Shown one piece after another: positions 1-64,000 of a stretch of DNA of 64,000 nt. The stretch spans positions 434,001 through 498,000 of the forward strand of contig NHNW01000033.1 of the NCBI GenBank assembly GCA_002786025.1, written 5' to 3'. Positions within the stretch are counted from its first letter, which is position 1, and every line of letters starts with the position of its first letter. The notes below the pieces were generated by a model. That model did no database searches. It saw only the letters and a list, made by a program, of their open reading frames with translations, and was not told where the DNA came from. This DNA comes from Zasmidium citrigriseum. Lineage: Eukaryota; Ascomycota; Dothideomycetes; Mycosphaerellales; Mycosphaerellaceae. The translations under genes and the position numbers were made by a program.

Positions 1-153
1 GTCGGCCATGTGCGCGTTCAGCCAATCCAGGTCGTTGCGCACATTGAAGCTGAAGTCCTCCACGGCCTCGTCCACGAAGCCCTTCGTCGCCTCTCGCTCG
101 TTCTGGATCCATTGTGACGAGCCGACGGGCGGCGCCTTCGTCCGGGTAGCCAT
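1..153 (-). CDS. Unrecognised protein, N-terminal 51 codons only (cut by window edge)
   Basis: An open minus-strand frame begins with ATG at 153-151 and runs off the left edge without a stop. The 51 visible residues are hydrophilic, with a basic start (MATRTKAPP) followed by a charged, helix-prone stretch (VDEAVEDFSFNVRNDLDWL). There is no signal peptide, so a cytosolic or nuclear protein is likely. I do not recognise the family. It is divergent from the acyl-CoA dehydrogenase gene at 570, and 416 bases separate the two starts. The call rests on the open frame, a plausible start and protein-like composition. Confidence 0.5.
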   Translation of the reverse strand, partial: MATRTKAPPVGSSQWIQNEREATKGFVDEAVEDFSFNVRNDLDWLNAHMAD

Positions 154-569
154 TGTTGTGGTAGTTTGGGGGTTTTGGGTGGTGTCGTCTGATCTCGGCG
201 CGCGAGATATCCAATGCGGGTCGTTCTCGTCAGCTATGCATTGTTCCAAAACAGTCGTCGATATCGTCGTGAGGCGTTCGGCGGCGCGTCGGGGTCGTCG
301 GCGGTGGGTGCGGCGGTGATGTCGAAGTCGTCGCGGTATTTGGAGGTGACGCTGGTTTGTTTATTTTCGGCGCACCTTCCCCAACCTTAATCCCAGCGCG
401 AAAGGAAGCCGCGTTCACGTGACAGGCTTGAACCTTCACCCGCTTCGACTCCACATCTCGAACCTTATTCCCGGATGAACATCATCAACATTCACCGATC
501 TCGCTTCTACCTATTCATCTTCTTTTGTAGGCCAATTCCTTTCTCTGCATTTGTAAATTATCTCCTGCA
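154..569. promoter_or_regulatory. Divergent intergenic region
   Basis: These 416 bases lie between two divergent starts and should hold both promoters. Just before the acyl-CoA dehydrogenase ATG the plus strand is rich in C and T (about 480-560), as is common in fungal 5' leaders. I see no convincing gene or clear TATA box. Confidence 0.5.
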
Positions 570-1977
570 ATGGCTAAGAATCTCATATCTTCATTTCGCT
601 CTGCGTCTCGTCTTGCTTCCTTTTCACGATGTACAACACCGGCAATAACGTCAAGATGTCACTCACGACTATTCTCAGTCTCGCTTCGAAGCAGATTGAT
701 GGAGACATCAGGCTTCACTGAAGAACAAATGACCGTGCGGGATGCCATTGCCAAGATCTGCTCCAACTTCCCAGACGACTACTGGATGGAAAAGGACTAC
801 TCAGGCGAATACCCATTCGAACTGCACTCAGCATTGTCGAAAGATGGCTGGATAGGCATCGCCTTGCCCGAGGAGCTAGGAGGCGGTGGCTTGGGAATCT
901 CAGAAGCTACCATGATGTTGCAGACTATCTCTGAGAGTGGAGCCGGGATGGCAGGTGCCCAGTCAATACATGCAAATGTCTACGCAACCCAACCACTGGC
1001 CAAGTTCGCCACTGAAGATCAGAGAGACCGCTTCTTGAAGAAGATCATCACTGGCGAATGGCGAACATGCTTTGGCGTAACAGAACCCAATACTGGACTG
1101 GATACTCTCAAACTCAAGACGAGTGCAGTTCCTGATGGTGATGGCTATCGAGTATCAGGAGCCAAGATCTGGATTACGAACGCCCAGGTAGCGCAGAAGA
1201 TGGTTCTGCTCGCACGGACGACTCCATTGGAAGACGTTAAGAAGCCCAGCGAAGGCCTCAGCATGTTCTACATCGATCTGGACAAGAGCAATCCCGGCCT
1301 TGAAGTCAAGAAGATTACCAAGATGGGTGGTCGAGCAGTTGATGCCAACCAAGTCTTCTTCGACAACTACTGGATCCCCAAAGACTCTTTGATTGGAGAG
1401 GAAGGTAAAGGTTTCAAGATCATTCTACACGGAATGAACGCCGAGCGATGCCTGCTGGCTGGTGAGGCTCTTGGCCTGGGATACGCAGCACTGAAGAAGT
1501 CTACAGACTACGCTCGCGAGAGGGTGGTATTCGGAAGACCCATTGGTCAAAACCAGGCCATCCAGCATCCACTAGCATCTGCATACATGCAGCTCGAGGC
1601 AGCGAAGTTGGCAACATACCATGCAGCAAGACTCTACGACCGCAGCTCGCCAAACCACCCTGAATACGACGACAGCATCACCCAGCATCAAGTAGGCGTC
1701 GCAGCAAATTCTGCAAAGTACGTTGCTGCAGAAGCGGCGTTTACGGCCTGTGAGCGGAGCGTCATGTCGATGGGCGGTATGGGCTACGCAGCAGAGTATC
1801 ACGTCGAGAGGTATCTGAGAGAGTGCTTCGTGCCTCGTCTCGCTCCTGTGAGCAGGGTGAGTATCTCTTTCCAACTTTCACAGGCTTGTGGAGACGGTTT
1901 TGTTGACGTTCTTTGCACAGGAAATGATCATGAACTTCATCGGCGAGAAAGCCCTTGGACTACCACGCAGCTACTAA
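570..1977 (+). CDS. Acyl-CoA dehydrogenase, mitochondrial
   Basis: A 447-aa acyl-CoA dehydrogenase: FAD-dependent alpha,beta-dehydrogenation of an acyl-CoA, passing electrons to ETF. Exons are 570-1856 and 1921-1977, with an intron that starts GTGAGT and ends CACAG. Without splicing the frame reads on into unrelated residues; with splicing it ends -GLPRSY. Residues 1-45 are rich in Arg and Ser and lack acids, as in a mitochondrial presequence. The N-terminal helical, middle beta (FGVTEPNTG, WITNA) and C-terminal helical domains follow in order. E409 in GGMGYAAEYHVER sits where the medium-chain enzyme has its catalytic glutamate. Family membership is sure; chain-length or branched-chain specificity cannot be read from the sequence. 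Confidence 0.93.
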
Positions 1978-2383
1978 ACATCACCACACTTTTCTCGAAA
2001 TCCAGCTCCTTTCACACACCAACTAGGTGAGTGTAGCCCAAAGCTTTGTCGGTATCGATATCGACTCTCATGCATTTCGGTCGTTGTCGGCAGTTGTAGC
2101 TCAGCTCTCTCACACCTACAGCCCCGCCGGCTATTCCTTCTGACCTCACCTCGTCTAGGATGCTATCTCCTTCAGGCGTCGTCATAACTTCTTTCAGTCA
2201 CGAGTGCGATTAACCCTACAAGCTCCAAACGCAAAGCGGGCAGTTCTCGCAGAAGGCTTGACATTCCCTGTTCGAGTCGCCCCAAACTTATCTTTCTAAT
2301 TATCTGCTAAGCACTCCCTTTCTGCTAATAGACCCTACTTGCTTTACTTCCTTTTCATCTCTCGCGAGATTCTAATCAGAAAT
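1978..2383. other. Intergenic, no gene seen
   Basis: These 406 bases lie between two genes on the same strand. They hold the end of the dehydrogenase transcript and the promoter of the monooxygenase. Nothing gene-like or RNA-like was found. Confidence 0.5.
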
Positions 2384-4264
2384 ATGCCTCACGTCCAAGA
2401 ACCTTCAATTTACATTCCAGACCACCCACAATGCGACCCGCAAAAGATTCGGATAATCCATGTTGGGATGGGCGCAGCGGGTATGCTCTGCGCATACAAG
2501 GCGAAGAAGATGCTCAGTAACTACGAGCTGGTGTGTTATGAGAAGAATCCCGTGCCGGGCGGTACTTGGTATGTTTCGACAGCATGATCCTACGACAATA
2601 GCTCGGGCAGCTTGCTAATGCCTTGCTTTTGCCACTCAGGTACGAGAACAGATACCCCGGCTGTGCGTGTGACATGTAAGTCCAACACGCCATCCAAAAA
2701 CAAGACGTCAATGACTGATGACTGCAGCCCAGCACACACCTACACCCTTCCCTTCTACCCGAATCCCAACTGGACCGGCTACTACGCCCACGCCGCCGAA
2801 ATCCAAGAGTACTTCCTACGCTTCTACAACGAACACAACCTCTCCGAATTCACCACGCTGAACACCGAAGTCCTCAGCGCTGAATGGGACGATCTCCAGG
2901 GGATCTGGAATGTCGAGCTCCGAAGTGTCAAAGACAACTCCACGTTTCGCGATACATGTAACGTCCTCATCAACGGCTCCGGAGTCCTGACGAAATGGAG
3001 ATGGCCCAAAATCGAAGGTCTGCACGATTTCAAAGGCATCCTCGCACATTCCGCCAATTGGCCCGAAAACGTAGACTGGACTGGCAAAAGAGTAGCAGTA
3101 ATCGGCTCCGGCTCCTCCTCAATCCAAATGGTCCCTCAATTCGCAAAGACAGCATCCAAAGTAACAGTCTTCATCCGCAACCAAACCTACATCGCCGCGC
3201 AATTCGGCGCCAACGTAACAAACACCGAAGCAGACCCCAATGCCATGGATCCCGCGGCGGCAGGAAAACACACCTACACTCAAAAGGAAAAGGAGCGATT
3301 TCGAGACGACCCGGAGTATCTCACCGAATACCGCAGGAAAATTGAGAGGAGTATCCAATCGGGCTGGGATATGTTTCAACGAGGCACAGAATTAAACACA
3401 ATGGTGAAGCAATTCACGCAGAACCAAATGCGCGAACGCCTCGGCGATCGAGAAGACTTAAAAGAACTAATGATACCCACCTGGAGTCCCGGCTGTCGCC
3501 GTCTCACTCCCGGCGAAGGCTACCTCGAAGCCCTCACGCAACCGAACGTCGAAGTCATCTGGGGCGAAATCAGCCACATCGCCCCTAACGGCCCCGTAAC
3601 CGCCTCCGGTCGCGAGATCGAAGTCGACATCCTCGCGTGCGCGACGGGCTTCGACGTGCAGTACCTCCCACACTTCAAAATCACGGGCTTAGGAGGACAG
3701 GTCATGCAAGAGCAGAAAGAGCCGAATATCTATGCGAGTATTGCGTGTCCCGGGTTTCCGAATTATTTTGTTATTAATGGGCCGAGGGGAAATTGGGCTC
3801 AGGGGACAGCTCTCCCTTCTCACGAAGTTCAAGTGATGTACGCACTTCAATGCTGCCGTAAAATGCAGGAGGATCAGATTAAGAGTATGTATCCGAAACA
3901 GCGCATTACGGACCGACTCAACGCATATATGGATGAGTGGCATAAGAAGGTAAGCCCCCCCTTCCCCCTTCCCACCCAGGAATCACACCGGCTTACAGTC
4001 CTACAGCAATCAATCTGGACCGAACCCTGCAAATCCTGGTACAAAGCCAACGACCCCTCCGGCAAAGTCATGATCTGGTCGGGTTCGCTGCTGCATCATT
4101 TGAAGTTCCTTAAACGACCACGATTCGAGCACTATGAGATTACGTACAAGGACGAGGACAACATCTTCGCTTTCCTCGGGAATGGAAGGACCATTGGTCA
4201 AGTCAGATATGGGCCGGAGGTGGAGGTGCCGTATATTCGGGGTGAGGAGGGTGTGGGAGATTGA
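2384..4264 (+). CDS. Flavin-containing (Baeyer-Villiger-type) monooxygenase
   Basis: A 566-aa NADPH/FAD monooxygenase predicted to insert oxygen into ketones or a similar substrate. Exons: 2384-2568, 2640-2675 (only 36 nt), 2728-3949 and 4007-4264. Splicing restores the family block GGTWYENRYPGCACD. The FAD site GMGAAG is at residues 28-33. The Baeyer-Villiger fingerprint FxGxxxHxxxW is intact (F175, H181, W185). The NADPH site GSGSSS follows shortly after. An upstream in-frame ATG at 2339 would add 15 residues, but 2384 puts the Rossmann fold at the usual distance. No signal peptide or membrane anchor. It stands alone between a beta-oxidation-type gene and a secreted-protein gene, so the substrate is unknown. 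Confidence 0.9.
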
Positions 4265-4396
4265 GTAGATGGTGAGGCTGGGACTTAGGGAAAGGGGGCT
4301 AGTACGATACAACAGGCTGATTGGGAACAGACAGAAACCGATACAGTCATCGACAGAGGAAATCCGTTGTTATTCATGGGACAAGATTCTATCGAC

Positions 4397-5006
4397 CTAA
4401 GCAGTGCACTGATGCACATCAATATAGAAAGGCCCAGAGCCCTCATCCTATCCACCAAGTCAGCCATCAATCCCCATCACAACAGACAGGAAAATACTTA
4501 CACCAGCAATATTCCCATTCAAAAACCCATCATTGTCCACATCACAATCATTCAAAATAACACTAATATAATCCGATGCCTTGCCGTAGTCCAGGTTGGT
4601 CGAAGACCCATCCCGGGAGCAGAGGTACGCGCAGGCGTTCATGTTGTTGGGCGTGCCGGCGGAGATGTAGGTGCAGCCTGTGCCGCCGCCCTAAAAAAAT
4701 CCCTGTTAGCAGCCTGTTGTGATGCCATGGGGTCTAGGAATGGGATGGATGGGGAGAGGGGTGGATTTACGGAAGATGGATCAGCGAAACCTGAGCTTCC
4801 CGGGATGGACTGCAGGTAGTTGACGATGTTGGTCACGCCTCGAGCGCTGGCGGGGATGTCGGAGAAGATGTTGCAGTTGGGGGCCTGGAGGGAATGTCAG
4901 AGATGTTTGGAGGGGGTTGGAGAGGGTGAGGGTGGTGTACTGGGATCTGGGCGTTGACGGCTACGAGGCCGGAGGCTAGGAGGGCGGCGATGGATGTGAA
5001 TTGCAT
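4397..5006 (-). CDS. Small secreted cysteine-rich protein
   Basis: A four-exon minus-strand gene for a 139-aa protein: exons 4941-5006, 4771-4884, 4502-4690 and 4397-4447, all joining in phase 0. Residues 1-19 form a clear signal peptide (MQFTSIAALLASGLVAVNA). The mature part has six cysteines (26, 66, 80, 84, 109, 137), an even number that fits three disulfides. The segment DCDVDNDGFLNGN looks like part of an EF-hand-type acidic loop, which may be chance. I recognise no family. Size, secretion and cysteine content are those of candidate effectors or apoplastic proteins. A TATA box stands about 95 bases upstream. The last exon is the least certain part, though its acceptor follows a CTGAC branch site and it adds the sixth cysteine. 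Confidence 0.75.
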
Positions 5007-5097
5007 GGTGATTGAATTGGAAGTGGTTGTGGTGATTGGATACTGTATTGCAGTGATGGTCTTGGAATGTATTGGTTTACAACGGAGGGACAGGTTG

Positions 5098-5106
5098 TTT
5101 ATATAT
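5098..5106 (-). promoter_or_regulatory. TATA box of the small secreted protein gene
   Basis: On the minus strand the sequence reads TATATAAA, 92-100 bases upstream of the ATG at 5006. This is a usual core-promoter distance for a filamentous fungus. Confidence 0.55.
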
Positions 5107-6707
5107 CCTGCCCTCGAGCTGCCATGTCGCTGCTCGGCGGCTGTCCACGACGACAACGAGTTCGATCTGGATTGATTGTTGATCGGTGATCGTTGCTCGT
5201 GGATCGTCCACGAACACGTTCTCCCATCTGCTTTGATTGTCCACTCCACGAGTTCCCGTTCACGAGCATCCCACATGTCTCTCGCGTTGTCTAGCTGCAT
5301 TGATAAGTCTCCGCGGCGAGAGCAACCATCCAGCCTCTCATCGCCTGGTATAGACAGTTCTTGTCGTTGTCAGGCTTCCAACATGTTGTTGGCCAAGGTG
5401 CTTGCGGAGATTCAATCCGATCATGATGCTCGTCTGCATCTGGAAATAACATCTTCGTCCAGTGAGAAACCGTTCACGTGGCTTGTGGTATGCTTAGCGT
5501 GAGGTCGACGAGGTTGTTAAGTTCAATGGCCGTCGTCATGGATGTTGGCCAAGAGGCGATGTCCTCGTACTTGTATCAAGCACCAGCATGTCCCTATCGT
5601 TAGTCTTCGAGCATTTCACCTTCAAAGGGTAATCCGAAGGAAACGTCTCCACCAATGGTGGAACTGCATGTGTTGTATGAAAGGGTGAAGTCAATGCCAA
5701 GAGTCGGAGCAGTCGCTGTTCATCCGTCGGTGGCTCGTGGTATGATCCATGGCGTTGGACGCCTTGCATGAGGTCGTCTTTAGGTATACGGATTGACTTC
5801 GAATGGATCATATGCAAGGTGCAGAGGATTGTGGAACGGGACGAGGAGAAATGTGGAGCGGCAACAACAGTAAAAAATGTCGAAGTCGAAGAGAATGACG
5901 AACAAGCAACGATCTTGAGGAAGGCAGGAGTTGCTTGCTTGCAACAAGGCTAGGAAGGCTTGACCGGATGACGTCTTCCTCTATACCAAAGATCTAATGT
6001 CTCTCGAAGCATCACATTATTTATGCATAAAGTCACAACTTGACCTGCAACAACCGGCGCCCTATAAGTCGTGCTTGGCGATCTGCTAGTCCCCTATAGC
6101 GCGAGGGAGCTCTTCCCAAAGCGGAAGGTGCAGCTGCCTGACCAAACTTTCCTTCAGCTCCACGTTTCTTCTCCGTTGATCTTCAGTCCTCCACCACGCG
6201 AATATCCATCGGATGCAGCTCCTCGGAGGTTTTCTTAGAACCATCACGAACAGCAACATTCTGTTCGATGCCATCATGGACACCTCAGGCCTCCCACCAT
6301 CCTCCGCGGCGACCAAAGCCTCCGCCACCGAATTGCAGCGATCCTTCGATGATGGCTGAGCCTCAGGGCAGCGGATACCACATCTTCGCACCGAGCGCGA
6401 TTCACTCCTTGAAGCAGCAAACGCTCCGGACCGCTCGCCTTTCGACACCTTTTCCGGCTCCACATCCACCTTAAAACCACCAGAAAAGTGCAACCTTCCA
6501 TCACCTGACCTTCTATTTGAAGCCAGCATGTCGATCTCTAAGCCTGGGAGGCCTAATCTTAGCGGCTCCGCCGCCTGCCCAAGAACGCCAAACCAGTCGG
6601 CAGAGATGGGTCTGAGAACCAACATGGCACCAATGCAGTGGGTGTTCGTAGGCCAAGCCGTTTGTAGAGGTCCTCCACTATGAGCGGCGAGGTTCGCAGT
6701 TGGTGAG

Positions 6708-6716
6708 AATATATAT
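6708..6716 (+). promoter_or_regulatory. TATA-like element of the GH43 gene
   Basis: An ATATATAT run lies about 70 bases upstream of the ATG at 6784. It is the only AT-rich core element in the local promoter. Confidence 0.4.
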
Positions 6717-6783
6717 CGTCGAGCCCGAGGCAACTACAACAGTCTACCCATCCAGCATCATTATCTCATACCTGTCGCCCAAA

Positions 6784-7819
6784 ATGCAGTCCCTCACCCG
6801 CACCATCCTCCCTCTCACACTCCTCGCAAGCGCCTCCGCCGTCAATCTCGACGTCCTAAACGGCCAAGACTTCCCCGACCCAGGCCTCCTCCAAGTCAAC
6901 GGCGTCTCGTACGCCTACAGCACAGCCTCCGGACCCGGCTCCATCCCCAAGACCTCCAACGGCAACAACTTCAACAACCCCTCCGCATGGGCAGCCCCCA
7001 GCGAGTCCTTCCCCCAGAACTCCCAAGCACAGAGCAATGGCGGCTGGGCGAAACCGTACACCTCCTGGGCCCCGGATGTCGTTCAGCTAGTTGATGGCGA
7101 TGGATCTTTCGCTATGTATTATGCGAGTGAGATTAATGGGGGTGGGAGACAGCCGCATTGTTTGGGTTTGGCGAGGAATAGAGATAATCCTAATGGGCCT
7201 TTTACGGATGGTTCCACCTCGTCGTTCATCTGCCCGAGTGACCGTGGAGGCGCCATTGATCCGGAAGGGTTCCTCGACGACGACGGCCGGCGGTATATCG
7301 CGTACAAGATCGACGGGCCATTTAATGGTGCGGGTCCTTGCTCGAACTCGCAGGGTGATACACCCATCATGTTGCAGCCGGTCACGAATGATGGGTATAC
7401 GTTCAACGGCGACGTCGTGGAGATCTACAACGCCAACTATGCCGGCGAGCAGGGTATCGAGGCGCCGGCTCTGATCAAGCATAATGGGATCTACTTCCTC
7501 TTCTATTCCGTGGGATGTTACTCCAACAACGGCTACCGCACCGACTATGTCACCTCGCAATATATCTACGGTCCGTATGAGAACCCGAGGACGTTGTTGC
7601 AGACTGGTGATTTCGGGCTTTTTGGGTAAGTCTTGCGAACTTTTCGTTGTGGTTGGTGGTTGCTGATGTGTGAATGACAGTCCTGGTGGTCTTGATATCG
7701 TCCCTGGCACTCTGCAGGCTACGTTCCATTCGCTGAAGGAGAGCGATAATGTTGGTCCGGGACGACAGATGAATACTTGTGAGTTGAAGATTGATGGGGA
7801 GAATGTTACTGTTATGTAG
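6784..7819 (+). CDS. Secreted glycoside hydrolase family 43 enzyme (arabinanase/arabinofuranosidase type)
   Basis: A 326-aa single-domain GH43 five-bladed propeller, likely acting outside the cell on arabinan or arabinoxylan side chains. Exons are 6784-7625 and 7681-7819; the intron starts GTAAGT and ends GACAG. The start at 6784 gives a signal peptide (MQSLTRTILPLTLLASASA); an upstream in-frame ATG at 6700 would bury it. The three inverting-mechanism acids fall where expected: D32 in FPDPG (base), D159 in AIDPEG (pKa modulator) and E226 in GIEAPA (acid). There is no carbohydrate-binding module. Family and secretion are well supported; the exact sugar linkage is not. Confidence 0.9.
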
Positions 7820-9880
7820 ATGGTGGAATATGTGTTGGAGAGATGATGAACGACATGTACATACGTTGAATGAAAAGCAAAATCTTTCCACGTTACCTCT
7901 GTCCCAGTCTGTAGCAAACAACTGTTGCCATGGTTGCCTCAGCGGAGTTCAGATACTTGCAAAACCGTTGCTTCAACAGCCGAAACGATCCCTCGACACA
8001 GCTTGCTCGGTCTGGAGGATCTGCGATCTCTTTTCAGCCTTGACCTTTGTTCACCTGAACCGTACCACATGCTCTGGTGGATGATTGGCAAATGGCCATC
8101 TCATGGAGAATGTTACAGCATGCTGAGGTATAGCGGGCAATGGTGGAAGAAGCGCCGCCATGGCCCCAAGGACCAGTCATCGGTGCCCTTGCGGCCACGA
8201 ATGTATGATTACTGGATGAGGTTTCAAGGTATGTCATTTGGCTGTCGAGACTGACATTGATCGCGGCCATGATGCTACTCCTGATGAACATGGCTTAGAA
8301 GCTGCGGTGTTCATCAAGCACGCGAGGTCAATCTCCTTTGGACAGCGATACAGGGAGCAGTATTGCGAGAGACTCAGGAAAGCACAGCGAGTGATGTCGG
8401 CTCGTCGAGCAATTGAGTAAGCGGGCCGATTACCAGGTAGCTTACCGGGCCGGTTGAGCTGTGCTTGTGCTTCCTATCTCGACTACCGATTTAGAAGCAA
8501 GGTTGGTGACTTCGCTTGGATTGTCGAGTAGCATTGATTGAGAACAGAATACCGTTCGGTAGAGCGAGTACCAGATCGTTAGTCGCCTCTTCACTCACCC
8601 AGCTAGAAATGACAAAGTGCCAAGAACTCCCCAAAAGTAGGGCAAAACAGGATATCTCCGATGCACGAACAATCCATCACATCCCACTTGCGCACGTCGT
8701 TCTGTTCATCCAGAGCTTCTCCGTGCACTGGTCCCCTCGAGAGTTCGCGTTTCAGCAAACCCGATTTGACCACGTTGGGGACTCAGATTGGGCGGAGCTA
8801 TTCTGAACAGCTGTTGGGCCAATGGGTGGGAATGATGACGCGAGGATGTTCGATGTCGTGTGCTGGTGTTCGCGCACGGCGGAGGACAGCTGGTGACGGG
8901 GGTGTCCTGGTGGGGAGAGTCGTGATGCGGCGGGAGGGGCCGTGGGGTAGGAAGTGATGGTGTGAGGGGGAGATGAGGGGTGGTGATGTTGGGGATGAGT
9001 AGGATGGTTGGTATGTCGATAGATCGAGATTCGGGAGGTTTTGATGTTGATGTTTTGTTTGAGGAAGAGGAGCAGACGTTGGGCTAGTGGCGGGCGGAAG
9101 CGGAGGCAGGCGTGCCACGCTGCAGGGCGGACAGGGATGTGGTGGCTTGGCTGGGAGGGAAGGCGCCACATCATCACTCGCGCTTGCCGTGCGAAGGAAG
9201 GAAGAGTGGCAGCTGCTGCAAACCAGCTGCGAGACACGACGACGTGACTGCCCAAACCACATGTCCAGCGAATAACGGCAACATTTCTCCGACAGACGAT
9301 TACACACCATATCGAGTCGAAAACGAACGACGTCACCTGATCTTGCGCGACGGCAGCGACGAGCAAGAGAAAGTGAAGGCCGCCGCGCTCACCGCCACCA
9401 GCCCTGCCGCGAGTAGTGACAGAGACGTGAATAGCGCGGGGCGTAACAGATCGGCGCCTTCACCACCGACCGCGGGGCAGTGAAGAGAGATCTCAGCATA
9501 CACTGTTGCAAGAAGAGCTGTTCAAGTGTTTGATCGGAGTCGAGATCGAAGCAGCGCCAGCCTTACACAGCGCATCCCCCCACTACCACCCACCAGCGCA
9601 CCACCCTCGACCCTGCTCTGCCCGCTCCGCACCGAACCTAATCCGCCAACATCCACGTCGACGGCCGACTTGCGCGTACACAGCGACGAGACACCCACAC
9701 CCACACCTCGCCTGCACCGCCCCGCCGTCCACCTCCACGCCCTCGCGGCCCCCCGGACAGGCAGCTGCGACACTCGTTCATATGCCTTCCTGCCGTGCCA
9801 CCACTGTCCCCCGCAGCCTGCGTCTCAACACCGCTCCTCGATGAGCGCAATTGGCCTGACCACCAAACATCCCCGCAAAG
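7820..9880. other. Gene-poor region and leader of the J-domain gene
   Basis: About 2.1 kb with no supported gene. Several overlapping open frames on both strands at 8750-9480 are rich in Arg, Pro and Ser, as chance frames often are in GC-rich fungal DNA. From about 9480 the plus strand becomes C-rich, which fits a long 5' leader of the gene at 9881. Confidence 0.4.
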
Positions 9881-12800
9881 ATGGTCAAGCCGGACATCAA
9901 GCACAACTGTATGTAATATGCAGCATGGTGGAGACATTCCGAACCAGTACTAATAGGTGTACTAGATTACAGCGACCTCGAGCTGCCCACCACCGCCTCC
10001 GTCGACGACATCCGCAAGGCCTACCGCAAACTCGCCCTCCAGTACCACCCCGACCGCAACGCCGGCAAGGAGGATGAGTGCGTGCCGCGCTTTCAGGCCA
10101 TCCAGGCCGCCAACGAGGTCCTGAGCGACCCAACGACAAAAGCCAAGTACGATCAGGATCGCCGCAAGGCCGGTCTCTACCCAACATTCAAGCCCAACCA
10201 GCCCACGCCCGGCAATCCGTACGCAGCCACATCCAACTACCCGCCGCCGCCTCGTCGCACACAGCCTGGCACATGGCAGCGTCCCAACCCGACATATGGC
10301 CAGCCTGCGGGCTCAACACCGAGCGGCGCCGATCGCTTCAGCAATTTCCCTCGCCCAGGCAACACTATGCCGAGGAAAGATCCAGCGGCAGAGCGTGCTC
10401 AGCAGTTCCGTGCCTGGCAGAACATGAACAATGCGAACGAGAAGAAGAATCAATACCCAACACCTCCGCCACCGCAGCCGCCTCGATCTCCCAATTCGCA
10501 GACACAGAACACTGCTCGGCCTAGAATGCCGCGGCAGGACACAAAGATGCCGACGGAGGAGCAGATACGAGCAGGCATGCGATATGGGAAGGCGAGTGCG
10601 GCGGGAGAGAGCCCGGCTGCTGAAAAACAGTCGGCGTGGCAAGCTTTCCAGAACTCCAATTCCGGCAAGCCTGGTATGGGTCGAAGTAGGAGAGGACCGC
10701 AAACTCCTCGTCGTCCTGGAGGCTTTGATCCAAACGCTCCAGGCTCAGACGAGCGACCAGCTCCCCAGTCCACTGGTCATTACTCGCATCGCAACCGCTC
10801 TGAGGATCTCAGTCCAGGCGGCTTCCCTCCTCCCCCACCAGGGCCTCCACCTGGATCAGCACCGCACTCCCCAACAGCTGACAAGTTCCAGCGGCCGTTT
10901 GAATCCCGTGGCCGTGAGGTTCCTTATGCAGAGGGCAACCGGAAGAGCACTCCCTACTCCTCCTTCATCGGCGAGAAACTCCAATTCTCCAGCGATGGCC
11001 TTCGCCGCTCGGCAAGTACTCGGGACACAACTAGACTACAACCAGAGAGTAACAGTACCAGTACGAACCGCGCCAGGAGCTCCAGCCCGGCTGGCCGCCA
11101 ATCCCAACCCACGCCCACCGACACTCACGGTAAAGGCGGCAACAAGCCCTTCATCCCAGGTGGCTCCAGTGAGTCGAGCACCGGCACTGAAGGCTCCTCC
11201 GAATACGACCCAGATGTTACGCAAACGCCAGAAGAGATGGACAGCAGTGCCTCCAACTCAGAGAGACCCAGATTCGCAGTACCACCCGATCAGAGACCGA
11301 AGAAGACGCCGAAGCGACCCAGCTCCAAGCTCAACAATGGATCGAATTACTCCTCGAATGCGACCTCGCCGGCTTTTGAAGCTCCCGGTGCGCAGTCCGA
11401 TGGCGATCATCCGACCATGCAGCAGCGGAAGAGCAGCCAAAACATGTATGCACACCCTTCTTCTTACTTTAACCCCTACCCTTCTTTCAGCCGCGGAAAG
11501 TGGGTTGCGGATACGTTTGGCTCTATTTCAACAAAGAGCCAACCACGCAACACCAACACTATTCCAAAGTGGGCTTTTCCCAGTTCTGTTTATCCCAGTG
11601 AGAGGCCGACGAAGAAGATTGTTGCGGACCGCCATCTGCAAGTCGCACGTCAGGACCCTCACTGGAATGAGGTATCTGCTGAAGTGCAGTCCGCCTACTT
11701 GTTGTTTCGGCGCGAGTTGGTCCGACATGGAGTCTCAGCACAAGAATTGGACAGCCTCGACAATCTGGATCTGATGGCGTTCTTGCGCTTGACTCGCATC
11801 CCGCCCAGGAAGACAGGCGTTGCAGCATGCGATCATGCTATCCTAACTGTTCTTTCGCGACACCCATCTGTTCGTCATTATATTTTGCCAGACCAACAGG
11901 CTGACGATGCATCTTCTGACAACAGTTTCACATTCCCCATCAACAACGATACCTTCACAAGCACTGCAAGCAAGAGTCGAAGTTTTGACAACATCAATAC
12001 CAAATTCTCACCTGACGGCTGGAACGGATCTTTCACTAGCACTGCTGCTCCCGACTACTTTGCCGCGGCTGGACGAAAGCCATCACCTGGACGACGTGCG
12101 CCATCGACTAAAGGCCATGGAAGAGCAGCGACTGCAGATGTACCGCCACGAAGCAACAGCAACACGCCTGGCGACATGGGCCCGCCTCCTCGACCAGAGC
12201 AGCCTGCTTCGATGTTCACGTCGCCTTCTGATGTCAAGTTCAATGAGGATCAGTGGAAGGATACATTCAAGGACTCTTCCTGGACGATGCCGCCGCTGGG
12301 TGCGAATGGCGGGACGAGCTCGAAGACGCCAAGCAGGAAGAGCAGCAGGCTGAACTCAAAGACGTCCACTGAGGGTGTGGCAGGCAGTAGGGAGCGACCA
12401 CACATCATTGTCGACGACGATGATGTTGCAGAAGCTCGGAACTCGAATGGCAGGGCCGAAACCGGTGGAGCTTACGATGAGGGCGATGCCATGGATATCG
12501 ATACTCCCCCGCCTGCTCACCAGACTGATACCACGAAGGAACCTCGCTTGTACGCCGTGCCGAAGTCGACCTGGAGAGAAGCGGCCGAGAAGCAGCAGTC
12601 TGGAGGTGCTCGCAAGAGTTCATCGATGCGAGGCAAGCAGAACGTCAACGCTGGCCTGAAGACGAATCTGGACGATCTATCGCATGTCGAGCCAATCGGT
12701 CGCAGCACTGACGGTCTCAACATGGGTGATCTGGGCTCTTCACTGCCATTCCAATCACAGTCTCACCCATATCATTCTCGCAGTACATCAGGTTCAGAGC

Positions 12801-13195
12801 CAGAGCCGCTTCAGACCCCTGCAGTCCCCAGGGCGCCAATTCCTCCACAGCGGATCACGAAATCGAACTGGCATGCCTACGCGCAGGAATTCGCCGCTTA
12901 CCTCAAGCGTTACTCCGAGTTCAACAAGACGATACTCGTGCACTTCGCCAAGCGAGAGGAACTGTTGGGCAACCGCCTGACGGGGGATGGCTCGGCATGG
13001 CTGGAAGCTGTTGGTGGAGATACATCCCAGGGCCAAGGATTTGCTTCTTACTTCAAGGGTGTGCAACAAGATGAGAAAGTTCGCGAGACTTGGAATTTGG
13101 CATGCGAGGGCCACCTGGACGCCGTGAGAAAGTTTGATGAACTCCGCGAGCGAGTGAGGAAGTTGTCGCTTCAGGGCTCGCTCAATGACTCGTAG
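9881..13195 (+). CDS. J-domain (DnaJ/HSP40-type) protein with a long disordered region
   Basis: A 1085-aa protein with exons 9881-9908 and 9966-13195. The short first exon (MVKPDIKHN) is needed to complete the J domain (residues about 9-75: YYSDLELP, then YHPDRN with the HPD triad at 37-39, which stimulates Hsp70 ATPase). Residues about 85-960 are low in complexity, rich in Ser, Pro, Gln and Arg, and lack the Gly/Phe and zinc-finger parts of class A/B J-proteins, so this is class C. The last 130 residues are folded and helical (from about WHAYAQEFAAYLKRYSEF to the end) and may hold the client- or partner-binding part. No signal peptide or membrane span. A nuclear or cytosolic co-chaperone is likely; its client is unknown. 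Confidence 0.87.
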
Positions 13196-14271
13196 GAAGA
13201 GTCTCATCGGCGGACGCAAGGAGTAAAAGAGAGGCTGGCTTCGAGGTCGAGCACGTTTCTTCATGAGAGGGTGTCCAGTCTCAGGCATCAACCTTTGGTA
13301 CGGGAGATTGGTCTGCGCAGTGAAGCGAGGGAGCAGTTGAGACGAATTGGAGAGGAGTTGAGGGCGACTTCGAATGCGTTGAGAGGGAGTCCTGGACGGT
13401 CGGGCCGGATGTCTTGATGTTGGACCTCGTTCATCGACTGCGTTTGGTTCTGGTGCTTTTCTCTTTTTTGCATGCGAATGTGTTGTTTTGAGCGATGGCG
13501 AAGGGTGTGTGGATGATCGGCAAAAGGGAATACATGGATGGGACTAGAGGATCATGATTGTGTGTAATAACATGAACGGATTGCTTTTGGTTTGGTTTTT
13601 GATACCCGTGGAGATGGATGGAAGGGGATGAGTAGAGGAGGTTGGGCGGTGGTTTGTAGTAGTGTAGTGTATTATGTCTTTTCTTCATGGCCGCTTTTGG
13701 CTTAGTATCTCATTTCTGTCTTCTCTCGAGGAAGTCACCAGCTGGGTATACGCTGTGTTGGGTACTTCGCGGTGGCAGAACTTCGGCAAGTGATTCGGTG
13801 AGTGAATGAACGGGGCTTGGCGTGAGCTTTGCGGTCAGGGGTTTGCGACCTCACCTCACCTCTTCCGCCAATGAATTGTTTTAGTGGATAATGCGTCGGG
13901 TCTGACTTTTGTTGGTAGAATCTTACGTTTTCGAGGTCTCTCCGAGGCCAGCACCTATCTCAAGAATGACCGCCGGCAAGTTTTGAAAGCGCTATCTCCT
14001 GAATTTCTCGCCTGGCACGAGATCTCGGTACTGATCTCTGTGATGCGCGACTGGCTGAGTGATTCGCTACAGACTTTTTCGGTCCTTGAAAGCATATTGA
14101 TCGATTCTTGGGCGTGGACTTGCGATCCGAAACATGCTCCAGATGCCTGCTGCTGCATCGTGGTGGGACGAAACGGATTTATGGCCGCCATGTTGAGCTA
14201 TGACCATGGCTGAGCCAGCGCTTGGATTCGGTTTCTGATGTATGTACATCTCACAGCTACTAACTTCCTTG
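13196..14271. other. Intergenic between convergent genes
   Basis: About 1.1 kb between two convergent genes. It should carry both 3' ends. Short open frames on either strand show no motif and I call no gene. Confidence 0.45.
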
Positions 14272-15212
14272 CTATCGACGCCCCGTATCGGGTGCCTCCC
14301 ACCCTCTCCAACTCCCATCCAGTTCCGCCAGCACGGTATCCGTCGCCATCTCTGGCGGTTTGGTCACTCCGTTGGCTTCGTATACTGCGGTCTCGCGATC
14401 TAGCTCAGGGATGTCTTTCCCCTGGCCTGACAGCTCGGCTTTGTCGAACATTGTTTCGGATTCGTGTGGTTGATTTGATGTGTTCTTGCTCTTGTTCCGC
14501 CAGATCAGGAAGGCGATGAGGAAGAGGATGATGGCTCCGAGTGTCACGCCAACGCCGATGCCGGCTTGAGCGCCTGTTGACAGGCCTGAGGGTTGTGGAG
14601 AGGTAGATGAGGTGGCGATTGCAGCGCCTGCGCTTGGTCGAGATGGCGCCGCGGTCGTCGTGTCGATGGATGCGGTTGACGTGGCAAATAAGGTGGAATC
14701 GCCGGGACCGTTGACTATCGTGATAGGATAGGCTTCGACATCGGCCCAATCGCCGGTGGTAGTCATGCTACCATTAACGATGACCGGACTGCTGATAGGG
14801 CCTGCACATGACCAATCCTCGACGCTAAAAGAGAGGGTGAGCGATCTACAGGGCCATCAGCATTTCTGTCGTTTCCGTACCGTCATACCATCTCTTACCG
14901 GGGGCAGCAAGTAGTCGTTGTTCGACCGCCACCTTCTCCCTGCAGCGATGCGGCTACATACGACTTGGGACAGATTCCAGGAGAATAATAATTTATTGGC
15001 GTTTTCGTATATCCGGAGCCGTTCACGGAGACTTGGTCTGTGAGCTCGTAAAAGTACGGCGGATAGCAATCTGCCACGAGGCCTCGTATCGCATGGAACC
15101 CGACGGTTGAGCTTTCATCAGAGTCGTAAGTTGAGATCAGGTCTGAGCTATTTGGATTCACCGTGAAGGTTGGTCCAAGGCATGAAGCCGGCGGAGTGAA
15201 CATCGTTGTCAT
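14272..15212 (-). CDS. Single-pass surface membrane protein with cysteine-containing N-terminal ectodomain
   Basis: A 295-aa protein from exons 14899-15212 and 14272-14845. The N-terminal 120 residues contain spaced cysteines (CLGPTF, CYPPYF, GICPKS, CCPR, and after the intron WSCAGP) and an N-glycosylation sequon. A Ser/Thr-rich stretch follows, then one membrane span (about IGVGVTLGAIILFLIAFLIW), then a charged cytoplasmic tail. There is no cleavable signal peptide from the chosen ATG, so the N-terminus would be exported by the single span. This layout is common among uncharacterised Pezizomycotina surface proteins that resemble wall or mating sensors, but I cannot name a family. The frame stays open upstream to an ATG at 15440, so the start is uncertain. 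Confidence 0.65.
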
Positions 15213-15899
15213 CCGCGGTATGAAATCATCATTGGATGCTTGCGATGCGAGGGATGCCACGACTGATGGGTCAACCGCGGGTCCTGAGATTTTGATCCGC
15301 CGTCGGAAAGTCTGAATCCCGTCGTAGTAAGACAGTAACAGCTTAGAGAAGGACAAGTCTTGTAGCCTCCGAGCTCTGAAGTTCCCTCGAAAACGACGAG
15401 GAAAAGGCGAGCTCGCCCACCTTATCTCTCGAGCTTGCAATCCTCTAAGGCTGGCATCTGTCGGTTCGAACCAATGACAATCGCTGAGCTACGAGCCATA
15501 CCTCTTCCATCGAAGTGCTTCTGCAGTCTCTGTCGATTGGAGCTCTATCGAGTCAAGCCAAGCGAATCAGCATGGCTAATTGCAAGCTCTGAGGTTTCTG
15601 TGCCGCTGTGGCGTTTGATCTGGAATCTGTATGATGAAGTTTAATCTCTTGCCATGCATGTCACTCCAGTCGACGCTGCGGCTGTGATGTTTGTCATCTT
15701 CAAAGAGTCTCTTAAATACTCATTGACATGTAGGTATATGTGCATCCTTTCCGTGTTCTTGGTTGGAGCGTTGTCGTTGTTTTGTGGTCGGTTGAACTTT
15801 TTTAGAGTGAGAAGTGTACGGCTTTGTTTGACTTGGGGGGTTGCTTCATTAATATATGTGCTTCGTAGATATTGTTTCTGACTGTGTTGGCGGTGCGGC
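15213..15899. other. Intergenic, no gene seen
   Basis: These 687 bases hold the promoter of the surface protein and the 3' end of the HET gene. A GGTTCGAACC-like T-loop at about 15473 was examined as a tRNA and rejected. Confidence 0.45.
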
Positions 15900-17615
15900 C
15901 TATTTGATGCGGACGGTGACTAGGGGTCGTGGCCAGAGTGGGTCGTCTGTCTTGGTGAGGAATTCGGTGGACGAGTACCTGGTTTTGCCCGCGTGTACAA
16001 GTTCAATGACGAGGCCGCCGTGATGAATGACCCCAGTCATAATGTATTGGCCCATGTTCTGAGTGGGGGGATGTTCAGAGTGGCCGCGCAGAAGAAGGAA
16101 AAGGGACGGTCGTTGCGTTGGCAGCTCGAACAAGCTATCCCCTGCCTGGAAATCATGTCTATGTGTATAAATTTTAATGGTGCCGTATCGGATCCTGCCA
16201 GAGTCTCTGTGTTGAAAGTCAACACTATACGGTGAGTGCCTCGAATAGCGATCTGGTTGTCGGATGCCATGAATCGTGGCCACATATCTTAGCCGACACG
16301 TCAAGATGTGGTTTTGATCAATAGAAGGCTGCAAGGTTCCAGTCAGATCATCGTCATCTCGCTCTCCAATATCCCCAAGACGGTCTTCAAATGGAAGTTG
16401 CAAGTCAGGGGCCCAAGATGGAAGACTGGAATTTTCGCGGTGGAATGATTGGAAGCTCGCGAGCTGGCAAACGTCTTGCACGCGGTGATCTCTGCACCAC
16501 ATGTATTCTGCGAGCCGGACTGATACCGAATTAACATCCAGTCCATAGTCGGGCACAATATCACAATCTGGGTCGATGCTAAGTAGTGAGTATAGCCGGT
16601 CCCGTGGATCAGCGCATTCCATGAACTCGCAATCCAGCAAGAGCCTAAAGATGTTCCGAGATTCGGAGTTTATCGCAAAGGGAAGCAATACTTGTATGTC
16701 AATGGCCCTAGTCTGAACGCTTAGAGACAAGCCGAAGCCTTCTCTTCCAACGTTGTTGTCAATGGGAAGTCCGAGATCCGTTCCCAGCACGTTGAAGGTA
16801 CAGTCGAGAGTTGTGAGGTCTGAGAGCCTGTGCAAGCCCCATCGCAACTCAAATGTCTCTGTTCGAGCATGCGCAATCTCTTGCACGATCCATCGTCGAT
16901 GGAAGTATGGGCGGAATAAGAAAGCCTCCAAGGTTTTCAGCGTGTCATTCAAGGTCCATGAAGCTTTCAAGTCCCATGAGGCTGACATCTTATCCCAGAG
17001 AATGGGATCATGTACGGACATGATAGCACGCGAGAGGGCTTGGGCTGGACGAAACTTCCGAAAGTCGTATCCTGTATGCATTTCCTGGAACATGAGCCAC
17101 ACAATAGCATCTTGCATTGGATCCCCTTCACCGAGCCAAGCCACAACTCGACGGGCGTTTTTGTACACCGAGGCCATGTGCGAGACTTGTTCAATTCGTT
17201 CTTGCAGGTTGGTCTGGTCGATACATATCGCATCGATCCAGATACGGAGGCTTCTGAACTCCTCATGACGTAAGCGGCAAAGGGCCTCGAATAAGTTCCT
17301 TCCGATCGGAAGACGCTTTCCGTCGATTATGATCTCTCGACACTTGGATTTGTCGCCATCTTGCATCGCCCAGCTGTAGGACAGGGCAGTGTAGTAGAGA
17401 TCTCGACGTTGAGGAATAGTCTCAAAGAAGTTTTGCAGAGTCCAGCTGAAGCACAAAGGTGTATACTGGGCGTCCTGTTCGTCCCGTGGTATAGCTTCGA
17501 TCGCGCAATTAAAGGGTTCGTCCAGTAAGGCTGAGGGTCTGACGATGAGAATTCGGATATAGCCCGGTCCAGGTAAAGGTTCATGAGTGTAAATTTCAAC
17601 TGTACTCTGGTCCAT
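15900..17615 (-). CDS. Heterokaryon incompatibility (HET) domain protein
   Basis: An intronless 571-aa protein with a HET domain in its N-terminal half. The three conserved blocks are present: YTALSYSWA, RIWIDAICIDQTN followed by QVSHMASVYKNARRVVAWLGE (split here by me), and RRWIVQEIA. HET proteins trigger cell death after fusion of unlike strains or act in innate-type responses; the domain is distantly related to TIR domains. The C-terminal half has the usual variable region (ADPRDRLYSLL, LPSWAPDL). The frame extends to an ATG at 17720; the start at 17615 is preferred because the family usually begins shortly before the GYIRIL segment. No NACHT or WD40 partner domain. Confidence 0.88.
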   Translation of the reverse strand: MDQSTVEIYTHEPLPGPGYIRILIVRPSALLDEPFNCAIEAIPRDEQDAQYTPLCFSWTLQNFFETIPQRRDLYYTALSYSWAMQDGDKSKCREIIIDGKRLPIGRNLFEALCRLRHEEFRSLRIWIDAICIDQTNLQERIEQVSHMASVYKNARRVVAWLGEGDPMQDAIVWLMFQEMHTGYDFRKFRPAQALSRAIMSVHDPILWDKMSASWDLKASWTLNDTLKTLEAFLFRPYFHRRWIVQEIAHARTETFELRWGLHRLSDLTTLDCTFNVLGTDLGLPIDNNVGREGFGLSLSVQTRAIDIQVLLPFAINSESRNIFRLLLDCEFMECADPRDRLYSLLSIDPDCDIVPDYGLDVNSVSVRLAEYMWCRDHRVQDVCQLASFQSFHRENSSLPSWAPDLQLPFEDRLGDIGERDDDDLTGTLQPSIDQNHILTCRLRYVATIHGIRQPDRYSRHSPYSVDFQHRDSGRIRYGTIKIYTHRHDFQAGDSLFELPTQRPSLFLLLRGHSEHPPTQNMGQYIMTGVIHHGGLVIELVHAGKTRYSSTEFLTKTDDPLWPRPLVTVRIK

Positions 17616-19196
17616 GGTGATATCGATGTTGTCTGCCGTGAGGTCTGGGACTGTGCCGTAGAAAGCGAAGAACGAGGAAAGAAGTAGTGGTGAAGTCGAA
17701 AGTCGATCTTTTAGCGCCAAACTCTAAATCCGCCATGGTGTGGCGGAGTTCACCACAGCCCAAATCATATGCAGGCGAATCTCCAATCGATTCTCGACCT
17801 GACCGATCGAGAACCCTGTGCTTCCGCCTCAGGTCACACTCGTTGCCTTATGGGCAGCTGCTTCGTTTACTTCTCGGGAGCTGTACAGCATGAGGCACAA
17901 AGGCAGGCACGAAGAAGAGGCGCGGCTGGCAGGTGAGGAGCAAGACAAGAGGCCGCCTGTGATGGTGACTTAGCTTGTGGCCTCGGAGACGCCAGGTCGT
18001 GCACCGTAGTTCTCTCCTGAAGCCTCGAGAGACGCTCTTAAACGCCATTTGCTGAGTCCGATCTGCTCTTCTTCGCTTTGATGAGCTTTGCTGACATGTC
18101 CATGAGATCTTCACCGAATACACTGAGCGTCACTTGCACGCCAGCGGAGCTCTCATGCAAACTCTTTCCCCAGGTATTCTCGGCCAGAGATGATTGTGTG
18201 ACTATCTCCCCTGAGCCTCCCAATCACCTTTCATCATCCATCTGATCTTACGAGACGACCTCTTTACACTCAGTGTGGTTGCAGTTGGACACCAAGACTT
18301 CTCTGCAAAAGCACTTTCCGTCCGTAGGGTCTACTCAGTGCCACTCTGCTTGGAAAGTTCATTGCCTCAAGCAAACGATTTCGAATGGCCCACGGCTTAC
18401 TCAAATGGACTGGCCACGACTACGGTCTTCTGGAGAATTTCTTTGGCAAGGTCTTGGCTACAAATACAATCCGTCGCCGCTGAGGCCGGCGGCGGAAGGT
18501 GTTTTCGACTGTGGTCTCGTCTGTGATTACCCATCGCTGCATCTTCACCGGCCTTGAAATGGGTGTAGCTGTGCCGGACATTTTATGGAACGAAGACCTT
18601 GTCTTTACGCATTTGCCTGGGGCTTGTGCTCAACTCATCGCTCTCGGTTACTCGCAGGGTTTTCTTCGATGGTGCCCCTGAAGGATATGCACCCAAGCTG
18701 GTGGACATGGAGCTCAGGCTCAGGGCGGCACAGAGTTCAGGAAGATTGTGATGAAGCTGACGATTTGGCACGACATTCAATGCAGGTAAGAGGGTCTGAT
18801 ATAAAGCTCAGGGCATGACTAAAAGCACATAGAGAAGGGAGCCTTGCTGTTCGGATGTACGACACGTCGACTTTTCGAGACCCGTCTCTGACCTCTTGGC
18901 CCGATCCAAGCATCCACTACCTGGCCGTCCTGTGTGTAGGGGCTATGCGGGCAAGGCCAGCGATGAGTCAAGCCGTAGTTTACAGATCAACCATCGGCCT
19001 GCGACTCTCACAAAATTGTGGTCGTCGATGTCCGGCTGACTCGCTCACCTTCACTTCTGTCTTCAGTCCGGCTCATTCTTCAATTCAGTTCTGCCTTCAG
19101 ATTTGTCCTTCTCCTGTATTCAGTCCTTCAGTGGTTCTGGGCTCACTCTCTCGCTCACTTCGGCTTATAATGCTACTGATGCATCGTAACGGGGTC
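17616..19196. other. Gene-poor region and leader of the next gene
   Basis: About 1.6 kb with several short open frames and no motif. The stretch before 19197 is full of short TTCAGT/CTTC runs (about 19055-19165), typical of a pyrimidine-rich fungal 5' leader. The HET promoter lies on the left side. Confidence 0.4.
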
Positions 19197-20597
19197 ATGT
19201 CAGACTCTGAAGCCTTCATACCAGATTCCAAGATCACCTCAAATCTTGATCAAGCGGCCATTGCGGGTCACGGAAAAGAGACAATGGACAAAGGCGTTAC
19301 GGATAGGTACGCAGAGGCGACCATGAAGGATTTGAACAGGTATCGAGAGCAGATACAGTTGGCCCAAGAGCATGCTGCAGCGTCACGAGGCATCTCAGAG
19401 CCGACTTCAGCGACCTCCGACACCCTGGACCTCTTATCATTGCTCGCGTGCCCTCAAGGGGCTACCTTTCGCGTTGTGCTGTCTACAGCACCACTGGACT
19501 TTGTCCAACTTCATGGAATGGCACTGCGACGCCGAGCAGCTCGAGAGCACTATCAAACGACTAGCAAGGCTAGCACCGCAGGTTTGAGGGCGGCCTCTAA
19601 TGTTCGTGCAGCTGCCGCTGAAGATATTCGATCGGGCCGCAAATCCGAAGGCCTAGGCAGCGCAGAGGAAGCTTTGTTCCTGAAGGGTTACTCTGCATTG
19701 AAGAACGCTCAAGCCAGCCGTGACGGTATGTGGGCCGTAGAGACACCCACGCCTCGCCTCTCTAGCCCCAGGACGTCGTCGACGACATCATCGACGATCT
19801 CTTCGATTGGAAATACGCCCATAACACCATCCCTGGCGATCGGAGGACGGATATTAGAAAGCAGCTATGAAGATGACACGGACTGGGATGACATCTTCGG
19901 TTCGGCAGAGGCGACACCCACATCGAGCCTCGAGGAGATTTGCACGACGTTGTTCAACACGATGTCCTCGACTCAGCAGGGTTAGACGCCAGATGCGATG
20001 CCCACAGGTGACAAGAACCACCAGCATGACACAGTCCTCGCCATGTGTTGCCTGGACTCAACCTCGGGCGACGACTTGGCGGGCATCGTTATGGAAGCAG
20101 CGGCAGACGCGTTTGATTTGAGTTTCGAGGAACTTCTGGCAATCGACCAGGCCATGAACAGCAAGGACGCCAGCGATGGGGCTGATTCGAGCTTGGCAAT
20201 CATTGCGGCAGACCTTGAGTTGACTAGAGAGCTAGCAGAAACGGAGGATGAGATGATGAATATCGCCACGACAATCGGGCCACGTCACCCAGTACAGCTG
20301 AGAGACTTGGAAGTGTCCAACTTCGCTCGAAAGGTGATCAGTTACATTCCGGAAATTTTGTCAATGATGCTCAACGGCATGGCAGCAAGTGACAGCCTGC
20401 CCGGCTCGACCAAGGCTGTCGTCCATGAAATTGCCTGTTTCGGGCCACGAAAGCAAGGATGTTGGAACAAGGAATGGCGAACGCATCTCATTCCCCTTGA
20501 GGTCCTCCATGTGGCTGCTCGCATCAACACTCAATTATTCGAGGAGAGTGGCTTGAGCATGTGTACACGGATTCCAGAAGATCGTTCTGATTGTTGA
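19197..20597 (+). CDS. Unrecognised protein with an in-frame stop that an in-frame intron could remove
   Basis: Two long plus-strand frames lie in the same reading frame: 19197-19985 (262 aa) and 19986-20597. Only a TAG at 19983-19985 separates them. A strong donor (GTATGT at 19726) and an acceptor (CACAG ending at 20007) define a 282-nt intron that keeps the frame. Splicing joins 19197-19725 to 20008-20597 and gives a 372-aa protein. No good branch site is seen, and the putative intron is itself open and protein-like up to the TAG. Hence an alternative-splice pair, a broken gene or a sequencing error are all possible. Residues are mostly helical, with an Ala/Arg-rich middle and acidic, Met-rich parts after the junction. 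The frame is open upstream to 18855; 19197 has the better start context. No family recognised. Confidence 0.5.
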
Positions 20598-20776
20598 GCA
20601 AGAGAGATTGATGCGTCGTCGTTTGATCAGGACATCTCATTGGGGGAACAATAAGATAAATTTGCGTGATTGCAAGACTTTCTGCCGTCGCTTTCTATTC
20701 GTAAGTCATAATCTGCTCCGTGGAGTGTCGATTCTCAACCCATTTTCCTGACAGATTGAACATGTCCTCCAAATCT

Positions 20777-22101
20777 CTACGATGAATAGCCTGGGAAGAT
20801 ATCAAAAAGCTGGCTGTTGAAGTCCGACAGCTGAGGACAAGCCAAATTGGACAAAACGCCATCCAGCTGACCAGTAATTGGTGCCAGCAGATTTCCAATC
20901 GTGCCCAACAGACCATCCAACTGATCAATACCGCCAGCTTGCGCAGCCCGGAAAGCAAAACATGCGAGGTTGTTGCCCTGGAATAGAGTTGCACCGTTGA
21001 AAACTCCTCCGGTGAGATCGCCAACCTCAACGCCAGTGAAGCTGTTGGTTGTTCCAGTATTGCCGCCAATGCGGAGCGTATCTGGATACAGGGAGGCCCC
21101 GGAGAGAAGGTCAAGGAAAACATCCGCAAGACTGTATTGATCTGCACTTGGCCGTCTGTACCAGTTGAGTGGAATTCTCTCCATACCTTGATGATGAACA
21201 TAGTCTCCTGGGTTGTCGTCCGAAGCACCGGCGCCAGTACCCGAGATGGCAAAGAAGTCCTTGAGCACATCGGCACTCAGATAGCCGCCGGGTTGCTCGG
21301 CACTGTGGTTTGACATGAAGTTGGCGACGAAGTTATGAGCTGCTGGCGCCACGAGACCGGAGAAAGGACCCCAGAAAGCGTAAGGGTTGTTGTCGAGAGA
21401 GTAGTGGGTGACGAAGTTGCTTTGAGCCGTCGCCTCGTCCAAGGTCAGACCTCCCTGTGCCAGCTGCATGAGGTTGTTCCAAGAGTGCCATTGCACGACA
21501 CCCACGTTGCCGTTGTTGAGGTATGCATCACCTCGGACGATGGAAGCATCGTTCTCGTATTTGTTGTGTGTTCCAACAATGCCCTTGGGATTGCTCAAGA
21601 GGAGGGGGAGGGTGGATGGGAAGCCGGCGCCGATGGACCAGGTGCCGCTCGGGATGTCGCCAGAGATGAGAATGGCAATTGCAGCCAGACCAATGGCAAG
21701 ATCCGGTGCCATGTTGTATGCCTTTCCAAGCCCATCTACGGTCTGTTGAATTGTTGCTTTGCCATTGCGAGGGAGGAAGCCGTGGTTTGCGGCCTGTGAC
21801 AGAACGACAATCAGTGGAATGCTCTAGACATAGTTTCAGAATATACTGGACGTACTGCGTTCAAGCCAGGACACTCGCCACGGAGATCTCCAGAGCCAGG
21901 TGCTTTGAACGGATTGGGACCGCCATCAGTCACGTCAACGTACTGATCTTGAGCGTTGAACTTTGGGTTTGGATGTCCAGCACCAGTGTTAAGACGACCA
22001 CCGCTTGCTGCTCGCTTCACAAGAGCGTCCTGTTGCATCACGGTGGGCCATGCTGCAGTCGTGGCAGCCAATGCTGCGATGGTGGTGGCGTATTTGACCA
22101 T
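20777..22101 (-). CDS. Secreted family-2 haem peroxidase (chloroperoxidase/peroxygenase type)
   Basis: A 420-aa haem-thiolate peroxidase from exons 21856-22101 and 20777-21793. A signal peptide (MVKYATTIAALAATTAA) shows secretion. The proximal haem ligand is C77 in RGECPGLNA; splicing then gives ANHGFLPRNG, the conserved block after the ligand. The distal acid-base glutamate is E162 in KYENDAS. Classical chloroperoxidase has PCP and EHD at these sites and the peroxygenases PCP and EGD; here they read ECP and END. A second long domain-like C-terminus (about GIDQLDGLLGTIGNLLAPI) is amphipathic. Likely acts outside the cell on aromatic or aliphatic substrates with hydrogen peroxide; halogenation cannot be predicted. 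Confidence 0.88.
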
Positions 22102-22182
22102 TGTGACAATGAGTGTGTTGTTGGAATGACAATCGGGATCTGCGGTGAAGACACGCCTCGAGATGGCCTCGTTGGCTGTTCT

Positions 22183-22189
22183 TTTATAT
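22183..22189 (-). promoter_or_regulatory. TATA box of the haem peroxidase gene
   Basis: The minus strand reads TATAAAA about 85 bases upstream of the ATG at 22101, which is a normal spacing. Confidence 0.55.
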
Positions 22190-23321
22190 GTTCCATCGAC
22201 AATTTTCTTCACTCCGGCACGGCAAATCGAAGAAAAGGAACGATTACTCCATCAACTGCAACACATCCATCGGATTATCCACTTCGATCAATTACCGTCG
22301 AAGGAGTCCACAGAATCATAGCAGATGACCATTGGACTCGCTGGCGACTTCTTGGAAATGTATGTAGTAGCCCATTTTGGACGGCAATTCGATTCGCCTC
22401 GTCAAGGGGTTGCAATAAATCTGGGGCGAGATCTGGGGTTTTACGAAGCCATACGATGGCCTGAAGAGCCGGTTTGATGCAAGTGCGGGGTGGCTGCATG
22501 TCTTTTAGCCATCGCTACCAATCTCGTGCTTCGTATTAATACCACTTGAAGCGAGCACTTCCAGTGTGTACCCCACAAAGTCAAACATGCTGTCATGAAC
22601 GACTGGAGTCCCCGCACGACTTCTCCAAGGCTAATGTCGACGAAGTATACAATTGTCTTCAGCGATAAAGTGAAGCTAGCAGCCTGAGATAACATCCGAG
22701 CCCTCAGCCGATCCCCGGCCCGAAAGCAATTTACCATGTGATACCGTACGAACCGAGGTCCGCCTGCTCTAGCTCCGCCTAAAGCTGCCATCGGGAGTAG
22801 AGTTGAGGGTTGAAACACCGTGGCTCCAGTCACTACACTATTGCGATATATCCGCCGGCAAACCTTTTATGCATAACTCCTGCGGGCGACACTGCATGCG
22901 CCACAGTCTTGGTCTACCAAGACATCTCAATCGCCTTTGCTGTTTTCGTTCGGCAAAACCGTTTTGCATCGGGCATGGCAGTATTGCGTGCTGGGTACGA
23001 GGAGTTCTATCTGTTTTGAACAGAACCCGAAGCGGCAATGACGGTGATGATTCTGTGCTCTCGGGGGGCCGATGGTCGTATAGCGAATACGACTTGAGGA
23101 GTTGGTCATGTGTGGTCAAAGTCTCCACTGGAAAGACACTGTGTGGATGACGTGAAGGCTATTACGGCTACAGCTTACTCGAGTCAGCATAGTCAGTTGG
23201 CGCCTCGTCGGATTTTCGTGATGCCAATCCACAAATGGAGAGCGTGCGAGATGTCAGACGGTAGTGGGAGTCACGAACCCTCGAGAACACTCAGTCATCG
23301 ATGTGTCTTCTTACCTCCAGG
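22190..23321. other. Gene-poor region
   Basis: About 1.1 kb upstream of the peroxidase gene. Open frames of 60-130 codons on both strands have high Cys, Arg and Ser content and no motif. Nothing is called. Confidence 0.4.
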
Positions 23322-24092
23322 CTACTTGTAATTCACATCCCTCACCGGCCAACACCCCGTCTCCAAAACATGCTCCACGAGTCCTCCCTGCCCGCCCCAA
23401 GTCTGCTGAGCAAACGCTCTCATGGCATCGAGCCCATTGATCAAGGTCCCTGTCGTCCAGATTTTGCCGTCTTGGTGCCAACGCTTATCAAGCCACTCGA
23501 CACTTTGATGTTCCTCCCGAAGTTTCTTGAGAAGGAGCGAGGGCGCCGTAGCCGTCTTTCCCTCAAGCAGACCGGCTAAAAGAAGTGGACGAAAAGCGCC
23601 ACAGACGGCGATGAAGGCTTGACAGGTATCGTGGCTTTTGCGGATGAAGCTAACTTCGGCGGCTGTGGGAGTGTAGTCCATTTTGTTGGCACCCATGAGC
23701 ACGATGTCCAGGGGCGGGCAGGTGGCGAACGTGTCCTTGTCGTCGAGTCAGCGGTGATCAGACTGAACGAGTATCGAAGACTCACTGTGGGGAGGACTCT
23801 CATGTTGGCGGTCAGCTGTGCTGGCTCGCCAGACTCGTTGACCCAATGACATTGAATGTCCATCGCTTGCTTCTTCATCTCTGCTGGATAGACGCTGTCT
23901 GGGAGATCTTTCACATGGTCTGACATGCTGCCCATAAGATGGGTTGGTGCAATGTCTAGGATCTCTGTGGTCCTGTGCGACTAGTCAGCGATCTTTGCGA
24001 TGGCTCTCTCCTAGACTGGCGTACGAGTTAAGGAGAATCACTCCCATGTGAATCCTGCGATTTGGCCTTGAAATATCAAACTTTGCGGACAT
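23322..24092 (-). CDS. DJ-1/PfpI family protein
   Basis: A 222-aa class-I glutamine amidotransferase-like protein from exons 24025-24092, 23786-23972 and 23322-23735. The fold's landmarks are an N-terminal strand (IHMGVILLN), the segment PLDIVLMGA and the nucleophile elbow AVCGAF with C130. Fungal members of this family include chaperones, glyoxalases and amidases, so activity cannot be assigned. It is cytosolic by sequence. It is divergent from a Zn2Cys6 regulator, and 245 bases separate the two starts, so the pair may be co-regulated. Confidence 0.85.
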
Positions 24093-24337
24093 CTTGAATC
24101 GACTTGAGGGCTTTGTGTCGTGATGAGAGCACGCATGGCGACAATCACGATGCTTATACTGCCAATCATTTTGTTCCTCGCAAGGCTGAAGCCGGCCCCG
24201 GGGTGAGGCTGAGCCGACAGCCGGACCGCTTGGCCGGCACGGCTCCAAACTTTGCTTCCGCTCCGCTCTCACCTCACTTCATCACCTTTCATCAACCCGG
24301 GACCTGACTTTGATCCTTGCCATCCACATTCACCGGC
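24093..24337. promoter_or_regulatory. Bidirectional promoter, DJ-1-like gene and Zn2Cys6 regulator
   Basis: These 245 bases separate two divergent starts. GCCGGC/CCGG-rich motifs occur near 24190-24240 (several CGG and CCG triplets), the half-sites that Zn2Cys6 proteins usually bind. Regulator self-control is an inference. Confidence 0.4.
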
Positions 24338-26575
24338 ATGGATGACAGCGCTGATGCCGTGTCTGATATATCGAAAGCCCGCCGGTCCGCCCAGGCCTGT
24401 CAGCGATGCCGAACACTGAAGGCGCGGTGTCTGCCCAGTTCGCAGGACGGCATCTGCCACAGGTGAGTTTGGGCCGTACGAGCGCTGTGGACTGAGATTG
24501 ACACGATGGTCCAGATGTGCTCGATCAAAAAGCCAGTGTATCTGGGATGAGCGACGACCCCGGCCGAAGAGATATGGTGGATCTTCGTGAGCTGAACTTT
24601 TCCGGATGGTGTCTGCTCAGGGACTGACTGAAGCTGAGCCGAATACAACAAGTTGAGCGGAAGATCGACCGACTATTTGCACACATATCCAATGGCTCTG
24701 AGAATGTTCAAACAAAGGATCAGTCCTCGGTGCGGGTCAAGTTGCCTAATGTCACTCCCGGAACAGGTGCCGATGGCTCATTTCCCCCGCTTGATCAACG
24801 AGACCATCTCGACGAGCATGAAGACTCGCCATCTGGTTCACTGGAGGCAGTCTCCAAGCTGCATCAATTCGATCTTACCGCTGAAAATGGCCAAACGCGT
24901 TCTGCTGATGAGAGCGCTGCTGCCGAGGATCCTCTTTCCAGGACTCTATCCGGCTACTCCGAAGGCGAGGAATTGCTGGAAGAGTACCGCCCAATGGCAC
25001 GCTCTTTCCCATTTATCCCACTCCATGAGGGAGCAACACATCAATACCTTCTTCAGTACAAGCCCATGCTTCTTCTTGCCATCATGACAGTCACCTCCTG
25101 GCGCAACAAGAGACTGCAAATGCGACTTGAAAAGCAGTATCGCACTGAACTTGCTCAGAGAACGCTTATCAGTCCACGGAAAGATGCCACATTACTTCAA
25201 AGCATTCTAGTCTATCTCGCTTGGTCTGGCAGGTTATATTTCTCAAGCATGGCCGTGGCTGATTGGTCCACAGGTCGCATTGGTACCTCGATGCCAACAT
25301 ACGAAACCCAGCGACTATCCTACATCTGGCTACGGCCATGCTCTCTGATCTTCGACTTCTTCCACAATCTACAGCAAGCCTCAATGACTGTCCGGGGGCC
25401 TCAATAACGTCCGAGAATGAACGTGAGCGGCGTCGAACACTCCTGGGGTGCTACTATCTCTGCTCGACGTAAGTCCGAAAGCGGATGAAAATTGTGGCCA
25501 AGGCTGATTGCCGTTAGTGTTCGGAGTGAATTCACGATATCGACTCTACTAGAATACAGAGATTTCATGCATGCTTGGAGCCATGGCCTGCGCGAAGCGA
25601 GTGAGTTCGATTCTGATGGTATCATCCCATTGTTGATAGAGTCACGACGGATACTGGATAGTGTCTACATTTTCGGCAAAGAAGGCAGTGATCTGTCGCT
25701 GCTAGATGACTTGCTTCATGCATTTAACCAGTGGAAGACGGCATGCGTGGAGTGGAAAGAAATCTCGTCGGCGGAACAACACACACGATGTAAGTCCAGT
25801 CGAGGCCAGGATAGACTAAGTGCCATTCACTGACTCATTTCGAGTGCTGGACCTACTTTGCTACTCACTCGAAGCAAAACACCACAAAGCTTCGATTGAA
25901 GCGTTAACTAACCAACTTCATCAGAACAGCATGACCGGTCCCCACGATCGCCAAGTTACCAGTCGCTCTGCTCAACTCAACGCTGGCAAGATGTTCTTCG
26001 ACACACTTGTTGCAGTGCCAATTGACCAGACCCACTTGGTGTCATTCGCCGAATGGATCGCAGTTCCTCGCATGGTCATGGACATGGCTAGGCTATCATT
26101 GCCGAGCCCACAGCATCCACAAGCATGGGATACAAAGCAAGCACAAGGCAACATCCGACTCAATCTCTATCTGGACTCGTTATGTTTCCGGATGCACAAC
26201 TTGGCCACGTACAACCCGCCTACGCAACCACATCCGGACTACTGGACTGTGATGAAGGAAATCATGCAAGCAGTGAATGCGTGGTACCAGAAGAGAACGA
26301 AGGCAGGGAGTGGCGATGATACTCGAGTGGCGCCAGGCAGATGCAATGTAGCGACTACCGGAGTCAACGGAGACTCAAATATGAGCTCATTGGACCAGAA
26401 TGCATATGCGACGCCTTCGACGGACTACCTTCATCCAGCAACAGACATGTTCAGCGACACCAGCTTCGGTCTCTTCGATTTCTCGGGACAACCTAGCGAT
26501 GGCTATTGTCCATGGCTGCCGTTAGATCTACGAATGAATATGGACTCTTTCAATGGTGAAGATTTCGAATGGTAG
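24338..26575 (+). CDS. Zn2Cys6 transcription factor
   Basis: A 662-aa regulator from six exons: 24338-24462, 24515-24586, 24639-25232, 25274-25468, 25518-25789 and 25845-26575. The binuclear zinc cluster uses C21, C24, C31, C40, C43 and C50 (CX2CX6CX8CX2CX6C) and is interrupted by the first intron. The linker RIQQVERKIDRLF follows, as expected for a dimerising coiled coil. The middle region matches the fungal-specific regulator domain (LLQSILVYLAW, then ILHLATAMLSDLRL and ERRRTLLGCYYL). The third intron is only 41 nt. The acceptor of the second intron (24638) is the weakest call; others cause stops. Divergent from the DJ-1-like gene and next to the SDR cluster, which it may control. Confidence 0.85.
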
Positions 26576-26711
26576 ATACCGAGCTACTAGAAGATCTTTA
26601 GAGGACTGCTTTATCATCGACCCGCTTCTGCGTATGGCCTTTTACGTCCTCGAACACCGTCCTCTGCATCGCGGGATCTCATACTGTCGCTTACTAGCAA
26701 ACTGCCGAAAA

Positions 26712-27708
26712 TTAGCACGGGCTTCCTTCTCTCCGATCACGGACTTGGAACTTACTGCCAATCACTCCGTTCACGGGAATATCTATCGACGTCGTATAAC
26801 TCGCTGCGTCGCTGAGCAAGTACACATACGCTCCACCAAGCTCCTCGACCTCTGCCAGTCGCGGCATACCACCGTAGTACTTCAGCTGCTGCTCCCAATC
26901 CGGCTGCTGCGGGACCCAATAAGTCATGGCAGTATTGACGAGGCCCGGCGAAACAGAGTTGACCCGGATACCATGCTGCGCCCACTCCATGGCAAGAGTG
27001 TGCGTCATGTTCCGGACTCCGGCCTTGCTGGCGCCGTAGGGTGCGGACGGCACTCGCTTGTTGGGCCGATAGGAAGCCATAGAAGCGGTGAATACGATGG
27101 ATCCTTTGACACCTTGTTTGATGAATGCCCTGGCAGCAACTCGCGCGCAATAGAACGCTCCGAAGAGATTGATGGACCAGAGCTGGTTGATCTCCTCGGT
27201 TGTGAAGTCGAGAGCGGGCTTGTGTTTCGTTCGGCCGGCGTTGACGACCATTCCGTGGAGGCCGCCTACTTGGGCTATGATTTCGTCGACAGCTTGAGTG
27301 GCGCTCTCTTCGTTTGTTACGTCGGCTTTGATGGCGTGGAGCTGGGACGGGAACTCCTTTTGCACAGCGAGAAAGTCGTCGCCTGTTTCGCCGATATCGA
27401 TTGAGAATACGTGGGCGGCGCCGTTGTCGAGACATGAGTTGGCGATTCCGAGGCCAATGCCTGCTCTTCTAGTCAGCTCTTCTGATCGTTGGACCATTTG
27501 TCGTCGAGACACGACAGACCTCTGTTGGCGCCCGTTACTGCGATTATAGTCAGTATATGATCGTTGCTGATCATTTTGCGATAGCTGGCATACTCGCAAT
27601 GACTTTTCCTGAGAGGTTGATTTTCGTTTGCGGCATAATAGCATTTGCTTGTGTTCCATTTTCGCCACTGGCCGCAGTCGTGCCATTGGCCATTGATTCA
27701 ACAGCCAT
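26712..27708 (-). CDS. Short-chain dehydrogenase/reductase (classical SDR)
   Basis: A 293-aa classical SDR from exons 27594-27708, 27520-27537 and 26712-27460. The middle exon has only 18 nt and encodes the coenzyme loop TGANRG; with the next exon it completes TGxxxGIG. Other landmarks are the NAG motif (VVNAG), the catalytic Ser in FTASMAS and YGASK. The block SPGLVNTAM and the C-terminal VNGV are usual for sugar-alcohol and xylulose reductase-like fungal SDRs. No leader peptide. It is convergent with the Zn2Cys6 regulator (137 bases apart) and lies beside a second SDR on the same strand, so a role in the same pathway is likely. The substrate is unknown. Confidence 0.88.
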
Positions 27709-28100
27709 TATCGAAGAGTTGAGAATTGTCGAATGTCGTGGCGAAAAGCAAGAGCACACCTTGAAGAGCAGTGAAGTACAGTCGGAGAAGTCGAACAAGA
27801 ATGACTTTGTGCTAACTCGTCATAAGTATCAACAGCGGTGGAAGAGCATTCACGGCTCGTGAAATGCGCGCATGCCTCGCATCGAGCCAGGCGATTTCGC
27901 ATCGGGACAGGAACTGCATCTTATCGACGACTTAGAGACTGAACACAGCCTCGCAACGGATTGAAGAGCTTACCGTTCAAGCACTGTCGTTTGTAGGCAA
28001 AGAGAGAGGTAGCAACTCCCAACATCTCTCTTGAGCATAATACAAAGAAAGAGTATACCTTCCAAACATTCGGATTTCCAGACTTTCAAATAGTGGACTG
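27709..28100. other. Intergenic between two same-strand SDR genes
   Basis: These 392 bases carry the promoter of the first SDR and the 3' end of the second. No gene seen. Confidence 0.45.
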
Positions 28101-28935
28101 CTATTGCAACGAAATAGATAGGCCTCCATCTACCAGTATTTCCGCTCCTGAGACATACTTGCTCAAATCGCTCGCCAGAAAGATCGCCGGTCCACTCAAG
28201 TCGTCCGGCTCTCCCACGCGACCCAATGGAGTTCGTTTTTCCAAATACTGCAACTTCTCCTTATTTGCCAAATCTCCAGCGGCCAATTGAGTTCGAGTCG
28301 TACCAGGTAGAAGAGCATTTGCACGAATGCCGTACTTCCCCAGAGCACAAGCTTGAGATTGCATCATGCTGAGAACGGCCGCTTTGGTCGGGGTGTAATG
28401 AACTTGCTGAGCACCTCCGAGATGGGCGCTGATGGAAGATATACCGATGATGCTGCCGCCTCGACCTTGTCGTTTCATTTGAGCTGCTGCTGCCTGGGTT
28501 GTCCAAAAGGTGCCGCGGATGTTGGTGTGAAGATGTGCTTCGAATGTTTCTTCGTCGAGTCTATCAAGCATGTTAGCACGAAAATCCATATGTCCCAATA
28601 TTGAACTTCTGATCTTACGTGAGGAAGTCCCGAAACTGACTAACACCGGCATTCGCAACGAAGCAGTCGAGTCCACCGTGAGCTTGAACTGCCGCTTCCA
28701 CAAGCTTGACACCGGTCTCTCTTTTGCCAATATCTCCCGCCATGCTCAACAACTTTGCATCCTTTGGCGCCTCTGCCCGCAGAGACTCGAAGTGCTTGAC
28801 TGAAGCATCATCATCCAAGTGATTGACTGTGACTGCTGCTCCTTGCCTCATGAACCCCAAAGCAATCGCACGACCAATGCCAGTCACACCACCTGTGACG
28901 ATGGCGGACTTACCTGCGAGCAGAAGTCCAGCCAT
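28101..28935 (-). CDS. SDR resembling fungal L-rhamnose/aldose 1-dehydrogenase
   Basis: A 258-aa classical SDR from exons 28619-28935 and 28101-28560. Landmarks: TGGVTGIG coenzyme loop, VANAG, the catalytic Ser in GISSISA, YTPTK and a C-terminal VDGG. The stretches RQGAAVTVNHLDDD and LPGTTRTQL resemble what I recall of fungal NAD-dependent L-rhamnose 1-dehydrogenase, which oxidises the aldose to its lactone. This is memory-based likeness, not a search. The gene is divergent from an SMP-30 lactonase, and 374 bases separate the starts. A lactonase is exactly what would act next on the product. It is the best candidate for the first step of an oxidative sugar pathway here; generic SDR is the fallback. 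Confidence 0.85.
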
Positions 28936-29309
28936 AGGTGTGTGAGTATGATGTCGCTGAGAGTGTATCTCTGGGCCAGCCAGACCATCTGTTGATGATG
29001 TCTCGCGGAACTCGAAAGCCGCTGTGAGGAGAAGTGGACACTGGCGCGAAGCGAGGTGGCTCGTTACGAGGATGGCCTGCAAGCTCGATGCGAGGACCGA
29101 TGCGAGCTCGCCCTGGCCGGAAGGCTGCAGTATGTTGATACGCTTCTTTCCGACAAGGACACTGTTCATGCGTGGGGTTGATGTGGGATAGTTCGCGGAC
29201 CAAGAGTGTCTGTCCTGGAGCGGATTCAGGTAAGGCTACGGGAGGGCCACATGCTCATTCCAAACACCGACGATCATCAACACTCTTCCAGCAATTGACA
29301 CGGGGCATC
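28936..29309. promoter_or_regulatory. Bidirectional promoter, SDR and SMP-30 lactonase
   Basis: These 374 bases separate the divergent SDR and lactonase starts. A shared promoter would make both enzymes together. The region is open in frame with both genes at its edges, but without other coding signs. Confidence 0.5.
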
Positions 29310-30386
29310 ATGATAACCCAAAGTTCATTCACAGACGTCGTGCACGTCGATAGCCAAATAGCCGCGAAAAGTATTATCACATCGCGCAAGAACGACTCTC
29401 CTTCATCGCCCTGCTTCATCGTTCTCGACGCGGAATTCGAAGATGTTCTCGGACCGTCGCCAAAGCTGGAGTTAATCTATGAACGATTTGAGAAGTTCGC
29501 TCACGAGGCTGGTGTATACATCGCTTCAACTGGAAAGGAGTACTTCACTTCCAATTACCAGGATGGAGCCAAAGTGGAAATATACGAGCTCGACGTCAAA
29601 ACGAAGCAGATGACCAGTCTCCCGGTCATTGCAAAGCAGATACCCGGTGCAAATGGCGGATGCAACTACAACGACAAAGTGCTCTTCTGCGCACAGGGCT
29701 CCCTCGACGTCCCATCGTCGCTGAGTCTATTCGATCCCCAGACTTTAGCCGTCGAAGTTCTGCTGGACAACTTCTACGGTCGAGAATTCAACAGCATCAA
29801 CGATGTTTTGATCCATCACCCTACTGGCGATATTTGGTTCACGGATCCGACCTATGGATGGCAGCAAGGCTTTCGCCCTTCACCGCAATTGCCTAGCCAA
29901 GTGTATCGATTTCGTCCCTCGACGGGACAGGTCTGGTGCGTTGCTGATGGTTTTGCGCAATGCAATGGGCTGTGCTTCAGTCCAGACTACAAGAGACTGT
30001 ACGTGACTGATACTGGAGCGACAGAAGCGAGGGGGATTCAGGGCAATCATATCGATCCCACAAGGCCTAGTACCATCTACGAGTACGCTGTAGAGGGAGG
30101 ATGTCGACTGAAAGATCGACAGGTGTTTGCGTTTTGCACTGCTGGTGTTCCGGATGGGATCAAGTGCGATGTCAATGGCAATGTGTATGCGGGCTGTGGC
30201 GATGGCATACATGTGTGGGATCAGGTTGGGACGTTGCTTGGAAAGATTTACACAGAAGGCATGGTTGCAAACTTTAACTTCTTTCAGGGAAATAAGATTT
30301 GTTGTCTTGCAGAGAAGAACTTGTTCGTTTGTAGTCTGCAGGTCCAAGGGGCATTGGCGAAAGTAGAAGGTCATAGCATTGAGTAA
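29310..30386 (+). CDS. SMP-30/gluconolactonase family lactonase
   Basis: An intronless 358-aa six-bladed propeller hydrolase, predicted to open a sugar lactone with a bound divalent metal. Diagnostic parts are NSINDV (metal-ligand Asn), WFTDPTYG and VPDGIKCDVNGNVY (metal-ligand Asp region). The start at 29310 fits the family's usual length; the frame is open upstream to 29172. No signal peptide, so a cytosolic step. Divergent from the 1-dehydrogenase-like SDR and followed tail-to-tail by a third SDR. Together they could convert an aldose to an aldonate. Other members of this family act on different esters, so the substrate is inferred from context. Confidence 0.88.
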   Translation: MITQSSFTDVVHVDSQIAAKSIITSRKNDSPSSPCFIVLDAEFEDVLGPSPKLELIYERFEKFAHEAGVYIASTGKEYFTSNYQDGAKVEIYELDVKTKQMTSLPVIAKQIPGANGGCNYNDKVLFCAQGSLDVPSSLSLFDPQTLAVEVLLDNFYGREFNSINDVLIHHPTGDIWFTDPTYGWQQGFRPSPQLPSQVYRFRPSTGQVWCVADGFAQCNGLCFSPDYKRLYVTDTGATEARGIQGNHIDPTRPSTIYEYAVEGGCRLKDRQVFAFCTAGVPDGIKCDVNGNVYAGCGDGIHVWDQVGTLLGKIYTEGMVANFNFFQGNKICCLAEKNLFVCSLQVQGALAKVEGHSIE

Positions 30387-30468
30387 TGATAGATAGTAGT
30401 GTTAAAATGAGGGTATTACTCTCTATTCCTATAAGCGAACTGCCTCAAATGGTTTGGAAGCTACCTGA

Positions 30469-31443
30469 CTAGTTCAATCGAAACCCGCCGTCAATGAATA
30501 TCTCCGAACCTGTCATGTAATGACATGCATCGCTAGCCAGGAAAACATAGGCCTGTGGTTGTTAGCTGCGGTATGGCGAGACTTGATGATGGGCATGTAC
30601 ATACACCCTTCAACTCTTCAGCCTTTGCGAGACGTCTGGCGGGGATCATCGATAACCAAGTGTCCATGAGATGTTTCGGCTGTGATAGCACCACTGTAAG
30701 AGAGGTGTTAGCAGCCAGAACGTTCAATGCAAGAGATAAGCCTTACTCTCGGTCTCGATGTATCCCGGTGAGATGCAGTTGACTCGAGCAAAGTCTACCC
30801 ACTCCACAGCCAGTCCTCGAGCCGAATGAGCCGCTGCAGCCTTCGACGCATTGTAGGCAGCCTGATTTTGGGGAACGTTGATCAGCACAGAGCTGACGGA
30901 GGCAGTCACGATCAGGTTGCCACGGCCCTGCCGCTTGAAGATCCGCCCAGCTGCCTGAGCAGTCCACATGAGCCCATCATAGTTGACCCGATTGTCGTGC
31001 GCCCAGGTCTCTTCAGTATATTCCAGGCTGGGGACTTGCACACAGACACCGGCATTGGCCACGACGATATCCAGGCGGTTGAAGTCGACCACGACTTGCT
31101 CCAGGGCCTTAGATATGGCATCGCGGTTCCTCACATCAGCCTGATATGCCTGAACTTTCTGGCCGGTGGACTGGGAGAGTTGCCGAGCGATTTCAGGGGC
31201 GTTGATGGTGGTCAGGAAAATGATGGCGACGTCGGCTCCAGCCTCAGCCAGTGCTCGGGCCATATGCAGTCCGATCCCGCGAGCTCCACCGGTTACTGCG
31301 GCGACCTTGCCTCGTAGCGAGAAGTGGTTCAGAACCGGACGGGATAACTCCTCATCGCTTGGCTGGAAAAGGGGCATGTCTGAGAGACGATCTGTCGATT
31401 TTGGGCGTGTTCCTACAGTATTCTTCTCCTTTTGGTTGTTCAT
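30469..31443 (-). CDS. SDR of the sorbose reductase/mannitol dehydrogenase-like type
   Basis: A 289-aa classical SDR from exons 30747-31443, 30605-30693 and 30469-30552. Landmarks: TGGARGIG, VANAG, TASVSS, YNASK, VNCISPGYIETEM and the C-terminal IDGGFRLN. The block LAVEWVDFARVNC and the start LSRPVLNHFSLRGK recall fungal NADPH-linked ketose reductases such as sorbose reductase and mannitol dehydrogenase. The ATG at 31443 has an A at -3 and is preferred over those at 31455 and 31548. Divergent from the second Zn2Cys6 regulator with only 168 bases between. Likely reduces a ketose or oxidises a polyol in the same sugar pathway. Confidence 0.87.
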
Positions 31444-31611
31444 CTTGGCTGTCATATACGGTTCGAGGCGGCGGTGGCTCGATACGAGGCACTCGTTACG
31501 GGGAAAGCGTTCCCGCGCCACCACCATCCCATCTCTTCCTCCTATCACCGCATCGACTCACAACGCATCCGTTTCCCTGCAGCTTTGTGAGCATCATGAA
31601 CGCGAAACGAT
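31444..31611. promoter_or_regulatory. Bidirectional promoter, SDR and Zn2Cys6 regulator
   Basis: Only 168 bases separate two divergent starts. It contains CGG-rich stretches (about 31470-31485), which suit binding by the divergent regulator itself. Confidence 0.45.
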
Positions 31612-33480
31612 ATGGCCGCAGTCGAGAGCAACGGCGATACTCATCTTTCGGCTCCAGTCAGGCGACGCACACGTGGCAAAGGCCTTCGAACTCGTACCGG
31701 TTGCCAGGCATGCCGCCAGCGTCGCGTCAAGTGTAACGAGGCTCGACCAGCATGCTCCAGCTGTGCGAAGCGAGGATGTCGTTGCGAGTATCTCAATGGG
31801 GTGACCGAGTCTTTGCACCGCCCCTCCACACCGCCCCCAGCTGATCCTCCGCCCACGGAGCAGCCACCCCGTCCCCGCGAACAGCACTTGGAGGAGTATG
31901 AACAGAGGGAGGCGGACCGCACTTTGCCGCCCATCGACCACAGCCTTGCAGAAGTCAGCAGTACTGGAGTGCAATCGGAGGAGCCACAGCAACAAATCTT
32001 CGCCAACACTCCGTTTGACCCATTCGCCGCCAGCCCAGATTCCGCTCTCTCGTGGAACCCTTCCTTCAACTATTCGCCTGATGATGCACCTCTACTTTGG
32101 CTCGGTCTACTCGCCAACGATGCGAACAGGTCACTTCTATCGCCAACACTGCTGCCTACCTCAGCTCCTGATCCGTACATTACACCGGCTCCTCTCACAA
32201 GTGGCATACCTCCAACACCCACTGCATCCTCATCATCGTATTTACCTGATGCAAACGACTTTGCGAATGTCAGTATACCCAAGAAGCCAGTCCAGCTCAG
32301 CCGTGGCGAGACGGTACTCTACCAACACTTCGTCACTCGTCTCAGTCGCTGGATCGATGTCACCGATCCCGACAACTCGTTCAGCATTGTCGTGGCCCAT
32401 GATGCTTTGCAAGACTTTGGCTTGATGCGTGCCGTTCTGGCACTCTCTGCCCGACAGATATCCCTCCGGCCGCCAAACCTAACACCCGAGGAGCACATTG
32501 AGCTTTCATCCATGGACTGCGTCAATCTTGCCGTTCAGTACTATCACGAAACATTGCAGTACTTGCAGGCCGCCATGCAGAGTACCGCCTACTTGCGAAG
32601 CGATCAGCTACTGGCGACAGTGTTGATAATCTCCACCTTCGAGATGCTCGATGGATCTGGTCGAGACTGGGAGAGACATCTCAAAGGTGTGTTCTGGATC
32701 CAGCGCTCCCAGTTGATTCATGGCGAGTCAGAGGGCATCAAACGCTGCATCTGGTGGGCATGGCTGCGGCAAGATATCTGGGCGGCGTTCAAGAATCGAC
32801 GCCGAATCCTCAGTTTCTACAAGCTGACCAGACCTTGCACGAGCCTTGGATTCTGGGAGCTGGTCAACCGGGCTGTCTTTCTGTTGGGCCAGTGCATCAA
32901 CTATGCAAGCGACAAAGATGTCAATGCTGGCAAGACTGACCTGCAAGCACGTCTCAATGCCGGCCAGGAGCTTTGGGATAGCTTGGCGGAATGGGCCTCT
33001 TGTTTTGCTTCGTATGATCGCCGTTTGCCGACACTGCCAGCCCCTGACGGCTCCCCATTCGAACCCATATGGATTCAACCTCCTGCAGCAGGTATGTGTC
33101 TCGCTGCATCACCCATTCTATCTGCTCATATCCTTCAGCATGATACTAATCAGACACTCTTTACAGGCCTCGCTGTCCAGGTCCATCACTTCGCCCGACT
33201 CTTACTGCTGGAGCTCATACCTCTGACTGGTGGGCTCCGTGAAATGGCTACAAGGACCAAAAGTGTTGAACTATCTGTGACTACAATCTGCGGCATTGCG
33301 AGCCGAGTCACCCAGCCAGAAGCAGCAATAATGTCCATCAAATGTCTATACGCCGCCCGGGAGCATGTCACGGATCAAAAAGAAGTTGACGTCATCAACG
33401 ACCTCTTGAAGTCTCATCAGAGCCTTACTGGATGGCCGGTGCATGATGCCTGCGTCAATCCGAAAGAGATGTGCACATGA
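31612..33480 (+). CDS. Zn2Cys6 transcription factor
   Basis: A 597-aa regulator with exons 31612-33091 and 33167-33480. The 75-nt intron keeps the frame, but GTATGT, a TACTAAT branch site and TTTACAG mark it clearly. The zinc cluster uses C31, C34, C41, C48, C51 and C58, preceded by a basic arm (RRRTRGKGLRTRTG). A Pro-rich linker and then a helical regulator domain follow (FGLMRAVLALSARQ, DQLLATVLIISTFEMLDG, WWAWLRQDIWAAF). This is the pattern of the ArcA-like/fungal_trans_2 group. It sits between a ketose-reductase-like SDR and a sugar transporter, so control of that set is the natural hypothesis. Confidence 0.9.
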   Translation: MAAVESNGDTHLSAPVRRRTRGKGLRTRTGCQACRQRRVKCNEARPACSSCAKRGCRCEYLNGVTESLHRPSTPPPADPPPTEQPPRPREQHLEEYEQREADRTLPPIDHSLAEVSSTGVQSEEPQQQIFANTPFDPFAASPDSALSWNPSFNYSPDDAPLLWLGLLANDANRSLLSPTLLPTSAPDPYITPAPLTSGIPPTPTASSSSYLPDANDFANVSIPKKPVQLSRGETVLYQHFVTRLSRWIDVTDPDNSFSIVVAHDALQDFGLMRAVLALSARQISLRPPNLTPEEHIELSSMDCVNLAVQYYHETLQYLQAAMQSTAYLRSDQLLATVLIISTFEMLDGSGRDWERHLKGVFWIQRSQLIHGESEGIKRCIWWAWLRQDIWAAFKNRRRILSFYKLTRPCTSLGFWELVNRAVFLLGQCINYASDKDVNAGKTDLQARLNAGQELWDSLAEWASCFASYDRRLPTLPAPDGSPFEPIWIQPPAAGMCLAASPILSAHILQHDTNQTLFTGLAVQVHHFARLLLLELIPLTGGLREMATRTKSVELSVTTICGIASRVTQPEAAIMSIKCLYAAREHVTDQKEVDVINDLLKSHQSLTGWPVHDACVNPKEMCT

Positions 33481-33602
33481 GATTGGTAGCTGCATTTAGC
33501 GCTTATACTATACTACGACACATATGCTGGAGCTAGAATCAATCAAGGGCTCAGAAAGCGACTCTCTGTACAGGAGTTGGAACCCAGGCCATCCTCCCTC
33601 GT

Positions 33603-35436
33603 TCACAGGAACCCACCCTCCCGATGAATCGACCCCGATTTTTGCTTCTCACCAACCTCCAAGTCCTCAGCAGAAGCTCGACGAGCCGTGTTGGACATCT
33701 CAGGATGTTCTTCCTTAAGGCGGGCAAAGGTACGCTCTGCATCCCAGACCCATGGAGTATCCGCTGCAAATAGCATGTCCATCTCTTCCAGGGTGCGTTG
33801 GTTCGATTCGGGATACAAAGCCCAGACTGTTACAAAGCCTCGTTAGCTTTGAATGGAGTTGTGAGTTGCGAATTTTCGAAGCCTTACCGACAGGTATGCT
33901 GACAATGTTGCAGGCGCCAAAGATGTACAACGTCTTTTCGTTGATGGCGCTGACGATGTATGGCAAAGCCAGAGTGAGAGACCTATGGCGTTGTCGTCAG
34001 CAGAAAGCCCTTTTGACAGAGAGAGAGGTACTCAAGACTCACCCATTCCCAATCGACCAGCCTACGACACCCCAGGCATTGCCTTTAGCACGCACAGAGA
34101 GTGGGAAAATCTCAGCCGGATACAACCACGGCACAGTCAACCAGGTGGCCCCAAAGATGAAGGTGTACAGGTAGACCATGGCAGCGGCGGCAGCACCAAA
34201 GCTGTTCGCAACACCATCGTTGCCATCCGCTCGAGCATTGAGACCCGCTCGAGCCATGCCACCAACGAGAAACATGGCAACAGCCTGGCCGGCCGCTCCC
34301 CACCACAACGTCCAGCGACGCCCGATACGGTCGAGGGTGAAGACACAGATGAGCGTTGCGAACATGTAACAAATGTTGTTGAGTCCGGCAATCCATTGGC
34401 CCTTTTGAGCCGTGAAACCAGCAATCCCAAATATCGTGGGTCCAAACATGGTGACACCCGAAATTCCACTCCAGTTCTGCATGATCTGAAGCCAGATGCA
34501 GAGTTGCACCCTTCGGCCGGTGTGCAGTCTTCCTGATCCAATGCCGAAGAACATGTGGAAGTATGTATTTCGATGCCCAGTATCGGTATTCCTCTCCAGC
34601 GCCACAACCTCACGAATATCGTGGAGTTCGGCTTCGGCCTTGCCAGCATCGTTCTCGCCGGTTCCACGCAGCCTTTGGAGGATGTAGTACGCTTCATCGT
34701 CTCGACCGACTTTGCACAGCCAGCGCGGCGATTCGGGGAAGAACCAACACGCGGCCAGCAACACGATGAGCGGCGCCATCTGGAAAGCTATGGGGAATCG
34801 CCAGCGGAACTCTGAACGTCCTCCATCGATGAAGGATACTCCGTACGAGATCCAGTAGGCCACGACGACGCCAAAGATATTCAGCGTGAATTCCATCGCA
34901 ATGAAACTGCCGCGGGACGAGTATTCGGCCATCTCAGATGCCCAGGCCGGGACGATGGCGTTCAGGATCCCCACGCCGATCCCGTTAATGACTCTTGAGC
35001 CCAGCATCCAGCCAGAGTTCTCGGCGGTCGTTTGCAGACAGGCGCCGAAGATTGACCACACAGCTCCCATTCCGATGGTGTTGATGCGGCCAAAGCGGTC
35101 GCCGAACCAGCCACCGAACAAGCAGCCGAGGAGGGTTCCGATGTAGAAGATGGCGACGATGCCGCCTTGGAGGAGGGTATTGGTGATGACGAGCGTACCG
35201 CTGGGGCCCACGTGGCCGAGATCCATGGTATGGACGTAGTCGGGAGACTCGTTGACGCCGCCCATCATGCCTTGGTCGTATCCTATTCGCGACCTTGTGA
35301 GTGTAGTCTGATGTGGTGGCAAGCATGATGACTTACCAAAGAAGAAGATCGATGTGCCGGCCAGGACATTGATGGCAATCAAGAGACTGCGCTTCTGCAA
35401 CTTGGCTGTTATGAGCCAGCTATTGCGTTGCTGCAT
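33603..35436 (-). CDS. MFS sugar transporter (sugar porter family)
   Basis: A 552-aa twelve-span transporter from exons 35337-35436, 34043-35282, 33888-33982 and 33603-33826. Sugar-porter marks: YDQGMMGGVN after span 1, GDRFGRINT in the first loop, PESPRWL after span 6, DRIGRR in the second repeat and, in place of PETKG, LYPESNQRTLEEMD at the C-terminus. Predicted plasma-membrane sugar:proton symporter. Convergent with the second Zn2Cys6 regulator, 122 bases apart. It is the likely uptake step for the neighbouring SDR-lactonase enzymes. The transported sugar cannot be read from sequence. Confidence 0.92.
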
Positions 35437-36129
35437 GGTGCAGCGTTCGAACATATTGACCGCAGATAAGCTGAGAGCGTTGAACCTCGGGGATGTCGTT
35501 GTCAATGGTCTTTTCCCGTCGCACAAGGTTCAACACTGGAAACTATGGCTATCGATAGGTGGCCTTATACTCCAGGAGATCGAACCAAGACCAATGTTGT
35601 CCACAGTACCCCGGATACGCTATCCCCATATCTGTGGGGACATATTGCGCATTTGGCTCGCTACGGGATGCTCGCATCGGTGATGCGCTCTTACGCCTGC
35701 CTCGCCTCGCTTTGGGTTGTGAGTTCGGTAGCCGTGCTTACGGATTTTCAAAGCCGAGTTGCTTGAGAGATCACGATGCTCAGCGCCTTAAGCATTCTCT
35801 CACATCAGCCCATCTGATTGCAGAAGCATAGAGCATCTCGACGTCAGTACTGATAGAGCCGGCAAACCAGGAGGTAGCTACAGAGACAATTCCAATTGCC
35901 CTAAAGCACCTACATGGCACGTACGTTAGTGAGGAACACATTCGGTAGCAGCCTAACATTTCCCGAGTGTCAGTATCGGAGAGGGGTTTGGCTCGATGCG
36001 AGATCAGAGCTCCACTCCCGCGCATCGAGAGGACCTCGCTTGGGTATCAAACTCTAATGTTCTTCATGAAAGCTGAGCACAAAGTCTTTGGAGCTCACTC
36101 TGGACTACCAATCTTCAGGTCATCCAAAG
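35437..36129. promoter_or_regulatory. Divergent intergenic region, sugar transporter and aldo-keto reductase
   Basis: About 690 bases between divergent starts. Open frames here are short and lack motifs. It should contain both promoters. Confidence 0.45.
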
Positions 36130-37263
36130 ATGAGCGTCGCTCGCTGTCTTGCGTCGCCCTGCAGGCAAGCAACAAGATTTCATCTTCACTCGCACTACCG
36201 GAAACAGTTCTCACAGCATGCTCGTCAGCTCGCCCCCAAGACATTCACTCTCAACACCGGAGCCAAAATCCCCGCCATCGGTTTTGGCACCTTCCAAGAC
36301 CCAGAAGCACAAGAAGATACCGTCTGCCGGGCTCTGCAACTCGGCCTCCGCCTGATCGATACCGCACGTGTGTATGACGTTGAGACGCAAGTCGGCAAAG
36401 GCATTAAGAAGAGCGGCATTCCTCGAGAGGAGATCTTCCTCGGGACAAAGCTCTGGTGCAACAAGTTCCATCCGGACGATGTGGAGCGCGGACTTGATGA
36501 CTCGCTTAGGGATCTGGACACGCCGTATGTGGATTTGCTTTTGATGCACTATCCTGTGACGTTCAAGCGGGGACCAGAGAGATTTCCGAGAGACAAAGAT
36601 GGACGGATGTTGCACGGCGACACCACGTATGTCGATACGTGGAAGGCTATGGAGAAGCTGGTGAAAGGCGGCAAGGTGAAGAACATTGGTGTGTCGAACT
36701 TTAGCAAAGGCGAGATTCAAAAGCTGCTCGATGAGTGCTCTGTGGTAAGTTCTCCTCTTAGACCCGGTTGATGCACAGAATACTGACCATCACATTAGGT
36801 GCCTGCGGTTCATCAAATGGAAGTCCACCCCTACCTCCAGCAAAAGACCTTCAACGCCTGGCTCAAATCGCAAAACATCCACGTCGTCCAATTCTCACCC
36901 CTCGGCAACATGAACGACTTCTACCGCCAAACCGGCTGGAGCAAAGACATCGCCCACCACATCCCTCGAGTCATTGATCAACCAGTGTTGAAGCAGATTG
37001 GCGAGAAGTACAACAAGTCGCCTGTGCAAGTCGTGCTAGCTTGGGCCGTCAACAATGGAAGATCGGTGATTCCCAAATCTACCATTGACTGGCAAATCAA
37101 GGAGAATCTTGCCGCGGACTTTGAACTGGGTGAGGAAGATATGGCGGCGATCGGAGAGTTGGACATGAAGGCAAGGTTCAATGATCCGAGTCTCGATTAT
37201 GAGTGGAGGTTGTACAGTGATCTTGAGGGTATAGAGGGAACTGTGAGAGGAAAGACTCATTGA
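36130..37263 (+). CDS. Aldo-keto reductase
   Basis: A 359-aa AKR barrel from exons 36130-36744 and 36799-37263. The catalytic tetrad is present: Asp and Tyr in LIDTARVYD, Lys in LGTKLW and His in LMHYP. The coenzyme part includes NIGVSNFS and IPKST. About 35 residues precede the fold (MSVARCLASPCRQATRF...); they are basic and without acids, so a mitochondrial leader is possible. If translation begins later the protein is cytosolic. The loop PSLDYEWRLYSD at the end is like that of fungal glycerol- and xylose-type reductases. In this cluster, reduction of a sugar or 2-keto acid aldehyde product is a fitting role. Confidence 0.9.
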
Positions 37264-37676
37264 TTGCGGCGAGAACATCCTCCGAAATAACCAGATTCGA
37301 CACTTTTTGGAATGCAAGATAGGGCATCTTATCTATACGCGAATTCACTCTTGCAAGCGCAGCGACGTCATATTCGGCTTTGCGACAAGATAAAAGAACA
37401 TGCTGCAGGAACATTCCCACAGCAATATCATCTCTTCTTGTGGGATGGTTTGCGAGGCCGATTGTCCGTGCGAGCCCGAAGAACGAGACTGCCCTAGTCT
37501 TGGTAATAGCAGCGACCAATAGGAAGCCGAGGAATTTGAGGCGAGCCTCGTGGGAGTGAGGGCTTGAGGCTGACGGAGGGTTTGTATATCATTGACGAAA
37601 CGAAGGTCTCATTTTGCAGGAGATATAATAGTGATTAACTCTACAGCAAAGTCGACTTCAGCACCACATTTCGAAG
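37264..37676. other. Intergenic, no gene seen
   Basis: These 413 bases lie between same-strand genes and probably hold the promoter of the FAD oxidoreductase. Nothing else is seen. Confidence 0.45.
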
Positions 37677-39187
37677 ATGACGATTACCGACGGCGAAATC
37701 CAAGGACTCCGCCAACTCTGCCCACAATTCTACACCCGCACCGATGCATCCTTCTCCGACAAAGCAGCTCCTTGGTCGATCTGGGCTGACCGAAGGCCTC
37801 AATATGCGATCGAGCCACAGGACATCCAGACCATGCAAGCAGTCGTGAAATATCTCTATTCTCACAAGTCAATCGACTTCTGCATTCGAAACACAGGAAC
37901 CGGCGGTTCGTCTGCGACGGATGTCGTACTGTCGATGCATGGATTCAAAGGATTCGAGTTCTCTCTCGAAGACGAGACTGTGACTGTAGGAGCTGGTTTG
38001 TCCTGGGGAGAACTGGACAAATTGATTGAAGAGAGGACCAACGGGCAGTACGGCTGTGTTGGCGCGAGGTGTACTTGGGTCGGTGTTACTGGCGGTCCTT
38101 TGGTTGGCGGTCTGAGTTGGCTCAGTCATGAGTATGGCATGATCTCGGATCCACAGAACTGGCTGAATGCCGAGGTCGTAACGGGGGATGGAAGGTGTGC
38201 GTGGGCGATGAAGGAAGACCCTGATCTGATGTGGGCGCTGAGAGGAGGTGGAGGTAACTTTGGCGGTAAGTCGAATCTGGTTTTTAGCATTGTCGTTGCC
38301 AAAGATTGACTTCCGCAGTAATCACTCGCCTCAAGCTCCAAGCTCGCAAAGTACCCTCGAAAATCTTCTGTGGTATGTTTCTCATTCCATACTCCTCCCT
38401 CCACGAAACCTCAAAGGCCATCGCCGCATTCAACAAACGCAACTCGGATCCCAAAATTGCGATGCAAATCATGAATCAAGGTCCTGGATGCGGCCAAACA
38501 GATCAAGGCTCAAAGCCAGGAATCGTGCTGATGCCCGTCGATTTCCGTGGCGAAGCTCACGCTCGTTCAGACGAAGGCTTTGGCTGGTGCTGGAAGATCA
38601 CTGGAGCAAAGGAGGCAATAGTGATGGAAACGACTCTTCAAGGAGTCAATGCGTTGAACGACACTTTCAAGAGCTATCAAGGGACAAACAAGTTCTGGTC
38701 CGTAGGACCGCTCGTCAGTGACATCGACGATGAGACACTATTGAGACTGTGGAATTGGTACCAGGAGAGCTACAACTTGCATCCAGGCTTCGGCATTGGA
38801 AGTACCGTGCTCTTGGAGTTCATGCAAGAGAAGGCGTTCAACTCTACCACTGGTCCAGAAGCGACTGCTTTCCCTCGCGGGAGGGGACAGCGACATGTTC
38901 TGCAATTGTTGCTCGGATGTCCACCAGATCTCAAAACGAAAGACGGCGGTGACGCTAGGGATCTAGCCATGTCTCAGCTGAGCAAGGCTGGAAAGGAAGT
39001 TGGCCGAGAGTCGTTTACAGGGGAGCGGCATGCTGGATTCTTGCATGACTGGAGTGATATTGCAGAGGTATACGGCCCGAACTATGAGAAGTTGAAAAGG
39101 CTGAAGACGAAATACGACCTGCAGAACAGGTTCAATAAGGGCGTTGATCTGACCGAGGGCAAGATCACTGAGGGAATGACAGTTTAG
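37677..39187 (+). CDS. FAD-linked oxidoreductase (PCMH/BBE-like)
   Basis: A 485-aa flavoprotein of the berberine-bridge-enzyme-like superfamily from exons 37677-38265 and 38319-39187. The FAD domain is marked by VVKYLYSH, the loop RNTGTGGSSA and VTVGAGLSWGELD; the glycine strip GGGGNFG spans the intron region. The C-terminal BBE-type tail is YGPNYEKLKRLKTKYDLQNRFN. Secreted relatives join FAD through a His in the RxGGH loop and a Cys near TVG; here those places read TGTGG and WVGVTGG, so covalent FAD is doubtful. No signal peptide, unlike most secreted family members. It closes the run of sugar-type enzymes and could oxidise a sugar or lactone, but secondary metabolism is also possible. Confidence 0.87.
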
Positions 39188-39479
39188 AGTTGAGAGCATT
39201 AGGTCGATGTATTTTTTGCTCACACTGCCGTACTTGACTCTTTACCGCCTGATACGGCTGAACATCATTCTTCATTGGTGTCGCGAGCTTTGGTGAACAC
39301 TGGTTGGTGTTCCACGCCGCATTCATGGGCTGACCATAACATTGAATACATCGACAGAAGGAACGGAGACAACTTATATTCGCCCCATTCGAACAGCCTG
39401 TACTACCGAGCACAGTCTTGCAAGTATCGCGACACCATCATCAAACCAATACGAACATCAATCTCCGCCAGCAACATCC

Positions 39480-40742
39480 ATGTCACAACCTCGCAACGAC
39501 AACCTGCTCTGCTTGCCTGCAGAAATTTTGGGTCGGATCGCCGAGCATTGCGATGTATCAACGGACATTTTCGCCCTCCGATTGACCTGTCGAGATTTAT
39601 CAGGAGCGGCTTTCCTGCCATTCGTGGGAGAGTACATTTCCAAACTCACCTGCTTCATAGTCGACCCAGACCGCTTGTCACGGATCTTGAACATTCTGGC
39701 AATGCCGCATCTACTCGAGAAGGTCCGGATGTTGGTCCTGACGACGAATGCTCATGAAAATCGGTTCAACGTCCATCTTGCACCAAACGATGGAGAAGAT
39801 CGAATCGAAGCAAACATCGACGCACGGGACATATGGGCCGTTGAAGAATATCGGAGGGTTGAATGCCCTACGATGGGCATATCCGCTCAGAACTGGATTA
39901 CTATGGAGCAGATCCTCAACGCTTTTGCCTCCCAATCAAACGACTCCGTTGTTATCGATCTCATCCAAGAGCCTGGAGTCAGCAGCACAGTGGCATTGAA
40001 GCGACCGCAACTACCCAAGGAACTCTTCGAGCTCTGCATAACGTCGGGCTGCAAGCTCACGGGCTTTGAAATGACGGATGAGTATGACGTAGACATTGCA
40101 GACTTCCGACCTAGTGGACGGTTTCATCACCTCTTGCGAGGCTTCGAGAGGTTCCTTTACGCAGCCAAAGACGACACCCGAAACACGATCGATGGTCCAC
40201 TGAGACGTAGACGGGACGACCACTGTGAGCTCGTTGAAACCTTGATGCAGTCTCCTTCAAGCCTACGGACCCTCGAAATCGATGGTAGACAATGGGGTCT
40301 GCCATGGGAGTCTCTGGCCAGCCAAGCGATGTGGAAAAGAGTCCTTCCCCCTGGTCCCGCGTTACCAAACCTACAAGAACTGGATCTCTTGAGCGCAGAC
40401 CTTGAGCGAGATGTTTTTTTACCTTTCCTGGGACGGAGCAGAGACAGCCTGGAGAGGCTTCACCTGCACTTCCCGACGATGAAATACGATGAAGAAAACG
40501 ATCCTTGGACGGACATGTTCGAGTTGTTGCGGACCTTCCCACGGCTGAAGGAGGTCATATTGAAGCAGTTGGCACTGACAGGCCCAAGCGGTGGGACGCT
40601 GTACGAAGTATCGTTCATACTCCCTGGCGAAGATCACAAGAAGAGGTTTTCATCGACGGAGTCGGTCGAGCTCAATGTTCCGGAGTTTCTTGAAATAAAC
40701 ATCGGGAAGCGGCTCATGTACACAGAAATTGAATTTGAGTAG
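39480..40742 (+). CDS. F-box protein
   Basis: An intronless 420-aa protein. The F-box is at the N-terminus (LLCLPAEILGRIAEHCDV... ALRLTCRDLSG), which would bind Skp1 in an SCF ubiquitin ligase. The rest has scattered leucine-rich segments (LRTLEIDG, LPNLQELDLLSADL, SLERLHLHFP, FPRLKEVILKQLAL), like many fungal F-box proteins with weak leucine-rich repeats for substrate choice. The start at 39480 is chosen because the residues before it (frame open to 39342) are low in complexity. Substrate unknown. Confidence 0.85.
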   Translation: MSQPRNDNLLCLPAEILGRIAEHCDVSTDIFALRLTCRDLSGAAFLPFVGEYISKLTCFIVDPDRLSRILNILAMPHLLEKVRMLVLTTNAHENRFNVHLAPNDGEDRIEANIDARDIWAVEEYRRVECPTMGISAQNWITMEQILNAFASQSNDSVVIDLIQEPGVSSTVALKRPQLPKELFELCITSGCKLTGFEMTDEYDVDIADFRPSGRFHHLLRGFERFLYAAKDDTRNTIDGPLRRRRDDHCELVETLMQSPSSLRTLEIDGRQWGLPWESLASQAMWKRVLPPGPALPNLQELDLLSADLERDVFLPFLGRSRDSLERLHLHFPTMKYDEENDPWTDMFELLRTFPRLKEVILKQLALTGPSGGTLYEVSFILPGEDHKKRFSSTESVELNVPEFLEINIGKRLMYTEIEFE

Positions 40743-40861
40743 CGGTACATAGTCTAAACATCCATTGGCAATGCCAAACATGCGACTTGGGGTGCTTCGC
40801 ACGATTGTAAGGTCTATAGCGAGTTCTGTCCCAGTAATAATAATAGAACCGCAACTGATGA

Positions 40862-42414
40862 CTACATCTTGGCCGGGTAAAATGCCACTTTAATCCCATT
40901 CCGGCTCTCGACCAACATCCGGGTCGCCTCCACATACTCCATGCACGGATCCCTATTCTCAATCATCTCAAACTGCAAGACCAGGCGGACGAGAAGATAG
41001 ATACTCTGCGATATGACCTGGTTCACAGCTGGGCAGATCCGTGGTCCTCCGAAGAAAGGGGTGAACTCCCAGGTCAGCACCTTTCCTTCAAAACGATTCG
41101 GTCGAAACGTCTCGATGTCATCACCCCACACTTTAATGTCTCGCATCTTGGGAAAGTTGTTCAGGAAGACTCCCATTCCCTTTCGTACAAAGACCGGTGC
41201 CGACCCATCAGGACCGCCGCCGCGGGGAAGTATCGTGTCTCGCAAAGCGATCCGGCGAGTTTGGCCTGACGGGCCTAGGAGCCGGACAGTTTCAAATAGA
41301 GTGTAGCGGAACAAGTTCAAGCTTTTGAGGAGCTCGAATGTCATGTGTTGATCTTGGATCTTGAGGGCTTCTTCGCGGAGCGCTGTCCAATGATGTGGAT
41401 TACGTGCCAGTAAGAACAGGGCATTGGATACGAGGATGGCAGATGTATCCCGAGCTGGGAAGAAGATGTTCAAGAGTTGGAAGCGGAGGTCCACAGGGTC
41501 CTTGATTTGTTTGGCCATGCCGTCGATTAGAACGTAGCGTTGCCGTGAGCCTTCCTTTTCCGAGTCTTTCTCGGGAGACTTCTCGTAGTAGTGCTTGATC
41601 CTTTCGTCTATGAAGGCATGAACCTTTGTGTAAGACTTTTTCCAGGACTTGTCGAAGGCGTAGATGAATGAGAAGGCGCCACCCATGCTCAGCCTTGTCC
41701 CAGCCCCAGCGAGTGCGGCGTTGAAAGCTTCAAGGAAATCTTGGGATTTGGTCGTCGTATCTCGCAGTGAGTCTATAGACTCGCCAAAGATGAATTCGGT
41801 CGAGCTGTCTAAAAACTGTCCGTTGTCAGCGCGATGTAGTTGCAACTGTTCCCATCGCTACTCACAAGCTTTTGCAACAATGGCTGCATGTCCACTGTAC
41901 CACCGTCGGTGGGCAACAGAGCGAACATTCTATCCACATACTTCTTGAAATATTCGATGTCCATGAGCTCGGCGCGTTTGAAGAGAGGTGTTACCAGATC
42001 TCTCGTTCGCTTCCACTCGGCTCCATTGACGGAAAGAATGCCACGGCCAAAGAATGGCTCCGCAGCACGACGATCATCGCGTCCGAAGTCCTGAAAGTTG
42101 GTGGCACCTACCGCTTGATAATTGGCGGTCTCGTGGGTGCTGATGATGGTGCGAAGGCCGGCTCGTTCTTGGTATGTTGACCCGTACTTGGAGAACAATT
42201 CATAGTCGAAGCCATTGCGACGGCCATCAAGAACGGCCTTCACCCTCGCTCGGTAGAGGTCGTAGCCAAGAATGTGAGTATGTGGGTATTTGTTGACTGG
42301 GAGGCAGCCAAGGCTCCTTGCACGTCGACGCCTAGCTACTTCGGTACCGAGGGCTCGTAAAAGAAGAGTGACAGCGGCAGCGAGTAGCACGTAAAGTGAC
42401 GGGGAGATTGCCAT
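40862..42414 (-). CDS. Cytochrome P450 (CYP52-clan-like)
   Basis: A 500-aa microsomal P450 from exons 41866-42414 and 40862-41815. An N-terminal anchor (LYVLLAAAVTLLLRALG) precedes a basic stop-transfer stretch. P450 marks: I-helix PARDTSA, ExxR as ETVRLL, FRPNRF, and haem loop FFGGPRICPA with C444. The glycine two residues after the Cys is Ala, a mild departure. Overall pattern is closest to the fungal CYP52 clan (fatty-acid and alkane hydroxylases), some of which work in secondary metabolism. It is divergent from the repeat-peptide precursor gene (714 bases between starts), so it is a candidate tailoring enzyme there. Confidence 0.92.
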
Positions 42415-43128
42415 CTATGGAAGAGGCCTGCCGTCCCGCCAGAGCTGGCAGTACGATCCCAAGTCACAAGCAGTAAAAGGTTGAATCTGTGCTGTACCTC
42501 AGGACGAAAGATAGTCCGATATGACTGACGTACCCAGACGCTACGGCGAACGCTTGCGTGTCGACATGTGCGTGATGGAGAAAAGCACATGGGATCGATG
42601 TATACATCCCAGGCGGCACAGGCGTATATCTGAAGATCCCTCGTAATGATCATCATCACTATGCGTATCAGATCCTGATTGACGGGATTGAGTTCAGGAT
42701 CAACGGCTTGTTGGAGCTTGTTCTTCCATGGCGCAGCGCCATGTCGATCACCCCACGCCCGTTGCAGCGGCTGAGCCGTAGGATTGCGGCATCACCTGCA
42801 TACTGACATCTGTGGTGCACGCCGGGGATCCTGAGACTTTTACCCAGTTGATATGGTACCTGGCTGTGTATACTCACCTGCCTTCTTGGGCAGATTCAGG
42901 ATGTTCACGCCCCATGTTGGTGAGGTGCTCGAGTTGATTCGCTCTTGAGGGTCTTGCTCTGCCGACCTTGACCAACACAGGGTCATCTTGATCTTTACTA
43001 AACCCTAGATTATATGTACGTAGTCCCGCGGAACCACAATCAGCACTCCGACCTGCAAAATCGCCAAGCAACCAAGACAAGGCACATTCTCAGCGAGCAG
43101 TGAAGAAGCCTTCGCTCAGCGTGCAATC
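42415..43128. promoter_or_regulatory. Divergent promoter, P450 and repeat-peptide precursor
   Basis: These 714 bases lie between divergent starts and would drive both genes. No coding frame stands out. The precursor's leader is purine-rich (about 43090-43110). Confidence 0.45.
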
Positions 43129-43559
43129 ATGCAAGTCTCAATCTTTTTGACCTTGCTCGGTTCCCTTCACCTTGCGGCATCAATCCCGGGTAAGTCATTC
43201 TTGGAAAGGGTACGCTCGAGACCAAGCTTACATGTAGCGCAGTAAACCCAGCAGCAAAGCTGGCCATTCGTGAGAGCAATGATGTTGAACCAAACGGGGA
43301 CGACTCAGCTGGCAGTACGGGGGTGGTCAATGTGATGCGTCGTGAGGAGAATGTCGATGCCGACGGCGGTGATGACTCTGCTGCCAGCACTGGAGTGGTC
43401 AACGTTATGATTCGCGATGATACCGAGGAATCTGGTGATGACTCGGCTGGGAGCACGGGCGTCGTCAACGTGATGGTTCGAGATCAGTCCAACGAGGCCC
43501 TAGGGGATGGCGACGACTCTGCTGCGAGTACTGGTGTCGTCAATGTGATGAGGAATTGA
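43129..43559 (+). CDS. Secreted repeat-peptide precursor (candidate RiPP precursor)
   Basis: A 125-aa protein from exons 43129-43189 and 43243-43559. Residues 1-18 form a signal peptide (MQVSIFLTLLGSLHLAAS). The rest is four copies of DDSA(G/A)STGVVNVM at residues 40-52, 64-76, 86-98 and 111-123. Between them are acidic spacers of 9-12 residues. Each of the first three copies is followed by (R/I/V)R and then Glu or Asp; AIR-E stands before copy 1. This is the plan of fungal kexin-processed repeat precursors, including those of ustiloxin-type RiPPs: secretion signal, identical cores, basic cleavage sites. Only copy 1 has a true dibasic RR. The core has no Tyr, Phe or Trp, unlike known dikaritins. 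A UstYa gene lies tail-to-tail and a P450 head-to-head. A non-processed repeat wall protein is the alternative. Confidence 0.72.
43299..43550 (+). repeat. Four 39-nt coding repeats in the precursor
   Basis: Copies at 43299-43337, 43371-43409, 43437-43475 and 43512-43550, with periods of 72, 66 and 75 nt. They differ at many third codon positions (the Gly-Val-Val-Asn-Val codons vary in all copies) yet give the same residues except Gly/Ala at place 5. This shows the peptide, not the DNA, is kept. Confidence 0.9.
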
Positions 43560-43840
43560 GCTCACGGTGATGCACTGGATGCGTGTCGAATAGTGTTTTG
43601 AAAGCTGCATTAAAGGTACATAGACGCTGCTGGAACAGACTTTTTTGTAAGGTGTATTTAACCGTTCAATAAAGCGATGGGTATAACATGATTGTTTACC
43701 CCTGTCATTCAACATTGAATATGTTTTGTCTTTCACGGGGACTCTCAGAGGCTCTGTGAAGTGATGCATAAATAAAGCGGTGGGAATATATCTCACCACG
43801 TTTCTGACCCTCACTGTGAAACCGACATCTATGCTTTAAA

Positions 43841-44731
43841 CTACTTCTCCCAAGGCTTACTTCCATCCGGACAGAACTTATACTTGTCCACTTCCGAGAT
43901 GTTTGGATCATCTCTCCCATACGAAGGATCGTAACAGGCGCTATGCTCCTTCGCCCACGATTGCAATTTGTTCCAGTCTCGACATTGACGAGTAGCTCCC
44001 AGACCACCAAGGGGATGGTCTGCATGGAGATTCTGGTGGAGAAGACCCTGGTACAGGAGCGTATCATCGGCATTGCACATGATGCTCTGGAGGAGATATT
44101 CCAGACAGTGTACTGAGTGCATCCGTGGCCAGTCCAGGGAATCACCGTCATAGGCTTGATTCACTGTCGTGCGGAGTAGATGCTGAAAATTTTGTTAGCT
44201 TCGTCGAAGTTCTCATCTGAGGTTGATCTTCAGTACCAGGCAATGTAGCTCGTGTGCACTGTTCAACGTATATACGCCCTTCTTCGAATCCCACGGCCAG
44301 CGCATGGCGTGCAAGACGCCCTTGGACTCAGTGAGAGAGTCATCTAGAGCAACGACCAGATTTCTTTGGTTGACAAGGTCCGATGCCCAGGCTTCGTCTT
44401 CTTCGGTTCGATTATAGCTGTTGAAGGGGCTCTGGTATTCTATCGTTTTGGGGGTGTTGTAGCTGAGCCCGGCTGGGAGAAGTCAGCACAAATTATAAGT
44501 CTTGTCATGGGGTCGCTCCGTACCAATGTTTGTTCTCATCTTGCCCTTTTGCCACAGAGGGTGCAATTTGACGTATGAGTAGACATTCAGGCCCAACGAT
44601 ATGAGTAATGACAGCGACAGCAGAAGTACTGCCCCTGTTCTCCATGAGCTTCTTTGGGCTCCTTGTTCCGAGGGCCGTTTCTCTGCAAGTTCTTCATCTT
44701 GAGACAGGGAGATATATCGTTTTCCAAACAT
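43841..44731 (-). CDS. UstYa-family oxidase (DUF3328)
   Basis: A 261-aa protein from exons 44524-44731, 44237-44472 and 43841-44182. A cytoplasmic N-terminus and one membrane span (about residues 33-54) are followed by a lumenal domain. Both family motifs HxxHC are intact: HELHC at 143-147 and HSVHC at 170-174; the second is followed by LEYLLQSIMCNADDT, close to the family's usual sequence. The second intron falls right after the first motif. UstYa proteins carry out oxidative cyclisation or other oxidations in dikaritin RiPP and some other fungal pathways; they work in the secretory path. Gene end is 281 bases from the end of the repeat precursor. Known clusters often have two UstY-type proteins; only one is here. 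Confidence 0.9.
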
Positions 44732-45415
44732 TGTGGAACGACAACGCTAAACAGAGGGCTGCAAGACAGGCTTTGAGATCGAAGTCGGCGTTCGTTCAGG
44801 ATCTTGATTATTGAAGCCCTTCTTGCTGCTCAGGTGCCCAGCATCGAAGCTTCAGTCGTATTGTTGAGCTTCAGCTTGGAGAAGGATCTGGGGACCTTGT
44901 CCCGTTGATGTCGATGGCGCCTCCCACTTGCGGGAAACGCCATCCCGCCAGGGCGATGACTGCGAGAAATGGCAAGGTCGAGTTGATTTACGAGTGATGT
45001 CGTTGCAGGGTAGAGTTGCCGCTAGCTTATCAGCATCCTGCGTGATTTCGTCAACTTCCTTTGGGGGCCAACAGCTGAACAAGCTCCCCCAGCCGTTGCG
45101 CTGATCCTCCACTGCAGATCCTGTTGGATCACGACCCGCGCCGCCAACCGGTTGCCGAGGACTGGCGTGGTTGGAAGGCTTGAATAAGCCGTCCCAAAGC
45201 TTGAAGAGGGGGTTGGGATGGCACAGCATATGATTGTCCGTGGGAGGTGTGCCACGGGTAAAGCAGCTACATGTACCTGCGAGCATACGGCGTGGAAGCC
45301 ATGCAGCTCACATCCCTTCTTGATTTGATCTGAAGCGTTGTTGCTGTTCTCCAACTCACATCAGCTGTTGGTCTTTCTCGCAGCCTCCCTTCTCAGCCCC
45401 TATCCACCACTCAAC
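44732..45415. promoter_or_regulatory. Divergent intergenic region, UstYa and rhodopsin-fold gene
   Basis: About 680 bases between divergent starts. Overlapping minus-strand frames at 44852-45354 have no motif and are not called. Confidence 0.4.
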
Positions 45416-47016
45416 ATGTCAGACACATCAGCGAGAGGGATTTCTGCCCTCACCGGCTCTTTCTTGGGTCTCTCGGTTATAGCCCTGGGATTGCGTTTCG
45501 CGGCTCGATACCGAGCCAAGACCGCGGTCTTATTCGACGACTACCTCATGCTGGCTGCTCTTGTATGTGGTCTCGTTCTACTAGGCATTCTCATCTGTCC
45601 ACTATGCCCATTCCTCCCGCAAGAACCGACTGACCGATATGCGTCTTCCAGGTGTGTTTCATAGGAGCTGCAACATGCGTTTACCTGCGTACGTCCATTC
45701 CATACTGCCAAACTTGACTCAAAACATTCGCTGACCATCCTGAAAGTCGTGGACCTCAAAGCTATAGGTTACTCCTCGTTTGACTTCACAAAGGCAGAAG
45801 TGATCGCACGATATGACAGGATGGAGAAGGCAGGTCATGCTCTTACCGACAATCAAAGTCCCTCTACTAACAAAGGATCTCAGCTCAACACTTCACTCGC
45901 CTGTCTCGCGACCGGTGTCTTCGCTGCCACCAAATCCAGTGCTCTGATCTTCTACAAGCGAATCTTCGGCGTATCAGGACCGGGCAAACGTCTGCGCATC
46001 TTCAACGGACTCGTCAACGCTCTCATCGTCATCATTGTCCTCTGGTTCATTTCCTTTGAGTTCCTGACTATCTTCCAATGCAAAGGCCACTACGACGGGT
46101 TCTGGGATCCCAAGAAATACGCAGAGTACTGTACTGTGACATGGCCTTACCTTCTTGGCTTTACCATCTCAGATGTCATCCTTGACATCTTTGTTCTGGC
46201 ACTGCCTATTCCAAACGTAAGACTACCGCGAGCTAGGAGCTGTACGAAGAAACGAGACCATTCTGATACCGATCATAGATTTTGCATCTCCATACCACGG
46301 TGACAAAGAAGTTGTCGGTTCTGGCTATCTTCATGGTGGCTTGCGTGTATTAGATCCTATCCTCATCGCCGATGGAATGGCACTGACAGTGCTGCACAGG
46401 GCTCTCGGAGCTTCGATAGCACGACTGGTGGTTTATGCGAGAGTGTATACGAGTTTGTCTCTCCCTGATGAAGCGTTTGGGCTTTTTGATGCATTGCTGA
46501 CGATCCCCAGTGGGCGTCGATGCATTCAACCATTACGATTCGGAGAGTGAGTTCCCATCAACTCTAGGTCAACCCTAAAGGCTGTTCTGACGCAAGAATT
46601 CAGAAATTCTCACCCGGATTCTGTTCTACTACATCCTGGAATGCGGATGCTCAATCGTCGCCCTGAACATGCCATCGATCTGGCCCCTAATCAGCGGCGC
46701 CAGCCCCATCGATAAGGTCGTCCAGATGGCTCGCAGCATCCGATCTCTCACATCCACCGGTCGTTCCGATTCTCATGGAAGCAACGAAAACACCGCCAAT
46801 AGGAACGATTCTCACGATGCACAGATGATGAAAGGAAGCGAAGATTTCGGGGCCTCGATTGAATTGGGCCACATTCCGACATCAAGTGATGCTGAAAGAA
46901 GAAAAAGCGAGATCATAAGAGAGGACTCAGTCGAGGTCTATTCGATGACCAAGAGTTCGAGTGAGATATCGCCAGTGGAGAGAGGCTTCGCGGCTAGTTG
47001 TCGTGGAGGTTCGTAG
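45416..47016 (+). CDS. Fungal rhodopsin-fold integral membrane protein
   Basis: A multi-exon gene: 45416-45562, 45652-45688, 45747-46216, 46279-46346, 46400-46452, 46511-46546 and 46604-47016, giving 407 aa. A further 42-nt in-frame intron (45834-45875) is likely, because it ends in a perfect TACTAAC branch site and AAAG; that would give 393 aa. Seven spans are expected; typical family blocks are LRFAARYR, LFDDYLMLAAL, KSSALIFYKRIF, FQCKGHYDGFWD, SDVILDIFVLALPIPN and KKLSVLAIFMVAC. The cytoplasmic tail is polar and Ser-rich. No CFEM domain, so it is not a Pth11-type receptor. Function of the family is unknown (sensor or receptor suspected); members occur often next to secondary-metabolite genes. 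Confidence 0.8.
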
Positions 47017-47051
47017 CCCAGGACCCAAGCCCTGTGTTACCATCACGACCG

Positions 47052-48824
47052 CTAATACAATACCACTTCCTCTACGGCCCCCTGTCTCTTACCCTTAAAC
47101 ATCTCGCCATCCATGATCCCATGAACGTACGCATCCCCAACATGCACATACCCACCTTCTCCACCAGCAACACTACTATCCTTGCGAAGAACATGTGGCA
47201 AGTTTCCATAAAGCAGAGCCCAAACTTCATCACCAACTCGAGCGTCGGGAGGACCGATACCGATGTAGCCTTTCTGCGTGATGAAGAATGACTGATTCAT
47301 CATGGCGTCTCGGAGAGAATGGAAAGTGTGAGTATTTGCTCCGCTCAGTTGCCTCTCGATTGCTGCTACGTCCTCTGGACGAGCTCGACGGTCCTTGTAG
47401 TCGGGGGGTAACACAAGGTCACATATCAGAGTTCGGTAGAAAGCTTCCATGGGATCGACTGAGTCTCCTCCGATGTAGGAGACATCTGGGGGCTGAGTTT
47501 TCAGCCAGGCTGTAAACACGTGTTTAAACCTGCCGCCGATTCTTCGAGCCTCGTCGTTCCATTCGTCTTCGGTGATGTTTTCGTGATCAATAGACTGAGC
47601 AGGGGCCAGAATGGCAATACGATCCACTTGACAGCCCCGTAAAAGAAGGCCATTATTTTCGCAAAGAGTCGGCTCGATGTAGGCCTTTCCATCGCAGTGA
47701 AAGTGCTCCCATCGGCGGCAGTTGGTGAAGTATTCATGGGTCCGTTCAGCTGGGCTTTCCGGACGCATCCAATCGACTGCCCAGGATGGCAATCCGCATG
47801 TTGTCCTGGGCTCTCCATGACGACCGACAAGTGGAAGCAGACCACGATGCTCTCGTATGAGATCCAAGGTAGCCCGTTTGTAAAGCTCCACGACCGTAAG
47901 GCTGTAATCACAGAAAGGTATGCTCGGGAATGGCAGGTCATCGAACAGTCCCATCAATCCAAAAATCTTGTCCTTCGGTTCTTTGGTCTCACGACGTCGC
48001 CAGCGGAAAAATGTCCCAATTGGCGGCTCCCGGATTTGCAGGTTGGCTAGGGGTGTGCAGAAATGATTGAGCAGATGGCCAAGGTCGAAAGTCTGCGACC
48101 ATTGTTGGCAATACTCCCAGCTTCCTGTCATTTCCTTCGATATTCGTTTGAGCAGGTCGAAGGACACAGTCAGATGGCCCCATTGGAGGGTAGAATTGGT
48201 TGGGAGCTGGGCTTCTTGGACAGTCCAGATCCGGTCCCACCAATGTGCCCCTTTCCACGTTGCGAGAGGAGAGCCCATCATTGAAAGAATCGCTCTTCCC
48301 ATGCTCTTACGGGATTGATCACTGGATCTCCCTATTGAACTCGGGTCATTGGTTTCTGGGTCGAGTAGAGCCAATCTCTCGAACGCAGCCTCCACGTCCT
48401 CGGCCGCGAAGCCGCAGCCATCACCCTCTGTCGGCAACTCGCCGATCCATATGATGCCGCCCGCAGATTTGCGGTAAATCTGCTGCATGATGCTGACCTG
48501 TTGTGACTTTTCTTCCTCATTCTTCTGATCGATGCAGAGTTGATCGATCCAGATAGTACGATCCTGGTCTGGCTTTCGAAGCTGGCGCAAGGCTTCGAAG
48601 AGGCTTTTTGTGACAAATTTGTCCAGTCCATCCTGAGCTATGGGTTTCTCGGCCTCCGTTTCGCCCCAACAATATGACAGCGTTTCGTAAGGTATATCGT
48701 GGTCCAGGAGAACCGACTGGCTGCTGCATTTGATCGGGTCGTCCGCCTTCCCAGCCTGGAGCCGGAGGAGGACGATTGACAGTGTCGGCGAAGGACTTGA
48801 AGAAAGCCGTGTGTTGTCAGACAT
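47052..48824 (-). CDS. Heterokaryon incompatibility (HET) domain protein
   Basis: An intronless 590-aa HET protein. Blocks present: YETLSYCWGE, RTIWIDQLCIDQKN with QVSIMQQIYRKSAGGIIWIGE (split here by me) and WWDRIWTVQEAQL. The C-terminal half has the usual KDKIFGLMGL, LPSWAVDW and a final region RVGDEVWALLYG typical of HET family ends. The ATG at 48824 has the better start context than that at 48836. It ends 35 bases from the rhodopsin-fold gene's stop, tail to tail. Likely role: allorecognition or stress-induced cell death. Unrelated in sequence detail to the other HET gene at 15900. Confidence 0.92.
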   Translation of the reverse strand: MSDNTRLSSSPSPTLSIVLLRLQAGKADDPIKCSSQSVLLDHDIPYETLSYCWGETEAEKPIAQDGLDKFVTKSLFEALRQLRKPDQDRTIWIDQLCIDQKNEEEKSQQVSIMQQIYRKSAGGIIWIGELPTEGDGCGFAAEDVEAAFERLALLDPETNDPSSIGRSSDQSRKSMGRAILSMMGSPLATWKGAHWWDRIWTVQEAQLPTNSTLQWGHLTVSFDLLKRISKEMTGSWEYCQQWSQTFDLGHLLNHFCTPLANLQIREPPIGTFFRWRRRETKEPKDKIFGLMGLFDDLPFPSIPFCDYSLTVVELYKRATLDLIREHRGLLPLVGRHGEPRTTCGLPSWAVDWMRPESPAERTHEYFTNCRRWEHFHCDGKAYIEPTLCENNGLLLRGCQVDRIAILAPAQSIDHENITEDEWNDEARRIGGRFKHVFTAWLKTQPPDVSYIGGDSVDPMEAFYRTLICDLVLPPDYKDRRARPEDVAAIERQLSGANTHTFHSLRDAMMNQSFFITQKGYIGIGPPDARVGDEVWALLYGNLPHVLRKDSSVAGGEGGYVHVGDAYVHGIMDGEMFKGKRQGAVEEVVLY

Positions 48825-49281
48825 TTTGGCCGTCATGAGAGCTGTAAAGGAAGTCGTTCAAGCCAGCACTTAGAGATTCACCGGTTTCGGTGCTCTCGTT
48901 TGGCCAGTCGCTATGTGAAGGTTTGACAGAGCATGGTAAGTAGCGCTGCAAGCCTGATAACCTTTGCAAGTTCTGCGCCGCTACGCTCGACGCAAAGTCT
49001 ATTATTATAACATACTGCTGTAGCTGAACAGTCTCCGGGCTGTCTGTGGGCAAGGTCGCTTAGCTGCCAAGGACGCCTCGCAGCATGCACGTTGCCCCCG
49101 CAGTGCCGGCGCGTATATATAGCCGGGCGGCCTCTCGTGCGGGTCAAACTTGTCTTCATGTGATACTTGTCCCAGAACCATCAGCTTTGGTCGTATCCGA
49201 GGGCATTGTCATCACAACCTGTCTATGAATGGTCGTTTTCCAACACAGGAGACCAGCGGCAACAAGGCTGAGCCTGCCATT
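48825..49281. promoter_or_regulatory. HET promoter region with TATA run
   Basis: These 457 bases separate two same-strand genes. A TATATATA run at 49113-49121 could be the HET core promoter, about 290 bases upstream of its ATG. No gene seen. Confidence 0.4.
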
Positions 49282-51223
49282 TTATCGCTTCGCAACCTGT
49301 ACAAGCTCATCCGTGGAGCAATCCACCTTTAAGTGATCCGCACGGAACTCGTCGACCTTCACCGAGCGGAACTTGCGAGCAGGCACCTTCTGTTCAAACA
49401 GCACATCCAGCTCACCAGCACTTAGGCCTTTCGTCTCCGGCAGACGATAGTATGTCCATACCCACGAAAGCAAAGCAAAACCACACCAGACAAAACCGCC
49501 CTTGCCACGCAGATTCCAGGCCGTGGGGTTCAAGATAGGATTGTTCAGAAAATTGGCAGCAATGCTCGCAATATTGAAGCAGTTCCTCGCCAGAGCCACA
49601 GTCTTGATCCGGAGTCGAGTTGACGGCATCTCGGCTACCAAGAGGTAGCAGACTGGACCTATGGTGATGCCGTACGCGAAAGTAAAGATGAACATCAAAG
49701 CACCCGTTGCGTAGGCGATGGCTTCCGAGGACTTAGGGATCCCCATGAAGCCGACGATGATTAGGATAGCGAACATCGTGAAAAGCCCCCATAGGTAGAG
49801 AGATCTTCGGCCCACGACTTGAAGGATCCACCAGGCTGCGATTGTGCCGGCTAAGCCCATCAGGTTGTGACCGATTCCGAGATCAAATGACTGGATGGGA
49901 TCGAGGCCAGCTTGCTCCATGAAGTAGGTGACGTTCGAGCCGAACCTACAAGACCGTCAATGATTGACTTGGCAGGGCGAATCCGGCGATTGCTTACCAT
50001 GTACCGCAGGTGACCTGAATGATCCAGCACAGACAAGCGATCTCGGTACGTCTCAAGTCACTGCCCTTGAAGCACTCCTTGTATGATGTCCCAGTACTGA
50101 CAGCCTTTTCGTGGGCGTTCGTGTGGATGATCATAGCAACGTTGCGATCGACATCGTAGTCGGTGTTGGCTTTCGAGACAAGGCTCTGCAATGACTTCTT
50201 GGCTTCATCGATCCGGTCGTGACGGACCAGCCACCACGGGGACTGTAGACATAATCAGCTGGTTGAGACACATGCCGTTGTCTGTGTCGACCTACTTCAG
50301 GGGCTAAGAGAACACCGATCATGATTGGAATTGGCCATGCCCATTGAGTTGCATAGGGTATACGCCAACCCCATTGGTCGGTTCTGTGTAGTAAGCCTCG
50401 CAACACGCCAGTTGATATAGTTTGACCTATCACCCACTTTCGATGCCGATGTCAGTTTTTCATCAAAGAAAGGTTGTATGACGATCTAAACGTTCAATTG
50501 GAGAGCGACTTACGCAAGCGTTGTTACAGGTCGTCAGGACTGGCCTCAACACTGGCGGGGCGATGTCTGCAGCGTATGTCGTTGTCAACGTCTGAAACGC
50601 ACCCCAAGGCAAGCCACACAGTATTTCGCCCGCGAACAACATGCCAATGTTTTGAGCAAAGAACATCATGAAGATGACCACGATCTGGAAGGGACCAGTC
50701 AGCGCGTCTCATTTTGCTTAGGAGCCAAGAGACTCACCATCATCACCAACGCACCAAGCATTGTCTTCCTATATCCATAGCGCTCGGCAAGAACGCCCGC
50801 AACCCAAAGACCAATGATCTCACCAACCTGAACACCGTTCTGCAGACCTGACTGCCAGGAGGCTGTCAACTGGTATGTGCCATCACCAACAGGCTCTCCA
50901 AATCTCTTTTGAAACGACGGGTAACCAAAGAAGCCTCCAAGGAGAGCTGTGTCGTAGCCTTCCATGATGAGCGATAGAGACAAGACAAAAGAGAACATCG
51001 TAGCTTTGGGATACATCCGAATGGCTTGTTTGAAGCTCATCTTCTTTTCGAACTCGGTGGCTACATGGGCGTCTTGGGTGACTTCGCCTATGTTCTTGAT
51101 GCTGTCGGCCATCTTCTCCAGAACGACATCGTCCAGTCGAATTGCGTTGCCATCATTGGTTGGTGAGAGGACTCTTTCAATAATGTTGCCGGTGTTCAAA
51201 GCTTCTTTCTCCTTGGACGCCAT
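49282..51223 (-). CDS. MFS alpha-glucoside (maltose-type) permease
   Basis: A 568-aa sugar porter from exons 50738-51223, 50514-50684, 50296-50436, 49998-50242 and 49282-49945. The N-terminal cytosolic part is about 75 residues long, as in yeast maltose permeases. Marks: MYPKATMFSFVLS then MEGYDTALLGGFFG in span 1, AERYGYRKT, ILCGLPWGAFQTL, NACWVIGQ, SPWWLVRHDR, VVGRRSLYL and LPETKGLSAGELD. These are the pattern of alpha-glucoside:proton symporters rather than hexose carriers. Divergent from a GH31 gene (410 bases), whose enzyme would split the imported sugar. Which alpha-glucoside is carried is not clear. Confidence 0.9.
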
Positions 51224-51633
51224 CTTGAAGGTCGATGCTATGCAGACGTTAGTTGAGCAGTGGATGAAGGAGGTGAAGTGTAACAGGCAAAGAGTACGCC
51301 AATGTACCCCAGATCCTAGTTTAAAGGCACTGCGACTCTCGCAGCTACCCCGTGCGGAGGTGTAAAGGATTGAACGGCAAGTCAAGTCTTGATGGAACGT
51401 TGCAGATGTTCCTCCACATGATCCTTCCACGAGGATTTGGAGATGCCGGTGCCGACCTGCACCTTCTCTTGACGAAGCTTCACCGCCGATCTCGCCGCGC
51501 AGACTACCACTTCCGTTGAGCTTCAATCGCCTGCCGTCGCCACCTGGAGCAGTACGCTTGTATCTGTTTACTTGGCGGCTCCGAGACGTAACCTTGCGGT
51601 GTACTGCCACGACTTGACGAAATACTGTTCACG
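51224..51633. promoter_or_regulatory. Bidirectional promoter, alpha-glucoside permease and GH31
   Basis: These 410 bases lie between divergent starts and probably co-regulate uptake and hydrolysis. CGGAGG/CCGAG motifs occur (about 51353-51359 and 51580-51586), possible Zn2Cys6 sites; this is inference. Confidence 0.5.
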
Positions 51634-54066
51634 ATGGCAATACGAACGAACTCACCGCCATCAGGCATCGTTGGCGGAGCGAAAGACCAGCACTATCGCT
51701 TCATAGTGCTCGGCGATGGCCTACTTCGCGTAGAATGGGCACCAGACTGCATATTCGAGGATCGTCCTTCTGCCTTTGCCGCCTGCCGTGAACAAGCCAA
51801 CATCTCAAATTACACTGTTAAAGAGACAGAAAATCAACTGGAGATCATCACCTCTCGCTTTCACCTCACATACAACAAGCAAGAGTTCGCAGCCTACGGA
51901 CTCTACGCTCTGGTCTTCGGCTTCACACGAAGCCTCTGGCGATTCAAGGAAGAAGGCCAGCCCAACCTTGGAGGTACATACCGCACGTTGGACAACTACG
52001 ACGGCCGGATCAATCGCGAAAATGGGCAGGACATCCCACTCGAAGAAGGCGTCATCTCTCGCAAAGGCTATGCTCTATTGGATGATTCGCGCTCTATGCT
52101 CTTCAGCGAAGATGGCTTCGTAGCCTCGCGACGGCCTGGCTCGAATCGTATCGACTGCTATCTTTTCGCTTATGGACACGACTACCGTGAGGCTATAAAG
52201 GCTCTCTACAGTATATCTGGTCTGCCTCCAGTACTACCACGGTGGACCCTTGGAAATTGGTGGAGTCGATACTATGATTATACGACGGAGTCGTATCTTG
52301 CTCTGATGGATCGATTTAGAGATGAGGGCATACCGCTTTCGGTGGCAGTGCTTGACATGGACTGGCATCTCGTCGACGATCCAAGAGTAATTGAAGCAGG
52401 GCAGACGGGATGGACAGGCTACACCTGGAACAAGAAGCTGTTTCCTGACCCGCCAAAGTTTTTGCAAGAGCTTCATCAACGAGAGCTAAAGGTGACATTG
52501 AACGATCATCCGGCGGATGGTATTCACAGCTACGAGGATAAATATGAGGAGGTCGCCAAGTTTTTGAAGCACGATACTTCCAACGGTGCACCGATTCCGT
52601 TCGATGCAGTCAATAGAGACTATCTGAAAGCCTACTTCGACATTGTACTCCACTCATTGGAAAAAGACGGCTGCGACTTTTGGTGGATTGACTGGCAACA
52701 AGGCCCCTTCTCGCTCTTTAAGGACGTTGATCCCTTATGGGTACTCAACCACTTCCACTTCCTCCACAACAAACAGGTCACATCCGACTCAGAACCCATC
52801 ATCTTCTCTCGATACGCCGGCCCAGGAAGTCATCGTTACCCCGTAGGCTTCTCTGGAGACACATACACCACCTGGGCGAGTCTTGACTTTCAGCCGCAAT
52901 TCACAGCCATGGCGTCCAACATCGGCTATGGCTGGTGGAGCCACGACATTGGTGGCCACATGCTCGGAGTCAAAGATGACGAGTTGATCGTACGTTGGAT
53001 CCAATTCGGTGTCTTCTCACCTATCATGCGTCTTCACTCGACGAAGAATCGATGGGTTACGAAAGAGCCTTGGAGAATGTTGCCACAGCCACGAGCCATC
53101 TTTACCGAGTTTCTTCGACTACGGCATCGATTGATTCCATACCTCCAGGCGATGAACCATCGAGCGGCAGTTGGAGGCGAACCACTTGTTCAGCCGATGT
53201 ACTGGGAGTACCCTGAGAGTGATGAAGCTTATCAAGTGCCGAATCAATACTTCTTTGGCCCAAGCATGATCGTCATGCCCATCACAACGCCGCAGGACAA
53301 GGCTCTTGGTCTCGGTAAAGTCAAGGGGTGGCTACCGCCTGGCAGATACGTTGACTTCTTTACCGGGATCACATACTCAGGAGGAAGCAACATGTGGTTC
53401 AGCCGACACCTCGATCACTGTCCCGTTTTGCTTTCTGCAGGGTCAATCGTTCCTCTCGATGGAGCTCTCGAGCCGGAGAACGGAGGCAACAGACCTGACA
53501 CCTTCGAAATCGTTATCGTGCCTGGTGCTGACGGGTCCTTTGACATTCTCGAAGAACCTCAACGGTACCCGAACAACTCAGGAGAGCAAGCCGAGTGGGA
53601 TTGCATCCCAATCAAGTTCATCCACAAACCAGGAACAATTCACATCGGACCAGCCAAACTATCCAAAGAGAACGATCCAACATCGCGTTCCTGGTCCATC
53701 CGTCTCCTGGGAATCAAAATCCCATTCAAAATAGCAGCAACTGCCGACGGTCTCCAATTTGACCCCGATGTCACGCAGGAAAGCAACGGTGTCTTGATCG
53801 ATCTCGGCAAGCATGCACTAACGAAAGCCATATCCGTCGGACTGGGTACCAAGCTGAAGACTATGTGGAGAAGGCACATGGAAATCATTGAAGAAGTGAT
53901 TCGGGATGCGCAGATTGAGTATGATGTGAAGGATAAAGTATGGGCTGTCGTGGGTGATGAGTCGTTGACGGCGGCGGAGAAGTTGGTAAGGCTGCAGACG
54001 GTGGAGATGAGTGAGACTTTAAGGTTAGTGTTGATTGAGTATTTGTCTGCAGTTGTAGATGAGTAG
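51634..54066 (+). CDS. Intracellular GH31 alpha-glucosidase-type enzyme
   Basis: An intronless 810-aa GH31 hydrolase. There is no signal peptide, so it should work in the cytosol on imported alpha-glucosides or alpha-xylosides. The predicted nucleophile is D353 in FWWIDWQQG and the acid/base D409 in GFSGDTYTTW. The substrate-pocket blocks are WSRYYDYT, LDMDWHL and WWSHDIGGHM. The usual fungal alpha-glucosidase and xylosidase signature is WIDMNE; the form here is a less common subgroup, so specificity should not be taken from well-known enzymes. After the barrel come beta-sandwich domains and a helical C-terminal tail of about 70 residues. Its partner is the divergent permease. Confidence 0.92.
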   Translation: MAIRTNSPPSGIVGGAKDQHYRFIVLGDGLLRVEWAPDCIFEDRPSAFAACREQANISNYTVKETENQLEIITSRFHLTYNKQEFAAYGLYALVFGFTRSLWRFKEEGQPNLGGTYRTLDNYDGRINRENGQDIPLEEGVISRKGYALLDDSRSMLFSEDGFVASRRPGSNRIDCYLFAYGHDYREAIKALYSISGLPPVLPRWTLGNWWSRYYDYTTESYLALMDRFRDEGIPLSVAVLDMDWHLVDDPRVIEAGQTGWTGYTWNKKLFPDPPKFLQELHQRELKVTLNDHPADGIHSYEDKYEEVAKFLKHDTSNGAPIPFDAVNRDYLKAYFDIVLHSLEKDGCDFWWIDWQQGPFSLFKDVDPLWVLNHFHFLHNKQVTSDSEPIIFSRYAGPGSHRYPVGFSGDTYTTWASLDFQPQFTAMASNIGYGWWSHDIGGHMLGVKDDELIVRWIQFGVFSPIMRLHSTKNRWVTKEPWRMLPQPRAIFTEFLRLRHRLIPYLQAMNHRAAVGGEPLVQPMYWEYPESDEAYQVPNQYFFGPSMIVMPITTPQDKALGLGKVKGWLPPGRYVDFFTGITYSGGSNMWFSRHLDHCPVLLSAGSIVPLDGALEPENGGNRPDTFEIVIVPGADGSFDILEEPQRYPNNSGEQAEWDCIPIKFIHKPGTIHIGPAKLSKENDPTSRSWSIRLLGIKIPFKIAATADGLQFDPDVTQESNGVLIDLGKHALTKAISVGLGTKLKTMWRRHMEIIEEVIRDAQIEYDVKDKVWAVVGDESLTAAEKLVRLQTVEMSETLRLVLIEYLSAVVDE

Positions 54067-54455
54067 ACTCTATGGACAGACAGTTAACAGAGAGGTTTAC
54101 AAATGTTGACATCTGACTTTTTGCCGGGTAATCGAATCTTAAGGAAGGAGAAAACAGGACGAATGCCATTGGAATCGGAAGCAGAGATTCATGACAACTT
54201 CGACGACCTTGGTTTGATCGGAGTGGAAGATGGAAAAGGAGAGCCCCTTCCCTCCCCTCGGCGCCCGGAACAAAGTTCCCCCGAGCTGCGACTTCACCTC
54301 GCCAAAGGAACACAGCATCCACTTACCGACATGCAGCTAGACAACTTCAAGTCACACAAGCCGTCGATCCGGACATTTTCCCGAGCAATGCATCCTGCAA
54401 CCGCAGATTTCTCATCTCTCCTCTCTTTTCTCCCCAGATCTTTCACCCCGCAAAG
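54067..54455. other. Intergenic, no gene seen
   Basis: These 389 bases hold the 3' end of the GH31 gene and the promoter and C/T-rich leader of the transporter at 54456. Confidence 0.45.
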
Positions 54456-56091
54456 ATGGAGGGCGCCGAGAGCAAAGACGAAAGCTTGACTTTCAATCAA
54501 GACATCGAGACGGCCTCGTCGCAGGAGAAAGGTCAGCATGCGGTGCATGAGGAAGGTGTCACGGGACAATATGATGGGAGAGGCACGGCGGCTGAGAGGA
54601 GGTTGCTGTTCAAGCAAGACCTGAGAATCGTGCCGCTGTCGGCTTTCATCTATCTACTCTGCTCGCTGGACAGAAGCAACATTGGTAATGCGAAGGTCTT
54701 GAATGAGGATACCGGCAACGACGTCCGTACTGACCCCAAACAAGACTACTTGCGAGCAGGTGCTGACTGATCTGACAAGCTCCTAACCGAGACGAACATG
54801 ACAAACTACCAATACACCATCGCTCTCATGGTGTTCCTAATCGCCTACGCCGTCTTCGAAGTTCCCTCGAACTACATGCTCAAGCGTCTCAGTCCGAGCA
54901 CTTGGATCGCATTCCTCATGGTCGCCTGGGGTGCTCTGACTATGGGCTTGGGTGGGACGCATTCGTATGGGTCTGTCACGGCTGTGAGATTCCTGTTGGG
55001 GGCTTTTGAGGCTGGGTTGTTTCCTGGGCTTGTTTGTGAGTGTCTCGTTCAGGTCGAAGGGGAAGCTTTTGTCTGACTGATTCTAGACTTCCTGACATTC
55101 TGGTACCGTATGGAAGAACGTTCAATTCGAGTCGCTTTGATTCTGGCCTCTGCGACTCTTGCTGGTGCCTTCGGAGGTGCTATCGCATACGGAGTTGGGC
55201 ACATGAATGGCACGAGTGGTCTTTCGGCTTGGAGATGGCTGCTCATTCTCGAAGGACTGCCCTCGATACTCTCCGGCTTCGTGGTATACTTTATCCTTCC
55301 AGACTATCCCGAGACTGCGAAATGGCTGTCTGATGACGAGAGAAGCCTGGCAGCTGAGAGGCTGAAGGTTGAGGGTTCCCATGGACATACTGATCATATG
55401 ACCTGGAAAGATGCGAAAGAGACATTGACGGATTGGAGGCTGTACGGCCACTATGCCGTCTACTTTGGCATCTCAGCACCTTTCTCCTCTTTATCGCTGT
55501 TTACTCCGACGATTACTGCTGGACTTGGATACAGCGGTCTTCGAGCCCAACTGATGGTAAGACCCTCCCTGAACTTCAAGCAACAGAAAGCTGATATACG
55601 CCGTGTAGACCGTCCCACCCTACGCCGTAGCCTACGTCGTGACCCTCGCCGTCTCCTACTCCGCCGACCACTTCGACCGGCGCGGCCTCCACAGCGCCAT
55701 CTTCGCCACAATCGGCGCAATCGGCTTCCTCGCCTCCGCCGTCCTCCCCCCAGACGCCTACGCCCACCGCTACGGCTGTCTGATCGTCGCCGCCTCCGGA
55801 GCTTTCGCCTGCATCCCTCCTTTGCTCGGCTGGCTGAGCAGTAACTTGTTCAGCACGGCGAGCATTGCTCTCGCTATTGCACTGAATATCTCGACTGGAG
55901 CGCCGGGACAGATTTTGGGTGTGTGGATTTATAAGGCTGATGAGAAGGAGAGGGGGTATCCGACGGGGCATTGGACGAATGCGGGGTTGTTGTTTTTTGT
56001 TGCTGCCGGATGCGCGGTGCTGGTGCTCTACTATCGCATGAAGAATCAGGCTATTAGAAAGAGTGGAGGTGGAAGGCTTTATAAGTATTGA
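54456..56091 (+). CDS. MFS transporter of the allantoate permease (anion:cation symporter) family
   Basis: A 491-aa transporter from exons 54456-54722, 54780-55035, 55087-55556 and 55609-56091. Family marks: a charged N-terminus, LLCSLDRSNIGNAK in span 1, MTNYQYTIALMVF, FEVPSNYMLKR, RFLLGAFEAGLFPG and FWYRMEERS, then LPDYPETAKWLS after span 6. These are the Dal5/Tna1/nicotinate and vitamin carrier type. The first donor (GTCCGT) is weak but is needed to join the conserved parts. Natural substrates in this family are small organic anions or vitamins. It stands between the alpha-glucoside pair and the wall-protein gene; no pathway link is clear. Confidence 0.88.
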
Positions 56092-56135
56092 GAGGCAGAT
56101 AGACAATAAAACATGATTCAATTACAATCTCTGTA

Positions 56136-59100
56136 CTAATTCTCAATCTGAGAGAACCACCCACTGAACATCCCTCCCGTATTCCCCCTCGGCGCATACT
56201 GACTCTCTCCTCTCTTCGCAACTCCACTCTTATACATCACATACGCATCCGTCCCACCACAGAACTGTCCCTTGTTCCCAGCACACTTGACTTGACAATG
56301 CGTATCATCCGTCTTGTGAGCCGCAGAATCCAGAGTATTTCCCATCCAGCACTGATCCCCGTTCTTAAGTCCGCAGTAAGCGTACCCGCCCGCTTTGGCT
56401 TTGGCGAGGCATTGTTCGACGGTCATGGAGGACATGCCGGAGTAGACGGGGAGGATGTTGGTTCCGGGGCATTGGTAGCAGCCTTGGGAGGTGTAGCCGT
56501 CGCAGGTTGGGACGATTGAGGGGCCAGGTGGCGGTGTGCTTGAGGTGGAGGATGGCTTTGAGGTTGTTGAGGGTTTTGAGCTCGTCGTGGAGCTGGCGAT
56601 GTAGATTGGCGGAGAGGAAGGGGGTGTCGAGGACGTTGTGGGCTTCACGCTTGAGCTTGAGCTGGAAGCGTAGCTCGGCGGCGAAGAAGGCGGCGTTGAG
56701 GAGGTTTTCGAATTGGTGCTTGAACTCGAAGCGTAGCTCGGTGGAGAAGATGGTGCTGTCGAGCTGGAAGCGTAACTCGGCGGAGAGGAAGGCGGTGTCG
56801 AAGATGTGCTTGAGCTTGGGACGTACTCGGGAGGAGCTTCTTCCTCGTCATCCTCGTCGTCGGGGGCTGGAGTCTCGTCCTCTGGGATATCTTCGTCTTC
56901 TTCGTCCTCATCCGGAACATCCTCATCATCCTCATCCTCAGGCTCATCGCTCTCCTCATAAATTGGCGGCGACGAAGGCGGCGTAGAAGTTGTCGTTGGA
57001 TTGACGCTTGAGCTCAAACTCGAACCGTAGCTGGGCGGTGACGATGGCGCCTTCGATGTCGTCGATGTGGTAGACTCGTAGCTCGGTGGGGACGTCGGTG
57101 CCGTCGAAGACGACTTTGAACTTGAGCTTGACAACGAAGAGCTGCTGCTACTAGACGACGAGCTCGAACTCTCCGAAGAGTAGCTCGGCGGCGGCTCCAC
57201 ACAAGTCGTATTTTCATAAACGCTCAACCCGTCAGGGCCACCACAGATTTGCGTCTTATCCGCCGCACAAGGCATGTTGCAGCGTCCATCGGTAGCCTTA
57301 GTACAAGCCGTGTCCAACGTATTCCCGCAGTAGCACTCCGTCGAGTATTGCGTAGCGAAGTACCTGTAGCCCGTGCAGAACTCAGCGCAGGCTTCGTTGG
57401 TGAGATTCTTGTTGTCGAAGGAATTGGCTTTCAGGGCGCGACCGTTGGGAATCTCCTTGTAGCAGTCGACGTAGGTGTAGCAGCCGGCTGTGGGCACTGT
57501 CGTTGGGCCGGTGGTCTTCGAGGTCGATGAGCTAGAGGTCTTCGTGGAGGATGTGCTTGTCGAAGAGCTGCTCGGAATTGAAAAGCTGCGGGAAGACGAC
57601 GAGGAAGTCTCAGCTTTGGTAATCGGCGTCTCAGATGAACTCGTCGAGGTGACAGACGAACAAATCGGCGCATCAACCAACTTGCCCCCAACACATCCAT
57701 TATATGCCTTCGGACTGCCAACACTTTTCTTCAGATAGCAATTAAACCCAACAACACTGAAGCCCTTGCAACCCGCAGTCTTTGCACACTCCTTGGCACA
57801 CGCAGTCCTGGGATTCTTGTCATAGCCGCAGTCGACGTACTTCAGATCGCCGCCGACGAAGTCCGTGTCGCACATGATCTCGAAGTTTGCGCCGCCTTCG
57901 CAGGAGTAGGCTGCTCCGTTGCAAGCGGGGCACGAGATATCGGTTGTTGATGGGAGACAGGATGTTGTCGGCGGTGGGATTGAAGTTGATGGCGGAGGTA
58001 CTGAAGTACTGCTCGGCGGGACACTGCTCGATGACTTGCTCGTTGACGGCTCGTAGCTGCTAGGAGGAGGAGCCGTTGTTGATGGGATGCTGGATGACTT
58101 GCTTGTCGACGAAGTACTGCTGCTGCTCGCAACGCTAATGGATGTCTCGCTCGTTGATTCCTCGTAGCTGCTCGGAGGAGTTGTCGTTGATGGAACGCTA
58201 GAAGACTGACTCGTCGATTCCTCATAGCTGCTCGGCGGAGTCGTAACCGGCTGCGAGCTAGTCGAACTCGAAGGGACCGTAGCAGGCGTCGTAGAGTTTG
58301 CATACGAAGTGGTGTTGTAATGCGGGATGAAAGTGCTCTTCGTACTGGATGAGAAAGACGTCTCTGGCACGGTTGTCTGGGTCGTCTCTGTTATTGTCGA
58401 TATGGTCGACTTTGTTCCAGTACTTGTTGTTGTTGTCCCTTTCGTTGTTATCGTCGTCTCCTCTAGACAGGTTGTCGTATACACCGTAGTTAAGTCTGAG
58501 GTCGTGTAGCCTGGAGGAGGAAGCGGAGGCGCCGAGGTACTGCTGGACTCGATGGGCTTTGTGGATGAGGGTGTTTCAGGAACTGTCGTGTGAATCGTTT
58601 CCGTTACTGTGGATGTCGTCAATTCTGTTCCAGTACTAACAGAAGCCGTCCCGCTTGTTGTGATGGTGCTTTCGACTGGACATATCGTGGTATAAACCGT
58701 TGTGACTTCAGAAGTTGTGTATCCCGGAGGCGGCGGTGGCTCTGAGGTCGCCGGAACAATGGTTTCGTACGTCTCGGTCTTTGTAGATGTAGTCAAATCT
58801 GTGCCCGTGCTCACGGATGTCGTGCCTTTTGTTGTTATGGTGCTCTCGACTGGACAGATAGTGGTATAAACCGCGGTAACCTCCGAAGTGGTGTATCCAA
58901 GAGGCGATTCCGGAGGCGGAGTGACTTCTTCCACAGGCAGAGTCGTCGTGATTGTCGAGGTGATCGTCGAAGTAGTCATTCTGGTTAAAGTACTCGTTAT
59001 GGTGGTGCCACTGGTCGTAATGGTGCTCTCCTCGGGACAGACCGTAGTGTAGACCTTAGTGATCTCGCTCGTAGTCATGCCAGGAGGCGGCACATCCTCA

Positions 59101-61370
59101 TCAGAATCGTCGTCCTCTTCGTCCTCTGGAGTCTCTTCAGGCTCATCATCGTCATCCTCATCCTCGGCTGGTGGATTCTCGTCCTGCGGAATATCTTCAT
59201 CATCCTCATCCTCGGCTGGTGGGGTCTCGTCCTGTGGAACTTCTTCATCGTCCTCATCTTCCGGCACAGGAGTCTCTCCCTCTGGAATTTCTCCATCATC
59301 CTCATCCTCTGGAGCAGGGATGTCGTCCTCTGGAGCATCCTCATCTTCATCTTCATCGTCCTCGGCAGGAGTTTCGTACTCAGGAGGAACTTCTTCCTCA
59401 TCATCTTCGTCCCCGGGAACAGAAGTCTCTGGAACATCCTCATCATCCCCATCTTCAGGAATCTCCTCGGGCGTATCCGGAACATCCTCTTCTTCATCGT
59501 CATCCTCATACGATGGCGGCGCAGTCTCCTCAGGTCCAGCCACATCCTCCTCATCATCATCGTCCTCATCATCAAAATCCTCATCCTCCTCCGGCACCTC
59601 CGTCGGCGTCGCATAAGGCGGCGCCCCATCACTCCCAGGCATAGGCGTAGCACCCACAGGCAAATCACTCCCCGCAGCCACACTCGAAATACTCTCAACC
59701 TCACTGACAGGACAAACAGTCGTAAATTCCGAAACCGTCGTAGTCACAGCCGGCACGGTCTGGCTCGCGGCGGGACAATTCGTGATCGTGGATGCGCACT
59801 TCAGGACCGTGATGGTTCGGGTTTGCTTGATCGTTGCGGTGGTCATTGATGCGCCGTCTTGAGAGCATGAGCCTGGTGGGGAGACGCAGATGGCGTAGTT
59901 GGCCCAAAGATTCCAGCAATTTGCATCAGCTTGAGGATTCCATTCCAGCAGATCATCGACCTCGATGCCGTTGGTCTTGGCGATTGTTTCGCAGGTGTCG
60001 CCGGCTTTGACGTCGTAGTATTTTTGACAGCCTGCGGAGGTGCCGGGTTGGGTGTTTTCTGGTGCTGAGGCCGAGCAGGTGCTTGAGCCGTCTGTTCCTG
60101 TGTGTTGTTAGCAATCAAAGAAGAAAGCATGTCGGGATATTCTTACCTCCTCCAGTACCAGTAGGGAAATCACTGTCTTCATCATCATCCTCCTCATCTT
60201 GGCCGTCGTCCGTCTCTTCGCCCTCATCTCCAGCATCGATGTCCTCATCATCACCATCATCGTAGGAAGGCGGGCTACCAGAAGATCCGCCATCCCCCTC
60301 CTCAACATGCGTATAATTAACAGGCGGCACAGGCGCAGCACTCGGAATGAAATCCGGCTTATCAGGCTGACAAGCCGGACTCGACGCATTCGGGTCCACA
60401 GTGGTCTGCGACGGAGCACCAGAACCATCGGTCTTGGTCGGTAAAGAACCAGTTCCTGTTCCAGTCCCATAGCCCGTCGAGTTACTCGAAGAACCATTCA
60501 GACAATCCACACTGTCGCTGCTCCCAGAAGTATCGGTGAAGTTATACTGACTGCAAGATTGATACGGCATGATGCTGACGCTCTTGACGAACATGCTGTA
60601 CGGGAATTTTGTGAGATCCGTATACCCGCCGGCCCATTGCACGGTATACCACGCCACACCCTCATTCCCAGCATCCCAGACACCAAGATGGAAGCGTGAG
60701 GGCGTTTGCGGGTATTGATACTGTCCATCATCCCCATCCTTAGCATAAAGCGTGCGAATCGTCTTCCCATCAATCATCCACGTAATCGATTCCGGTTTCC
60801 AGTCGATGGTGTATGTCATGAAGTGTTGAGTCATATTCTTCTCCACCTGTGGCTGCGTCCCTCGATCATAGTTCCCCGTAATCCCTTTTCCAAAATAATT
60901 CGTCTGGATCGTTGGTTTGTCTAGAGCGAAATCATTCCCGCTCCATTCCCAGTCAATCTCATCCAGCGTGTCGGACATCAAGACTGCGGAGGAGATGACG
61001 CCGATGCCGGGGGCGGATTGGAGCGTGACTTCGACTTTGCCGTAGTGGAGGTAGTTTTTTGTCCAGATGTAGGGGGCGTCGGTGCCTTTGGTGAGTCGAA
61101 ACTCGAGGCCTTTGTCGGAGAAGGAGAGGAGGTGGTCCGCGTAGTCGGCGATGATCCAGTCTGAGGGGATGTTGGGGCGGGTTGTGAAGTCCATGGATAG
61201 GGGGGCGGTGAAGCCTGGGAGGGGTGGGCAGGGGCCTGGAAGCTCTTGTTAGTATCATGATCTGCACATTTCTGATGTTTCTTACCTTTCGTTGGATTGC
61301 ATGGCCCTTGCGCAGCTACCAAGCTTGCAGCAGCTGCAAGGCTGGCAGCGATAAGCTTCAGTCGTGCCAT
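56136..61370 (-). CDS. Giant secreted wall protein: GH16 (Crh-like)-LysM-mucin-apple-WSC-WSC
   Basis: A 1711-aa protein from exons 61286-61370, 60147-61235 and 56136-60097. Order: signal peptide (1-20); GH16 domain (about 33-260) with catalytic E121-I-D-W-E125, as in Crh chitin-glucan transglycosylases; a Gly/Ser and acidic linker; LysM domain (about 415-466, CQKYYDVKAGDTC to YAICVSPP); acidic Pro-Glu-Asp region (about 555-730); four Thr-rich tandem repeats (about 732-970); Ser/Thr/PPSY linker; apple-like cysteine domain (about 1110-1208); WSC domain (about 1263-1358); acidic and Ser-rich linkers; second WSC-like domain (about 1586-1690). No C-terminal hydrophobic tail, so no GPI anchor. GH16 would link wall polymers, while LysM binds chitin and WSC binds glucan. 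The intron joins are strong (GTAAGA donors, CTAAC branch sites). Confidence 0.87.
58365..59078 (-). repeat. Four tandem Thr-rich coding repeats
   Basis: Copies begin near 59078, 58895, 58720 and 58510 on the minus strand, about 180-210 nt apart. Each reads TTS(E/D)(V/I/L)T-x-VYTT-x-C-x-EST/ETTITT-x-GT, then a Thr/Ser run ending in VP. The single Cys in each may cross-link; Thr would be O-mannosylated. Confidence 0.85.
59090..59610 (-). repeat. Acidic PEDEDDE low-complexity coding repeat
   Basis: About 520 nt of short repeats that encode Pro-Glu-Asp runs such as PPAEDEDDE(D/E)IPQDE in the wall protein. A shorter like patch lies at about 56820-56960. The mirror plus frame (59059-59616) is a Ser-rich shadow. 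Confidence 0.85.
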
Positions 61371-61914
61371 GTTTGGTTAATCCCAATGGATACCTCAAGA
61401 AAAGAGGTTGGCACAGGAATGTAGAACATCCTCCACACATGTCGTCGATCTGCCATTGTCCATCGATACGAGCTGTCTAATCTCTATCCGGGATGAGGAA
61501 CAAAGGTGAGTGGAGTTTTGCCAAGACACGGTATACTGTTGGAAGGGGGACAAAGATACTGTGAAGGAGGAACTTTTGCAAACGACCACAAAGAGCGGGT
61601 ATGTCCGTAGAGATGAAGAACGCCATGAGGCTTGCCACGTGGTAGAAAATAGACCAGGAGAGTCTGTGCATACGACTTGCTGATGAGGTGAGAGAAAGGG
61701 AAGAGATGAAGCGGGACTGCTCACTCATCTTCGTGCAAGAACTTCGCAAATCGAGCGATTGGCATCAACGACCTGAGAGAGTCAGCGCAGTTCTCGACTG
61801 TTGCCAATGCCATCGTCACTCACCTCTATCTCTATTCTCGGGTCCACGCGCTCAAGCATAGTCCCTCTCGCAGATTGGTGGCGTAAGACCCATTAATGAC
61901 GCTCATGTTCACCT
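61371..61914. other. Intergenic, no gene seen
   Basis: These 544 bases hold the wall-protein promoter and the 3' end of the SQR gene. Open minus frames of 90-109 codons (61395-61749) have no motif and are not called. Confidence 0.4.
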
Positions 61915-63264
61915 TCACAACCATCCCTTCGGTCCACCCCACTGTCCTTTGACCATGTAGTTGTAATACACCCACGGGAAGAAGTCTTTCTTGAGATGGT
62001 AGAATGCCCGGCGAGGTTCGGCTTGGTCAATCCCAAATCGAGCGCCAAATGTCTCCTTGGGCTGCCCGCCGTACTTGAACTCCGCAAGTAGGACTTTGCC
62101 GTATTCGGTCAAGAGCGGGCATGATGTGTAGCCGTCATAGGTCGAGTCGATCTGCTTGCCGTCCATGGTGTCGAGCAGGTTCTTGACTAGGACCGGGGTC
62201 TGGGCAGTGATGGCGGCGGCGGTCTTCGAAGTGGGCAAGCTCGAGGCATCTCCCAAGCTCCAGACGTTTTGATATTTCTTGTGTTGGGTGGTTGCATCGT
62301 CGACGTCGACGAAGCCTGCCTCATTGGCAAGAGAGCTGTTCTTGATAAAACCATGAGGACCCATTTTTGGTGTGGCGTGGAGCAGATCAAAATGCCTCTT
62401 GACTTGATCCTTGCCGCCGGGACGTGCGAATGTGGCAGTGTTGCCATCTATCTCCACCAGATCGTGCTCGAAGAGGCCTTCTACACCCCGCTCCTCTCGC
62501 AAAGTATCCAGCTTCTTGCTATACTTCGGCACGCCGAACATGACCGGAAGAGCGGTGGCAAATGCGATGTTGGTCTTGGAGTCAGCATTCTTGGCAGAGT
62601 AAAGACCAGCCTTCTGCCACTTATCGAGCGCCAGCCACATGATCTTCTGAGGAGCGCCTGCACACTTGATCGGGCCGGCTGGATGAGTGAAGATGGCATC
62701 GCCGCCTTGGAACTTGGTGATGTCGTTGAAGACTTGGTCGCAAGTGTCGTAGCTGAAGATAGACTTAACGTTCGAATCGGGATCCGCGAGCGCCTCCGGA
62801 AGGCCTTTGATAGCGGCCGGGTTGAGTGTGATGCCCGGTGCCACAACCAAATGGTCATAGGTGATCCTTTCGCCGCTTGTCAGGGTGACGGTGTTGTCGG
62901 AGGGCAGGAAGGCGGCAACGCCGTTGTTGTAGAATTTGAGTCGCGAGTCGAGGAGGCTCTTCAATGGTCTTCGTAGGTCTTCTTTGGCTTTCAGGCCACC
63001 GCCGACAAGGGTCCATCCTGGCTGGTAGTGATGCCACTCGGCGGGGTCGACGGTAGCGATGTCGTCCTGAGCGAATCTGCCAGTCCGCAGAAGCTGGTGA
63101 CTGACATTCAAGCCCGCGCTGCCGCACCCAATGACAATCGCTTTGTGGTGCTGTGGCCCAGCGACAACCGGATGTGTTTGTGATGGAGTCGCATATGTTC
63201 GAGTCGTGGTGGCGCCTTGCCGTGCTCCTGGCAGCGCCTTTGGGAGTTGGCGTAGAGTCGCCAT
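61915..63264 (-). CDS. Sulfide:quinone oxidoreductase, mitochondrial
   Basis: A 449-aa flavoprotein that oxidises sulfide and passes electrons to ubiquinone at the inner mitochondrial membrane. The start at 63264 gives a basic leader (MATLRQLPKALPGARQGATTTRTYA). Marks: FAD site VIGCGSAGLNV, WHHYQPGWTLVGGG (eukaryotic type II SQR), redox Cys in PIKCAGAPQK and in YTSCPLLTEYG, and the second glycine block VWSLGDASSLPTSKT. Length matches fungal Hmt2-type enzymes. The frame is open to 63453, but the leader argues for the later ATG. No introns. Role in sulfide detoxification; no link to neighbours. Confidence 0.93.
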   Translation of the reverse strand: MATLRQLPKALPGARQGATTTRTYATPSQTHPVVAGPQHHKAIVIGCGSAGLNVSHQLLRTGRFAQDDIATVDPAEWHHYQPGWTLVGGGLKAKEDLRRPLKSLLDSRLKFYNNGVAAFLPSDNTVTLTSGERITYDHLVVAPGITLNPAAIKGLPEALADPDSNVKSIFSYDTCDQVFNDITKFQGGDAIFTHPAGPIKCAGAPQKIMWLALDKWQKAGLYSAKNADSKTNIAFATALPVMFGVPKYSKKLDTLREERGVEGLFEHDLVEIDGNTATFARPGGKDQVKRHFDLLHATPKMGPHGFIKNSSLANEAGFVDVDDATTQHKKYQNVWSLGDASSLPTSKTAAAITAQTPVLVKNLLDTMDGKQIDSTYDGYTSCPLLTEYGKVLLAEFKYGGQPKETFGARFGIDQAEPRRAFYHLKKDFFPWVYYNYMVKGQWGGPKGWL

Positions 63265-63574
63265 TCTTGACCACGGCGAGCCGGTATGTCGTCGAGGAGT
63301 GGATGATGTTGTTGATGTTTTGAATGTCCCTGCCAAGACTGCTTCGAAATCAGATGCCACTTCTTTGAGATGGCGTAATGCGGGAGCCTCCCGAGAATCC
63401 CTGTCTTGCTGTGTTCTACCAGGGTTATGCCGGACGTCAGCCTTCCCATGCACTGCTCACTAATCAGCCTTGGGATACATGCACTCACGTCTTACGCTTG
63501 GCTCCTCACCTACAACAACTGACAAGCTCATCAGAGACACCCGTCAGGAAGATTTCCTCTCATCACTCCTCCCA
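63265..63574. other. Intergenic, no gene seen
   Basis: These 310 bases carry the SQR promoter and the 3' end of the next gene. A C/A-rich patch (63560-63660) lies at that 3' end. Confidence 0.4.
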
Positions 63575-64000
63575 TCATCCCACCCTCCCATCAAACAAAG
63601 CCGACACCCTCATCCTCCCCTTCAACAAAGCCCACCCCCACACCACATCCACAGCCAAAACATCAAAGAAACTAAACACAAGACTCCCCCCAAACACAAT
63701 CGAATGATACGTCCAAGCGTCCTCAGGCGTAATCCCGATATTCGAAACCACAATCGCCCATGGCAGGACCCAAAGCAGGTTGCTGACCAGGGATTGGTAC
63801 AAGTACCAGCGCGGCCGGCTGGAGAGGACGATGGTTGCGAGTTGTGTTGATAAGGCGTAGAAGATGTAGCACCAGTCGATCGTTTTCCACATCTTCTCCG
63901 TGATGAGGGAGACGGGCGTGGAGGCGGAGATGTAGAAGGCGAAGCGGCGGGCGCCGTAGAAGGAGAGGAAGAGGCAGAGGGGGATTTCGATGGCTAGGGC
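63575..64000 (-). CDS. Multi-span membrane protein, C-terminal part (cut by window edge)
   Basis: A minus-strand frame open from the right edge to a stop at 63575 gives 141 residues and no start. It has four hydrophobic segments ([15 protein letters not shown], the part around [33 protein letters not shown] and [20 protein letters not shown]). The ATG at 63892 is probably internal, since the frame before it is also protein-like ([21 protein letters not shown]). I do not recognise the family. Confidence 0.7.

Follow-up and report, generated by a model that had tools for sequence, protein, structure and literature searches.

A probable UstYa-type peptide precursor and oxidase pair with an aromatic-free core, its two paralogous sets and a linked seven-transmembrane gene in a fungal genome

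A small secreted repeat protein is encoded next to a UstYa-family (DUF3328) oxidase in the window, the whole 64-kb stretch of contig C76 that was analyzed from a 44.4-Mb fungal genome. The pair is real and probably functional, and we consider it likely that the protein is a ribosomal peptide precursor modified by the neighboring oxidase. The description that fits best is a RiPP set of the UstYa type whose core lacks aromatic residues, with a motif common to three paralogues and a seven-transmembrane (7TM) gene that is probably co-inherited. The initial annotation had reported a secreted 125-aa precursor of four units beside a DUF3328 gene with both HxxHC motifs; this is confirmed in the sequence, and two paralogous pairs, convergent in the same way, strengthen the pairing.

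The precursor gene (43129..43559, + strand) was modeled, like the other window genes, by eye. Exon 1 (43129-43189) encodes the signal peptide MQVSIFLTLLGSLHLAASIP, a hydrophobic N-terminus by crude hydropathy only, and one base of a split codon. It is followed by a 53-nt GT..AG intron in phase 1 (43190-43242) and by exon 2 (43243-43559), which consists of 104 full codons (43245-43556) and the stop (43557-43559); the product thus has 20 + 1 split + 104 codons, or 125 aa. Read from the sequence, it holds four DDSA(G/A)STGVVNVM units on the + strand: DDSAGSTGVVNVM at 43299..43337 (followed by RR-EE), DDSAASTGVVNVM at 43371..43409 (IR-DD), DDSAGSTGVVNVM again at 43437..43475 (VR-DQ), and DDSAASTGVVNVM at 43512..43550 (RN and the stop). 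The spacers between the units are acidic and differ from each other, with Arg after every core (RR, IR, VR and the terminal RN). RR is the one dibasic site in exon 2, the other boundaries being Ile- or Val-Arg before Asp, and processing of all four units by the standard Kex2 route is doubtful because of this single site. The absence of aromatic residues from the core, pointed out initially, holds for the entire exon 2, which has no Phe, Trp, Tyr or Cys and 22 Asp or Glu residues.

The units differ at synonymous sites with a mean pairwise pS of 0.64 over 9.3 sites (4-7 synonymous changes per pair), and at nonsynonymous sites with a pN of 0.034 over 29.7 sites, the G/A position alone being variable. 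With high pS and low pN between units, the repeat is real and of no recent origin, and the peptide that it encodes is conserved; the amino-acid constraint on the core units is strong. No homologue of the precursor was found at E<=10 among the 365 candidates scored (those with common short words), and a search of its own genome matched only the precursor itself. Outside the precursor locus, the repeats found in the window are only those of a long WSC/LysM protein with acidic low-complexity stretches (56139-60107, - strand) and of frames that overlap it.

The oxidase gene (43841..44731, - strand) has three exons, an N-terminal hydrophobic anchor recognized by eye, and both motifs, HELHC and HSVHC. 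Its last exon alone matches PF11807 with 60.9 bits (cut-off 25). The precursor stop at 43559 and the oxidase stop at 43841 face each other, so that the genes are convergent and about 280 bp apart. The nearest named relative of the window UstYa is a PF11807 protein of Zasmidium cellare (65% identity), which points to a fungus of the Mycosphaerellales. The approximate exon boundaries were taken from the alignment with this protein, and the nine matched relatives include proteins of Zasmidium cellare, Cladobotryum mycophilum and Myriangium duriaei, among others. No relative of the last exon was found among solved structures. Genome-wide, 43 UstYa matches fall into 24 loci, and the neighborhoods of the 23 loci outside the window were examined in 25 stretches of about 10 kb.

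Two of these loci, on contigs C120 and C63 (stretches L025 and L031), carry paralogous sets. The last UstYa exon of the window has its nearest own-genome relatives there (C120, 49% identity and 119 bits; C63, 47% and 92 bits), the next best match scoring 45 bits. The reciprocal search, run from the C120 copy alone, returned the window with 120 bits and C63 with 111 bits, followed by 56 bits. At both loci, the space between the UstYa and 7TM genes is occupied by a small ORF whose start is strongly hydrophobic and which, like the window precursor, converges on UstYa. Both small ORFs are interrupted by a single GT-AG intron (of 49 nt and 56 nt, respectively), which lies in phase 1 as it does in the window. 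The splice sites were chosen by eye; an alternative L025 acceptor, giving an Arg-rich frame, is possible. The acidic last exons end in ..DAGSDDSTEDDSAGEHKLFNN (L025) and ..ADAAESSDGSDDSPGSVSLCAN (L031), and the products, of about 54-56 aa, have a single tail and no repeats. DDSAG or DDSPG stands seven residues ahead of the stop, and the tails after the motif differ (STGVVNVM.. in the window, EHKLFNN and SVSLCAN in the paralogues), all three ending in Asn.

The motif DDS[AP][GA], which was defined post hoc, after the sequences had been seen, arises in 0.25% of the composition-preserving shuffles for one tail and in 1.1% for the other, both tails being rich in Asp and Ser. Six-frame translation of the 25 stretches gave four occurrences in 499,898 residues; two are the L025 and L031 tails, and the others lie in L021 and L033. 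A common DDS(A/P)G motif followed by differing tails resembles the recognition motif of a RiPP ahead of its variable core, and the three genes look like a family of this kind in which the core is repeated in the window and single in the paralogues. The initial annotation took DDSA(G/A)STGVVNVM as a whole for the repeat: the four units stand, but comparison with the paralogues points to DDSA(G) as the recognition sequence, with only what follows it as the variable core.

The gene order is common to L025 and L031 (a proline-iminopeptidase-like gene, UstYa, precursor, 7TM gene), the iminopeptidase-like genes scoring below the curated TIGR01250 cut-off. The window order differs, which speaks against a strictly conserved cassette, with the 7TM gene beyond UstYa and a cytochrome P450 gene beyond the precursor, and the window set yielded no iminopeptidase match. 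Adjoining the L025 set is a gene for a CmcJ/NvfI-family oxidoreductase (NF041278; L025:2283-2783, + strand).

The 7TM gene, which the initial annotation did not mention, belongs to PF20684 (fungal rhodopsin / PTH11-like, seven-transmembrane) and has several exons (45416..47016, + strand), one of which matches the profile with 57.4 bits (cut-off 27). Both paralogous sets contain a PF20684 gene as well. The genome has 121 PF20684 matches in about 73 genes, and among these the two nearest relatives of the window exon are the genes of C120 (43% identity, 78 bits) and C63 (28%, 46 bits, barely above C148 with 43 bits). Queried in turn, the C120 gene matched C63 with 90 bits and the window with 79 bits (next 33), and the C63 gene matched C120 with 71 bits and the window with 49 bits (next 42). 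The nearest 7TM paralogues of the window gene thus adjoin the same two UstYa genes that are nearest to the window oxidase, and on this ground the oxidase, precursor and 7TM gene have probably been inherited as a set, though their order differs. A PF20684 gene lies within 2.1 kb of UstYa at 5 of the 24 UstYa loci; random placement with a limit of 2.5 kb gave a mean of 0.26 loci and reached five in none of 20,000 placements, but it ignores that both families may favor the same genome regions, and the reciprocal paralogy is for that reason the stronger evidence.

Outside the genome, the 7TM query gave a single match at E<=1e-10, in Xylariales sp. No.14919, with a sensitivity lowered by the query being a partial gene that still contains an intron; by organism names, the UstYa and 7TM match lists have no organism in common. 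The excerpts of PMC9731116, PMC6339444, PMC7099791, PMC11774914, PMC10512326 and PMC12196386 used here describe no 7TM gene tied to a UstYa cluster, and one PTH11-type gene is among the 22 genes of a RiPP cluster predicted in T. reesei, its role being left uncommented in the excerpts of PMC7099791. About 14 kb to the left of the window, stretch L017 (C76:413500-423499) has UstYa matches on both strands, a repeat array and a PF20684 gene, and may be a fourth set that includes a 7TM gene. Near a contig end, UstYa and PF20684 matches lie within 0.5 kb of each other without a recognized precursor (L034:1-3000, contig C73); the small ORF at L034:8222 (+ strand) has a hydrophobic N-terminus and contains YGGTGWPC twice.

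UstYa/DUF3328 is the class-defining enzyme of the dikaritins (ustiloxin, phomopsin, asperipin-2a and epichloecyclin), and Tyr is present in the core of ustiloxin, phomopsin and asperipin-2a. The window pair resembles these systems in a UstYa-family oxidase with two HxxHC motifs, a secreted precursor nearby and a tandem core, here of four units. It differs from them in a core without Phe, Trp or Tyr, in single-tail paralogous precursors and in a linked PF20684 gene. The dikaritin-type reading of the initial annotation is kept in its enzyme, secreted precursor and tandem core, while the Kex2 spacing of the ustiloxin type is missing, with one RR in place of regular dibasic sites. KEPs are defined by at least three repeats of at least eight residues between KR, KK, RK or RR (PMC7329392, Umemura 2020). 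The window precursor resembles the KEPs treated in excerpts of PMC7329392 and PMC6339444 in its signal peptide and in its four tandem repeats, each at least eight residues long, but its repeats lack such bounds apart from the single RR, and with dibasic Kex2 sites nearly absent it falls outside the definition. According to the same kingdom-wide survey, 22% of 7878 KEPs are near DUF3328 genes, and Tyr occurs in 65.6% of the repeats of these (PMC7329392). An aromatic core is, by this figure, typical rather than required, and Tyr-free pairs of precursor and UstYa form a minority for which there is precedent.

Ustiloxin-style repeat arrays were found within about 1.2 kb of UstYa at 8 of the 23 loci outside the window, or 9 of 24 with the window, which is a count and not an enrichment. 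Shadow frames of true arrays were dropped, as was L013, whose three irregular copies within a single frame looked by eye like chance or a shadow frame and with which the count would be 10 of 24. Tyr, Phe or Trp is present in the repeat of seven of the nine arrays and absent in those of the window and L014. Of the eight arrays outside the window, two (L011 and L024) have a signal peptide encoded in the array's own frame. The second aromatic-free array, on C119, lies beside two UstYa genes (L014:1475-2629, - strand) and is built of the units DLSALTDLLSTGGL(K)(A/E)RQ and TEILDELTKSLP(T/A/V)RQ, mostly with a single Arg before Gln as the boundary. The remaining seven (L010, L011, L012, L017, L023, L024 and L027) include units such as WSSPDAYTIPK (16 copies), NDDVYHSKDGGIIKK, VPPIYRPLVNVALPP, RDGSTEFDPDAFLK, HDETYYYLK, CTGAQCFKAWK and DDTNIFCSK. 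Beside the 5.25 KEPs per ascomycete strain given in PMC7329392, this is a rich set, although the criteria of the two counts differ.

Gene structures, motifs, paralogy and the convergent layout are the observed part of the proposed explanation, and the chemistry would follow the DUF3328 enzyme CctR. Excerpts of PMC12435403 describe DUF3328 proteins as copper enzymes that act on C(sp3)-H in organelle lumens, and CctR as one that uses O2, electrons and two copper ions held by HxxHC(x)nHxxHC to hydroxylate an aliphatic carbon. CctR is anchored in the membrane, and its catalytic part has been proposed to reside in an organelle lumen. The window oxidase shares the HxxHC(x)nHxxHC arrangement and the N-terminal membrane anchor with CctR and the cyclochlorotine DUF3328 enzymes, whereas the CctR substrate is a nonribosomal cyclic peptide and that of the window pair would be a ribosomal precursor. 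The initial annotation had held that a core without aromatic residues needs new chemistry, which is too strong in view of the aliphatic hydroxylation by CctR (PMC12435403).

By its signal peptide, the precursor would enter the secretory pathway, where the lumenal domain of the membrane-anchored oxidase may bind the acidic DDSA(G/A) motif. A binuclear copper centre, by analogy with CctR, would then oxidize the aliphatic and polar core STGVVNVM that follows; Val, Asn or Thr would most likely be hydroxylated or joined in an aliphatic crosslink, rather than an aryl ether being formed. Cleavage after the Arg behind each core, suggested by its position (RR before E, IR or VR before D, and a lone terminal R), would free four near-identical peptides. 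The two paralogous sets would make different peptides, each a single tail behind the same motif.

Among the alternatives, an acidic secreted repeat protein of the wall or matrix, or an effector, could work uncut, with the oxidase acting elsewhere and its adjacency incidental. The near absence of dibasic sites, the acidic composition and the lack of a scored homologue would suit such a protein; however, the two paralogous UstYa genes likewise have small secreted ORFs convergent with them, in which the intron phase and the DDS motif recur, and since the paralogue products are without repeats, a structural role of the repeat is not conserved. We regard this explanation as unlikely. A linear, unmodified signaling peptide akin to the KEP pheromones, read by the 7TM protein while the oxidase has another job, would fit the PF20684 gene beside UstYa at all three paralogous loci, yet PF20684 is presumably not the pheromone-receptor family. 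In the excerpts of the KEP survey, moreover, all but three pheromone-annotated KEPs lie away from DUF3328 genes (PMC7329392), whereas UstYa is the best conserved part here, and this explanation appears improbable. The precursor might also serve the oxidase as a partner rather than a substrate, an acidic peptide that brings it copper: every core contains a single candidate Cu(I) ligand (Met, His and Cys in the three paralogues), and the CctR authors postulate a helper supplying Cu(I) or electrons (PMC12435403). The position of the ligand is not conserved, however, and a secreted, variable and once four-fold repeated peptide would be an odd metallochaperone; this option is highly improbable.

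The neighboring genes raise the further, highly improbable alternative of a small-molecule pathway to which the repeat gene is a bystander, since a P450 (PF00067; 40862..42414, - strand), adjoining the precursor, and a FAD-linked, berberine-bridge-like oxidase in two open frames (PF01565 and PF08031; 37677..39187, + strand) lie within 6 kb of the precursor and could form a cluster with UstYa. Against this, the 29 chosen window frames scanned against Pfam contain no synthase. The nearest relatives of the N-terminal exon of the P450 (C63:27967, C103 and C60) are far from any UstYa match, and a P450 heme-site pattern has no match in L025 or L031, the 10 kb around either paralogous UstYa. In the genome-wide P450 search, which scored 92 of 229 candidates, the window's own P450 is absent among the matches listed, and this search counts neither for nor against its membership. 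Nothing ties the P450 to the set, and the membership implied by the co-expression check of the initial annotation is not supported. The FAD-linked oxidase is a possible but unproven tailoring enzyme. No tyrosinase was found in the same 29 frames; the surroundings also include an ORF without a Pfam match (39480-40742, + strand) and a HET gene (47052-48836, - strand).

The modified ribosomal peptide remains our preferred explanation, and on linkage and co-paralogy the 7TM protein possibly senses it. A bolder and quite tentative extension is a self-contained signaling cassette, present three times in this genome, in which a copper oxidase modifies a ribosomal peptide that the adjoining 7TM receptor senses, the ligand core having changed in each copy and the recognition motif having been kept; alternatively, the 7TM protein may be a sensor controlling the cluster or may serve in self-protection. 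If the cassette is true, its RiPP would act as a hormone of the fungus and not as a toxin, and ligand, modifying enzyme and receptor would be encoded together. Receptors for fungal repeat peptides were left as a question by Le Marquer et al. (PMC6339444, in excerpt), on which a candidate receptor gene linked to a ligand gene would bear. The three putative natural substrate-enzyme pairs, with the same motif and different cores, make the action of UstYa on aromatic-free peptides testable. Finally, UstYa loci without a visible repeat are a puzzle raised for lichen clusters (PMC12048977, in excerpt), and the paralogous sets suggest that such loci can hide single-core precursors.
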